Assembly (NCBI RefSeq): GCF_003324165.1
Contig: NW_025407877.1
Location: 1,972 to 65,971 of the forward strand
DNA from: Naegleria lovaniensis
Taxonomy: Eukaryota > Heterolobosea > Eutetramitea > Acrasida > Naegleriidae
DNA: 64,000 nt
Direction: 5' to 3'
Shown here piece by piece: positions 1 through 64,000 of this stretch. Numbering within the stretch: position 1 is the first letter of the stretch; every line of letters begins with the position of its first letter. Below the pieces are notes generated by a model that saw nothing but the letters and a program-made list of their open reading frames with translations, made no database searches and was not told where the DNA came from. A program made the position numbers and the translations under genes.

Positions 1-52
1 TATATCACTGAACTATTCTTGCTGTTGTTTGTGAATGGTTCATCCGTAATCG

Positions 53-148
53 TTTTGGAGGGAATGTAATAACGAATTTTTGCACGTCCATTTAAAAATC
101 ATAACAAACTCCAAGAGTTAACATCACCTACTTGGACGCGCAATATTC
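53..148 (+). repeat. Diverged copy of an LRR-like fragment (copy 1)
   Basis: This stretch resembles 826-919 over about 95 bp. Shared blocks are GAGGGAAT, CTCCAAGAGTTA versus CTTCAAGAGTTA, and ACTTGGACGC. Here the reading frame is broken by stop codons, so it is a decayed copy rather than a gene. The rest of 1-770 shows no open reading frame of note, no RNA gene and no other clear repeat. Confidence 0.5.
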
Positions 149-770
149 ACAAGATGTGTCCACCGACTATTCATACCACTTTGAAGATGAGAGCACTCAA
201 TGTTCAACAATACAACAACTACCAAACAATCGGATTCACACAATAATTAATACATGAAAAAAGAGCTGTTCACATTTCAATCAGGTACGATCCATAGGTA
301 AGTCTGTTCAATTCCTGGTTTGTACTCATGACATTTAGTGAATAAATCACCACCCTTGATGAAACGTTGTCGAATTCAAGGCAATATTTTGAACCAATCT
401 CAATATGATCACTACATGCCTTTTCATTGAATGAAACCAAACACCAAAAAACCAGAACGCACCTCCTCTCTCAATTAAATCAATTCAATAATGTTTATCT
501 CATGTGGTAAACATTTTACGATGATAATGTAGAACAGTAGCAACTCTCATCACTCACAACTACCAACAGGAACTCAATATCAATAATTCCGTCATCAAAA
601 AGACTCACTTGCATTAAGATTCCATAACAGTGTTTCGGGATAGGACTCAACAACGATAATTCAATATTCCATCCATGATAAAAACAGTATCAATGAATTA
701 TGGCTGATATTATTGAGGGTGTATAATCATCTATAGTGATTCACAGCAACAATTACTTTGGAGATCAATC

Positions 771-920
771 ATGGAAGGCCAACATATCAAGAAAAGGACT
801 CTTCAATCAACGTTAACGGTATCCAATTTCGAGGGAATACCGACTTTTGCTCTTCTATATTTGAATTATGACCAACTTCAAGAGTTACATATCACCAACT
901 TGGACGCACAAAATATTTAA
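771..920 (+). pseudogene. Short LRR-like coding remnant
   Basis: A 49-codon open stretch from ATG at 771 to TAA at 920. The end of the translation reads LQELHITNLDAQNI, which has the spacing of a leucine-rich repeat strand. F-box/LRR genes are present at 1325-2872 and 29026-30333, so this is probably a fragment of such a family member. No F-box or further LRR units are readable around it. Positions 921-1324 contain nothing else that I can support. It could also be a chance ORF. Confidence 0.35.
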
Positions 921-1324
921 CTATTTTCACATTCAGCTCGAACGAAACAGCAGCGCCTTACTTCCTTATATCTTAATTGATGGAAATATTCAAATTTGGA
1001 TCATTCAACGATAATTTTAGAGGATGGTCAACCACCACAGGACCTGATTTTTTTGGTACAAATATAGAGGCTATCTCAATATCCACTATAACAACAAGAA
1101 ATCTTTCGCTTAATATCTCCTTCCTCTCTGCGTGGGACTAATTGATATTAAAAACAAGCTATATATTGTTATATTGAATCTTTTTAAAAATCCTACTGAG
1201 AGGAATCCAAACCCTTGCCGTTATTTTTTCTTTCACTCTTCAATGAGAGACAGGTTCAACAACGGAACCTTACTGTTGAAAAAGAGAAAACCTCATTCCT
1301 TTGAATATTACCATGATTAGTCAA

Positions 1325-2872
1325 TTACATTATTATCTTCACCTGTTTCTTCTTCGAAAGCTTTTTAATCATCAGTAATCCAAGAAACATTTTATGTGGT
1401 TTCCTTATGCATAATTCTTCTATGACACAGTTTTGGAGAATTGAAATTACTCCCTTATAATCTATACCTGCATCACGAACATTGAGTCTTTTTACAGTAA
1501 TATAATTACCATTGTCAAAATGAATGGTTCCGTTATTACTAATGTTGTCATTGAGAGAAAGATACAACAAACGACGTTTGAATTTGGTACGCACCAAATA
1601 TTCAAATCCAATGTAAGTGAAATTATTAGAATCTAGCATTAGTGTTTGAATGTTGTCCAAGTTATGATTTGATAAATATTTCAATCCTTCATCTCCAATT
1701 TCACAAGATGATAGATCAATGTATGTCAGACTCTTCATGTGGAAAATATATTTACAGATCTCAGGTTGTATTTTACAGCTACTAAGGTCCAGTTGTGTCA
1801 AGTGTTTTAAATTGAATATATATTTTCCACAATCTGTCATCATTGGGCTGCCAAAAAGATTCAATGATGTCAAACTAATGAATTGGTCAGAAAGTAGTTG
1901 AGATAAACTCAATGATGATATTGTATCAAGATAGGAAATTTTTACATATTCAATGTCTGTATTGAGTATTTGTTGAATAGTATCCACGTTGATGGTGTTG
2001 TTATAATGAAATAACCTGAGAGAGGGTATTTGATGAGCATGTGAAAAATCAAACTGATACCTTCCACCGATATTCCATATTCTCAGCAAGGTTAATTGAA
2101 GTCCATGATTGAATATTTTATCAATCACTGAACGATGAAGTATTGCACAAATCTCCAATGATCTTAAATGAGGAAATTTGATCGTGTCGATATTACAACC
2201 AAGAACTTCGCCATTACTTTGAGCTATCGAAATTTTAAGACTATTCAGTGATGATTCAACATGAGGATTGAATACAATACTGAAACCTCTCAGAGGTATT
2301 ACGTTGTCTACAATGGAAAGACTTTCTAATTTTAATGGACCATTAACAATAAAATCAATGCAATCACAATCAATATTTGTGAATGATAAATGTAGTTTCT
2401 TCAAATTCTTCAATTCTACAAAATGTTCAATAGTGTCAAGAGAGAGATTTATACGATGAATTGACAAAAATGAAAGTGTGTCAGAAGGAAAAAGAGTAAA
2501 ATTTGTATATGATAGAGTTAATGATGATAGTTTGGGAGATGTGAATATTGTTTTGAATTGAGATAAAGTTAAATGACATTTAGAGAATTCAAAATGTGAA
2601 AACATTGATAAAACTTGTTGATTATCATTTTTGAGTTTTGTTTCCATTGGTATTTCCTTGAAACTCTTTCTAGAATACAAAATATTGGAGAATTTACTCT
2701 CGGAAGAAGAAATGACAATTCTTCTCCATGATGAACAAACACCAGCAAATCTGATGATCTCATTTTGATTTAAATATGGAATGATGATGAAAGCAATATC
2801 ATCAAAAGAAGAATCGAGGAGGTGTTTGTTTTTTGTGTTACTTTTGCTCCAAAGAGGAAAACAAGGACGCAT
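1325..2872 (-). CDS. F-box/leucine-rich-repeat protein
   Basis: Single-exon 515-aa ORF starting at ATG 2872. Residues about 22-55 fit an F-box (hydrophobic helix IAFIIIPYL followed by GVCSSWRRI). The remainder is a series of LRR strands of the type LTQLDLSSCKI and LTYIDLSSCEI, about 25-28 residues apart. F-box proteins normally recruit substrates to SCF ubiquitin ligases through Skp1, with LRRs as the substrate-binding part; that role is inferred from the family. The C-terminus is lysine-rich. The gene is intact, with no frame break. It lies beside a decayed transposon-rich region and belongs to the same broad class as 29026-30333. Confidence 0.8.
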   Translation of the reverse strand: MRPCFPLWSKSNTKNKHLLDSSFDDIAFIIIPYLNQNEIIRFAGVCSSWRRIVISSSESKFSNILYSRKSFKEIPMETKLKNDNQQVLSMFSHFEFSKCHLTLSQFKTIFTSPKLSSLTLSYTNFTLFPSDTLSFLSIHRINLSLDTIEHFVELKNLKKLHLSFTNIDCDCIDFIVNGPLKLESLSIVDNVIPLRGFSIVFNPHVESSLNSLKISIAQSNGEVLGCNIDTIKFPHLRSLEICAILHRSVIDKIFNHGLQLTLLRIWNIGGRYQFDFSHAHQIPSLRLFHYNNTINVDTIQQILNTDIEYVKISYLDTISSLSLSQLLSDQFISLTSLNLFGSPMMTDCGKYIFNLKHLTQLDLSSCKIQPEICKYIFHMKSLTYIDLSSCEIGDEGLKYLSNHNLDNIQTLMLDSNNFTYIGFEYLVRTKFKRRLLYLSLNDNISNNGTIHFDNGNYITVKRLNVRDAGIDYKGVISILQNCVIEELCIRKPHKMFLGLLMIKKLSKKKQVKIIM

Positions 2873-3250
2873 TTCAGGTATTTTTTTCTTTTAATCGACC
2901 CGCTCAGCTGAATCTCGGCTTTGACCGTCCTTCTGCACTTGTGATGACGGAAAAAAACATTGTCATTCAAAATTCTGAATCAATTCAACGATTGACCTCA
3001 AACCAACAAGAGTTTAGTCGTTATGCATGCTTGTGAAAGAGCCTCCTTCTTTAGTTTTGGCCTTTCTTGCTTCCTGTTCTTTTTTGTGATGGGGTGGGAT
3101 TTAGACGTAGGTATAAATTTCGTGTTGTGCTGCGTTTATGTCAGGACTATCTCTCAAGTTTCAGTTTGATGCACAGAAAATATTACTCACGTTGTTTATG
3201 CTTTGCATTATTCAGCAATATACATCGGATTTGAGTGAATTTAGGCACTA
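2873..3250. other. Intergenic region upstream of the F-box/LRR gene
   Basis: About 380 bp with no convincing gene. It should contain the promoter and 5' UTR of the minus-strand F-box/LRR gene. T-rich tracts lie just upstream of that ATG (2880-2896). No repeats or RNA genes were seen. Confidence 0.5.
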
Positions 3251-3683
3251 TTATGAATCATTTTCATCATTTTCATCAAAATCATTCTCGTCAGATTCGT
3301 CTCTTATTTCCTGCTTGGCACATTTGGTGCACAAATCATCAGAAATATGTGCATCACAATACATTAATTTACATGAATGACATTTCTGTTCACTTTCATT
3401 GCTACATGATGTGACAGAACATGCTAAGGTTTTTGAGGATGTTTGAATTCGATTCTTTTGTTGTAGGTTTTTCCTTTTTTGAGAGATTAATTTTCTCACG
3501 TTGTCTCCATTTCCTCCCATCTTCTGAGAGATGAAAGCACTTAATACTTGTCTTTCAAAAGAATCTTGTTTCAAGTTTTCCAAATTCTTGCCAAACAATT
3601 TCAATGATAAGAATTCACATGCGTTGCTTTGTGTTCCGCCTTGCAATGCTTCCTGTACCAGCTCGGAGGAGATTTGCAAGGAT

Positions 3684-3720
3684 GAGGGCCCTTTCAAACC
3701 TGCAGCCGCAGCAAACAGCC
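3684..3720 (+). repeat. Left terminal inverted repeat of the hAT-like element
   Basis: 37 bp starting GAGGGCCCTTTCAAACC. It matches the reverse complement of 4974-5010 at 36 of 37 positions. The 8-bp TSD lies immediately outside at 3676-3683. Confidence 0.9.
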
Positions 3721-3904
3721 GAAAAGGACGGCTGCCAGCTCCTGCTGACTTCCCAAACTTTGTGGAAATCCAGAATCCTCCAGAATCTGGATGTTTATGG
3801 ATTTTGGCGGTTGTTTTTGGCTTTAAAACGAATAAAATTTTGAACAATAAAAAAATACAAAACAACAACAGCAACAACAACAACAATTCCGAACAAGCTT
3901 TGGC

Positions 3905-4858
3905 ATGTTATCCTTGAACGAAATGAATTCAAATGAGGAGCTAGACAACCACATCAACGTACATCCACGAAACGAATTCTGATCTTCATCTTCTCTATGA
4001 CTATCTTACCGATATGAAATTCACACCATCAGACATCAATTCAGTAATTCGTATTTTTGAAGAAAATGCTATCAGAAGCATTGCTGTTCTAAATTTATTT
4101 GATGATGAAGAGATCATGTCATTTGCACTTCATGTGAAGCAGTGATTTCTTTCCGAATGCAACCCGAAAATGATAATCCAAACCAAAGATTTCACGTAAA
4201 AACAAGATTATGACTGAAGATGATGTCAAACAAATGTTCATAACAAGAGAGCTTTGTGGAATCGCTCGCATCTTCCTCAAAGAAAAAGAAACAAATCATA
4301 ACAATACTGACATCGAAGATGATGATGAGTCAATTTATAGTTCGACTTCAAGGTAGATATATTGTCATTATCCATTATTGTTGTTATTAATGATCGGTTT
4401 GTGTTTGACAATGTATAGAGTTCAATCATCACCCAACAACAGAGTATTTTTGCCTTTTCAACTGCAAGAATATATGATCGAGAATTTTTATGGAGTGGCT
4501 TGACAACATTGTGGCTCCAACACCAATCTGAACGCTGAAAATTTCTTGAATGCTCTCAATAATTTTTTAAGTGCCTTAATTGTTGGCTTACAATTCAACA
4601 AAGAGAAAGATCAATCCACAAGATTACCATATGAGTATTATTGTTGCTTCCCATCACCAGAACATATTAATTATATTGTTATTGGTGAATTTGAAAGAGC
4701 ATGTCGTACTTTTGCCATGCTTGCAGACTGTTGTGAATGAAGCAGATTGCAGATTGATAGACGTTTCTAAAGATTTTACACAATATTATGAGGAATTTAC
4801 TTCGTTTCCAAGAACCGTCATTGTGGAGAACGGTTTTTTAGTCAGCAAAATAAACTGA
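3905..4858 (+). pseudogene. Passenger gene inside the transposon, possible SAM-like domain
   Basis: Protein-like sequence runs from an ATG at 3905 to a stop at 4858. It switches frame several times (near 3975, 4143, 4205 and 4730) and has an in-frame TGA near 4500. A plausible intron lies at about 4353-4423 (donor GTAGAT, acceptor ATGTATAG). Readable parts include INSVIRIFEENAIRSIAVL, which has the pattern of the central helices of a SAM domain, and AENFLNALNNFLSALIVGL. It does not resemble a transposase that I know. A spliced, host-like gene between TIRs is best explained as a captured passenger, as in Pack-type elements. The SAM call is weak. Confidence 0.4.
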
Positions 4859-4973
4859 TCACCTGATCGAAATCCTATCTCAGCCGCAAAAATCCTGTTT
4901 CAACCGGATGCCAAAGGATTCTGTTGATTGCATCTGAAAATAATTTCGGCAGCGAGGACTATTCTGGCTGAAT

Positions 4974-5010
4974 GGCTGTTTGCTGTGGCTGCAGGTTTGA
5001 AAGGGCCCTC
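4974..5010 (-). repeat. Right terminal inverted repeat of the hAT-like element
   Basis: Inverted partner of 3684-3720, ending AAAGGGCCCTC. The second TSD copy GCAAGGAT follows at 5011-5018. Confidence 0.9.
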
Positions 5011-5336
5011 GCAAGGATTTGCCTTCCTTTGCCACAACTAATGGAAGTTGTTTAAAGAGATCACTTCTGTGCGTGATACATTGGTAAGCCTTTGTAAGTA
5101 ATTCTTGGAGAATATTAAATAATTCATAACACTGTTCCAATTTCTCAAATTGCTTCTCAATCACAAGAGCTTCGTCTACTGTAAGATCTGCAATGTAAAA
5201 AGTTCATCAAACAACATCACACTCGAAAATCGTTTGAGGAAATTTAATTCCACAGCTCATCGTCGCACCAGTTGTGGTTTTGAATCTTGGTGAGGTGTTG
5301 TTCAGCTGTTATAATCCTTGTCTTCAATTGAATCGG

Positions 5337-6517
5337 TGTAGCCGGTCAAATTTTCAACTGTTTTGCCAGGTCAAAATTTAAGGTCAAAAATTTGACCGGC
5401 AATTTTCAGATGAAACACGATTTCGTGAATAAGGGCTTCCGATGATCTCTTCCAAACACTACATTACGGTACAGATGGCTTTATTATTTTTGTGATCATC
5501 AAACCAAAGAGGAGGAAAGAATTTGGCTTCGCTTTGTTCTTGGGCGAAAACATTAAGGCTCTCGATGATGTAACATAATTGTATCTTATCGTCTACAACC
5601 AATACACCGCCACAGCTTAAGAAGTTTGAAAATTATATCAATATAGTGATAAATGTGTTGTGGTTATAGAAAATACCACGAATATGATGACCCTTGTTAC
5701 CCATCTCTCTTCGTCGAAATACCGGAATGAATAGATGAGATTACTCAATGATAATGATGTTGATATTATAAGGACAACAATTATATCAAGTTGTAGCAGA
5801 GTCTGTGAAGTACGAGCCAAGATTTTACGTGGCCTTAATTGGCTTAGGAAAAATACAGGATACTAAAGAGTAACAACGATGATGGACTTTTCCTTCGAAT
5901 CACACCACGAAATTTGGTGCACACATTACCGAGGTTGATGAGCGTATATGGAAGCATTTTCAGATTTCGATCCTGTTTCCTTCATATTCGGAGCAGCCAA
6001 GAACAAATTTCAATCCAAACCGCTCCATCCCAATAAGAAGAAGATCAACGCGACCGAAACCATGATAAGGAACTTTCAAAGAGCCCATCCTAACAGCACA
6101 GCTTGCAATATGGTTCTCTAGTATGCATCGAGTTCGGACTAGATCGGGTTACTGTTAATGGAGAAATTTCTTGGTTTGAAAGCTTCCCAAAAACTCAGTG
6201 AAGAATTGAGGAATTTTAGTGCAATAAAGATGGAGGTAACAGTTCCAATCAAACAGCATTGCTGATGAGTTGCCGATGATCCATAATCCATAGATGAAGC
6301 GAAAATAATTTACTGATGATGATGAAGTTTTTTTCAACGTACACTGTTTGCCGCTGTTTTTTGCGAAGGCACGTTGATTAAGGCACATCATACCATTAAG
6401 GAAAATCGATTTGGCCCTTGCCGTCCATATGTATACATTTGACCAAATATATTCCCGGTCAAAATTTTTAACCTTCCTGAACCTGGACTTTCCAGGTCAA
6501 AAATTTGACCAGCTACA
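5337..6517. mobile_element. MITE-like DNA transposon with 5-bp TSD
   Basis: The 1,181-bp element has terminal inverted repeats that start TGTAGCYGGTCAAATTTT. The left copy is 5337-5354 and the right copy is 6500-6517; they agree at 17 of 18 positions and show weaker similarity for about 40 bp further in. The direct repeat ATCGG lies outside both ends (5332-5336 and 6518-6522). The termini carry extra internal palindromes built from GGTCAAAAATTTGACC. The left end also forms a perfect 14-bp stem (5341-5354 with 5387-5400). No transposase is recognised. The only inner coding candidate is a 57-codon ORF at 5948-6121. The superfamily is not assigned. Confidence 0.75.
5948..6121 (+). CDS. Short ORF inside the 5-bp-TSD element
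   Basis: ATG at 5948 to TAG at 6121, 57 residues, basic (a lysine run KPLHPNKKKIN and a C-terminal Arg/His stretch). It could be a fragment of an element-encoded DNA-binding protein or a chance ORF. I recognise no family. Confidence 0.2.
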   Translation: MEAFSDFDPVSFIFGAAKNKFQSKPLHPNKKKINATETMIRNFQRAHPNSTACNMVL

Positions 6518-6522
6518 ATCGG

Positions 6523-7175
6523 ATCCGCCGATCAGGAGCCAATTTAATAATTAGAGCGGCTGGATCCAATACCTGGGCTCTGGTTGCGGATTTGTCAAGG
6601 TCCTCCCTACAATCAACACATATTCACAATTCACACCAAAGATTTAATTTCTACCAAAGACTTTAACGTTCGTTAGCAAGTCCTTCGCCTGCAGATATTT
6701 GTTTGAATTCTCCTTCGCCACCAATTCCATCACAACTTGCCATCATTTCAAACCATTTAGCTCAAGCAAATACAGCAGTACTTGCTGACAGATTTAAGGA
6801 CTTCTCCACTTCGTAACCAATTCATGCAGCTAAACTTGAAATATCTCAAAACCGTAAAATCAGAATGAACAAGCGTGCGATGACACCCGCCAAATCAAAA
6901 AAGACATTGTCAGGCTTGCCGTTGACCACAAAATCCTCTTCTTTAGCCAACATGGTACAATCAAACGGCACATTGATCCAAAGAGTATGCCTTTCTTTGA
7001 CAATCAGTACAGAGTTTTTATTCAAGAGCATTCGTATGAATGTTTTCGTTGAGGTGTGTGCAAGGTTTATGAGTGAAATGATATGGAAGCTCCAAAAGGA
7101 CTCAAACAAACCTTCTAACCAAAATAATTTTTGAGATGCGAATCTGTGTCTGGATCGAAAAAGGGTCTGGAACAA
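6523..7175 (-). pseudogene. Decayed coding sequence upstream of the interrupted locus
   Basis: On the minus strand from 7175 a single frame stays open for about 110 codons. It then continues in the same frame to about 6676, broken only by three TGA codons and ending at TAA. Readable blocks include KEEDFVVNGKPDNVFFDLAG and EKSLNLSASTAVFA. A further coding-like block (DKSATRAQVLDPAALIIKL) precedes the transposon boundary at 6522, possibly after an intron ending GATTGTAG near 6615. This may be the 5' part of the gene whose 3' part lies at 3251-5190; that link is inference. The family is not recognised. Confidence 0.4.
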
Positions 7176-7178
7176 TTA

Positions 7179-8248
7179 GGCTTGTCCTGTAAACGTTCAA
7201 ACTTGGTTAAACTTTAAACAATAAACATGTTTAAACAAAAATAAACAACTTAAACATGTTCAAACTAGTTCAAACGTTTAATCTCGTTCAAACGTTTAAA
7301 CGTTCAAACGAAAATTAATTTCTAAAGAATTGAAATTTCTTCCTATTTGTCACCTTTTTCATTTTGCGTTTTGTAAGGAAAGAAAATTAGTTAGCTTTCA
7401 TTCGGGATATCGAAGATTTTTGGATCCAAATCATCGAAATTATAAACCATCCTATTTGGTATCCATTTCATAATCGTGTAACAAGGTCTCTGGTATAATG
7501 AGGGGCAGAAAAAACTTCCCATCCAAACACACAACTAATTTCTCGGACCAAGGTGAATAGTAACCAAATTCGTATTTCAACATTCCTAACAGCAGTCAAA
7601 TAATCTTTGACATCACTGACCTGAGTTTCAATGTCAACAATTAATCGCATTCTTGAAAATTATTGATATGAATAGTTCTTAGACTTTAGGGGTTTAGTAA
7701 GGTAATGAAAGGCTGTGAATGAAACAATTGAGAGTGGTATTGATGAACACAAAAACTCAGAGCAAAATGATGTTCAGTGATGAACAACAGAATAAGAGCG
7801 AGAGAGAGAAGAATTTTTCTTTATCACCCGTTCGTTGTTATTGGTTTTGATTATCAGGATGACATTTATCACGAATCGGAATAATTATGGCTAAAGGGAA
7901 AGAATATCATTATTGTTTCAAGAAATGTATTATTGGGAGAAGATGGCAAAATAGAGATCTCATGCCGATGCTTCTTTGCGCATTAAACACATCATTGAGC
8001 AACGTGTCATAATTACTACGCCACCAGAAGTGTTAGTGGCAATGTTGTTGTGTGTTTTTCATTTTTTTAAATTAAATTAAATTTATTTGTGATTCTCGTG
8101 TTTTCTGTTCACAAATGTTTAAACAGTTCAAACATGAACAAACATAATAAACTTTATAAACAAGTTCAAACAATTTAAAACTTGTTCAAACTTGTTTAAA
8201 CATGAACAAAATAAACAATGCAAGTTTAAACGTTCACAGGACAAGCTT
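7179..8248. mobile_element. MITE-like DNA transposon with GTTYAAAC subterminal repeats
   Basis: The ends are inverted repeats of 26 bp (7180-7205 and 8221-8246) with core GCTTGTCCTG, agreeing at 24 of 26 positions. Inside each end, for about 100-130 bp, the motif GTTCAAAC/GTTTAAAC recurs many times in both orientations. ATTA flanks both sides (7175-7178 and 8249-8252), but the AT-rich edges also allow a TTA or TA duplication, so the superfamily cannot be fixed. No transposase is recognised in about 1.07 kb. The right end lies about 215 bp upstream of the ATG of the receptor gene at 8463, so it may affect that promoter. Confidence 0.75.
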
Positions 8249-8462
8249 ATTACCCTGAGCGCACGTGGGGTTGTCAAGGCTCATTTTTTGACATTTAAGG
8301 AGCTTGTCGACGAAAGTTACCTTATTTTTCCTTTTCGAAATGTGCTCTTGCCGATTTTCGCCGCAACACCGAAGAGGTAGAAAATTACGATTTGCGAATC
8401 TGAACTGCTGTTTACAAACCAAAAAAACTGAGCTTATCCCTGCTTCTCCTTTTCATTTCTTC

Positions 8463-11171
8463 ATGGGATTCATTCTAAACGGACACAACCATAAAATCAC
8501 TCCTCATACCGCTTCAAGTCAGAGAAGTGTTGAAAGAGAGCAACAACTTGATTTCGAGCTGCATTCTTCAACGACACCTGTTCAAAACCGTTTTCAAGGC
8601 AGACCTTTCCTCATCAATGCTTTATTCTCGTTCAAGAATTTCATCTTCTTATTTGTCGTTTGTTCCGTTGTTGTTTTTTGTTTGGCTTATTGGCTTACCA
8701 CTCGTTTATTGTCGACGCATGTGGCTGATGAACTCACTCGCGTGATTTTGAGTACCATCCTCCAAAAACTTCAAAATTTGCTTAACGACCGACTGACCTT
8801 GGTAAAGGCATTAACTGTGAGCTTGTATAGGGATTGGAAAACTGGACATATAAAATTTGTGAATGGTCTGGATGTTACTCAATGGAGCGATAAGGAAATA
8901 CTTTCAAACAAGCTGTACATGCAAACAAGAATTGTGGATTACAACTTTACTGGCCTCCAATTCGTGTTTGGAGAGAATTCCTCATTTCCACTCTTTAAAC
9001 ATGGCGTCATTACATCCTATTATCCCAACTGGGAAATTGATAAGTTTAACTTCTTCCATCAACTTAACAGCACTTCGTTTACTGTACAGCCATGCCAACT
9101 GAAAAGTGGAATTATTGACGGTTCTATTGGCAATCAAAGAAATAGTGTTCCCAATAAGGCCAACACATTGGATATGTGTAACTATCTCTCCTCACCAGAA
9201 GCACTTTCCAACAGCTCGCAATTTCTGCAATCTCAGTTTGAATTATTGACAGCTAACATTTCCTATGCAGTAATCAAAAACGATTTAATGAAGAAAAAAC
9301 CTCCTAATTCAGTTGCCAACGGAGTGTGGTATCAACCGTATACCACTTCCATCTATAATACCGGCTTGTTCTATGCCATGCCTCTTTATGATATGAATGG
9401 TAACTATCAGGGATACGTATCAAGCATTTTCAATCTCTTCAAGTTAGCAGGATGCTTTAAACGATTCCGATGCAAGACAAAGGGATTCGTGGTGTTGTCT
9501 GAATTCACACACAACACTGTTTTAGCATCCACAGCAGGAGGAAAGACTGCAGACGGTTTAGGCCGATTAAACATGTTCGAAATGACCACAAGCAACAGCG
9601 GGAAGGTTTTAAAGGCCGCGTTCGACGCCGGTATGGACTTTTATCCTGCAGAATACTCAGATTTTCAAATTGAAGTCGACGGAGTGTTCTATTTTTTAGC
9701 TCACCAACGTTACAAGTTGGATTCAATCGAATGGAGAATGACCATTGTTGTGAATGACGATAATTTACAGACCATTCACTATCAACAATTATATGTATCA
9801 GTGGCTGTGACAATAGCATTCTTTGTGGTTGGTTTGTCTTTTTCCTTCATGATTACATGGATGGTCATTAAGCCGCTCCTGTTGCTGCAGAACGATTTTA
9901 AGAATATTGCTGTCATGAATTTGGAGAAAGTTCAAAAACATGAATCTTGGTTTGCCGAGTATCACTCCATCTATGGACACCAACATGTTATGGTCAATTG
10001 GTTGAAGGATATTCGATCCTTCCTTCCTCAAAACGTCTTGTTGCAGTTGGAACAATCTCAGTCACAGGCAGAAACCACAGACACTTCTTCCAGAGATGCA
10101 TATAAGGTTGATTCTTCAATCGTAATCGTCAAACAGAACGATGGTATGGAGATTCAAGTGTCTAGACAGAACCTCAAAATGTCTTCGGACAGCTTGAATC
10201 TTGGACGCTCTCATGAACACGTATCCAGCTCCAATTTGACTCAGACGTCACAGCAGAATCTTCATCATTATCAACACCAAATATTTGGAACTGGTTTACA
10301 GTATTACAAGACTAGTATCGTCATTTCCATTCATTTTGCAAACCTGAATGACATGCACCCTCAAGATATTGCAAATGGGTTTGAAAAACTCATTGAAACT
10401 CTCTCACAAATTTGTTCAAGTGCCAGAGCTAATTTGCAACTCGTGGATCCAAGTAAGTTTAGGATAATAGTGGAACATAGAGCACGAGAGGAAGCATTCA
10501 AAAAGAAAGCCTTGTCTATTGCCCTGAAAGTAGATGCCACTATTCGTCAAGTAAATTCCCTTCTAGAAAAAGAGAAGAGAATTGGTTTGGAATTTTACAT
10601 TTCCGTTTCGAGTGGAAGTTCGTTTTCAGGTAATTTAGGATCTCGTTTTCAAAAAATATATGCTTGCATTAATCCAAGCATTGAAAGATCGGATGAAATG
10701 TTGCTGTTAGCAAAGGAGTTTGGCATGAATGTGGTGTGTGATGAGGAAACCATTTTCGACATGGTGACCGAGTATGTTTGCCGACCATTCGAGAAGTTGA
10801 AATTTGCAACAACGAACGCAGCCCTTAATCAGGAGAATTTTCCTCAATTAATCTATCAAGTAATTGGAGAAAGTCATGTGAAACAAGATGAGTGGATGTA
10901 TGAATTGCAAGAGAAGGAAAAAGCAAAACTATTCGATCAATTCAACGAAGGAGTCAGAGTTTTGTTTTCACAAGATCATCAAGTGGACTCTGTTGCTCTG
11001 TCTCATTCTGCGGCGATTTTAGAAAAATTCAGCAACGACTATTATTCCAAAACGAAGAAGAGGGATGTTGTGTGCGACAAATTAGGTTCCGTCATGAGAG
11101 AAATGGCTATCAAGGAACAACAATTCGTCTATTGCACACAGTTGAGACATCATGTGGAGCAAATAATGTAA
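8463..11171 (+). CDS. Two-TM receptor with degenerate class III cyclase-like domain
   Basis: A continuous ORF; I place the start at ATG 8463 (about 902 aa), with an in-frame ATG at 8340 as the alternative. A first membrane helix (nt about 8634-8710) is followed by an extracellular region of about 350 residues with several N-glycosylation sequons and Cache-like sensor character. A second helix lies at about 9785-9870, then a linker and a region (about 10315-10870) with the outline of an adenylyl/guanylyl cyclase catalytic domain. The segment SGSSFSGNLGSRFQKIYACI matches the G-x-V-x-x-G-x-[IL]-G part. The usual first metal-binding Asp (FAD) reads FAN, so catalysis is doubtful. It probably acts as a sensor or a regulatory partner. 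The region just upstream is transposon-derived. Confidence 0.65.
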   Translation: MGFILNGHNHKITPHTASSQRSVEREQQLDFELHSSTTPVQNRFQGRPFLINALFSFKNFIFLFVVCSVVVFCLAYWLTTRLLSTHVADELTRVILSTILQKLQNLLNDRLTLVKALTVSLYRDWKTGHIKFVNGLDVTQWSDKEILSNKLYMQTRIVDYNFTGLQFVFGENSSFPLFKHGVITSYYPNWEIDKFNFFHQLNSTSFTVQPCQLKSGIIDGSIGNQRNSVPNKANTLDMCNYLSSPEALSNSSQFLQSQFELLTANISYAVIKNDLMKKKPPNSVANGVWYQPYTTSIYNTGLFYAMPLYDMNGNYQGYVSSIFNLFKLAGCFKRFRCKTKGFVVLSEFTHNTVLASTAGGKTADGLGRLNMFEMTTSNSGKVLKAAFDAGMDFYPAEYSDFQIEVDGVFYFLAHQRYKLDSIEWRMTIVVNDDNLQTIHYQQLYVSVAVTIAFFVVGLSFSFMITWMVIKPLLLLQNDFKNIAVMNLEKVQKHESWFAEYHSIYGHQHVMVNWLKDIRSFLPQNVLLQLEQSQSQAETTDTSSRDAYKVDSSIVIVKQNDGMEIQVSRQNLKMSSDSLNLGRSHEHVSSSNLTQTSQQNLHHYQHQIFGTGLQYYKTSIVISIHFANLNDMHPQDIANGFEKLIETLSQICSSARANLQLVDPSKFRIIVEHRAREEAFKKKALSIALKVDATIRQVNSLLEKEKRIGLEFYISVSSGSSFSGNLGSRFQKIYACINPSIERSDEMLLLAKEFGMNVVCDEETIFDMVTEYVCRPFEKLKFATTNAALNQENFPQLIYQVIGESHVKQDEWMYELQEKEKAKLFDQFNEGVRVLFSQDHQVDSVALSHSAAILEKFSNDYYSKTKKRDVVCDKLGSVMREMAIKEQQFVYCTQLRHHVEQIM

Positions 11172-11299
11172 AAATTACAACAATAAACCCAACGATATTC
11201 AAAATACCAATATCAGATGATATGGACTGGATGATTAATGTAAGTTGTGGTGTTGAACCTCCAAGTTCAGTTTACTATTAGCCTGTGTTAAAATATCTC

Positions 11300-13105
11300 A
11301 TGATGCTGTCATCGCCACAAAAAATTAAAAAAATTGAATACCGCTGCCAAATGTCACATCACACATCGTTACGGTCTTCATCATCTCCGCAACCCTCTGC
11401 AACGCCCAAAACTCATTTCCTTCTTGTCTTCATCCTTCTCCTGGCAGTTGCTTACACAATCGGTAACGTAGTGCTCTTCTTTTTTCGGGATCAACACCGT
11501 GGCACTTTACCATCCTCTCTTCTCCAAATTCAAGAACGATTCAATAGTAGCTGTGCCACTTCGGGATATCCCAACACAACGAAATTTCATCGTTTTGTCC
11601 GAGTTGACCAATTGCTTCATCGGTATGAACCTCCCAAAATTCCAACAATTTTCCAATCATTGGAATATCGTCCTGTCGGGAATGACATGGCCGATCCGAA
11701 TTGTTTGCCCAATTCACAAAGTTTTTATAGAGCATCCACCTCACTTTTTCACTCATCATCATTAGAATCCAAACATCTCCTTCAATCTCATCATCATTGT
11801 ATCATTCAAAGAGAGTGGAATCGTGAGAGAAGTAACATTCCGTTTACAAGTTGTAAATTTGAGAATATTTGCATGAATCGAAGAGGAGAATGGATCATTT
11901 ATACAAATTCACCAAAAGATCATGCCATGAGTGGCAAGGCATGGGTTCACACGGGTGCGTATCATCCCATTTCACTATATATTCGAGTTGAGAAACCTCC
12001 CACACTCATTGTAAAACACAATGGACAAGTCCTCACAAAAGCAAACACACACAAGAACGCATCCAATGCTGTGATGGTTCTTTCTGAACGATTTAAATGG
12101 ATTTCAACTCCAACATTGGTTTTCACACGCCATGCCATGGGTAACTTGGGGCATGCTTGGCTGGACAATTATTTACCTTTATTTAATTTAATGATGATAT
12201 TTGAATATGTACATCGAGAAAATCATATTCTCTTTCTAGATTTTGAACAACCTCATGTGGATCAAGTTTCATTCATTTTTTCAAACAAACCTGCTCTTCA
12301 GAAATGTGTCAATGAAAATGGAACATTTATTGCAGAGGCACCATGCTTCTTTTCTACTCCTCGACAAGAAGAGCTTGATAAAATTGGAAATCAAATCGAT
12401 ACGTGTTTTTCATCAGTCTTGACAGGAAATACTGGCTCTTTTTTTAAACATATGGAACGAAGAGATCATATTCTGCCTGCATTCAGAAATTACTTGTTGA
12501 ACAGGCTGAAAATTCCATATTCCAAATTTTTAGAACGACAAAAAACTTTGGTTATTGCCATTCAAAACAAACCTTTGCATTCCAATAATAAGGACAGCAT
12601 TATTAATGTCGATCAAATTGTGACCTATTTAACACAGAGGAAAACACAAATATTGAACGAGGTGAATCACTTCAACGGCAATGCATATGAAAATATTGAG
12701 ATTGTGAATTTTAAATTAGAATCCATGTCGCTTGCTGAGCAAATTGAATTTTTCACCACGCTAAATGTGTATGTGACCACACAGGGATCAGCATCGTACA
12801 TGTCACTCTTCATGTATAATCCAAATGCTGTCATGATTTATGTTCCATTTTGCTTGAAAGAAACTCTGATGTGCTCCGATGTGAATATAAGAGTGCATGA
12901 AACCTTTTCGAATGTAAGAATTATTTCTCTCATGAACCATCTCCACTTGGTTCAGTGTGTGACAGAGAATTCAGTCCAAGCGCAAGGATTTCCTGTAAAA
13001 CCACTTAATTTCACGTTTACGGATTTTAAAGGTGATTGTCACGAAAGAGTTGATCCTGAAGGACTGCAAGATCTTATCATCCAGTCTCTTCAACGAGAAC
13101 TGTAG
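11300..13105 (+). CDS. GT61-like glycosyltransferase, type II membrane protein
   Basis: About 601 aa from ATG 11300 (the next codon is also ATG). A single N-terminal membrane helix (residues about 38-62, FLLVFILLLAVAYTIG) gives type II Golgi topology. The luminal part contains NLGHAWLDNYLPLF, which fits the N-x-x-H-x-x-x-D-x-x-x-P-L pattern of the GT61/DUF563 family. Near the C-terminus, TTQGSASYMSLFMYNPNAVM corresponds to the conserved GAHGA-type loop followed by a hydrophobic strand. Members transfer xylose, GlcNAc or arabinose to proteins or glycans; the substrate here cannot be told. The gene follows the cyclase-like receptor by about 130 bp and converges on the SSX2IP-like gene. Confidence 0.65.
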   Translation: MMLSSPQKIKKIEYRCQMSHHTSLRSSSSPQPSATPKTHFLLVFILLLAVAYTIGNVVLFFFRDQHRGTLPSSLLQIQERFNSSCATSGYPNTTKFHRFVRVDQLLHRYEPPKIPTIFQSLEYRPVGNDMADPNCLPNSQSFYRASTSLFHSSSLESKHLLQSHHHCIIQREWNRERSNIPFTSCKFENICMNRRGEWIIYTNSPKDHAMSGKAWVHTGAYHPISLYIRVEKPPTLIVKHNGQVLTKANTHKNASNAVMVLSERFKWISTPTLVFTRHAMGNLGHAWLDNYLPLFNLMMIFEYVHRENHILFLDFEQPHVDQVSFIFSNKPALQKCVNENGTFIAEAPCFFSTPRQEELDKIGNQIDTCFSSVLTGNTGSFFKHMERRDHILPAFRNYLLNRLKIPYSKFLERQKTLVIAIQNKPLHSNNKDSIINVDQIVTYLTQRKTQILNEVNHFNGNAYENIEIVNFKLESMSLAEQIEFFTTLNVYVTTQGSASYMSLFMYNPNAVMIYVPFCLKETLMCSDVNIRVHETFSNVRIISLMNHLHLVQCVTENSVQAQGFPVKPLNFTFTDFKGDCHERVDPEGLQDLIIQSLQREL

Positions 13106-13217
13106 CTCATCAGTAATAGTTTGAGGTTGAAATTGCAATTGTCTAAGGGTAAACACACCCTTTTCAACACTTGCTCGATTTAAGAGAACAATTGGCTTAA
13201 TTTTAGGGAACAATTTT

Positions 13218-16200
13218 TCATGGATTTATAAGTTCCTGTATCGCTGTAATGATTTGACTCTTCATCACTTTGAAATCTGGATCTGAATAATCAATTTTAG
13301 TGGTTGCATTTGGCCTGCTATTGAGAAGTTCAGCAATTTCTTTTTCCATGACTTGAGAGTCTTTGAGTTTTTCGATCCAATACCCTAGTAAAGGAGCTAC
13401 AATTTTAGGTTTCAATTCAATTTGATGTCCAAGTTCATTGGTGCCTTTTTGGCACATTTCACATACTTCACAAATGAACTTTTCCATCTTGGGAACTGCT
13501 TTCACAATAGAAATCGTTTTTTGTAGAGATGGAACCAGATCAACCACGTCAGAAATATTTAAAATTTTGCAAATTTCCATAGTAATGTCCTTGAATCTTT
13601 TCAGCTCGGCTTGTGTCTCTTCTATCAACTTGTTTGGTGTTGTACTTGCTTGGGGTTGCTTTTTTCGCTTCTCATTAGGAGATTCTGACCACTTTCCAGC
13701 AGGTATTGTTAAAACCGACTTGGGATCATTGCTATTCGTTGGTTACACACAGTAAATTATGGAGTTTTTAACAAAATCGTCACATACCTCTTCTTAATTT
13801 CTTCCAATTCTTTTTCCTTAATTCTCAATAGCTTGATTGTCTTTCTAAAATCTTCATTAAGTTTTTGTAATTGAGAATAATCTTGAGCTGATGGTCTGTT
13901 TTGTAGTTCCTTCAATAGTCTTGTATTTTCTTCCTCCAAATTGGCAGTAATCCTTTGATTTTGTGCTATTGCTGTACTCAATTTTTGTTGCGTAGCGTTG
14001 AATTCCGATTCAAGTTGGGTGTACTTTTCTCTTTCAACTTTAAGTTGAGATAAAAGTTTCTTGACTTGCTCCTCGTTTTTGTTGTCAGAATCGCTCTGCA
14101 TTTGAATTTCAAGGTCATTTAATCGTTGCACCTCTTTCTTTAAAAATACAACCTCTCTCTTCAACTGTATCCGTTGCTCTTCGTACATGCCAATTAGATC
14201 AATCTCCTTGGCATCAGATTTTGTTGTTGGTTTACGTTTATGTATTTGAGAGAAAATGTTCATCGAGTTAATTCTTTTTGTTTCCTCTTTGGAGACGAAT
14301 TGATACATTTTCTTTTTGAGATCATTAATTTCGTCATCCTTCGAGCTTATAATACTGTCGTATTGAAGAACTTTGGCATTTAAACCGTCAATGGTACGTC
14401 TCATTTGAACCAGTTCCTTCTCGTTTTTACTTGTATTGACATTGTTGTTTTCCTTAAAAGACTACGTAAGAAATTCAGAGCATAAGAAAAGCTCCAATAC
14501 ACTCTCAATAATTGACTTACCTTGAGTTCAATTTCTTTTTTTTCCAGTTGAATCTTGTATTGATTTGTTATTTCATTCGCCTTTTCTACTTGTTGCTTTA
14601 GCTTTATCATGGTTTTGGTGAACTCTTGCTGATTTTTAGATTGAAGCTCAATGGTTTTGGATTTTCTATCCAAATCTTCCAGCATTATTTTGAACGTGTC
14701 TCGTATTCCTTTGATTGTAAAGTGATGAGCAAATGTACATCAGAAAATTATACATACTATGTACAATATCGGTTTCTCCAACAAAACCAGCATACCCACT
14801 TGATCGTAGTAGATCAGAAACGGGTTGTAACCGTTCCTCAATTAAAGTGGACACTAATTTTTCGTCAAAAAGTGTTGAAACATGATCGTCGTCAGCTGTT
14901 GTCGAAATTCTTGAAATTTCGTTTAAATATCCTTAAACAAGGGCCTCTCATGGAGATAATTATTTTCGTCCTTAAAATCCTGTTCTTTTTGATTTTTGAA
15001 CACATCGGCAATATTTGATCCATCTCATTGTATCGCGAGGAATTGTCTTTGTGAAAAAGATTATCCATTTGAGATTGATATGAAGGAATTGCTTCCTCTG
15101 AAGGTGCAAATTCTTCCATGCCAACTTTTTCCAATTCTTCCTGTAAATGCTCATAGTGCTCAATGAGAGCATGAACATCAACTTGGGGATGAGGGGTAAT
15201 GTCTTTTGGAAGGGGTGGCTGTTGTGGTATTGAAGGAGTTGAAGTCATGGCATGATCTTGCTCCAAAATGGAGCTGTTATGGATGTTCTCGTGGTTGTTA
15301 CAAGTTTCCTGAAGTGTTGATGAAATTTCAATCTTTTGTAGTAATTCCTTTAGACGTACTTCTGCTTCGCTTTCTGAAAGAGAAATAATCGATTTGTTAG
15401 CAGATGTTGGAGATGATATTTTCAAAGCCAATGATGTCTCTCCAACATCTTTCCTCGTGGAGGATGGAACGTGTTGTTCATGAATTGAGACGTGGTTGTT
15501 GTGAAAGTGCTTGATGGGTTGTAGGAACGATGGTGACTGCTTGTAAAGTGCGTTGTATCTTGATTATGAAGCGAAATGTCATCATTCTTTGATTGTTTGA
15601 TTGGATCTATTTCTTCCTCAGATGGATTTCTCGTATTGCTCATTTGTTGTTGTTTGTTGTTCCACAATTTTTCAATGGCCATGGAGAGGCCGTCAAAATT
15701 TTCATCTTTAATATATTCTTCCAATGCGTCATGATGTTGTTCTTGAATGTCCGCCAATTCGGTATCACTAGTTTTACTCGTGTTCAGTGTGGAGAGATCA
15801 AGAGAAGGAATTCTTAGCTCGGAATTATCCCTTAATGATGGCTCTGTCACGACATGTTGGGTATCTTCTTCTTGGACTTTGGTATGTTGTTGGAACGATG
15901 AGGGCGAAGTTGGCGAGAGCGATGAAGCCATGAGCGAAGATGCTGTTCTACATTAACGGTTAACGAGTTCTCTGAGTTGTTGCTGGTGGTGTTTGTGGTA
16001 ACGAGTTGTATGTATTGCATAGGGATCACTTTTTCATCCTCAATGTTGGCACTGGTTGTGGTTTCCAAATCATCCAATTCGTATTGAGAGGAGTCATAGT
16101 CTGACAATACGAGTGAGGAGTGTTCATCACTTCCTTCCGTTGTTGTTGTTGTTCTTTCAAGTGTGCTCTCATTAGGCTGATCAAGCAAAGTAGTTCGGTT

Positions 16201-16254
16201 CAATGTTGTAGGGTGATTGTGTTGAATCATTTTTTTTGTAGTACTAGGCGCCAT
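13218..16254 (-). CDS. SSX2IP/ADIP/Msd1-like coiled-coil basal-body protein
   Basis: Proposed exons: 16254-14758, 14708-14521, 14461-13788 and 13731-13218, with GT-AG introns of 49, 59 and 56 bp. The first exon needs four frame changes (near 15955, 15570, 15010 and 14930), each as if one base were missing. A Ser/Thr-rich N-terminus leads into LLRSSGYAGFVGETDIVH and a long coiled coil. The stretch around QYDSIISSKDDEINDLKKKM followed by MYEEQRIQLKREVVFLKKEV matches the order seen in SSX2IP/ADIP. Those proteins anchor microtubules at centrosomes and basal bodies, which would suit a flagellate. The C-terminal 170 residues are an extra helical region. The N-terminal start is uncertain; family confidence is moderate. 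Confidence 0.6.
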
Positions 16255-16349
16255 TTTCACGAATTTATAATTGTTTGGGACCATGCATTCCCGATCGGGC
16301 GACTCGATGATTTCACTTCTTAAAGAATTTTGTAAAGATACAACGTTTA

Positions 16350-19123
16350 TCACGGAATCGATTCACAATTATAGTTTCTTCTTGGTACTGGAGGTGGAGC
16401 ACGTGTAGCACCAGATGAAGAGGTACTTGGTGTGGTAAAATTCACATCTTGCTTGATGAATGGATTGTTTTTAAGGCCACCAGGAGATTTCTTGTCATCA
16501 TCGAGTGAAGTTCTAGCAGGAACAGCAAATGGAGAATCTTGATGTTGTGTCGTATTGCCACTACTCGTGGCAGCGCTAGAATTGGTGGTGGATGAATTCA
16601 GAGAAGATGATTTTGGTGGTGGAAGAGGTCTGGGTGAGGTCAAAGTTGGAGTTGACGTGGTTGATGTTGATCCCACCGCTCCAACTTGTGCAAGGGATGG
16701 CTTTGGTGTCGTAGAAGCTCCTGCAAATCGAGAGGGTGTTGGAGGTTTCGTTGGAGGCGGTGGTGAATTGAAAGTCATGTTGTTCGAATGACTAGTTGTT
16801 GTAGTCTTCCTTGGTGACACTTTTCTAGGCGGAATGACAAACATTTCGTTCTTGTTTGTTGGACCAGTGCTTTGGGATGGTTTTGTAGCCTCAGTGAAAA
16901 CTGTAGCCCTGCGTGGTGGTACAGGTAATCGCTTATTCTGTGAGGTGCTGTCATTGAATGAGGATAATGTTGTGGATTTTAAAGATTGATCGTCAAGACA
17001 AATGTCACCTGCCTTCATAACACGGGATAGTCGTTTGATTTCAGCAGCTGCTTGTTTGCTGGTATGAAGTGTGTTCATGTTGTCAATGACAGAACGAACG
17101 TTCGTAGAAGTGTCTGACCTATTACTGCTGGATGCCACAAACACAGAACGTGAGGAATCTCTGAGTCCACTTGGGGGTGGTTTTGGACTTGTCAATCGAT
17201 TACTATTGTTTTGTGGTTTTGGTGATTCGCCATTGTTACCATTGGAGGGAATAAAAACTGAAGGAGAAGGTTTTGTTTTGCTTGGAATTGGTGGTTTCTT
17301 GAAACCAGAAATTTGTGGTGTTTGTTGTTGAGTAATATTTACAGTTGGAGTGTATTGGATGCACCATCTTCTATAACGTTGTTGTTCGTGGTGGTTGTTA
17401 TGGTTGGTGTGAAATGATCATCCTTACCATTAGTGCTGCTAGAATCACTCGACGATACAGATACTGAGGAATTCGAGTGTGTCATTTCATACGAAGTTGA
17501 CGATAGCATGGATATTGCCTTATTATTGGTTGCACTTGATATTGACCTGTTTGGTTTGTTTGGAGGTGGTGTTGGAGTTTTCTGTGGCTCAAGTTTTGGT
17601 TTGGCATCTTCTGCACCAAAAAAGAATTCATATTCGGTCACGAGGCTCTGAGTGAGTGAGGTGGCAAATCTGGCCTCGCTCAATTGCATTTGTAACACAT
17701 TGCAATACATGGGAGGAGGACGAAGAATATTCGGAGCAAAAACAATGGCCAAATTGGAAGCGTCCATCTTGTTCACTGATGAATTGACATGGACACTATG
17801 CAAGAATCCACACAACTTTTTCAAAATGAAATAATTGGATCTTGGTAAAAATCGTAAAACATTGCGAATGACTTGAAGGCGAACATTGTCGTCAGGAATG
17901 CCGTCACTGCGTTAGCGCATAGAATACATTGGGTCATGTACATGGTTTGAAATAAATCCAAAATGAAGCCGTTCATGATTTCCAAATCAATTCATGAGGT
18001 AATTCGTTGCAAATATGATATTGTCATCCAAGCCAGACACCATGACATTACATCATCAGAATACATTATCATTCGTAACACCATCCCATAAATACACAAA
18101 GTATTATTATGAAATACACAAAGTGTTATAATAAATACACATTAAACGTCGAAACACTCACCTTGCAATAAACATGTCATAATGATCAAAAGTCATGAGT
18201 GGTTCGGGTAATTCTCTAATATACATTTTCAACAAACTCGAAACATTATTGATTGTGTTTTGTGGGAATAACTCTTCAAAATTAATTTCAGGAATTTCAA
18301 TTAAATTATTAACAATAGGTTGTTTGTTGAGAGAGCCAAATGAAATTGACTCTGGAGCCACAGAACTAGGATAAAAGTATACGAGGAATTTTTGAATGAG
18401 TTTGTTTTCACGAATGTTGGATTTCGAAATTTCATCTTCTGCTGTGGGTGTTCCAAAACTTTCATCATCATCCGAATCGGAATCATAGTCCTCTAATTTG
18501 GGTATATTGTCATATTTTCCTTTAGATAATTGCTCTTTGACAGAATTGATGAGAGAAGCTTGTCCACTCAATCGGAAAATACCCTCTATTATTGTGTATA
18601 TATACATGCATGCATATAAGGATGGTCATGATGATATGTGCATACAGGCCATTTCAATCATTGTAAAGAAATAATAATAATAACAACAAAATGTTAACAA
18701 CAACAATAATATTGATGAACCAACGGTGAAGAGTCATTGACCGTTACAAATAGCCACAAGTTGAAAAATTAAACAAGTTCCATCACGATGGCAATGACAC
18801 CACTTACCCATATTCGTACATTCTGGATTATTTTCAAGCCAGTTCAAACAGAGCCATAACAGCTTGGGATAAACAACAAATCGTTTACCCCCAGAACACG
18901 AAGGATCATCCTCCTGGATGAGTAAAGCAGTCCGTATCGAATGAAGTTGTGAATTTAAAGACTGACCGAATAGATGAGGAACGGATGGATCCAAAGCATT
19001 GTCCTTCTTCTTGTGGTTGTTCTTTTTCTTCTTCTTTTTTGAAGAGGTGTTTAGAACAGGAGTTGAAGGACTATTACTAGGAGATTCAGCAGCAGAGGTA
19101 AGTTTGAGTTTAATTCCAACCAT
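16350..19123 (-). CDS. RhoGAP protein with proline/serine-rich tail
   Basis: Four exons: 19123-18808, 18585-18162, 17906-17343 and 17280-16350 (introns of 222, 255 and 62 bp, all GT-AG and phase-consistent), giving about 744 aa. The RhoGAP domain starts in exon 1 (HLFGQSL) and continues with EGIFRLSG, where the Arg is the catalytic finger. Further matches are LLKMYIRELPEPLM and NKMDASNLAIVFAPNILRPP. An acidic Asp/Ser insert follows the Arg-finger strand. Exon 4 is a disordered tail with many PxxP motifs (PPPPTKPPTPSRF, APPPVPRR), likely SH3 ligands. It should stimulate GTP hydrolysis on Rho/Rac-type GTPases and so act on actin. The short alternative stop in exon 3 (17339) lies inside the last intron. 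The first ATG with good context is 19123. Confidence 0.85.
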
Positions 19124-19369
19124 CGTGATGAGTGAGTTGGTGAACAACTATATTCGTGTGTTGGTTATGGTTGATGAGATAAAAAACGGCGATCCGAGAA
19201 GAAGAACAGCTGATTGGTTCGCCAGCAATGAATAGCTGCTGCTGGTTTGAAAATTTTTTTGCGTGTGATTCTTTCTGATTTTTCAAATGTCAATTGGTGA
19301 TGGCTCTTTCTATCCAAATCGATTGAATTGACCATTGAAATTTCGAATCCAAAGAAGTGATCAAGTTTA

Positions 19370-21502
19370 TTATGGATGGTGTGACCAATGATGATTCATA
19401 GCCGATCCCAGCTTGGAACAAATTTCCTCATGGCTTAATGAGCTCGTATTGGCAAAGAATGGATGGCTCAATAATGAGTGGCAGTCACTTCTCGAATGAA
19501 TATCTTTCTGCATGCATGAACACAAAAAATCACACAACTCTTCACTCATTATACCCTTCAAAACAAGCTCGGCACAATACTCCTTTACATCAAACGCAAC
19601 AATGTCAGCCAAAGGAAACAAAATATCACGATGATTGCTTGATGAGCAAGGTGGCTCATTCGTATTGTCAACAAAATCGAATGGCAATTTACCAGTGAAT
19701 AATTCCAACAAGGTCATACCGAAACTGTACAAATCTGAGGTGAAACTTTCTGATCCTGTGAGTAATTTATGGGGGCACATGTAGCAATAAGTTCCCTTAG
19801 TGATGACTTCGTTGCTACTAAATGCCGCTTCATTGTCACGCAACGACGAGTATGTTTCCACAACACCTGTCGATGCTGCTCCATCCATTAGGAGATTCTT
19901 TTCGGTGGCCAATCCCAGATCAATGAGCTTGACACAACCTTTGCGTGTAATCATGACGTTCTCAGATTTAATGTCTCTGTGCAAAATTCCTTGTTGTTTA
20001 AGGAAAATGAGTGCTCTCAACAATTGTTGAGCAACAAGTGAGAGTTCATACTCGGTCATGATTGGTTTTGTCTCGCACCTGTCGTTCGCATGAATTGCTG
20101 CTTGTTTTTGCTTAATAATGTTGGCAAGAGTGCTGCCATCAATGTACTCGAGAAAGAATCGATGTTGATGTTGGTTGGTTCGAATGGATTGGTGCAATTG
20201 AACAATGTGAGGAGAGGACTTGCATTTCATGAGACATCTCTCCTCTCTCTCAATATCATTGAATGAGTGATTTTCGTCATTGCTGATTGCCATACCACGC
20301 TCATAAGGCACATTTGAGAAGTTAATAACCTTCTCTGCGAAGAAAATACTATCATCCACACTCGTTTCATGTTCTTCATCGGGTGAATTGGAAAGAGAAT
20401 CAAAAGAGTGAGCAGTGGTATTGCTTTGTGGTGACACGATAGAATCTTGTTCATCATTGTCTGGAGTGGCATCTCTTCTCAAAGAGGTGAATGATTCGAA
20501 AGGTTCATCCGTGTTTGAAGATGCACGTTCTGTGTGCTGATCCTCAGTGAAAGACCTCTCCGAATGGTTCAACTTTCTAACTAAATTCACATGAGAGGTC
20601 ACACCTTTTCCAATATTTGCTTTCACCAATTCAAATCCAAGGGATTGATACAAATCATTATCGCATGATGATGATGACCACGATGATGGATTGAGTGATG
20701 AGTGTGCTGCATTCTCTTCGGTACCATACTCGTGGTGGTGGAAGGCAATAGAACCACTCAATAAGGCGGAGGAAGGATTGTCAGGTGATGGTGCCAACGA
20801 AGAAAGAGAGGAATTTCGGGAAACTTGTCTTGTGTTGTTTTCATGGATTGGATCATGGTGGCCATAGCACTCGGCAGAACGACTTCCGTACAGGGTGAGG
20901 TTGCCGTCATTCTTGTTAGAAAGAACGAGAGAGGTCATTGAACCATTCAGCGACGAGCCATGATGGTGATGACTGTTATAGAAGTTATTGCTTGTTGCTG
21001 CTGAAGGAGATTGAAGAACGCTCGGAATGAATAAGTTAGTAGGCTTATATTTGTTGGGAGTTTTCAAAGTTGTTTTAGGAGTGGAGGGTTTGGTAGATGT
21101 TTGGACGTGCGAGTCATGACTCATCACGACGTTGCAACAATCCATCGTTGATGATGATGAAAATAGAGGTGAAACGTTACAGGTAGTACACGAAGTGTGG
21201 GAGTTCATCGTGGAGGGTGGTGTGATTGATGCTGGAGAGAAGGAACAAGGAGAATTGAAAGAAGACTCGATTTGACTACAACTATCGGAAGGGAGGAGAG
21301 GGCATGAGGAGTGTTGGTTCGTTGGGAAGGGAGAAGTGGAGGTAGTGATGGTTGTTGTTGTTGGACGGAAGGACCGTTGTCGTTCAACTACTTCCTCCTC
21401 CTCGTTGTGAGTGTTGCTGCAGCTCGAAAAATCTTCAGTTAGAGGAGAGGAAGAATAGGTTGATGCGAGTTTGCAATTTCTTTTTGATGATGGGAAGGAC
21501 AT
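19370..21502 (-). CDS. STE-like Ser/Thr protein kinase
   Basis: About 710 aa; the first ATG is at 21502. Residues 1-285 are Ser/Thr/His-rich and disordered. The kinase domain begins with NIGKGVTSHVNLV (Gly loop, about residue 297) and has FFAEKV with the ATP-binding Lys near 391. The catalytic loop is HRDIKSENVM (about 508), the magnesium loop is DLG instead of DFG, and the activation segment ends GTYCYMCPHKLL. About 85 residues of low-complexity, Asp/Ser-rich sequence are inserted between the Gly loop and the Lys. The pattern GTxxYMxPxxL plus SDLYSFGMTLLEL is closest to MAP2K/STE kinases. All key catalytic residues are present. The P-element-like ORF upstream overlaps the 5' end in another frame. 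Confidence 0.8.
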   Translation of the reverse strand: MSFPSSKRNCKLASTYSSSPLTEDFSSCSNTHNEEEEVVERQRSFRPTTTTITTSTSPFPTNQHSSCPLLPSDSCSQIESSFNSPCSFSPASITPPSTMNSHTSCTTCNVSPLFSSSSTMDCCNVVMSHDSHVQTSTKPSTPKTTLKTPNKYKPTNLFIPSVLQSPSAATSNNFYNSHHHHGSSLNGSMTSLVLSNKNDGNLTLYGSRSAECYGHHDPIHENNTRQVSRNSSLSSLAPSPDNPSSALLSGSIAFHHHEYGTEENAAHSSLNPSSWSSSSCDNDLYQSLGFELVKANIGKGVTSHVNLVRKLNHSERSFTEDQHTERASSNTDEPFESFTSLRRDATPDNDEQDSIVSPQSNTTAHSFDSLSNSPDEEHETSVDDSIFFAEKVINFSNVPYERGMAISNDENHSFNDIEREERCLMKCKSSPHIVQLHQSIRTNQHQHRFFLEYIDGSTLANIIKQKQAAIHANDRCETKPIMTEYELSLVAQQLLRALIFLKQQGILHRDIKSENVMITRKGCVKLIDLGLATEKNLLMDGAASTGVVETYSSLRDNEAAFSSNEVITKGTYCYMCPHKLLTGSESFTSDLYSFGMTLLELFTGKLPFDFVDNTNEPPCSSSNHRDILFPLADIVAFDVKEYCAELVLKGIMSEELCDFLCSCMQKDIHSRSDCHSLLSHPFFANTSSLSHEEICSKLGSAMNHHWSHHP

Positions 21503-23763
21503 GTCCACTCAAAACAAATTAGGAAAGTACAAAGAGATGAGGATGTATTGACAATATGACAATCCAGAGGGTTGGGTTTTTTACATCCAGAAACAGGGCA
21601 GCATAAATATATACATTTAGGAGCACACACTTCAGCCCTCAACGTAGTTTTTCTTGAGTAAGTGGCTACGTTTTGATTAATAATTTGTAATTCTTTGCAA
21701 GTTTTTTTCTTGACATTTCTATCAAGTACAATTCGACCAGGAAGAGTTGGTAAAATCTTGATAACCAATTTCATACCAAAATAATGATCAGTTAATGGAA
21801 TATCTGGGAGTGAGAACCCACGAACATCGTCAGTGGAATGTAATATTAAAAATATATAGAATGAAAATAGTGCGCTTTGGCAAAATTGTTTGGTTGTTGG
21901 CTTGGGAAACATTCCTCGAATTATTGAAAAGAGTAGCTCTTCATAATTTGTTGTAATGCAACTGGGTTTGAAATTTGGAAACCGAGACGCTAATGCAAGA
22001 AATCCTTCAAGTGTGTGAACACATATTTTCTTCGTTTTTTTGGGATAATTGGGTAATTTTTCGAAAATTGTTTTGCTTTCACTCAAAATATCAATTATAT
22101 CCGGACTGTTATCATTAATGCAGTCATAAATATCACGAATTAATTCAAGGTAACCAGCAACACTATTTGCCTCTATAGTGCCAATTTTACGTAATTCTTG
22201 CAATACAGGTCGTTCTGTTAAATTTAGACATGATTTCAAATTCATAATATCCGTAGGATCAACTTCTTCTCTGTCGAGTAATCGATACAATGTCCTATGT
22301 TGTATCATGTAATAAATTATGGTCTGCATTGAGATTTTCTCGTGCAATATTGTTCCATTAAATAATACATTTCGTTGATTTTTGAAATTGTGAACGTAAT
22401 CATTGACGAAAATGAAGTCTTTGTGTTTTTTTCTAATAATTGTTTGCACAGCATGTGCATCAATTTCTGCATCAGAACATCCACACACAATTGTTACAGA
22501 TTCTTGGAGCAACTCTTTGAAATAAAGTATTTTGCTAGTGACAAATTCAAGTACGTCTGTTTCAGAACTAACTCCAAACCAACCCAGCGGTAAATGCCAT
22601 GAATTATCGATGGCATTAATAGAAAATAAAATCATTTGGTCTATTAGATGTTTAACACCAAATTGTTTCACGTCTTCAACAGTGTAACAATATTTTTCAC
22701 TTCCAACAATTTGATCTCCCAAAACATCAAAATGTTTAAACACTTTCATTCCATCAAACGAGATACATGTATCTTTACAAGAGTCAGGCAGTAACATGTT
22801 CTTTAGGGTAAGTGTGATGTCGGGAATCATACCATAACAACCAGCAGGTGTCCATTGTTTAACAGTATTCCAACTTGGTATAATTAGATTATATTTTAAA
22901 TGATTAAAATTATTCCGTTCAATATTTTGATTGCGCTCTCCTCCCATTCTGATGAAAAATTGTTTTCCACAATAATATTTCATCACAACCCAATATCTTC
23001 TTTCAACCTCTGAATATTTGTGATGAAATGGATTCTTTGTATAATTTTGCAACTGATTGAATATAAAGGATCCAAAAAATGTCTCTAAGAATGGAGTAAA
23101 GCTTGACCTTGGAACCTTCAAAGCTTGTGTATCACGGTGTTCATTGTTCGTAATTTGTTTGTTGTTGTATTGTGTCGACAATGCTTCATTGTATGAAGTT
23201 TGAGCTTTTCTAAACACTGTTAAAAGTTTGTGTTCATCTTGGCTGACTGGTATAAATGGCACAAGTTTACACAATAACTCATACATCAATAATGGAAATG
23301 ATATTAATTGCTTGGGTTGTGGTAAAATTCCTTTCAATAGCATTTCAAATATATCATGCCTATTTTCCATGATTGAAACTAGGTGTTTTTCCAATTCACT
23401 ACATTGACGACACTGATTTTGAAAAATACTACAATATTTTGAACAACATGCTGATTCTAAGGTGAGTTCGTCTCGAATAACGCCAATTATGTCATAATCG
23501 CAATTATAAATTTGTTTTCCTGTTAATAATTTAGAATAATTGTTCCGATTTATACCTCTGCAAACGTATTTCAGTTCGGAATAGCACTCTTCATAACTAA
23601 CATTAGTAGCTGGTGTAATATTTTCAACCATGAACGGTTGATCTTCAAAATAAACTCTTTTCTTTACTGACGGCATTATTGAAGCAGTTGAACGAATATC
23701 GGGAGCATTGTGGTTGTGTTGATCACTCAGCTTCTGCCAGAACGTTTTGTTTGCTGTAGGCAT
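21439..23763 (-). CDS. P-element/THAP9-like DDE transposase ORF
   Basis: Intronless 774-aa ORF from ATG 23763 just after an A-rich run. Three blocks resemble the RNase-H-like core of P-element transposases. CISFDGMKVF has Asp 337. VCGCSDAEIDAHA has Asp 431. FVNDYVHNFKNQRN has Asp 455 and His 458, like the D-x-x-H-x-x-K-x-x-R-N signature. A Cys-rich patch (residues 60-121, including CCSKYC) may bind zinc; a THAP domain is not apparent. No TIRs or TSD could be found around 21430-21560 or 23764-23917. The last 20 or so codons overlap the 5' end of the kinase gene in another frame, so the natural stop may have been lost on insertion. It could be a degenerate transposon or a domesticated gene. The frame is fully open over 2.3 kb. 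Confidence 0.55.
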   Translation of the reverse strand: MPTANKTFWQKLSDQHNHNAPDIRSTASIMPSVKKRVYFEDQPFMVENITPATNVSYEECYSELKYVCRGINRNNYSKLLTGKQIYNCDYDIIGVIRDELTLESACCSKYCSIFQNQCRQCSELEKHLVSIMENRHDIFEMLLKGILPQPKQLISFPLLMYELLCKLVPFIPVSQDEHKLLTVFRKAQTSYNEALSTQYNNKQITNNEHRDTQALKVPRSSFTPFLETFFGSFIFNQLQNYTKNPFHHKYSEVERRYWVVMKYYCGKQFFIRMGGERNQNIERNNFNHLKYNLIIPSWNTVKQWTPAGCYGMIPDITLTLKNMLLPDSCKDTCISFDGMKVFKHFDVLGDQIVGSEKYCYTVEDVKQFGVKHLIDQMILFSINAIDNSWHLPLGWFGVSSETDVLEFVTSKILYFKELLQESVTIVCGCSDAEIDAHAVQTIIRKKHKDFIFVNDYVHNFKNQRNVLFNGTILHEKISMQTIIYYMIQHRTLYRLLDREEVDPTDIMNLKSCLNLTERPVLQELRKIGTIEANSVAGYLELIRDIYDCINDNSPDIIDILSESKTIFEKLPNYPKKTKKICVHTLEGFLALASRFPNFKPSCITTNYEELLFSIIRGMFPKPTTKQFCQSALFSFYIFLILHSTDDVRGFSLPDIPLTDHYFGMKLVIKILPTLPGRIVLDRNVKKKTCKELQIINQNVATYSRKTTLRAEVCAPKCIYLCCPVSGCKKPNPLDCHIVNTSSSLCTFLICFEWTCPSHHQKEIANSHQPILPLL

Positions 23764-23917
23764 TTTTTTTGGTTGGAGATGTTTATTTTCGTGATGACAC
23801 TTGAGTTCGTCAACGTCGCCAAGAATGGTTGGGTATAGGCTGGTTGCCTACGAAGCTTTTTCTATCTGGCTCACCCTCCCTGCCATTCACAAACAATTAC
23901 CAAATGAATGACAAAGT

Positions 23918-25717
23918 TCAAATGAGTGTTTTTAATTTTTGAAGAATGGTTTTTAACCCTGCTGGTTGTTTTGGTGTTTTGGGACCTGGACTTCTCAATG
24001 GGAAATTACACTTTTCCAACATTCGATAGAATGCTTTGATTCTTTCCAGTGCAGAATCATAACCGTCTACAGCCATGAACGAATGCCAATAACAAACTGT
24101 AACGAATGAGAGCTGATTCGAAGCTTCCAACGGTGCCAATAATTCTTTCCTTAATGTTCCTCTGGAATTCGAGAAGAGAGTTCTCAAATATTTCTCACCC
24201 AAGTTTTTGTAGGATCTCATGAAGAGAGGAGCACTGATTTGACACACGAATGCTAATTTACACATGTCTTGATGAATCACATGTTCAGAAAAGAAGGAAT
24301 TGAAGTGCGTTTGAAGTCGTTTGATTTGAGCTGATGATTTTTCCAAAGAAGATGTTACGGACGTGGATGAAAGTTGCGAAGCAGTTCCAGAAGAGACCGC
24401 TCGAGTCCGAGTTCCAGTGGATTGAGGGACTTGAAGAAGCGGTCTACTAGTAGTGTCAGAAGTTGTGGTTGGATTAGAATTGGAGAGAGCTCGTCTTCGA
24501 ATGTTGGAATGGTCAGATTGTTCCATTTGATTTTTTTTCTGAATGAATGAACGGAACAGACTTGAAATTAAAGTATTCCAAATATTAAGTTCGGTCGACG
24601 AGGCAGCTTGTAATATTTCTTCTTGACTTGTATTCGATTCGTATAAATTTCCAAATTTCACTTTCCTTAATATCATAAATATGAAGGCTCTCCAGTAATA
24701 GGATTGATGATCTTGATGGATATTGTTAGTATCATCACCATGGTGTTGTTGCAAGAGAGTTTCTTCCTCTCGTGCTTGAGTGGCTGCAGATCGCGTCACG
24801 GATACTTGTCTCGTGTTGTTTCGATAATTGTTTGTCGTATGTTGTTCAGCATTGTAAGACACATCTGTGCATGTGGTGGATTGTGAAAAGATGGATGACA
24901 ATTCCTCTCTTTTCATTTTCAACTCTTCCTCAATTTCTTTCCTCACTAAATCTCTCAATACTTCCATTAAGAAAGACAAGACCATGAGCGAGTCTGGAGT
25001 GTCCTTTTCGTCAGGATAGTTGAAATAGCTCTCAGAAACTACAGAGAGACGATTCATGCGTGATGTGCCAAATCGAAGTGGTTCAAAAGGTATTGTCACA
25101 CTCGATACATTATTGTTACTACTACTTGTGTTTTCATATAATTTTGTTGGAATTCGTGACATGATTGAACCATTCACTCCATAACACACAAAATTACAAA
25201 TAAAATTTGTAGCCAGATGAATTTGTTGACATGCGGTCAATTTAAAGAAGCGTCGCAATGCACATTCTTCTTTGCAATTGTGATGGTGAAAACATTCATT
25301 CGCGCCAAGTAGCGAATCGAGTTCATTGGAAACAAAAGGATGCACTCGATGAGAAGAACGTGGGGATTTTCTCGAAGGAGAATTGGCTCGAGTTGGATTT
25401 TGCTTTTCACACAATCGTTCAAAACCCTTTTCACCACAAAATTCTTCCCAATTTTCAAAGAGTACATGACCGAGTTGAATGAGCAATTCGGACAAGGCAG
25501 AGAATGCTTCTGGAGTATTAGATATGTTCGTTGAAGTTTGATGGTTGAGTTGGAAAATCGAATTCTCTAGAGTCGACGAGGTATAATTTACAAATTCATA
25601 ATGGCTTACAAGATGAGAATAATCACAGCACATTGATTCTTCATTGGAAAGTTGTTGCGATGTAGGCAGCGAGGAAGATAAGGAAGTGAAATTGATCATG
25701 GAATGTTCTCGAAACAT
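23918..25717 (-). CDS. Conserved-looking protein of unknown function
   Basis: About 599 aa from the first ATG at 25717. The frame stays open upstream to 25795, where TTTGTTTCCAG looks like a 3' splice site, so an earlier exon is possible. The protein is helical with Ser/Thr-rich linkers. It contains a His/Cys cluster (ECFHHHNCKEECALRR), hydrophobic helices around THLATNFICNFVCYGV-like sequence, and a C-terminal block (SFFSEHVIHQDMCKLAFVCQ) ending with a basic, proline-containing tail. No family is recognised. There are no membrane segments of full length and no frame breaks. It lies head-to-tail with the transposase-like ORF. Confidence 0.55.
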   Translation of the reverse strand: MFREHSMINFTSLSSSLPTSQQLSNEESMCCDYSHLVSHYEFVNYTSSTLENSIFQLNHQTSTNISNTPEAFSALSELLIQLGHVLFENWEEFCGEKGFERLCEKQNPTRANSPSRKSPRSSHRVHPFVSNELDSLLGANECFHHHNCKEECALRRFFKLTACQQIHLATNFICNFVCYGVNGSIMSRIPTKLYENTSSSNNNVSSVTIPFEPLRFGTSRMNRLSVVSESYFNYPDEKDTPDSLMVLSFLMEVLRDLVRKEIEEELKMKREELSSIFSQSTTCTDVSYNAEQHTTNNYRNNTRQVSVTRSAATQAREEETLLQQHHGDDTNNIHQDHQSYYWRAFIFMILRKVKFGNLYESNTSQEEILQAASSTELNIWNTLISSLFRSFIQKKNQMEQSDHSNIRRRALSNSNPTTTSDTTSRPLLQVPQSTGTRTRAVSSGTASQLSSTSVTSSLEKSSAQIKRLQTHFNSFFSEHVIHQDMCKLAFVCQISAPLFMRSYKNLGEKYLRTLFSNSRGTLRKELLAPLEASNQLSFVTVCYWHSFMAVDGYDSALERIKAFYRMLEKCNFPLRSPGPKTPKQPAGLKTILQKLKTLI

Positions 25718-26488
25718 GTTGTTCACGTGAAAGGAAGATGATGACGGACTGGAAACAAAAAATAGTGTCGTTTGTACTGTTTCGCTCAGATTCAATTGAA
25801 CTCTCTGCTCGTATCTGAAAGTGTCTTTCCAAATTTGTTCGACAAGGAAGGTGATCTTTCAATATGAAACGATCTCAGAGAACGGATTCAAACCTATTCG
25901 TTGCAAATGTAAAGTGTTGCTTGGCAAGAGAACGAAATGTAAGACTCAGAGGTGTAGCAGAAAGTACACGTGTGTGGTTTCTTTTTTTTGTTGTATGAAT
26001 AGAAATCTATTATCGAGTTTGACACAATAGTTATCAATGTTTGAGCGCATTCAAACATCCGCCCTATCAAAATATGGTTGTGAAAGACCAGTAATGGTTT
26101 TTCAAAGATGAATGAGGAGTTGCAGATGAGGCGATCGTACATACAAACCTATAGAAGACTTTAGGAATGGACTTCATGACTCGAGATTCCGTTGAAACCA
26201 AGTGCTGTTAATGTATTTTTCTTGAAAGAGTGAAACTTAAAAAGAACCAATAAATATCAAAGTAGTTATCATAGTTGGAGATTGAATTGAAAAATACAAA
26301 AGCAAACGTGACATCAAAACCCGAAATTAGTTTGGTGTCAAATCAGTGAGGATCCTGTGTCAATGATCAGAGATAGAGATAGAGCTCCAAAACAAACTCT
26401 TTTCTTCATGTCGATCAAAAGAACACCTCAATACGAAAATAGATAGGTTATTATGATGAATTTGTGTTGGTTGTCGCTTAGCGACACT
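25718..26488. other. Intergenic region
   Basis: About 770 bp between two minus-strand genes. The part near 25718-25870 may hold an upstream exon or 5' UTR of the unknown gene: a coding-like stretch KDHLPCRTNLERHFQIRAES is readable on the minus strand. The rest is AT-rich with no convincing gene, RNA or repeat. Confidence 0.4.
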
Positions 26489-28963
26489 TTATTGTTGAGA
26501 CGTTTTGAATTTCTTGGTGGCCAATAAATGATAATACAATGGAGGATAAGGTAGAGAAGGTTTGGTAATGTACACAGCATCTCCAACTTCCAACGAAGAC
26601 ATGCACAGTTTCAAGTCTGGTAAATTCAAATCGGCTGTGGAAGAAGTAGGTCTTTCCTTACTTGGATCAAACGAAGAATTCAATGAACGGAATGGAAGAT
26701 TTGCGTTCGAATCATTCATATTCACTTGTTCATTCACTTTCAAGAAGGAAATTAATTCACGTCTTTGATTGGATTTGTAACATTTTGGAAATTGGAAATG
26801 TTGTTCTGTGGAATTTCTAAAATTTGGAATAAAATACACAAGTCGAAGATCATGTTTCTTGAAAGGAGCCATAATTCGTTCTTCATAGAGTGGATTTGGT
26901 GAGATTGAGTTAGATGACATGTTTTTCAGGTGAGAAGAGATGGTGGGTGCTGTCGTGGTGGTAGTAACATCCTTCGTTTGATTGGGAGTGGCAGTACTAT
27001 TCATCGAGTTAGAAGAAGAAACCATAGCTTTGTTAGCGGCCAAATGTAAATTAGGAGAACTTTGAACACTTAATTGTGACTGTTGTTGAAGGTTGTGGTG
27101 CAGTGAGGTCAATGCTGAGGTCGACATGGAAGCAGTCGATGATGAAAATAAATTACTCCGTGAAGAAGAGCTACCCGCTGAATGTCCATCGAAAGCAGTT
27201 CCATTCAATTGGAAAACTTCTTTCTGCATGTTGTGTAAATCATATTTTAGCAAATAGGAGCATACTTTTTCTTCATGAAATGAAAATGGACAGTTGGCAT
27301 CTCTTTCTACGTGTCTAATGCGTTCAAGAGTCTTTTTGAAACATGAATAATCTTTGGAGGAATCCCAATTTAAACAAAAATACAATTTGAGGACATTCTT
27401 CTCACTAAAGGAATAATCACAAATGACACCAATCTTGTCACCAGGTAAAAACAATTGTCCCTCTTCTGTATTTTCCAATAATGACATGCAAGGTACATCG
27501 ACAGGTGGCCTATACTCTAGTGGATTAAATGGTTGTGGAGGAATGGTTGCATTGTTACTGGAGGAACCAATGTTTGGTGAATGGTTATCATGATTGGACG
27601 TGACAGAATTAAAGGAAGAATCTAAATCAATTTGATGATGATGATCTTGAGATTCATCATTCACATTTTCCAACTGATCCTTATAAAATGCATTCGTATT
27701 GGGAATCACTCCAACAGCAATTCTCGATTGCGTGTTATATTTACAAGTAAATTCAAAATAATACAAGTTGTTAGGTGCGAAACTTGTGGAAGTGATGGCA
27801 TAATAGTCCGAGGTGGAATGATTGGTTTGAAATACCGTACGAAGTGTTTCTTCTTTGAGATTGTATGCAAGTTGACTGGTCCATGAATTTTTCTTTTCTT
27901 TTAAAATTCGAGAAATTTTCGTGTCTTGTCTTGAAATTTTGAAAATTTTGTAAACCAGATCTGTCTCCCAACGTGCAATGTATTCATTGTAATACCGAAA
28001 AATTTGTTTCCAGCAAACAAGTGGTGAATCATTTTCTTTCAATATTTTGCATCTCATGAGTTTGGCTTTCATTTCATTGAATCGTGAAATGTCTACTTTG
28101 TAAAAGTGTTCACACAGATATTGCCAAAATGAAACTTGTTCATACAATTCTTCGAGAAAATACTTTTTTGTAAAGCAAAGAGAAAAAATTCCATAATAGG
28201 AAGAATTCATAGTGAGAGAGTTGTCGTTAGAATAAATGAGCTTTTTGAGTTGCTTCTTTTGTTTGGAATTGAGAGTTTCAGTTTTGCGTTTTGGAAATTG
28301 TTGAATACCTTGTTGGATGGCTTTGTACAGACTCAAATAAGTGTTGTATTCATCTGAGAAGCAAGTATGAATGGATTGACATGGTAAAAAAGCCAAGATA
28401 TATTGCAAGACGTCTGCTGAAAGATGTTCGAGAGTGAATGTCATGACTGGTCGCTCCTTGTTATTGCCTGACAGAGTTGACCTCGCTTGACAAGTGACAG
28501 CACTTGACTCGCCACGACTCGGAATTTGCAAATAACTTGCAATTTGCTGACTCCAATTCGTATTCATGGCATTATCAGCTCCCTTCATTTCATGCAACTG
28601 ATTCTGTGATTTGGAAAAGAATGATCTCTTCTTCTTTTTCTGACAATTTGAAACTGCCAAATCATTTCCCGAACCGTTGAAATGATCATCTCTAGACAAG
28701 GTGGTAGAGGCACATTTTTCTAAATCATCATAACTGTGATGATGAATAGAAGAACATGATGAAGGTACTTCAAGAGTTCCAGTCGATGAAGACAAGTGTT
28801 CTCGATGATGACCATTCGAAGAAGGAATTGAAAGGAAATTCGAGTGAGTTGTTGTCGGACATGATGATGGATCGCCATGATTGTTATTATTATTGTTGTT
28901 ATTGTTATTGGAGGAAGAGATGGCGTGTAAATTGCGAGAGAGTGTTTTCACGAGTTTTTTCAT
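26489..28963 (-). CDS. F-box protein with split SPRY-like region
   Basis: Single-exon 824 aa from ATG 28963. The N-terminus has a run of asparagines and a lysine cluster KKKKRSFF (possible nuclear signal). An F-box lies at about 177-205 (LEHLSADVLQYILAFLP). From about residue 385 the sequence YYFEFTCKYNTQSRIAVGVI is followed, after an insert of about 80 residues, by LPGDKIGVICDYS and LKLYFCLNW. That is the order of strands in B30.2/SPRY domains. A Ser/Gln-rich linker and a C-terminal segment with YLPPLYYHLL-like character end the protein. The likely role is an SCF adaptor whose SPRY-like region binds a substrate; this is inferred from domain types. Confidence 0.6.
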   Translation of the reverse strand: MKKLVKTLSRNLHAISSSNNNNNNNNNNHGDPSSCPTTTHSNFLSIPSSNGHHREHLSSSTGTLEVPSSCSSIHHHSYDDLEKCASTTLSRDDHFNGSGNDLAVSNCQKKKKRSFFSKSQNQLHEMKGADNAMNTNWSQQIASYLQIPSRGESSAVTCQARSTLSGNNKERPVMTFTLEHLSADVLQYILAFLPCQSIHTCFSDEYNTYLSLYKAIQQGIQQFPKRKTETLNSKQKKQLKKLIYSNDNSLTMNSSYYGIFSLCFTKKYFLEELYEQVSFWQYLCEHFYKVDISRFNEMKAKLMRCKILKENDSPLVCWKQIFRYYNEYIARWETDLVYKIFKISRQDTKISRILKEKKNSWTSQLAYNLKEETLRTVFQTNHSTSDYYAITSTSFAPNNLYYFEFTCKYNTQSRIAVGVIPNTNAFYKDQLENVNDESQDHHHQIDLDSSFNSVTSNHDNHSPNIGSSSNNATIPPQPFNPLEYRPPVDVPCMSLLENTEEGQLFLPGDKIGVICDYSFSEKNVLKLYFCLNWDSSKDYSCFKKTLERIRHVERDANCPFSFHEEKVCSYLLKYDLHNMQKEVFQLNGTAFDGHSAGSSSSRSNLFSSSTASMSTSALTSLHHNLQQQSQLSVQSSPNLHLAANKAMVSSSNSMNSTATPNQTKDVTTTTTAPTISSHLKNMSSNSISPNPLYEERIMAPFKKHDLRLVYFIPNFRNSTEQHFQFPKCYKSNQRRELISFLKVNEQVNMNDSNANLPFRSLNSSFDPSKERPTSSTADLNLPDLKLCMSSLEVGDAVYITKPSLPYPPLYYHLLATKKFKTSQQ

Positions 28964-29025
28964 TTTGTTGGTTAATCTTCTTGTTGGTGGTGGTTGATAG
29001 GAATGTCATGGGTGGTGAATGACAT

Positions 29026-30333
29026 TCATTGTTGTTGTTGTGATTGTCGGTGCGATATCTCTTGTTTTCCAAATTTTTTCAAAATGACAGTTGTAGACTG
29101 ATTGTGTGACAATTCATGAACTAATTGGGTGAGATTTTTCAAATTTTCACCACTGGAGGCAATGATGATCGTCCCTTCATCACCCAATTGGTTGCCACAC
29201 AAATCCAACGATTTCAATTTTGATAGATACGGACTTGAAGCCAATTTTTCAGCAAAATTAACTCCCAGAGAATTATAACTCATGGAGAGACAAGTGAGAT
29301 TACTCATGTGTGGACTTGTCACAATGGAGATGGCTCCTTCTTCTTGAATTTCATTGCTTCCCACTCTTAAAGTAGTTAAATTCGACAGTTTTAAGGCAAT
29401 TAGTTTGGCACCAGATTTTTCAAGACGGTTTCCAGAAAGATCTAAAAACGTCAATGTGGTAAGGTAGTCACTTCCAATCAATGCCATGGCTCCTTCATTT
29501 CCAATATTATTCGATCTTAAATTCAATACTGTTAAATTTGACATGTGAGGACTTTTTCCAATTTCTATGGCTCCACTGTCCCCAATGTCACAAAATGATA
29601 AATATAATTCAGTGAATTTGGAATTTCCATGTGCAAGATAGTGAGCTCCTTTTGATCCAATTCTGGTGATCTCCATCTTGAAATAACCAAGATGGAGAAT
29701 TTGTAATTTGCTCATAAATTTGCTTGTAGAGAGAGCTCGAGCTCCTTTTTCGCTTATATCATTTCCCTGTAAATGCAACTCTCTGAGATTTGACATGATT
29801 ACACTTTGAGCCAATGCTTCCACTCCAATGTCAGTGATATTACAATGATTGACATTTAAAACTTGTAAATTCGTTAATTTTGTGGATGTTGTAATCAATG
29901 AAAGAGCACTATCACGTAGAGAATAATTATAATCTAATTTCAGTACTTTCAAACGTGATGCAATTTTGCTTTGTACAATGTTTTTAATCGCACTGGGTTT
30001 TTCAATTGAATTTTGTCCCAAATCCAACGAAGTAATATTTACATGTTGACATTTAGACATTAATTCCAACCGTTTTTCCAATCCGTTATGATAATTATAA
30101 CGCATCATCAATGATACAGGAGTTTTTCTTGCCATCATATTCCATTGTTTAGAAACGAAAAAACACACTTTAATGGTATCAAATTCAAGAAAGGACATGA
30201 TATAAACACACAAATCATCATCAAAGCAACTCGGAGTGTATGAATTAACTGAAGAATTGGATGAAAGAGTCAATCCCATTTTTTTAATGTGTTTGATTCG
30301 TGCTAACTTGTTTTTGTGATCTGCATAATTCAT
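29026..30333 (-). CDS. F-box/LRR protein (ribonuclease-inhibitor-type repeats)
   Basis: Single-exon 435 aa from ATG 30333. An F-box-like segment sits at about 37-72 (DDDLCVYIMSFLE then VSKQWNMMAR). It is followed by about ten LRRs of the type LTVLNLRSNNIGNEGAMALI, with period about 24-28. The GNEGA pattern is typical of ribonuclease-inhibitor-like or bacterial-style LRRs that are abundant in amoebae. The C-terminus ends in glutamines. The probable role is ubiquitin-ligase substrate adaptor. It is divergently arranged with the receptor kinase gene, 149 bp apart. Confidence 0.8.
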   Translation of the reverse strand: MNYADHKNKLARIKHIKKMGLTLSSNSSVNSYTPSCFDDDLCVYIMSFLEFDTIKVCFFVSKQWNMMARKTPVSLMMRYNYHNGLEKRLELMSKCQHVNITSLDLGQNSIEKPSAIKNIVQSKIASRLKVLKLDYNYSLRDSALSLITTSTKLTNLQVLNVNHCNITDIGVEALAQSVIMSNLRELHLQGNDISEKGARALSTSKFMSKLQILHLGYFKMEITRIGSKGAHYLAHGNSKFTELYLSFCDIGDSGAIEIGKSPHMSNLTVLNLRSNNIGNEGAMALIGSDYLTTLTFLDLSGNRLEKSGAKLIALKLSNLTTLRVGSNEIQEEGAISIVTSPHMSNLTCLSMSYNSLGVNFAEKLASSPYLSKLKSLDLCGNQLGDEGTIIIASSGENLKNLTQLVHELSHNQSTTVILKKFGKQEISHRQSQQQQ

Positions 30334-30482
30334 GTTTAATGTGTTCTACATGTCATTTACCATTGAGAAAATTAGTTGATTACACACAGGTCCACCTTGT
30401 GATCTTCAACTTTTGCAAGGTATTGATCTATTTGGTATAGAACTGTCACATCCTTCACTTTTCATTTTCCAGATCAAAAAAA
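30334..30482. promoter_or_regulatory. Short bidirectional promoter region
   Basis: 149 bp separate the ATG of the minus-strand F-box/LRR gene from the ATG of the plus-strand receptor kinase, so both promoters must lie here or extend into the genes. No clear TATA box. An A-run directly precedes the ATG at 30483. Confidence 0.4.
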
Positions 30483-33400
30483 ATGAATCAATTCAACAAC
30501 TTTCAAGACAACGAACAAGCGCTGGCAAAACCGTATGCTGCTCTCGAATCGTCCAGTACTTCTCCTTCCATTGGTCTTCTCATAACTTCTCACAACCTTC
30601 ATGATGATCATTGGAAAGACATCTCGTCGTATTCACAACATTCATGTAACCACTTATTGGAACCTCAAAGCAACACTTCGAACAGCTATTGTTGTGCAAG
30701 ATCATCTTCTAAAACCAATGTAAGCTTTTGTATATCCATGCTTACATTCTCAATCGTGATCGTCGTGTGTCTTCTCACTTTGTTTCATTTCGCTCTCTCA
30801 TTTCTCACCACACAACAAGAGCATTTCCATAAAAGTCAATCCATATCTTCCAGCAACGCTGTTTGTGGAGTGACTTGTGTGCATGGTGATTGCATTGTCG
30901 ATCTTATAAATGGTGACTTTTGTTCATGTCATCCAGGATATACTCAAGATGCTTGTGACAATGTCTTGTTCGATTTTGACAGCGATCAAGCGCTTCTTTC
31001 AACTGTAGCAAGTGAGCTCGTGACTCTCAATCCAACGAATTGTTTCGATGTCTTTAAAGATTACAACCCTGCTTTTGGTCTGGATTACGATTGTTATTCA
31101 AGAAATAGCAAATTCTATGTTCAATTAGGACCTGAACATTTGGTGTTTCCCAAATATTTCAACACGAGTGGTGCTGTGAAGATCAGAATTAATGCACTCC
31201 CCAGACAAACACCACAAACTATTTTGGAAGTGGTACCCATGGTTGGAGTGGGTGCTTTGGTTCGAACTTCAAAAAGTTATCGATTTTCACCCAATGCTCA
31301 ACTCAGTTACAAATTTTTCACACAAGACACGTCCTCCTCAGAGTTTGTGAAGAATATCAACACTCCAAACTTTGTACTAGCTCCAGATAGTGTCAAATCC
31401 ACGACAGTGACATTTTCTGTGAATATTACACAAAGAGGTCTTGTATGGAATACGACGACAAGTTCGACTGAATTCAACACGGGGTACAGTCCTCCAAATT
31501 TTCTCTACACAACCAATGAGTTTACTTGCAATGGAGTGAATTGTTTTTTGGAGGCGTTTTTGACAGGACCAAAGAATGCTTTTACAACTACATTTTCATT
31601 TGATGGCTCTATTGCTAACTCATTGTCAGGATATCAATTGATCAAACTGTCTTCATCTATGGTACCATCTTCTGTCAAGACTGGCTCCATACTTACCATT
31701 GGTGCAACGTCACTGTCAGAAAAACCTATTCCTGAAAGAAATGTCAATGTAAGCTTTGCTGATATTTCCGTAATAATTTCCTCATTTTACGTGTTAACTG
31801 GTGGAGGTGTGACTCAATCTATCTCTGGAGGAAATGTCATGATTGCTGTGACATCGACAGATTCAGTGAATTATCCATTAAGCTTGATCTCAAATTTGGC
31901 AGTTACTTGGCAATGTAATGGACCAACTGGCAGTAATTGTGGTCTGGTGTCACAAGGGTTGTCTGCATCCATTGCAAATGCAAATCTCAAAATTGGAAGC
32001 TATGTCATTTCAGTAACCATTGGAGGTTTCACTACGTTGACCACAAACGTTCAAATTGTGGACTCGGCTCCTTTACCCGTCACCTTGTCACCAATTCCTC
32101 CATTTACGTCAAAAGGTTCATCCATCAAATTTTCAGCTGTGATTTATGTGACGACCTCGCTCTCGATAAGTTTTAATATTTTCCAAAATAATGTCAAATT
32201 AAGTGACGCACCAATTTATCTAGCCACTCAAGAAAAATCGTCGTATTATTTAACTGGAGAATTTCCAACAACGAACACTATTCCATATTCACCTTTGCAA
32301 ATAACCATGTATTTGAACGGAAATTCATTCAATTTTACAACGACCATCATGCCAAAACCATTGAGATTTGGAACTTGTTTTGTGTATCCAGATGCTGGCA
32401 CAATCTATGCCTATGAAACTGTATTAACATTGACCTGTACATCACCATTCCAGAAAAAGATGTCAAATCTGTGACCATAGATATTGTCGATTCTTCAAAA
32501 GAATTGATGTATTCTGTTTCGAGTACTAAACAAACCTCAGTTATGACTCGAATTGCAGTTGGAAACATGAGAGTTGTTTTCACACAAACAGATCTATATG
32601 GAGGAGTTGTTACAAAAACCATTCCACTCGTAGGCACTTTTCCAGCAAGCATTTCTCCAGGTAGTAGTACATTACAACAATGTGTGCAATATATAAGCGA
32701 AAAGATATCACCATCCAATGAAACCACGAATATTCACACAGCTAATAATTATGCCATCCTATTGAACATGTGTGTCAGTGGTTCATTTGTGGTGAGCTCG
32801 TCACCTTTTGATTACGGAATGATTAATACCACACTTGTCAACATTTTTTCAACCATCAGCTACATGAGAACGAACGTATTCCATTCGAGTGTCAATGACT
32901 TGGCTGCAGAATATTTAACACCACTCGTTGTACAAGTAGTTGCCTTCTGTAAGAAATTGAACATTTACAACACGTTATTGCAAACCTATGGTAATATTTT
33001 GGCCACTCATGTGAAATTTATTGTACAAAATATCAAAGCCTCAAGAATTTCAAAAAACAATTTGCAAGCTCTTCAACAATTATTACTTGATATATATTCA
33101 CAGAAACTAATGATTGGATCCAGTGGAAATAATCAACAATTATCAATAATTACTTCTCAAATTTTGGATTTTGTCAAAGTCATGACACGATCATGGGAAA
33201 TTCAATCCATAAGTACAGATGGCGAATATTCTAGTAACGCATTGACAGCTAAAATTTTCACAGTGCCCAACATTGCTGAATTTTCAGGAAGGACTTTCTC
33301 ACTGTTTGGAAATAGCACCATGACCTTCCCCAAGAGTGGTCTCACCGATGCATTCTCCACTTCACGATATCGAGTCTTGACCTCTGTTTATGATTTTTCA

Positions 33401-35067
33401 AACATTTTTTCAAATTTACTTCCGACCAATTCAGTTCCTTTCATTCAAAGCATTTATACTCTGGATGTTAAAAGAAGCAACGACGATACCATACTTGATG
33501 TGAATAATTTACCACAACCCATTCAACTCACATTCAATATTTCCTCAAATAATCTCAATTCCACACTCTTACAATTATATTCAGAAAAGAAGGCAAATAT
33601 TGTATGTCGATATTTCCTCGAGTCGAATTCTGTATGGATCAATGATTCGACCATTACAACCTCGGTTCAATCTTTGGTAATGACACAAAGTGTTCCCACA
33701 TTTAATGCAACTTTAAATTCGACAGTCATGATCAATTCGACCACTACGAACTATGTCATTACATGTTCGACCAATCATTTGACTTCATTTGCAGTATTTG
33801 CCGACATTTATCCACCATTCATCAATACTTCCACCAATTCTACGAACACGACCAATATTGATCCAAACAATCCTCGTGTGGTCACTCCCACTGGTCTCGG
33901 TGGAGGCGAAATTGCTGCCATTGTTGTTTCCATACTCGTCGTGTGTGTTCTTGCTCCATTGGCCATTCTTGTTTTTGCAGCTTTAGGATTTTATCTATTG
34001 AAGAGAAAACAAAAATCAAAAGCAACTACAAATTCTCATGTGGCAGCTACCAGTGAAGCGCTGGTCATGAAAGAACTCGAACCAAAGAGTCATTTACAAG
34101 ATTCTTCATCTGCTCTTTTCATTAGCGAGTATCGATCCATGAAAGGAGGCACAGCAATGAATGATTTCTCTTCACAAAGTTCAGTCACTTCAAGTCCAAC
34201 CACTTCGACCATTGTCACTCAAAATATTTTGGGTAAAAAGTATGAAATTATTGAGAAAATTGGAGCAGGAGCATTCGGAGCAGTGTTTAAGGCATCGAAT
34301 TTGAGTTATTCTGGCAAGTCATCCGAGAGTCCATTTGTGGCAGTGAAAAAGATTCAACTCTCAGGTCTTTCTGAATTGAATGAAAAGTTCAAGGAAGCAG
34401 TTGCCATGTTCAAGACCAAACACGATCATTTGGTTTCACTCCAAGATGCACTCATTGATGAAGCAAGCATGTCTCTCTTCCTCGTCATGAAATATTACGC
34501 GCATGGAGATTTGGATCAATTCATTAAGGATAAGAAACATCTCCCAGAAAAGGTATTGAAACAAATCATTGTTCAAGTGTGTCAGGGTTTAAAGTATTTG
34601 GAGCAAGAACGAGACATGTTGCATCGTGATGTGAAACCTTCGAATATTTTCATTGAATCGTTTGATACGAAAAAGAATAAGATTCAAGTCGTGTTGAGTG
34701 ATTTTGGACTCGCACGAGAAAGTACCATGTTGCAGTCGATGAGTTTTGCTGGAACTCCCTTCTTTATGAGCCCACAAATGCTCATTGGAAGCAAGTATAG
34801 TTTCAATGCAGATATTTTCAGTTTGGGTTGCAGTATCTTTGGTTTGGCCACGTTTGATTTAACCGTGTCGTTGGCTCAGCTCTATTTCAAAAGATGCCAA
34901 ACATTGAAGAAGTCAAGCAATATGTGACTGAAAAGATCAAGCAATGTGGTGAGAAGTATAGTGATGGATTTATTAAGGCACTGCTGGCCATGCTTGAATT
35001 CGATGCAGAGAAGAGACCTAATGCAGCACAAGTATTAGCCATGGACTTTTTTAAAAACACTCAATGA
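30483..35067 (+). CDS. Receptor Ser/Thr kinase with EGF, REJ-like and GPS/GAIN-like ectodomain
   Basis: ATG 30483 follows an A-run; the stop is at 35067. Two one-base frame breaks (near 32445 and 34885) must be bridged, giving about 1,527 residues. Layout: about 80 cytoplasmic residues; signal-anchor helix (ISMLTFSIVIVVCLLTLF); one EGF domain with six cysteines (nt 30868-30960); a large ectodomain with REJ-like features (AVTWQCNGPTGSNCG); then a GPS motif, CSTNHLTSFAVFAD, with the cleavage dyad Leu-Thr at 33779-33784. A second helix follows (nt about 33910-33990). The cytoplasmic kinase (nt 34229-35040) has GAGAFGAVFK, VAVKK, HRDVKPSN, DFG and GTPFFMSPQML. GPS domains self-cleave in adhesion GPCRs and polycystin-1. 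Here the same module is joined to a kinase with intact catalytic residues. N-glycosylation sites are dense. Confidence 0.8.
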
Positions 35068-35396
35068 GTTCTTCTTTTCATGAGGTCAATGTTATTACAG
35101 ATCCAATAAAATCAAAGCAAACAACAACTTAGCAACCATGGTCTAAGGTATTTGCAGATGTTCAAGAAGTGCAAGCAGTTTTCTGTTCCGTTTTGGGAGT
35201 TTTTCCCAAAGTGTGTTCGTGAACACTCAAAAAAAATCAACACAAATCCTTTCTAGCAAGATTTATTTCTCTCTGGACTTAACACCACCCAGAAACACAA
35301 CGGAAGTAAATCACGAGTTCCGTTCCAACATCATCCTGTCGAACAACAGAACAACAACCATAACAATACCAACAAAATCATCATCAACTACAAGCA
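35068..35396. other. Intergenic region between receptor kinase and VPS13
   Basis: 329 bp, AC-rich just before the VPS13 ATG (AACAACAACCATAACAATACC). It presumably holds the VPS13 promoter and 5' UTR. No gene or repeat was found. Confidence 0.4.
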
Positions 35397-38300
35397 ATGT
35401 TTGAAGGCATTGCCTCTACCATCATTGTAAAATTATTGGGGGATTATATCGAAAATCTTGACAGTAAATCACTTAAGATTGCGATATGGAGTGGTAGTAT
35501 TAATCTCACCAATTTAACGCTCAAGGCTTCGGCTTTGGATACATTTGATTTACCTATATCGGTCGTACAGGGATGTGTTGGAAGTATTGATGCCTCAATT
35601 CCTTGGCAATCGCTCTCGAGCAGTCCTGTGATTGCAAAAGTGAGTGATGTTTTTCTGGTGGTTCAACCGAAAAAGTGTGATCACGTAGGTGGTTTGTTGA
35701 AATTTCTCTCGGATTGATTCACCCGAATTATAATAATTTTATGAATATTCTAATGATTGTGAAATTTATATCATCAAATATATAATATCTCAAATATATG
35801 TTTTAATAATACACATGTGGTCTCATAAATTTATGGCCTAATTGTTGCCGTGATGAATATATTGACACACTCCACTCTGTGTGTAACACTACTTAACGCA
35901 ACGGTTACAACAAAACATCAACCAAATTGAACGATTCCGAACCGATCATCCACAACAGTACGATGAAAAATCTGAGAAGGCACGAGGATTGCTGGCCAAA
36001 CAACGTGCTCTTCAAAATCACGAACTATGGAGAGAACAACAAGAGTTATTGAATGAAGCAGCAGGCTCAGAAAAGAAGGAGGAAAAACAAGGAGACACAT
36101 TCGTCTCTCGATTGACGGAAACAATTCTCAACAATCTTCAAGTTGAAATTTCAAACGTACATGTTCGTTATGAGGATGGATCTAATCCAAAAAATCGTAT
36201 TGTTTTTGGTATTACTATGGAAAAGCTCTCTCTCAAGAGTTGCAATGAAAGTTGGGAGGAAGTATTCATCAAGACAGCTCAACAAGCGTTCTATAAGAAA
36301 TTACTTTTACAAAATTTGTCATTCTACATGAACAATAACGAGGTGGAATTATTTTCCAAGTCTGGAATGGATACTAAAAAGTTTTCACTTCACATGAGGA
36401 AAATTATCACGGAAAACAAATTTTACAGAAGATTTATTGTGAGTCCAATTAATGGCGAATTAAAACTCATACTGCAAAAAGAAGGTCATATAGACATGTC
36501 AAAACCCAACTCATTGCAAATCTACTGCTAGACAATGTAAATATTTGCCTCGACGACAGACAATACAAAAATTTATTGTCTACTTTGGAATACATGACCA
36601 ACTATGCGAGATTTGAAAAATTTAGACATTTACGACCTAAAAGTGACTATATTTCAAGCGAAAAACAATTATGGTGGGAATATTTAGTGAATGCAGCAAA
36701 GGATATAGTGGAAAAGCAACATTTCACTTGGGAACAAGTTGAAGAACGAAAAAAGGATCGTAAAGAATATATTGAACTCTTCAAGAGAACTAAGGAATAT
36801 CCTTGGCAGAAAAAACTCTCGGAATCTGAAAAGAAAGTCCTTCAAGAACTTGAGGACAAGTTAGATTTTGACGATGTACTCTTTTTCCGAGAGTTAGCCC
36901 ACGAAGAATTAAAAGTGGAAAAGGAGAAGAATAAGCACATGCTAGTTAAAAAAGAGAAATCTGGTGGATGGTTTTCTGGATGGTTTGGAGGAGGCGGTAC
37001 GAAATCATCGACAACAGCCAGCACTGGCTCAGAAGAAGAGCCTTCATCACCTGTAGTGTTTGAATTCACAGATGAGCAACGTGAGGAACTTCACAAAACC
37101 ATCGGCTACAACGCAAAAGAAAAATCTCAATCTCTCGAATTACCTGCTGAATATGTGGCTTATCAAATTAACTTTTTCCTAAAGCAAGGTGAGCTTAAAT
37201 TGAGAAGTGCTCGTGTGAAAAGTAGTGATGCTGAATCGGCGATAGTGAAAGGTGCTTTCAGCAACTTTAGAACAGAGGTTGGAGTACGAGCTCAAGGCTC
37301 TGTCATTGTACGAGTTACATTGGAAGACTTTGAAATAACGGATCACTTTTCAGACGTGACTCAATTCAAGCAAATCCTTTCAAAACGAAAGGACTCTGGA
37401 CAACTTGCTGAAGTACTTGTTGAAACAAAGCCTTTGGATGGAGAGTCAGACTTGAAGCTTCAAGTATTACTTCAACAAGTCGATATTGCTATTAATATTC
37501 CACTTATCCAAAAGATTCTCTCCTTCTTTATTATTCCATCCAATCTTGATTTTTCTACACTACAAAGTTTAGCAATGAAACAATTCGAAAATTTACAACA
37601 GCAAGCACTCACTCAGTTGAAAGTTGCACTCGAATCCAAGATGATTATTTCTTTGGATGTACTCATTTTAGCACCAACATTTATTGTACCTATTGATCAC
37701 AAAGATGAGAATTCAAAAGTTGTTTTACTAGATTTAGGTAAACTGAAATTCAAGAGTGACATTGATAAAATTGAGCGAGCTAGAAGAATTAAAAACGAAA
37801 CCGTTGAAGAGAAGGACTTTTACGATCGATTTGATATAGAGCTTTCAAATATTCAAGCCATGATTACTGATGTTTCCAGTTTTAGAAATAACACCTATTT
37901 ATCTACAGAGGGCTCAAATAGTTTCCAATTGGTGGAAAAAGTTAGTGTTGCTTTGAAATTGGGCTTGCTCATCACCAATGACCCCAACTATGCTGGAACA
38001 AAGCTCGAAGGAAGTGTTCCAAATATCAAGATTAATTTATCACCAATGGCCATGAATACTATTATCAAAGTCACCAATAATTTCCTTGTTCTGGCAGATA
38101 ATCCCACAGGCAACAGCAAGGAAGATGTAGAACTCAAAGGACCCATGAAAATCAAATCTGATCTTTTAACAGAAAGCCAATGGAAAAATTATTGGGCTGA
38201 GCTCACAGAAAATGGACGTTTAATGCTCTACACGAACGAGAACGATCTAAAAGCTGCTGGTTGTATCATTTTGAATGAAAGATCGGTGGAGTATCACGAG

Positions 38301-41300
38301 CGTGATAAAAATCCAGAACTGAGTGCGTTACAGTGGTGTGCAGTAATTCCACAAGACACAGGACCTACCACTGTCTATTTTGAAGTTGAAAATCAAAGTG
38401 TGTATGACAAGTGGTTCAACCTAATGATCACTAAGAATGTGAATCGAAAACTTGTACTTGATATTACCAATACAGAGAATGTAGAAAAGGAGGAAGTACG
38501 ACAAAAGAAAGTGAATTTCAAATTGAAGTTTAACCTTGGCGAGTTTTGTGCCTCCCTCGTATATAACAAGAAGGTTGATAACACTGAAAACAGTCCAATT
38601 ATTGATTTGCCTCTCACTGACATCAAATTGCACGATTTTTCTGTAGATATGGCGGTCAGAAATTATGATATGATCATGAACTTTGCTCTTAGAGCCTTCA
38701 CTATTAGTGACAAGACCACCCATCTCACTGACAAGTATATTATTACCTCAGACTTGCAATCAGACAAACGGTTAGCAGATTTGACGCTGATACAAGTCAA
38801 TAATAGGGAATCTGAATATTACACCAGAAATGCGGATTTACTGTTGGACGTGACCTTTCACAAAATGCTCTTCAATTTTGACCCAGTTTCTCTCACTACT
38901 TTTCTATTGTATATATATGATGTTATTGAATTAACACAACAAATTGAATCAAGAGTTCCAACCATTACACCAGCGGAGGCCAAGAAATTTGTTGAAAAGA
39001 GAGATAAGAAGAGGAACAATCTAGATTTACATGCCTCACTCTCCGAAGTGAGCTTGGTGCTCGTATTGCAAGACTATTCTAATTTTGCTACTGCCACAGT
39101 TGCCAATGCAGATGTTTCTTTCGCCATGAACGATGTTTCCTTATATGTGAAGGGAACTGTCGGCAATTTGTTGGCTGTAGACAATACCAACGACGGTACA
39201 ATCTACAGGGAAATTGTTGGTCTTTCATCCTCGAGTGATAAGTCACTTATTACCTTTTCATATCATCAGAATAATGAACGTCCTGCTGAGTTGCTGCCCT
39301 CTCAACCTTACTACAACAAGTTTTTGAAGCTCGTACTTGAGTCTGTTAAAATCGTCTATTTGAACAGAATTATCATCAGATTGCAACATTACATGCAAAA
39401 TGGACCATTATGGGACGTGTTGGCAGCAGGTGGTAAAAAAGTTTCTGAAATTTCTAAGGATACTGTTGCAAAACAATACGAAAGTTTAGAAATGTTTAAT
39501 TTGGACGTGACATTATTGAACCCTCTCGTCCTTGCTCCAATGGCGTACAACAATCCAGAATGCATTGTTGGTAATTTGGGTAAAATCAGAGTTTCAAATT
39601 CGCTTTTTGAGAGAAACAACTGCTGGTTAGAAAGTTATGACATTTCTTTCACTAAAATGAATTTACACACCATAACAGCACAGGATCCAATGACATATGT
39701 CGTTGGAGATATGGATTGGATTTTGGCTGTTGAAAGACCTGTCATTAATACGGAAAACAAATTTCCAGGAGTGTCCGTTGATATCAAGGTGTCAGATGTT
39801 GCCATGACTCTCACACAAGAACAATATCAAATGATTTTTAAGGTCATTGATGGAAATGTGAACGACAATGCTGGTTTTGCAAAAATAGAGGAAAAGAATG
39901 ATAAAGAGATGACCTCATCCACTGGTACAAGCGCTACGCCCGTTAAGAAAGAAACCACAGAACAAGATGCTAAAATTACTGATGTCACAGTCAAGGTTCT
40001 CTTCTCCAATTTGAATTTAACAGTCTCGAAATCAACAGAAGATTCATTGGCACGAATGAACATGTATGACCTCAATGTAGACTTTAATATGAAGCGAAGT
40101 GGATTGTCGAACACGAGCGTTTCAATCAGTGCAGCAGATGCTCATGATCTCCGAAAATCCGACAGTTACTTCAAGACCTTTGTTGATACTCGACAGGATC
40201 AAACATCTTTCACAAAATCTCAACATTTCCTGCTTGTGGACGTTGTGAACGATCCAGAGAAATCCCTTGTCAAAGTAGATGTTAAAATGGGAAATCCTCG
40301 TATTATTTTCATTCCTGAAATTGTATTTGATATCCAGAACTTCTTCATGAACATGAGACCACAAAAACCACCAAAAGGAAAGATTCTATCTTTTGAAAAT
40401 ATGCCTGTTGGTGACATTCATATCAATACTGACATTACATTGGGAGCTGACTTGTCGTTAACACCCACAAAGCGATTAATTGTCCATACCATTGAGGGTG
40501 GAAATATTGAAATTAACGGTAACGGTCACATCATTGATCTGCCATTCGTTCAACAAGTTTTCAAAATTGAAGCGGGCATGACCTTAACATTGACCAATGT
40601 AGTCATTAAGAAAGAACCTGAACACAAATTGGAGGATTATTGTGAGTTGGCGGACAAGGCGTCAATAGTTTTTGGAAATGGAAGTAAATTCATCAGCAAC
40701 AAGGAAGGAGCTACCAATGAAGACAAATCAAGCACCATTGTAAGCGTGTTTGTGGACAATCCAAATGTCATGTTTCCCGTCAAGCCCAATGATCCTAATA
40801 GCAGGCTTTTGGTAGTAAGATCTCAACTGAAATTCAAAATGCAAACGAGCGCTACAAAGCAGCTCTTTGTTGTGAGTATCCATGAGTTGACCATGTTTGT
40901 TGATAGTTTCCAGTCTTCAAGTCAAGTCATGATGAAAAATAATATTTTAGAGCCTCTCTCGTTGGATTTAGAATACTTCTCAGAACACAAGTCGCGAGTT
41001 GACATTTTGAGCGATGTTAAGGCGAAAATTGATGGAAACATTCGAGCACGAGTTTCCTATCAAGATGTTAAAATGATCACTGAAGTGGTGAACCATTTCA
41101 CAGAAGCCATGAAAAAACCCAAGACGACAGACAGTAGCTATCTATTGTCCGATGATCATTTAGCGAATCATCTCTCCGATAATTCTGATATTTCCGATGA
41201 AGAAGAGGAATTTGAAGAAGCCAAAGATGAAATTGAACACATTGATGGACAGTTTGTTCTTAGTGACTATGTCGAGTCGAGAGACTCTCTCACAAACCAT

Positions 41301-44300
41301 TGCAAATTGAGAACTTCTCTCAGGACTCAACGAGTAATGCGTTTTCGTTCAGCTTCGATATGACCTCAGATCAAACACTGTCCATTCTCATGGTAGACGA
41401 TGTGAGAGGATACGATATTCCACTCATTACATTTATTCTCAAGAAGGTTCACTTGATTGACACGAAAATGACACAAGTTGGAGAGAAGTCGTCCATAAAG
41501 GCAAAAATCATTGGGTACATTCAAGCAGACTATTACAACTTGAAGATTGCATCATGGGAACCAATTATTGAACCCTATGGTATTGAATTCTTCTTTAGAA
41601 GAAAACCCACTTCCAAGTCTACAACAGCAACCATTGATCGTTTCGAAATTAGAGATTTAGACATTCCAAAATACAAACAATTGTATCATTTGGAAGAATT
41701 TGATGGACTTTTATTGAATGTTACTCAATCCATGATTAACACAGTGTCATCAACAGCTAAACTTTGGAAAGAAGAATTCTACACTGAGACTAAAGTATCA
41801 AAGAAATTTGATCCATATTGCATTCGTAATCATACAGGACATGTCATCAAGCTCATTTTCCCTTACAATACACAGCTTCAAAAAGCAGATGTGTACGAAA
41901 TTGGAACAGGTCAAGAAGTCAACTTTTCACTTCCAGAAGATAAGGCTCGAGGAGCGTTGCATGCCATTACCGTAGATGTGCCAGGATTTAACAAGCTTCA
42001 ATTAGAGTTGAAACAAACTGGAAAGCAACATATTAAGAACACTCGAAATGAAATTTGTATGGTTGACAATGATTTAATCGAAGGAAGAAAAATTATTACC
42101 ATAAGCTCGGGCATGCAGATACGAAACATGTGCAATATTTCTTGGGAAATTGGATCTCTCAATATTGGAAATAAGAGCATCACACGATTTGGTGTGATTG
42201 CTCCTAAAGAATATATGGGTATTCCTGTAACAAGCATACCAGAAGATATTCTGTGTATTCGACCAGTATTTCATACGAAACAAAAAGACGAGGAATCATC
42301 ATCATCTCAACAACAAGGAACATCCAACCAAACCACCCCTGTAGCTACCAATTATCAATGGAGTGTTCCTTCTGGAGGCTTGAAATTTACAGAACTACTC
42401 AAACTCTACAAGGGCTCCAAGAACGTTACCATTCCAAACACCTCTGGACCCAACATGTTTGCCATTGTAAGAACCAACTTTGCACTCGAAACTGATTATC
42501 AAGAATTTAGACAAAAGTACTCGGAGGTACCACTACTTTTCCAACGATTCTATTGCACTTTGGATATTAAGCCTCCACTCTCCATTGACAATACTCTCGG
42601 AAAAGCCATCGATTACACTCTCTTTTCACAGCAATCACAAAATCCTAATACTCGAACAATCGTCCAAGAAGGAACCATGGCCAAAGGAGAACGTATTTTC
42701 ATTTACTCTGCCGAAATGAATAACAACATTTTACTCAAAGTCAAAATGGGAAGAGAATGGATTGCAAAAGAACTTGCTCTCATTCACCTTGTTAAGCGAG
42801 AGAGCGGTAATAACCAAAGTAGTAGTGGCATGTCACTTCAACACTCAACACATGTTACTCTCGAGAATTCTACGAACAATATTTCCAGAATTTACATTGA
42901 CTACTCGGAAGGAAATACATTGGCCTATCGAGAAATTGTTCTCTTCTCACCCTATTGGATTGTGAATCATACGGGAGAAATTGTGGCTGTGAAAACATCA
43001 AAAGATCGCTATTCCATAACGCCTGGAGACTCTTTAATGTATTCAGAAGCGTATGATCGTGAAAAGATTGCCATCATGGTTGACAACTCTGGAGCAAGTA
43101 CCAATTTCTCACTCACCAACGTTGGTACCAGTGGTAACTTTGCAGTTTCTTCTGACACTAGAAAGTATTCCATTGGCTACTTTATTTCGTTGGGAGAAGG
43201 CAAATTTTACAGAACTAAAGTATTGACTCTTAGTCCTCGATATGTCATTGTGAATTCTACAGATGAGAAGATTGTTATTCGGCAATGTTTCACAAATAAT
43301 GATCATTTGGTCGTTCCCATTGAAGTGGAGCCCAATACCAATGTGAATTATTATTGGAAGGAATTGGAAGTGAATGAACCTCAAATTTCAGTGAAAGTGG
43401 CATCCAATGACAAGATTGCATGGTCAGCTCCATTCAATACCAATGCCCTCGGAGAAACCTTCCTCAAATTGAAACATGAAGATTATCCTAATAGACCTAT
43501 CGGATTGCTCTTATCGGTGGACGTTCAAGAAACACAAGGAACTGTATTCTTAATGATTCAAAAGCCAAAGAAGCCACCCTATCTGATTGACAATCAACTC
43601 GATGAAGATGTTTTCTTTGCTCAAAAGGGAGTTGAAAAATGGTGGACAGTGAAACCACTCCAAATGACTCCCTATGTTTGGGATGACAATAAGGGCGCTC
43701 ATGGCCTTCAGCTTCGTATTGGAAATGTAATTATTAAGGACGACATTGACATTGATCGAATTGGTAAAGACAAGAGAATCAAGTTGGGATCCAAAGGAAT
43801 GGCCTATCTTCGAGTGAAACCAGTGGGTCCAACCAGAGTTTTAATTTTAACCAAAGAAAAACTACAAAGTGTGAACAAACTCATTACACAAAGCTTTAAA
43901 TTGAAGCGAAAGAGACGATCCACACAAGGAGAAAATATCAAACCTCTCATTAAGCATGTGTCAAGCATCGGTTCTTCCATGCAAAGTTCAACTGCCTCAG
44001 AAGGTCAAATTAGCGATTTCACAGAGGAAGAAGAAGAAGAGTTCAATCAATTCATGCTCGCAGAAATTAATCAAATTGGAATTTCATTTATTGACAACAC
44101 TCCAAGTGAAGTGGCCTACATGTTACTGGGTGGACTTACCTTGCGGTATGCCACCACCGACAAGCATCAATTTATTGAAACACTCCTGTATCGGTTGCAA
44201 TTAGATCATCAAGATTACAATGCTACTTACCCTGTCATTCTGTGTAACATTAACGAGCCTGGACAAGAATTTCTTCACTTTAGCATGTGTCGATCTATTG

Positions 44301-45737
44301 AAAATAACACCAACGTCAATACCTTCCCATACATGTCGATCACATGCGAGAAGCACGTTGTGAAATTGATTACATTTTTATTTCCAAATTTGTGAAATTG
44401 ATTGGTATTCTTTCAACGAATGAGGAACAAAGCAATGAAGTGGGTGAACAAACAGCAGAACGAATGGCAAAATCTGTAGAAATACCACAATCTGAGGCCG
44501 ATGCAGAAAAGTTTTACTTTGAAAATTTAGAATTGCATCCTGTCAAGATTTATCTCACATTCAAGTTGAATCATGAAGGAGATGACAGTAACCCATTGCT
44601 CGTTCTATTCAAGACACTCGGTGTCACTTTCACTCGAATTGATAATGCTCCAATGAAATTCAACTCTCTCATTCTGAGTCATCCTTTCATGACATTTAAT
44701 GCACTCATGGATAAGATTAAGAAACATTACATTCGTCAAGCTACTGTCCAATTCTACAAGATTCTAGGCTCATTGGATATTATTGGAAACCCTATTGGTT
44801 TGTTCAGCGATATTGGTACAGGTGTTGTTGACTTTTTCTATGAGCCAGCTTCTGCCATTACAAAGAGTCCTGAAGAGTTTGCGAGTGGATTGGCAAAGGG
44901 ATCAATGAGTCTCTTGAAAAATTCTGTACATGGTATTGGTAACTTTACATCCAAATTGACAGGAAATGTCGGTAATGGTATTGCCTTTTTAACCTTTGAT
45001 AAGGAATACAATCAACAACGTGAGAGACAGGCCAGTCAAAAACCTAAAGACATTAAGGAAGGTTTGGCATCAGGAGCAAAATCACTTTTCAGAGGAATTT
45101 ATGGAGGTGCCACTGGTATTGTTACACAACCTATTCGAGGTATTCAAGAAGAAGGAGCCTAGGTTTTGTGAAAGGAGTGGGTAAGGGCATTATTGGTATT
45201 CCTCTCAAACCTGTTGGAGGAATTATTGACATGGCCACACGAACAGTCGAAGGAATTAGTAACAGTAGTACAACCATTTTCAGTCGAGTACGATATCCAA
45301 GAGTGTTGGCAGAGAATGGAAGTGTGGTGAGATATTCCCTCACGGATGCCTATGCCAAATACTTGACAGTGACCATTGACGATGGTCAATATGCCAAGAC
45401 GAACAAGCCAGTGTATTACATGCCTGATTCGTCGAAACAATTTGTGTATCTCGTTACAGACAAGTATATCATGAAAGTGGATCATGCTGATAAGAAGGTC
45501 AAGTGGAAATTGGCCTTGTCCAAAATCAAATCTGTCGAATTGGTGAATGAGCCACATGATGCTCTCAAAGTTGTGAGCATGGAAAAAGAAAAGTCCGTAT
45601 TCGGAACTGGTAGCAACATTGTTCGTCTCTTGGATTCTCTGGATAAGGAGTATTTACACAAATTCAAGAACAAGCTGAATATTGAGATTGCCAGAGTGTT
45701 CAAAGAACAATCTGAATATGAGAATGTTGATTACTAA
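35397..45737 (+). CDS. VPS13: VPS13 bridge-like lipid transfer protein
   Basis: Exon 1 (35397-35684) encodes the chorein N-terminus (GDYIENLDSKSLKIAIWSG, SIPWQSL). A 274-bp intron is proposed (35685-35958), then coding resumes at YDEKSEKARGLL and runs to 45737. Single-base frame breaks occur near 36500, 41300, 44365 and 45150. The protein is about 3,350 residues, normal for the family. Landmarks: FVSRLTETILNNLQVEISNVHVRYEDG (first 20 residues diagnostic); an internal PH domain (nt about 38139-38445, WKNYWAELTENGRLMLYT); VAB-type repeats (SPYWIVNHTGE, SPRYVIVNSTDE); an ATG_C region (GNPIGLFSDIGTGVVDFFYE); GFVKGVGKGIIGIP; and a C-terminal PH-like domain. VPS13 proteins form a hydrophobic groove that moves phospholipids between organelles at contact sites. 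Identification is secure. Confidence 0.95.
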
Positions 45738-45970
45738 TCATCAATTATTATTATTATTGTGAAATGTTTTTATAATATCATTATATTAATTATTATTACT
45801 GAAAAACCGATACTTTTTTACTCCTAGTTGAAAGTAGTTGTTGTTGTTGCAATAAAGAATCAAGAAAATTTTCAATGATGATGATGATTTTCCATGTTGG
45901 GTCGGAATGAAGTGTTGGGAAGGGTTGGTGTTATCACCAAGTATACCAGTATCACGTAAATAATTTAGAA

Positions 45971-46192
45971 TTATTGTGCTCCTTGTAATTCTTCTTGTTT
46001 CAATTTCTCCACTAAATTCTTCCAGGCTGGCTTCTTGTGCCATGTGGGTAATTGCGGAGGGAAATATGACTTTTGCATGGCTCTCTTCTTTTCATCTCTC
46101 GATTTTTGAAGTATTCTAGTCTCTCGGATGTATCGAATTTGAGATTTGGAATAACGGGCTGCCATTTGGCAAATGGTTGTTGTTTTGAACAT
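45971..46192 (-). CDS. Small basic protein, unknown
   Basis: 73 codons from ATG 46192 to TAA at 45971. A second in-frame ATG lies 9 codons in. The sequence is Lys/Arg-rich (SKSQIRYIRETRILQKSRDE) and ends with a charged helix. Size and charge would suit a mitochondrial or ribosomal accessory protein, but I recognise no family. Its start is only 84 bp from the start of the divergent F-box-like gene. The spacer 45738-45970 holds an ATT microsatellite (45746-45760) and nothing else clear. Confidence 0.45.
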   Translation of the reverse strand: MFKTTTICQMAARYSKSQIRYIRETRILQKSRDEKKRAMQKSYFPPQLPTWHKKPAWKNLVEKLKQEELQGAQ

Positions 46193-46276
46193 GATGTAGA
46201 TAATAAAATATTTTTTTAAACACGATTGTTGTTTTGAAAAAGAATTCTTCATTATTAAAGTTTTAAGCGAACAAAA

Positions 46277-47925
46277 ATGCAAGACATCATACCCAGACAC
46301 ACCACCAATGAAATAGCAACGGCTTCTTCTTTATTCTCAGATTTACCTGAAGCCTTGATGGTGGAAATTTATGAATTTCTTTTTGAGCTTCCAATAGTTC
46401 CGTATCATATTTGGGATGTGAGTTCCGACGAAGCAATAACAACGTTATCCAATCAGAATAGCAATGAAAAATCAAAAGATTATTTCTGGAAACACCATAG
46501 TCAATGTACATTGGCATTTCCTCATACTTGCCGCAAAATCATGATGGCTCTTGAAAAGAATCCGAAATTTCAACTCACAAAATTCATTCAATTTTATTGT
46601 TTGGGAATTAAAAATCAAAGATATGATAACATTGAAAAGTTGTACAGCAACATTCATGAATCGTCGGATGTTTGGAAACAAATGATACCGATTGTTATTT
46701 TTTTAAATTTTCCTTCTTTGGCATATGTCGATCGTTGGAATTTAACAAAGACATGGTGCCTTTGGAAAGACGATTCAGAAAAGCCTATCATTTACACACT
46801 CACTTGGATTATGTGGATTTTCTATTTAAAATTGATAGAATAGTAGACATGTTGACCACGTTTGTGAATTGTGTGAAGAAAGACATTCGAAACACGTATG
46901 GGTCTCTTCACGATATTTCTTCCATCCCATTAAACTTTCCAATTTCTAACGAGAACTATACTATCACCGTGACGTACTCGCAGCTGACTCAAATTTTAAA
47001 TGAAGCCGATAAGGTGGTTTCTGCATGCATGAAGTTATTCCATTGGAAAGCTTACAAAGAATACTATTTTGAAGAAATGTATCTCGAAATTCCAGAAGAG
47101 CTTCCAAGAATTAGAGAAAATTATCAAATTTGTGCGAAACTCTGCAATGCTTTACAAAATTCTTCCATGAATGACGAGGATTTGAATCATCTCTTTTCCA
47201 AGCTTAATTGCTATTACTGTGACAAGCTGTCAGCTGCTTGTTATTACTCGAGAAGATTCTCGAACAAGAACGTCCTTCTACATTCTGTACATAACAACAC
47301 TGGAGTTATTGATTCTAAAAACGAGAATGACAAGTGTGACAAGTATGATCAACAAGTGATTGAGCGTGCATTATTCGCCTATGGTGAGCTTTTTAACCGT
47401 CTACCAGCATACTTGCAACAAGATGAGAAATTATTGATGATAGCCCTCCAGAAAGGGTTACCTTTAAACAAGCTGGTCAGGAACTATGCTTTTGAATCAC
47501 CGAATAGTGCTGTACAGAACAAGCTATTTTTAAAAGCTGTAGACATCATGTTAGAGGATTATGATTTTGCTTTTGGCATCATTTCGACACTTGCTTATCG
47601 GAGGAGTCGCCTATCCTGCATTGCATATTATGTCAAGAGACGTTTAACGTCCACGAAACTATTGGATGAAGACCCATCAAAGTATACCAAGTACAATTGT
47701 TTGTTTGTAGATTGGGAAATGATGTATTTAATTTTTCGTGCAGACTGTTATTCAGCTCGTTCTTCGGCTACAACTGCATGTGCAACCCATTTTGTCAATG
47801 TTTTAATGAAATTAGAGAACGGTGAGGTGGATGGTGTCAACATTTGCATTCCATCTCTTTCACCAGAAGCGAAAAATTATATTATTCGACACAACAAGAA
47901 ATTCTTTTACTCATTGTACTGGTAA
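46277..47925 (+). CDS. F-box-like protein
   Basis: ATG 46277 to the stop at 47925, about 549 residues, with one one-base frame break near 46725. Two long open frames overlap there, and protein-like sequence moves from the first to the second. The N-terminus (FSDLPEALMVEIYEFLFELP) has F-box character. The rest is helical and Cys/Tyr-rich without recognised repeats; DLNHLFSKLNCYYCDKLSAA is one motif. It could act as a ubiquitin-ligase adaptor, but that rests on the F-box alone. It converges on the phosphatase-like gene; the 246 bp between them hold no gene. Confidence 0.5.
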
Positions 47926-48171
47926 ACATTATTGAACACAGCGATTACACAAGTGTTTATGGTTTTGAAGAGTGAGCTACCATGTCAATCGTTGAATCGT
48001 TGGTGGGATAAATTGAAGAAATAAGATGAAATGGTTAAAAAATATTTGTGTCAAACAAAACATTTATTGAGGTAAATGATACTTATTATTGATCAACAAA
48101 TCATTGTGTAACTGATGCAACCTCATCGTTGATTGCTGCAAATCATTTATTTGAACAATATTGTTTGCAGC

Positions 48172-49876
48172 TTAATCATCTTCATCCTCAATCACACTTG
48201 AAGAAGAATAGGTGGATTTTTCACTTATAAGCGGACAATGCTGATCCAATAAATACCTCTGAAAGGTGTATTTAAAGGGATGATGATTGTTATGACCGCT
48301 TGTCGAATCGACATGTTGCTGCGGTGACAATGCTTGTGCATGATGATCCAAACCATGATCTTGCTGTACAGCCAAGGATGACCCATGAATATTATCATTC
48401 GAGTTGGTTTTTCCAATTCTACTGATACCGCTGAGAGTAGCAGATCGTGAAAGAGAAATAGAGGTATGTGAAGCATGACTGGTTGTGTTTGATGGTTGGG
48501 TAAGATTTGGAACAGAGCTTTGTAAATCCAGACCAGAAAGTGGAATGCTTGACGTTCGGGTGTGATGGATATGAAGATGTTGTTGGCCTGATTCCCCAGA
48601 TGATTGTGACGACGAAGTGAAATGCTGACCGGAGGGTGAGTGTGGTCGAGTAGTACTGCTTATTGATGTTGCTGTTGGGGCTGTGCTTGGTTGAGCATGC
48701 TTCTTGTTGAGTAGTAGTTGTTTCATCATATCTTCATATTCTCGCTCCTCTTGTTGTTTCATTTGTTTATGCTCAATGAACCATTGTGGCAGATTTCCGG
48801 ATTCTTCAGTTGGTAACGTTGTTAAATCCGTGTCAAACATTTCAATAAACTGTTGATCAATGTGACGAGCATTATTTCCAGCAAAACATTCATATTCTGT
48901 GAAAATTGAGGTCAGAGACCAATCTTGTAATTTTCTCATGCATCCAATAAGTGTTCCTGTGAGATGAATACCGCTCGAACATACCACCATTATTGGATGA
49001 TATTTCTTATTCATTAAAATTTCAAGAGCTTCTTTGATCAGCTCATCTGTACAATGCTTTGTATTATAAATTTCATCGGAATAGAGGGATTTTGAGAGGG
49101 AGGTATTCAAGAGATTGAGTGACATGTTGTTCTTGATTTGTAATACAGGTGGGACATGTTGGAGTGTGGATGACGATTTCGAAGGATTCAAGTGGCTTGA
49201 TGTTGAATTGGAGGAAGTGCTAGAAGAGGGCGTGGTTGTTGCAGATGGAGTATTGAGAGCTGACGCGGAAGACGAGGAAGAAATTTGAGTAGTATTGGTG
49301 TTGGTAGAAGAATTGACACTTGTTGCAAGTTGGAAATTGGGTAATGAGCTCTGAGGTGGTGGTGTTGATGCAGAAACAGGCGTTCTCGCTGTGATTGTGT
49401 TAAAATGTTCAAAAGTCATAGTTATATTGTTTCCGAGCGGTGTATTAATACATTATTATTATTGGCCAATAATTTCGTGAGACAATCAGAAAATGATAAG
49501 ACAACGATCCAAAACAAGTTTATCAATCATCGGGCCGATTCTAATATACAATTATGACTCACTTACGTTTCACTTGAGATGATCCATTCGCCATGACTTG
49601 ATTCTTTACTCCTCCACTCAATATACGATGCGAAATGAGCAATCCGAGTTCAATGATTTCAATTTGTTCTTCCTCCAGAAACGTTAAAAATGATTTCAAA
49701 ATTATTTCCTGAGATAGAAAGAGCATGGTTTTTAATCGGAGTGTCTTGATGAATTGAAATTGTTTTTCATGTTTTGGAATTGAGCTCCGATAGATACCCT
49801 CTTCAACAATTCCAAAAGCATCGGGCACTTCAAACACTGAAAGTTTTGGATCATCAGAGGGAAGTGAATCACTCAT
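48172..49876 (-). CDS. Siw14/Oca-like atypical dual-specificity phosphatase, likely inactive
   Basis: Two exons, 49876-49567 and 49388-48172, joined by a 178-bp GT-AG intron in phase (about 508 aa). The PFA-DSP family pattern is clear: FGIVEEGIYRSSIPKHEKQF, then LTGTLIGCMRKLQDWSLTSI and FTEYECFAG. An insert of about 90 Ser/Thr-rich residues separates the two halves of the domain. The P-loop, normally HC-x5-R-T-G, reads VCSSGIHLTG. The Cys is kept but the Arg that binds phosphate is Leu and the preceding His is Val (nt 48955-48981). Siw14 members hydrolyse inositol pyrophosphates; several Oca paralogues have lost catalytic residues. This one is probably a pseudophosphatase. The C-terminal 200 residues are Gln/His/Ser-rich. 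Confidence 0.75.
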
Positions 49877-49986
49877 TTTTTTAAAAAAAAAAAATTCTTA
49901 TTAAATTTTCATCAAAAGATATCTTCAGGCCATCTATCAGTGTTTAAGGAAGCGATTGCAATTACAACACAGCCCTTGGTAGAAAC
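49877..49986. promoter_or_regulatory. Short bidirectional promoter region
   Basis: 110 bp lie between the start codons of the phosphatase-like gene (-) and the RasGEF gene (+). A poly-A run (49882-49892) sits next to the minus-strand ATG. No TATA box is evident. Confidence 0.4.
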
Positions 49987-51784
49987 ATGTTACTGTACAT
50001 TAGAATTTCGGGATTTACTCCTATCGTGCTGAATTTAAAAGAATCGGATTTGAGGCCTCAACACTGTGTTGAAATTGTGAATGAATATTACAGTAAATTG
50101 TATGATGGTAAACCGCCTTCACCTTTACGGCCTCATAAAATCATTACATTTGCCAATAATGATAAATTATTGGTGTTCAACAGAGAGGAAAGTAAGTAGA
50201 GAATTTGATGCTAACTCAGATTACCTTAATCTCTTGTGCTCTCCTTTATTAGCCTTCAATTCAAAATTCACTCTTCCCATTCAACAAATGATTCCGATTT
50301 ATGATGAGCCACCTGCCTGTATTGAATCAATTAATTATGTCAAATCTCCAATGCCCAAGCTGTATCCGTACAATGTTCCGAAATATGTGAGCCTTAATCG
50401 GCTCATCCTATTACTGACCGATGAGAAGAGATCGGAACCGTTCCTTTCCTCAGTGTTTTGGTGGTGCTATCGTGGATTTGTCAAGCCGAAAATCATTTTA
50501 CAAAAGTTAATTGAGAGATTTGATGTCCCTCTATTGCAATCTAGTACTCCCGAAAATGGAATACCACCATCTTCTCCCTCTTCTGCGTTCTCGTCAACAG
50601 TGGCTTCATCTCCCTCCTCGCTTACCTCACCATCAAACAACGCTCCCCCATGGTCACCATTTGCCATGCTAGATTATCAGCCTTCTCTCGACGAAATGCA
50701 TTACAATATCGACGTTCGAAGTAATATTCAACTCTCTGTTGCCAAATTATTACTGGACTGGGTCGAGAAGTATTATTTTGATTTTGATGACAAGATGGTT
50801 CGTCAATTGTCTAATTTTTGTACCTCTCGAATGATGGAGAGCGTGGCCTCGTTCATTGCAAAGAAAATACTCCAAGCCATGAAAACTTCCTCTCGACTGC
50901 CTCATTGGGAGCAGCAACAAGTTGAGGAAAAGAAGATGCAACAAATGGCCACACAAGAAGTTTTCCCAGTAAATGTTGACTCTTCACCAGAGTCAAAAAA
51001 GTCTGGCCAACCTTCAACACCTAAAAACATCAATACCACTATGGATTCAAAACAAATCTCATTATTGAAAATGGAGCCCAAAGAGATTGCTGAAACACTC
51101 ACTCTACTCGATCACAGCATTTACAACAAGATCAAATTCACGGAAATGTTGGGCCAGTCATGGAATAAGGATAAGAAGCGTTTCATGGCTCCAAATATTA
51201 TCAATGTCACCACACTCTTCAACAAGATTAGTAATTATTGTGTGCACCAGATTGTGAGTGAACCTAACATCATGTCACGAAAGAAAATTCTGGAAAATCT
51301 ATTCAAGACTTGTGAAATATTGCGTGAAATGAATAGTTTCAATATGGTCATGGCCATCTACAGTTCCTTTGTATCATCGTCAGTCTCCCGTCTCACCGAC
51401 ACCTGGGGGATGTTGGACGAAAAGTGCACTAAACAATACGAAGACATTTGCAAGTTCGTCTCGACAGACAACAACCAAAGAATTCTCAGGGATGCTATGG
51501 ACAAGGCATTTGCAGATGGCGAAGCAACCACACCATATTTGGGAATTTACCTTCGTGACTTGGTGTTCACAGATGATGGTAACCCAACGTTGATTGATGG
51601 AAAGTTGAATTTCTTTAAGGCCATCAATCAATATGCCATCATGTTCAATATTTTGAGATTTCAAGGAAGAGAATATACATTTGTCATGAAAGAAGAATTG
51701 CAGATGGCTATTGAAAGCTACAAACCAAAGAGCGAGGATGAACTCTACAGCATGTCACTCAAAACTCAGCCTCGAAAGCAGTAA
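49987..51784 (+). CDS. RasGEF (CDC25-type) protein
   Basis: Exon 1 is 49987-50191 and exon 2 is 50253-51784. The 61-bp intron (GTAAGT ... TTTATTAG) is phase-consistent and gives 578 aa. After a short N-terminal region the RasGEF N (REM) motif reads KYVSLNRLILLLTDEKRSEP, followed by FLSSVFWWCYRGFV. The catalytic CDC25 domain fills the last 250 residues: EIAETLTLLDHSIYNKIKF, MSRKKILENLFKTCEILREM, NSFNMVMAIYSSFVSSSVSR, and TPYLGIYLRDLVFTDDGNPT. It should load GTP onto Ras-family GTPases. No membrane or other domain is visible. It is divergent from the phosphatase-like gene. Confidence 0.9.
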
Positions 51785-51849
51785 TTTCACCCAATCAAAT
51801 GAACATGATCAATCCTCCTTAGCATCATTTGTCCAACAATTAGACATGG

Positions 51850-52215
51850 AATTAATTTCACAAGGAGAAGGATATTAAATTCTTGAAATATTGAATGATA
51901 TCATCAGGAAAATCTAAAGTCCGTAAATTTTTCAAAGTTGGAGTACACGTGCACGAAATGAAGCACCTTCAAAGCCAAGGAAAACTTGTTTCGTGTACAC
52001 AAAATATTGATGCAAACTTCCGCTTTCCTGATATTTACAATAATAATGAAACTCTCATCGCTACTTCTCTCCATTGTCTTGAAATGTTCATACAAACTTG
52101 AATGATTGTTTTTGCATCCAGAAATTGCACAATTTTCAAAATCAAATCATCAATGATCAATATCGGATCATGATGGTCGAAGGACTTGATGAAATATTCG
52201 TTTCTGAAAAAGTAA
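51850..52215 (-). pseudogene. F-box/LRR gene fragment
   Basis: On the minus strand a readable block (IDDLILKIVQFLDAKTIIQV, then SRQWREV) is a good F-box, at nt about 52175-52060. After a frame change the sequence continues to KVLHFVHVYSNFEKF and stops. There is no intact ORF. It looks like a truncated member of the F-box/LRR family seen elsewhere in the window. Confidence 0.45.
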
Positions 52216-52316
52216 CTGTTTCATGTTCAACTGGAATGCATTGATTTGAATTTAAATTGCTGCTAATGCTTGATCGAGCAACAAAACATCGGAAACGATT
52301 TTTTTAAGTATTTGAC

Positions 52317-52530
52317 TTTGCGAAATTAAGAGTGACACAGAGCGCGTTTAACTCCAGCTAAAATTTGCAGGCCGTGTGTCATTTTGTAAAGATTTTTTTT
52401 CGAGTTGACAATTTGTAAACTCTGTTAACTGTTTAATAATATCAGGCTGTGCAACATTGAGATGGCACATGGCGGTGTTACATCTGGCAATTTTTGGCTG
52501 TCACTCTTAATTTTGTAAAGATTTCTTTCT
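52317..52530. repeat. Local inverted and direct repeats around a stop codon
   Basis: AAATTAAGAGTGACA (52323-52337) has a perfect inverted partner (52499-52513). TTTTGTAAAGATTT occurs as a direct repeat at about 52381 and 52510. The stop codon of the BTB-BACK-TLDc gene (52507-52509) lies inside the right copy. It could be a small MITE or a local duplication. No TSD was identified. Confidence 0.5.
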
Positions 52531-55430
52531 CGTGTCCTTGCTGGGAACAAGTCCAAAGACTTCATAATCACTCACTCTGAATTGTTCAGTTCCATTGAAA
52601 AATGTCTTACTCTTCAATGAACCATAGTACATTCCAGATAAATTTGGTAATTGATACGTGTGACCAAAGAATTCTGAAAACATTTGTGACAAAATTTCAC
52701 GCATAAAAAAAATTATAAAGGACGTTTTTCGTTGAACACCAATTGAAAGATATTCAAAAACCTACCGCAATGACTCGAATTGTTAATATTACAATCTGCA
52801 TAAATAATCAAATCACGTCCACCTCCAAAAATAACTCCAAAATTCGAATAACATCCAATCGCTGCACTCATACCACTCTTAATCTTGAATCGAGTCATCT
52901 TGTTGTTCAAATATGGATTATAGAGTGAAAATAGAAATGCATTCTCGTCACTCTCATCAGTATTTCCACTATGCCAACTTTTACATGTGAAACCTCCAAA
53001 CATGAATCCCTTATCCGTTTTGATCACAGTAAATGTTGGACCTTTTCCATCACATTTTTGATGAAATGCTTTTCCATTGAATCCATCTTTAGAACCACGA
53101 TATAAAACAAGCCATTCTCGTTCGGAGAGATCTTTTCCGATTTTTCCTTGTTCATTGATCCATTCGAGAATTTGTAAAAATTGTTCCTGAGAGAGGAGTG
53201 ATGAAATTCGTGTAATGTCTTGAGTGGCTCTCTTTCGAGGTGGAGATTCGATGGAAATTTTTTGTTGCATTTTCAAAGATAATTGAAATCCCAAAGTTTG
53301 TGACAATTGAAAGGACATGGCATGAATGATTCGATTCATCCAATTCATGATGGTTGGATCAATCAAAGAGTTTCTTGTAAAAGTCATCGTTTCCAGCTGT
53401 TGTTGTTGTTGAGAATTATTGTTGCTGCTGCTGTCCAATGACAAAGCAATGGAAGGATCTGTCATTGTTGAGGTACTATTGTTGATAGGTTTTGTAAACT
53501 TTTCCAAAACTTCTCCGAGATGAGCCAAACGATTGGGTGACAAGTGATACAATCGAACTTGTTCCAATAAAGTTGTAAATAAAACATCTCTTCGTTGCTC
53601 TAAATCTCCTTCACACCATCTTAAAATGGCATCTAAAATCACATCCTCACTGTCCACACGTAGTTCTCCCCTTCCTAAGAGGAAAATGAGTGTTTCCAAA
53701 TCGAGGAATAAAAAAGATTTTGTTTTTGAAACTTTTTCAAAATGTGTGTCAATGTAGGTGAGAGCTCGTTCTCTGAGTCTCTCGAATTTTCCGATTGTGT
53801 TCACTTTCTTTGTGAATTGGTTAGTACTCGTTGTCAAATGATTCCCACTTGTATGATGTAGAAGAGAATGGGTGGAATTGTTTCCACTCGTAGACACTTG
53901 ATTGGAAATTATGTTTTCACATGGATGGTTAGTCATTTCGGTATTAAAGCAAGTCGTGTCTGTGGTTGTTGCTGTTGTTGGCGGAGGGTTTAACAAGTGA
54001 CCACTAACGATCACAGTGCTTCCATTGTTGTTATTCACATTTGTATTGGGTGAAGTACTTGTTGTGTTTCCAATGAAACCTCCTCCTCCTGACAAGTAGA
54101 GCAATGAAATACAATTATGTTCATTCAAATGAACTCGTAAATACTCTTCACATGCTCGACACAATTCTGTAAATTGATACTTGTCAGAAATTTCCAATAA
54201 GGGAACAATTAAATGAGGTTCAATTTGATATACTTGTCCGCTGTACATGCATAAAATCATTTCCACAAATAATTGCTCGTCATCAATATCTTCATAAGAT
54301 CCATTTCCATTTAGACCTGATAATTCTGTTACAATTTCAATAACATTTTGTTGAGAATCTTTCCATTGAGAATTAAACATGGCAGCAAGAACGGGACTGT
54401 ACATGGAGAGCATGAATTTGTGAGCATGAATTTCTCGTCCGGATGGAATAAATCGAATGGTAATGTCTGAATAATAGTCACCTCCAACATTTAAATTTCC
54501 AAATAAATCGTTGGTTTGAAAGGACATTTCTTGAGCAATGACAGGACTATGTTTACCCATTTGTGACGCATTGGTAAAATAACTTTGATTGTTTCGAAGG
54601 AAGAATCGAAGTAATTTCTGATGTGGTAATATCGAAGTCAAATCTAAATTAATAAATTCTGTCAATGGAACGTCATCTGTCAATAGAGTGTCACAACCAT
54701 ACGGTGGTGTCGAAGCAGCATTAGAAACTCCCACCACTGTGATCGTGCTGCCACTACTACCAACCGATCCAAAACTATTACTATGTGAATGAGTTGGATG
54801 ACTCGTCGAATTGAGTGTCGTCGGAGAGGTCTGTAACAAATCATCGACTGTGAAAGAATATTCGGAAATTCCATTACTTCCCTTATTTCGATTTCGTTGA
54901 TGATTAATAGGTCTCTGTTGGTGTTCCGTCACAGCAGTGGATGATGTTGGTTGTGGAATTTTTTCATCCAAATTTAAATACAAAATGGAATTTGTGTTAT
55001 TCGCTGTTGTTGTTGTTGTTGTGGTTGTTGGAGAAGATTCCGAAGAATGACCATAACCACTACTGCCACTACTACTCCTTCTTCGATCTGGATCTGCAAA
55101 ATTCCAAGAAAATGAATGACTTGCTTGTGGTTGATGTGCTGTCGTTGTTGATGAAACATGATTATAAGAATTTGAAGAAGAATTGATAAACACGTCTCGA
55201 TTCAGAGAAAATTTTCGAGTATTGGTCGATGATGACGGAGTGGGTAATGACGGATTGGACACTGTCGTTGAAGTCGGTGTTGATGAATTCAAAGACAATC
55301 CGACTCGATTATTTGTTGTTGTTGTTGTTGTTGTCGAGTTTTGAATATTTAAAGAAGAATTATTCATGAGTGAAGTCGATGTGATCACGGATGAATTTAA
55401 TGAAGAAGTTGGTGTTGTTGTTGTTGTCAT
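52507..55430 (-). CDS. BTB-BACK-TLDc domain protein
   Basis: Exons 55430-52766 and 52673-52507 with a 92-bp intron (GTAGGT ... TTTTCAG), about 943 aa. An upstream ORF (ATG 55621) may be the true N-terminus if one base is missing near 55470. About 300 residues of Thr/Ser/Asn-rich sequence come first. Then a BTB domain (residues about 312-450, YYSDITIRF, HAHKFMLSMYSPVLAAMF), a BACK-like helical region (about 560-660, LRVDSEDVILDAILRWCEGD), and a TLDc domain that crosses the intron (FMFGGFTCKSWH, FGVIFGGGRDLIIYAD, then RVSDYEVFGL). BTB domains bind Cullin 3; TLDc domains link to oxidative stress and V-ATPase. The exact role is unknown. Confidence 0.8.
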
Positions 55431-55831
55431 TTGTTGAGAATTTGATGATGAATTTGTGTTGGAATGTTGTTGTTGTCCGAGAAGTGAAGTTTCGCATCAC
55501 CACGACGAGTATTCGAATGAGTCGAAGAATTTGTTCCAGAACCACCCGATAAGAGAAATCGAATGGTTTTGCTGTTGGGATGATGTGGTGACGACGAGTG
55601 ATTGTTGTTCGTGTGGGTCATTCATAACAACAACAATTTGCAAGTGACAAGTGTCAAAATTTTTTTGTGATCGAGATGCTCATGATTTCCTTTTTTCAAC
55701 TCTTGAATGAACCTCTTTACTTGAACCAATTTAATGAAGGACTCATATTGAGTTATTATTCAAGCTTTGAAAAGCTGTTCTCCAAATAATTGTTTTCATT
55801 AATTAATATTTTTGAAAATACAGAAAAAAAA

Positions 55832-56969
55832 ATGATTTCATCATCGTCTGAAGAACCATCAAGCAGCAGTTCCCACACGAGTACCAACACCGTGCTGGAC
55901 AAGGAATTAGATGCAAAACCATTCATTTCCGAAGCTCACGGAGATTCTTTGCAATTACATCAATTTGAAACACAATTTGTAACCAATGTGTACAATGAAA
56001 TTGCACCACATTTCTCTAATACTAGATATTCAAGATGGCCGTTTATTAATGAATTTATTTTGGGGAAAAAGAATTGTTTATTTGCCGATGTCGGATGTGG
56101 AAATGGTAGGGTATTCATTGTTTTGATTTTTATGAGAATGATTATTCCATTTATGAATTTCTGATGAATGATGAATATCGATATTTAATTAATATATTAA
56201 TTTGTAAAAAAAATTGAATAATATGAAATATCTAATTTCGATTATGCGCTCAGGAAAATACATGCAATCATGGAAAGAGACTATTCAATATTATAATGGT
56301 CATTCACTCAGTAAAACATCTACCAGTAATTGTTTCATTGGAACTGACATTAGTTTGGGATTGGCAGAAATTTGTAGAGATCGTGATTTAGAAGTTCTAG
56401 TCGCCAATAACACACAATTACCATTTCGAGGAGAATATTTTGATGTAGTGATTAGTGTCGCTGTGATTCATCATTTTGCAACTCCAGAGCGAAGAATGCA
56501 AGCTATTCGAGAATTATTTCGAATTTGTAGGAAAGGTGGAGATGTGTTGATATATGTTTGGGCATTTGAACAACAGTCACCTAAAAAAAAGTCCAGTGCA
56601 ACGACTGCTACTACTAGTTCTGAAGAGTCATCATCCTATCGATATGCACAACAAGATGTGTTTGTTCCATGGCATTTACAGAAACAATTTGATTCGACCA
56701 CAAAGAAAGAATCTCATACAGAACAGCAACCACAAACCTCCTCCAGCACGAATATTGTACCAAATGTGACACAAGGTAGTGAAGGTGAGAAAGTCTACAA
56801 GCGATATTATCATTTATTCAAAAAGGGAGAATTGGAACAACTCGTTCAAGATGCTTCTGTTATGGTTGATGAGAATTCTGGAGAGCAACGTACTGTATTC
56901 GAGTTTGAATTTGTGAAAAACTTGTATTTTGAAAAGGATAATTGGGGAGTTGTTTGTAGAAAGAAATAA
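55832..56969 (+). CDS. TRM9: TRM9-like tRNA wobble-uridine methyltransferase
   Basis: ATG 55832 follows an A-run. Exons are 55832-56105 and 56254-56969, with a 148-bp intron that splits the SAM-binding motif exactly between GCGNG and KY. The result is 329 aa. SAM motif I is ADVGCGNGKY. Other Trm9/ALKBH8 signatures are LPFRGEYFDVVISVAVIHHF, TPERRMQAIREL, LIYVWAFEQ and a C-terminal KRYYHLFKKGELEQL plus NWGVVCRK. The family uses S-adenosylmethionine to form 5-methoxycarbonylmethyluridine at tRNA position 34, normally with TRM112. An insert of about 60 residues follows WAFEQ, as in other family members. All hallmark residues are present. Confidence 0.92.
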
Positions 56970-57601
56970 AAATCTGAGAGTGAATGACGGAAACGATTCA
57001 TCTCGCAATCATCGGCTACACATTTTGTTCATTGCAAACATGAATGAATGGTTATGAACATGAATGCATACCGTTGAAGCCAAATGAACAATTACAGCAA
57101 ATTCTTCATAAACCATCACTGAAACACAGTCCTGATGACGCTTTATTAATAACCTTGTTTGTTTTGGAGGTCTTGTTATATGAAAACGATTTTAAATTGC
57201 TCAGCACTTAAAGAACAAAAGCCACAATTTACTACCAACTCAACAAGTCAATATCATCATCAACTCCTTAATCATTGTTGTTATGCTCAGATACATTCGA
57301 CAAAACAAAGCAAAAGGGATTACACATAATGGCATACAAACATATTTTGTTTAATTGACCAAACCTGCCCAAAACCCAAACAACAACCCAAACCAAAACC
57401 ACAACTACAATAAACCAACAAATTAACCCATCCACACCAAAGAACAATGTTTTTTTGATAAGTAGTTATTGAGATCAGACTCCCAAAAAAAGTATGTTTG
57501 TATCAAGTTGAAATTGTTGATTTAAAGGCGTTCACAGCACAAGAATACATGATCATCTTTTCACCACGTTTATTCATTTAAAGAACGAGATATTTACCAA
57601 T
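56970..57601. other. Intergenic region
   Basis: 632 bp between convergent genes, AT-rich, with an A/C-rich stretch (57360-57430, repeated CCAAAC/AACCAA words). It presumably holds 3' UTRs. No gene or RNA was found. Confidence 0.45.
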
Positions 57602-59176
57602 TTATACTTTCACATTCAAAACTCGACAAGCATAGGCATGTAAATTTTCTCCGTCTTGTTTCTTGGCCTCGAAAGAATTTTCAAAAATCTTGTATTGGAG
57701 CCATACCTTTTTGGCTTCTGTGATTGCTTGAGCATCGCTTAAATCTTGAGAATAGTCCACAGAAAAATCGTTCCATTTCAATTCTTTCGTTAAGGTTTGT
57801 GTTGACACTTCCAATTCTGTGCTCAATAATTCCAAAAAGGTTGTGCATGGTTTCTTAGATGGCAATTCACCAACGTCAGCAACAGGCTTGATATAGAGCT
57901 CATCTAGATTATGATACAAAAATGTGACCTTCTCGAGAATGTCGTTTCCAACCTTTAAGCATTTCTTGTTGGTTAATAATTGGTTCAAACTCAAAGGTAT
58001 TGGATGTTGAATGTTGTTCTGTTGCATTTCAGCTCGACTTGCAACCTTGTACAAGTAGATGGCACTAGCGTCACACAACACGATATATCTCATTTGAACA
58101 ATTGGAGTTGTGTCATTATCTTTACGGGTGGTTGCTTTCTCTTCCTTCACATTCCACAAAATATTTAAGGCATAGACTTGATTTTGCAAAGAGAGTTTTT
58201 GGAATATCTTTCCTGCTTGCTTAATAGACTCTGAAGAATCTCCTCTCAAATATACAACTCGGAGATTCTTGTCTTGAGTGTGTGACTGTGAAAAGAGTTT
58301 TGTTGAAGGAATGACAATTTCTTTAGGGGATCCTAAAGAGGGAGTAGGGGTGGTACTAGTAGTGGTGGAGGCTGTTGTGGTAGCGCCACCGTTAGTCTTA
58401 GCTTTTGCATTCTTAGTTTGAGTAGTAGTTGTTGCATTCTTACTGACGTCATTGTTAACAGCAGGGGAGATTGTTTGTGTTGTACTAGTAGTGGTTGTTG
58501 TGGCAGTTGTGATTGTAGAAGCATCTTTGGTGACATGATTCTGTGAGGAGGTTTGTGATGCCTTCGCCTTTGACGGAGTTTGCTTTGCCTTACTTTGAGT
58601 GGTTTGTGAGGTGGTTGCATTGGAGGCCGTAGAAGCCTGTTGTTGTGGTTGATCATCCGTGCGCTTCTTTCCCGATACTGATGGTGTGGCTGGTTCTGTT
58701 GTTGCCATCGGAATAATTTGATGAGAGTGTTTCATGATCAATTCCAAACTTTTCATTCTCTCCCTTTCCAATGAAATCATGGATTTTCTAAAAGTTTCAA
58801 GTGATTCATTCCATGTATTCAGCATGTTCATAAATTGCTCTTTCATGGTATTCAAAGAAGAGCCATAAGCATTCATTGCAAAATTAATATGAGAGATGAT
58901 TTCCGAGTGTTGTTGTTGGAGAAGAGATTCCAAGGATGAGGAAGCCTTTGCAGTTGTTATCGGTTCCTTGTTGTTCTTGGATGCCTTATTATTGGACGAA
59001 GGAGTGGTTGTTGATGATGTTTTCTTAGGGATTTCTTTCTTAACCAGAGGCTGTTGTGTTTGTTGCTGTTCCTTTTCTTCATTGGCCTGATGATGAGAAT
59101 TTTCAACTATTGGTTGATCGACCACTTCCTTTTTTACAAATGATCTTCTCACTCCAGGAAGTCTTCTTCGGGTCAT
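57602..59176 (-). CDS. Low-complexity protein with RNase D-like C-terminal domain
   Basis: Single-exon 524 aa from ATG 59176. The N-terminal 290 residues are basic and Ser/Thr/Gln-rich, with a helical segment (SEIISHINFAMNAYGSSLN). The C-terminal 220 residues follow the outline of DEDD 3'-5' exonucleases of the WRN/RNase D kind: LNQLLTNKKCLKVGNDILEK, then TFLELLSTELEVSTQTLTKE, and DLSDAQAITEAKKVWLQYKI. The Asp/Glu metal ligands expected in motif I are not evident, and the motif III Tyr-Ala-Ala-x-Asp reads AITEAKK. So it may be a nucleic-acid-binding, inactive domain. The identification is from pattern only. Confidence 0.45.
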   Translation of the reverse strand: MTRRRLPGVRRSFVKKEVVDQPIVENSHHQANEEKEQQQTQQPLVKKEIPKKTSSTTTPSSNNKASKNNKEPITTAKASSSLESLLQQQHSEIISHINFAMNAYGSSLNTMKEQFMNMLNTWNESLETFRKSMISLERERMKSLELIMKHSHQIIPMATTEPATPSVSGKKRTDDQPQQQASTASNATTSQTTQSKAKQTPSKAKASQTSSQNHVTKDASTITTATTTTTSTTQTISPAVNNDVSKNATTTTQTKNAKAKTNGGATTTASTTTSTTPTPSLGSPKEIVIPSTKLFSQSHTQDKNLRVVYLRGDSSESIKQAGKIFQKLSLQNQVYALNILWNVKEEKATTRKDNDTTPIVQMRYIVLCDASAIYLYKVASRAEMQQNNIQHPIPLSLNQLLTNKKCLKVGNDILEKVTFLYHNLDELYIKPVADVGELPSKKPCTTFLELLSTELEVSTQTLTKELKWNDFSVDYSQDLSDAQAITEAKKVWLQYKIFENSFEAKKQDGENLHAYACRVLNVKV

Positions 59177-59622
59177 GATTGCTAATAAACTCTTACTCGT
59201 TGATGAATTGGAAAATTGAAAAATTATTAAATGTTCTCCGACGAGATCAAAGATGACACAAAGAGTAGTTAGATGATTTTTTTAAAGAAAAAAAACCTTT
59301 GGAATTCCTCCAACAACAAAACCTAGTCATACAACGAGGTTGGGAAGTTTCAAGGTGGTAGTTGAAAGTTCTATTGGAATGAAGTTGAAATTGCACATTC
59401 AAACTCAAATGCCACCCGTTGGACCTTATTTCAGGGAGTTTTTCAAGTAAGAATAAGGTTGACGATGGATGCTGTAGATGGAAGGACCATCTTGGTAGTA
59501 GTATTTTTGAATAAGCAATGATCCGAAGAATAAACTTGACGAACACAACGGACACAACCAAGCAGTGAGACCTTAATTGATAATTCCTAATTACGGATGA
59601 AATTCAAAAAGTTATTGAAAAA
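59177..59622. other. Divergent intergenic region
   Basis: 446 bp between the starts of two divergent genes. It should contain both promoters. T/A-rich runs occur at 59278-59295. No gene was seen. Confidence 0.4.
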
Positions 59623-60788
59623 ATGGCTTCAGAACAACACCCTCCTAGTGTTGTTGTAAATCGTGATGATGCTGAGCAACTTGAAATTGAAAAGAAGAAT
59701 AAATTTATTATGGACTGGATTTTAGGTTTGAATGCGTCATGGGCAATGTCTTCGCTTTTGAAAAGTTTTGAACCTGAAACGGGAATACATCATGAACAAG
59801 CCGAGCATCATCAGCAACAAGCACTACGGAGGACGAAGAGGATGAGGAAGACGAAATTAATGATAATGAAGACTATGATGAAAATGATGAAGAAGACTAT
59901 GAAAATGATGAAGAGGATGAGGAAGAAGATGCAGAAGACGCTAATGAGGAACAACCCGAAGATGAGGAGAGTGAGAATAATGATGAAAATGGCCTCACGC
60001 ATCACATCATTTCCGTTAACATGAAGGACAACGATTTCCTGACCTATACCTTTTTTACGGAGCTACGTAAAGCTCTCGCTCAAAATCATTCTTCTTGGCC
60101 CGGTCTGGTTTCAAAATTTGCATCGTTTTCTCGAGACTTTAGGTATCTAAAATGTGCCATCGAGATGGTTTTAGAGAAAAACGAAACATGGAGGCCATAC
60201 AACGTCCAAGAATTGTACGACAAGGTGTTTCATAAATTAAAACAGAGAGAATTGATTCCCACATTTGATTTACAAGTGGTGCTATTTACCTTACTTTCTG
60301 TATTTGAGAAAAGCACCACTGCTTCGTACGAAAATGATAACAATTTGTATCACTACATTTACCCAATGATCATTGAATTGTATGAATATCTTTTAGAACG
60401 TTGAGAGACAAGAAAAGTATCCCATCCACGGCTGATCAACATGTGTATGATTTAAATATATGGTTGAGTCGGGATGCTTTAAGTAGCTTCACAGGAGGCG
60501 CTTGTATGGTGTTTACAGTGTTACAAGAACACTACAACGAGAAATATCAAAACATTGCCTTAATTGCAGGAGCTAGAAGTATTCAAAACGACATGATTTT
60601 GTAGAAGTGATTTGCGACATGCCCAACTCACCACCCCACTCGGTACCTTGTAAATGTTCCATGACAACGTTTTTTGAGATACCACTAACCTTGAAATGTC
60701 ACGCACTTGAACGACCACCGTAGCCACAGAAATCACAAGAGTGTCTACCTCAAACACTCCTAACGAAAACATTTCCATAGCCAATTAA
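59623..60788 (+). CDS. Acidic protein of unknown function
   Basis: ATG 59623 follows an A-run. The coding-like sequence reaches a stop at 60788 if four one-base frame breaks (near 59815, 60395, 60590 and 60715) are bridged, giving about 389 residues. The start (SVVVNRDDAEQLEIEKKNKF) is followed by a highly acidic tract of about 60 Asp/Glu/Asn residues and a helical middle (FTELRKALAQNHSSWPGLVS; VLFTLLSVFEKS). The C-terminal part contains FVEVICDMPNSPPHSVPCKC. No family is recognised. The number of breaks is unusually high for its length, so it could be a decaying gene instead. Confidence 0.4.
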
Positions 60789-60969
60789 AAAACTCCGATA
60801 ACAAGGGTTTTTAATTGCTTCTTCAATGCCTTACAAGAAAAGGTCCTACTTCACAGTTATAATCCGTTCGAACGTTTATTGTCATTTTCATGATGACCTT
60901 GTCTCATTCCTAAAACGGAGATGGCATGTGAGCAATCAAAACAATGATTTTTTCACTCACAACAACAAA
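60789..60969. other. Short intergenic region
   Basis: About 180 bp upstream of the receptor gene, T- and A-rich, ending with an ACAACAAA context before the ATG at 60970. No feature is recognised. Confidence 0.3.
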
Positions 60970-63900
60970 ATGTTTCCACGTGGAGCACCACTACCACCCC
61001 AACCCCAACCACAACCATCACTACCATTCCATCATCAGAACAACAACAAATTTTGTCTTTGAAATCAAGAACATACGTTTCAATAACTTGGTTTCTTTTC
61101 CACAAAGGTTGTCTTTTCTTCCTCTTGTTTTTCCTTGCTCATTCCATAACAACAACAACAACAACGAATATACTTGTTCATCATGAACCAGTGGTGGGTC
61201 TCTTGCAATTTGTCACTGCCAAACCTTTACTTTCCTTTCATTCAGCATCATTTTCTTCTTCGACATTTCATTTCATTCCGAATTTCCGTACCTCCGACTG
61301 TCTCTTCTCAAACAAATAATAATAATAATTATAACTCTACTACTACCACACCATGTACGTCCTTGCATCCAATTTCTCTGACTGTTCCCATTCCTTTTCT
61401 GTATTGGTCCAAATCGGATTTTAACACTCGATCATCGAGTGAATTTTTCGAAAAGTCATGTCTGATCGAAAGTGAGATGAGATTGACATCGAGTTGGTCT
61501 TCTTCGAGATGGACTTTGAACGATTATTTTGAAAATCGTTTGGATGATCAAGTCGTGAATTTTCACATTGTTGATGAATTTACCATGTTTCAAATTTTTA
61601 ATGCAACATCATTATGGAATGATCCATCCCATTCAAACAAACCATTGAATTTTCAATTAATTGCACAATTGACAAGAAAGAGTGATCTCTTTTTAATGAG
61701 TAGGAAAGAAAAGAATATTACCAATTATTTGCAATTGAAAGATCGGACCATTGCTGTGTGTGAGGAACATGTTTCACATTTGAATTTTGAATTATCGAGA
61801 AATGGCATGTCATTGACGAGAGATGTGAAATTGAAAATCGTCTCTACCATTGATGACATGTATTTGAAAGTTCTTGACGATTCTATTGATGCATATTTTG
61901 TGAATGACATGTACATTTTTACAGGAGTTCGAAAAACTCCAACTTCTCTCTATTATCCAAGAGAATTTAATATCATTCCAACACTATTCTCAATTTCAAA
62001 TTATAATACATCGGAAATCAATCCATTGACACCAACACATGCACAACAAGAAATATTTAGATATGGAATTCTTGTTCGAAATCATCCAACCATGGACTCG
62101 CAAAAATTTGAATCCATTATTAAGAGATTTTTAATTTCACAAATTGAAATGTATGCATATTGTCGAGAAAATCCAAGTGAATGCTTTGAAAAATGGGTAA
62201 TTTACGATTACATGATTGATAATGTCAATTCCATGATTTGGCCTTCTAAAAATGGATTTGGTGTCATTGATAGCTCTCAACTGGACACTTCTATGAACAT
62301 TTTTTCGTATGATTTTCCATTATTGGCAAATAAGAATTCCACGTTTCGAAAAACATTTATTGAAAAGTTTGTGAACACTTCGTATATCAATCAAATCTAT
62401 CAAGATGGATGCTACATGGTTGGAAATTCAACTCACAAGTGTCAATTTTCAACAACTGTTGGACTGAACGTCACTGCTCTTCAATATCAATCCGTTATTC
62501 CTCAATTTTGTGAAGATTTTGTCTTTCCATATCCTCTCTCCTGTATAAGAGGTTATTTATATTATAGACTCTATTGTGGTTTCATTCCGTTTATTATTGG
62601 AGCAGCTGTCAATGTTTTATGCATTTTAGGAATTCCATTTGTTTGTACCGAACTCATTATTCGAAATCGATTTATTGCTCCCTATGTGACTCCAATATGT
62701 TTTACAGGATTTTTAATATTCTCGGCAATTGTTTTTTGTCGATTTGTGACCTTTCCAGAACATGTAGCTTATGGATTGGCCAGCTTTTGTATTTGTGTCG
62801 TCATTGTGACACATGCCATGAATATTATTCGATACTTTTATGTTCGAAATTTATTCAAGATTATGAAAAAGAGTAAGAGACAACAAGATCAAGGACGATT
62901 TGGATCCTATGCTTCGAATATGACTAACAATGCGCAATCGAACTTGGATATTTCAGCAAGAAAAATTCGAATTCACAGAATTGTCTCCTCTCGTCCTGTT
63001 TTTGTCACCATTTGGATCATGGTCGTTTGCATTTTACCTCCTTCCTTTTTTATAGCTCAGTATTTTTCACCTTCCAATTATGTCATTCGAAATGGAATTT
63101 TACTCATTCTGTATTTTGTAGTGACTTTATTTATGGTGTTGTGTTTCATCTTTGATGCTATTATTAATCGAAAGAGATTGAGAAAGAGAGGATTTGTTTC
63201 GTTTTTAGTGTTTGATGATCCGTTATTGTATCGAATGGAATTAATGTTGTGCTCTTTGGAATTGATTTCAATACTGTGGGCTTCATTGAGTGATTATTAT
63301 GTGTACAATGTGGCTGCTTTTACAAGTCAGGTAAGAGTTATTTATTTTTTGTTGAAACGAATTTTACAATTTTTTTTTGATTTTTTAATTCCACCATTTA
63401 AGGCAATTGGATTTACCTTAATGGGAGTCACTGGATCCTTAACTTGGTCGTATGGCTTCTCCATTCTAGTGTTATTGTACAGAAAATGTAAAAGAACATT
63501 GGCCAGTGCCGTGGGACGTAGACGAAGATCCAGTGTCATGTCGGCAATTTCTGACACTTCAGGTGCAGGTACTTCTTCCAATTCTGACAAACATGATCAT
63601 TTAGAAAGATTGATGAATAATGATGATTTTTATTCACTCTTAGAGGGTATGTTGTTGTTTTATGGGAAATTGTCAATTTATTGAATTTATTGAAAAACAA
63701 AATTTTTTATTTTTATTTTTCACAAGATTATTGCAAGAAGGAATTTTCTTCAGAAAATTTATATCTCTACACGGTAAGTAGGAGGTAAAAATTTTTGTTG
63801 AAATTGTTCACATCCAAAATCTTACCACAATTTTATTTTCAAATTTAATGTTCAAAAGAAATTACTTCAAATCAAAAAAAGGAAAAAATATTCCCTTAAT

Positions 63901-64000
63901 GAGCTTCTCTTCATTTATGAAAATTACATCAAAAATTATGCACCCTACGAAGTCAATGTTTCATTTAACACCAAAAAAGCCATTCGTGAAACATTGGAAG
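60970..64000 (+). CDS. 7TM receptor with binding-protein-like ectodomain and RGS domain (partial, 3' end off window)
   Basis: The proposed start is ATG 60970, a proline-rich leader, and then a hydrophobic helix (FHKGCLFFLLFFLAHS). This requires frame changes near 61065 and 61315; ATG 61183 is the simpler alternative. The ectodomain (nt about 61390-62550) has type-2 periplasmic-binding/NMT1-like features, including LKDRTIAVCEEHVSHLNFEL and LKVLDDSIDAYFVNDMY. Seven hydrophobic segments follow (nt about 62560-63480). An intron at 63331-63402 (72 bp, frame-neutral) falls before TM7. The C-terminus is split by introns 63647-63726 and 63774-63858 and reads as an RGS domain: CKKEFSSENLYLYT, then FIYENYIKNYAPYEVNVSF. 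RGS domains speed GTP hydrolysis on G-alpha. It is truncated by the window edge. Confidence 0.7.

Follow-up and report, generated by a model that had tools for sequence, protein, structure and literature searches.

The gene at 30483..35067 (forward strand) in the window, by which we mean the whole analysed stretch of 64,000 nucleotides from Naegleria lovaniensis, encodes a GPS module linked through a single transmembrane (TM) segment to a Ser/Thr-type protein kinase, and it is one of four GPS-TM-kinase genes in the genome (30.69 Mb, 97 contigs), together with L034, L039 and L045. The stretch covers 1972-65971 of its contig; its enolase differs from PDB 7ugh, an N. fowleri entry, at 8 of 440 positions counted by eye, which fits a close relative such as N. 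lovaniensis. The linkage, which an earlier note had proposed from this one gene, is supported in all four, and in L045 it lies in one uninterrupted frame. We give an even chance to the reading that the gene is a member of a small Naegleria receptor-kinase family in which the GPS would cut itself, the two halves would stay paired and the kinase would then be set to work. Domain order, homology of the GPS and the existence of three further genes of the same kind are the established parts of this reading.

Domain order in the gene and its relatives

The gene runs from an ATG at 30483 to a TGA at 35065..35067 and is read in three pieces, namely a frame to approximately 32450, an open frame of 836 amino acids (32417-34927) and a final frame, in which the kinase C lobe is completed. 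Translation of the first open frame (30483..32450) gives an N-terminal tail, the hydrophobic segment TM1 (30726..30803), which could be a type-II signal anchor or a signal peptide starting from an internal Met, a single EGF-like module (30861..30959) and a stretch of about 500 residues (30960..32447) that alignment and profile comparison show to be common to other GPS-kinases and that is possibly Ig/REJ-like. A similar N-terminal hydrophobic segment is found in L039. For the EGF module named in the earlier note, the match to Pfam hEGF is weak, with 18.5 bits (E 0.0027) against a cut-off of 29.3. The REJ-like region could not be confirmed. The C-terminal motif of the stretch at 30960..32447 resembles one found in REJ domains; Pfam REJ has no match in the upstream stretch of the gene, and hhalign comparison of the upstream sets A5 and A7 with set A6, comprising 7 REJ-positive paralogs of the 15 REJ matches in the genome, was weak, giving 30 columns at 57% and 80 columns at 28% probability.

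The 836-amino-acid frame holds the GPS core CSTNHLTSFAVFAD, TM2 and the larger part of the kinase, which extends there to the activation segment. Its GAIN-like region (32597..33841), delimited by profiles and by secondary structure from a poor model, has a helical part followed by a beta-rich part with the GPS motif (33605..33796). The predicted TM helix is borne out as the single-pass TM2 (33911..34000), located in this same frame together with GPS and kinase. The kinase domain (34241..35064) scores 138.6 bits with Pfam Pkinase (cut-off 31.7, E 3.2e-40), and its PDB matches include MEK1, ULK3 and NEK2. The sequence motifs VAVKK, HRDVKPSN and DFG provide the Lys, HRDxKxxN and DFG expected of a kinase. 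The kinase was claimed to be complete, which holds for its score and its intact motifs, but the end of the C lobe comes from another frame.

Among the relatives, L045 is the most continuous, since a single open frame, at least 1496 amino acids long, contains its EGF repeats, Ig/REJ-like region, GAIN/GPS, TM and kinase (Pfam E 2.7e-51). A GAIN/GPS profile from which L045 was left out matches L045 with E 1.8e-25 across positions 13-345 of 358, and the same profile has no match in 7 other kinase ORFs or in 200 shuffles. In L039, GPS, TM and kinase through DFG share one frame and the kinase remainder follows downstream in another frame. In L034, one frame covers the EGF repeats, GPS and TM and continues to the glycine loop, and the kinase comes after an apparent intron starting with GTAAGT. 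The juxtamembrane motif LFIS(E/D)Y is common to the gene at 30483..35067, L034 and L039.

The kinases closest to that of the gene are those of L039 (C16) with 65% and L034 (C2) with 61% identity, followed by seven rows at 40-44%, which comprise L045, the receptor kinases L041, L042, L043, L046 and L047 and a second copy of the L041 kinase. The latter five receptor kinases resemble the gene in this level of kinase identity and in having one TM, and differ from it by ectodomains that appear to combine NHL-like or RCC1-like parts with EGF, TM and ectodomain parts alike being read from the sequence with no Pfam call, and by the lack of a GPS, the GAIN/GPS profile having no match in any of the five. 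In a tree of 11 kinases, in which two long branches carry a warning, the gene at 30483..35067 groups with L039 and L034 (95/95) and L045 pairs with L043 (98/99). Both a single origin and two origins of the union of GPS and kinase would fit this tree.

The four kinase genes belong to a larger set of 30 GPS genes, 29 of which come from a loose GPS scan (31 rows, two of them representing one gene and one row with E 2.6 in a 14-amino-acid frame left out), while L045 was found via L039. Fifteen genes have a GPS with four Cys and HTT, all with several hydrophobic helices; a simple hydropathy scan placed 5 to 7 helices after the GPS in 14 of the 15. Within this class, L031 has its seven helices in the next frame, and a fifth Cys is present in L036. 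A Pfam scan of three multi-TM GPS genes found RGS above the cut-off in two. The other fifteen genes have a GPS with two Cys and HLT (HLS in L039) and, in 14 cases, one TM in the open frame; none was found in the open frame of L053. Four of the 14 single-TM genes carry a kinase and ten end soon after the TM, where a further exon is possible in some. A motif scan found no kinase downstream of L029, L030, L035 and L037, which are closely followed by other genes. The 1.4 kb downstream of L011 likewise contain no kinase. L052 and L056, which share a contig, are near copies of each other.

GPS motif, GAIN homology and self-cleavage

The definition of the GPS motif excerpted from PMC9672506 comprises a conserved Trp, two to four Cys and HL(T/S). 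The motif of the gene at 30483..35067 has C337, Y339, W347, a Ser351 replacing Gly, an insert of 21-23 residues and the sequence C390-x-T-x-H-L-T-S-F-A-V, so that Trp, two Cys and the triad H394-L395-T396 (33776..33784) are all present; cleavage is predicted between L and T. Taken alone, this GPS stays under the PF01825 cut-off of 22.5 bits, both in hmmscan (14.5 bits, E 0.052, 20 residues only) and in the genome scan (18.1 bits). L034 and L039 are above the cut-off in the genome scan with 30.5 and 27.3 bits, respectively. In whole-ORF hmmscan, L039 reached 21.7 bits, L034 was not listed at E<=0.1 and L045 was not listed at E<=1. Whole-ORF hmmscan also returned no GPS for L034, L022 and L033 although they have 30.5, 43 and 31.5 bits in the genome scan, and it therefore overlooks the GPS at times.

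Profiles built from the family and searched against 177,635 distinct PDB sequences are more informative than the lone Pfam score. Profile A11, made from nine single-TM relatives including the gene at 30483..35067 and covering the last 130 residues or so, found adhesion GPCRs in 16 of 17 distinct PDB sequences (E<=10, best 8.9e-6). Adhesion GPCRs also made up 10 of 11 matches at E<=1 for eight single-TM genes (A1, best 1.3e-5), 19 of 20 at E<=0.1 for 22 genes of both classes (A3, best 1.1e-12), 19 of 19 at E<=1 for six genes of the 7TM class (A8, best 2.2e-8) and five of six at E<=10 for three kinase genes (A2, best 0.0039). With the whole region of the four kinase genes (A9), they were two of 11 matches, the better one at 0.018 and ranked after two helical chains, probably designed proteins. 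The small sets of kinase genes only, A2 and A9, thus give the weaker signals. A search with the region upstream of the GAIN part yielded two PDB matches at E<=10, neither of them an adhesion GPCR. The earlier claim of a GPS core with H-L-T is borne out by these profiles and not by the lone Pfam score; on a profile check, the last ~130 residues prove related to known GAIN domains, but the gene on its own misses the Pfam cut-off.

In hhalign comparison with the 7TM class the last ~95 columns align with E 3.5e-12 (94 columns with 2.5e-7 for another pair of sets), with no match upstream of them. Since homology is confined to these columns, only the GPS together with the final beta strands counts as demonstrated, and we infer the remainder of the GAIN domain. 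Pfam GAIN (PF16489) had no match across the whole genome, nor did it match the control. There is no polycystin chain among the PDB profile matches, which says little because no experimental structure of PKD1 GAIN is available according to the excerpted text of PMC11697300. Single-sequence AlphaFold2 gave poor models (401 residues with pLDDT 44 and 214 residues with pLDDT 30.5) that show helices followed by strands. Foldseek with the 401-residue model, at a pLDDT of only 44, returned 0 matches at E<=0.001, and the best 50 of its 748 matches are mostly helical chance matches with no GAIN among them.

Whether this GPS would cut itself depends on more than the triad. In the excerpted text of PMC13062082, H-X-S/T by itself is insufficient for cleavage, with BAI2 as example; a Gly is invariant among the human receptors that cleave, its place being taken by Asn in BAI2, which cleaves poorly, and an aromatic residue stacks on the GPS His. 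In the present genes, the aromatic position was set two residues after the first GPS Cys by offset and by alignment to ADGRL3; all 22 aligned GPS rows have Y or F there, and L045 has Y. HL(T/S) is present in nine of nine rows of a further alignment. The Gly four residues after the Trp is kept in L034, L039 and L045 and is Ser in the gene at 30483..35067, which moreover has the 21-23 residue insert before the last GPS Cys in comparison with L034 and L039; L011 has a shorter insert there. Judged by these residues, self-cleavage is plausible for the relatives L034, L039 and L045. For the product of the gene at 30483..35067 it is doubtful, because Ser replaces the conserved Gly next to a long insert, and this protein may undergo little or no cleavage and work as an intact receptor. 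Tethering to the ER membrane favours GAIN self-cleavage (PMC12488864, in the part excerpted), and one TM could supply such tethering.

The same residues bear on a different explanation, namely that the GPS-type fold is a structural stalk that no longer cuts itself and that the proteins signal as ordinary single-pass receptor kinases. The Ser at a position strictly conserved in cleaving human receptors, the insert within the GPS and the BAI2 example all point in this direction, as do L041, L042, L043, L046 and L047, whose related kinases manage without a GPS. However, Gly, HL(T/S) triad and aromatic residue are all retained in the other three GPS-kinases, which suggests that the site is in use. 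We regard the stalk explanation as rather unlikely.

Frame changes and gene integrity

The first frame change (32436..32450) and the second one within the kinase C lobe (34870..34890) both occur without an intron having been found. At the first joint, one alignment ends and a tblastn match starts at adjoining residues of the paralog L034, so that a normal intron does not fit; at the second, tblastn against L034 gives two overlapping matches that leave no room for one. For the first frame change, a candidate GT..AG intron of 17 bases was dismissed, as its excision, worked by hand, would create a stop. In the neighbouring VPS13 gene, the Pfam profile VPS13_N stops at its position 279 in one frame and resumes at 277 in the next within ~10 bases. 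Because this adjacent gene carries the same kind of break, the simplest reading is that the two frame changes are probably assembly errors (indels). The two intron-less frame changes could also be taken as the mark of a pseudogene. This we consider improbable, since the profile in VPS13 runs straight over the like break, as assembly indels predict, and long open frames and kinase motifs are still present in the gene at 30483..35067. That GPS and kinase are two genes joined through misreading has next to no probability, as only the frame changes speak for it and both lie outside the GPS-TM-kinase junction, whereas GPS, TM2 and kinase share the 836-amino-acid frame and L045 and L039 show the identical order in one frame. 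Separate genes for the GPS part and the kinase part, which the earlier note had named, if shown by transcripts, as one finding that would overturn its proposal, are excluded at the family level by the single uninterrupted frame of L045. Its description as one gene holds for the order from ATG to TGA with GPS, TM2 and kinase together, but, given the two frame changes, not as a clean single frame.

Proposed signalling and known GAIN/GPS receptors

For a self-cutting family member, we propose that the GPS would cut itself in the ER between HL and T(S) and that the two halves would remain together, the C-terminal half consisting of a short stalk, the TM and the kinase. Ligand binding or pulling would then free or rearrange the N-terminal part, so that triggering may be mechanical or adhesive. 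As the freed strand (tethered agonist) has nowhere to enter without a 7TM bundle, the likely output would be that inhibition is relieved or that the C-terminal half is clustered, leading to trans-phosphorylation by the kinase. With TM1 as an uncleaved anchor, the N-terminal half would stay at the membrane and not be shed; alternatively, the internal Met seen in the translation may start a signal peptide. Possible roles for the ten GPS-TM stubs without a kinase are those of co-receptors or decoys.

Adhesion GPCRs share with the GPS-kinases a GPS motif that has HL(T/S) together with the conserved Trp and Cys, and they account for 16 of the 17 PDB sequences matched by the family profile. In contrast to them, the GPS-kinases have two instead of the usual four GPS Cys and one TM with a kinase instead of 7TM; no 7TM follows the GPS in the gene at 30483..35067, and a bundle for the tethered agonist is lacking. 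Polycystin-1 and PKD1-like proteins (REJ plus GAIN/GPS, 11 TM) resemble the GPS-kinases in that the GPS may have only two Cys (2-4 Cys in the excerpt of PMC9672506) and in the helix-rich region before the GPS, with seven helices here, in a poor model, compared with up to eight in subdomain A of PKD1 models (PMC11697300, excerpt). They differ from the GPS-kinases, which have no channel-like multi-TM part and no confirmed REJ and end in one TM2 with a kinase as output. Within the same genus, the 7TM-RGS proteins of N. fowleri, which carry GPS motifs according to the excerpt of PMC9283941, combine GPS and EGF ectodomains and agree with the 4-Cys class of 15 multi-TM GPS genes found here. They have 7TM with RGS and a 4-Cys HTT GPS, unlike the one TM with kinase and the 2-Cys HLT GPS of the GPS-kinases. 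The choanoflagellate GPCR-TKL/K and GPCR-TK fusions (PMC12716839) likewise join a receptor TM region to a cytosolic kinase, but the TM region is 7TM instead of a single TM, and the excerpted text does not describe GAIN on them.

The excerpts of PMC9672506 and PMC11697300 state GAIN for adhesion GPCRs and polycystin-1 only, and that of PMC12716839 places the union of GAIN and 7TM in stem holozoans. None of the matches listed in the open-licence literature, a coverage that mostly leaves out subscription papers and preprints, is a GAIN/GPS receptor kinase. We tentatively suggest, with clearly less than even confidence, that heteroloboseans have a third class of GAIN/GPS receptors. These would be self-cleaving single-pass kinases that are activated when the ectodomain is pulled off and are balanced by the stubs, the module having two outputs, 7TM-RGS and kinase. 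As part of the same tentative suggestion, the kinase would be switched on without tethered agonist or 7TM, and the kinase-less GPS-TM stubs would form the larger set.

If this holds, sensors that cleave themselves may act through kinases in addition to G proteins. GPS-kinases and GPS-multi-TM genes side by side in a heterolobosean would make the GPS/GAIN module older and more modular, and the mechanosensing proposed for the module would become testable through a simple kinase readout that does not involve the tethered-agonist mechanism.

Ectodomains of the receptor kinases and copies in opposite orientation

Because ectodomains that are either NHL-like or RCC1-like plus EGF sit on one kinase type in the receptor kinase genes L041, L042, L043, L046 and L047, an exchange of ectodomains is suggested. 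In the genome, kinase and GPS genes are found in two copies of opposite orientation and equal score on a single contig, located at 215578 (+) and 250209 (-) on C46 and at 44251 (-) and 165473 (+) on C54. In the neighbouring VPS13 gene, the frame is broken at 36453-36531 of the window with no intron, which is probably an assembly indel.

Short-tailed GPS-single-TM genes

Ten GPS-single-TM genes (L011, L029, L030, L035, L037, L050, L051, L052, L054 and L056) have very short tails and carry 3' of the GPS a conserved stretch, often FAVIDxNFKKA. Their products are possibly co-receptors or decoys.

REJ domains and multi-TM GPS genes

REJ (PF02010) matches were found at 15 places in the genome (n = 15; best E 9.5e-39), 14 of them above the cut-off. 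In L022, L024, L033 and the other multi-TM GPS genes of this heterolobosean, the GPS is joined to several TMs, and some of these genes bear EGF, REJ (L033, E 5.4e-9) or RGS domains (L022 and L033). A published account places the origin of GAIN/7TM in stem holozoans (PMC12716839), with which the presence of multi-TM GPS genes in a heterolobosean sits badly.
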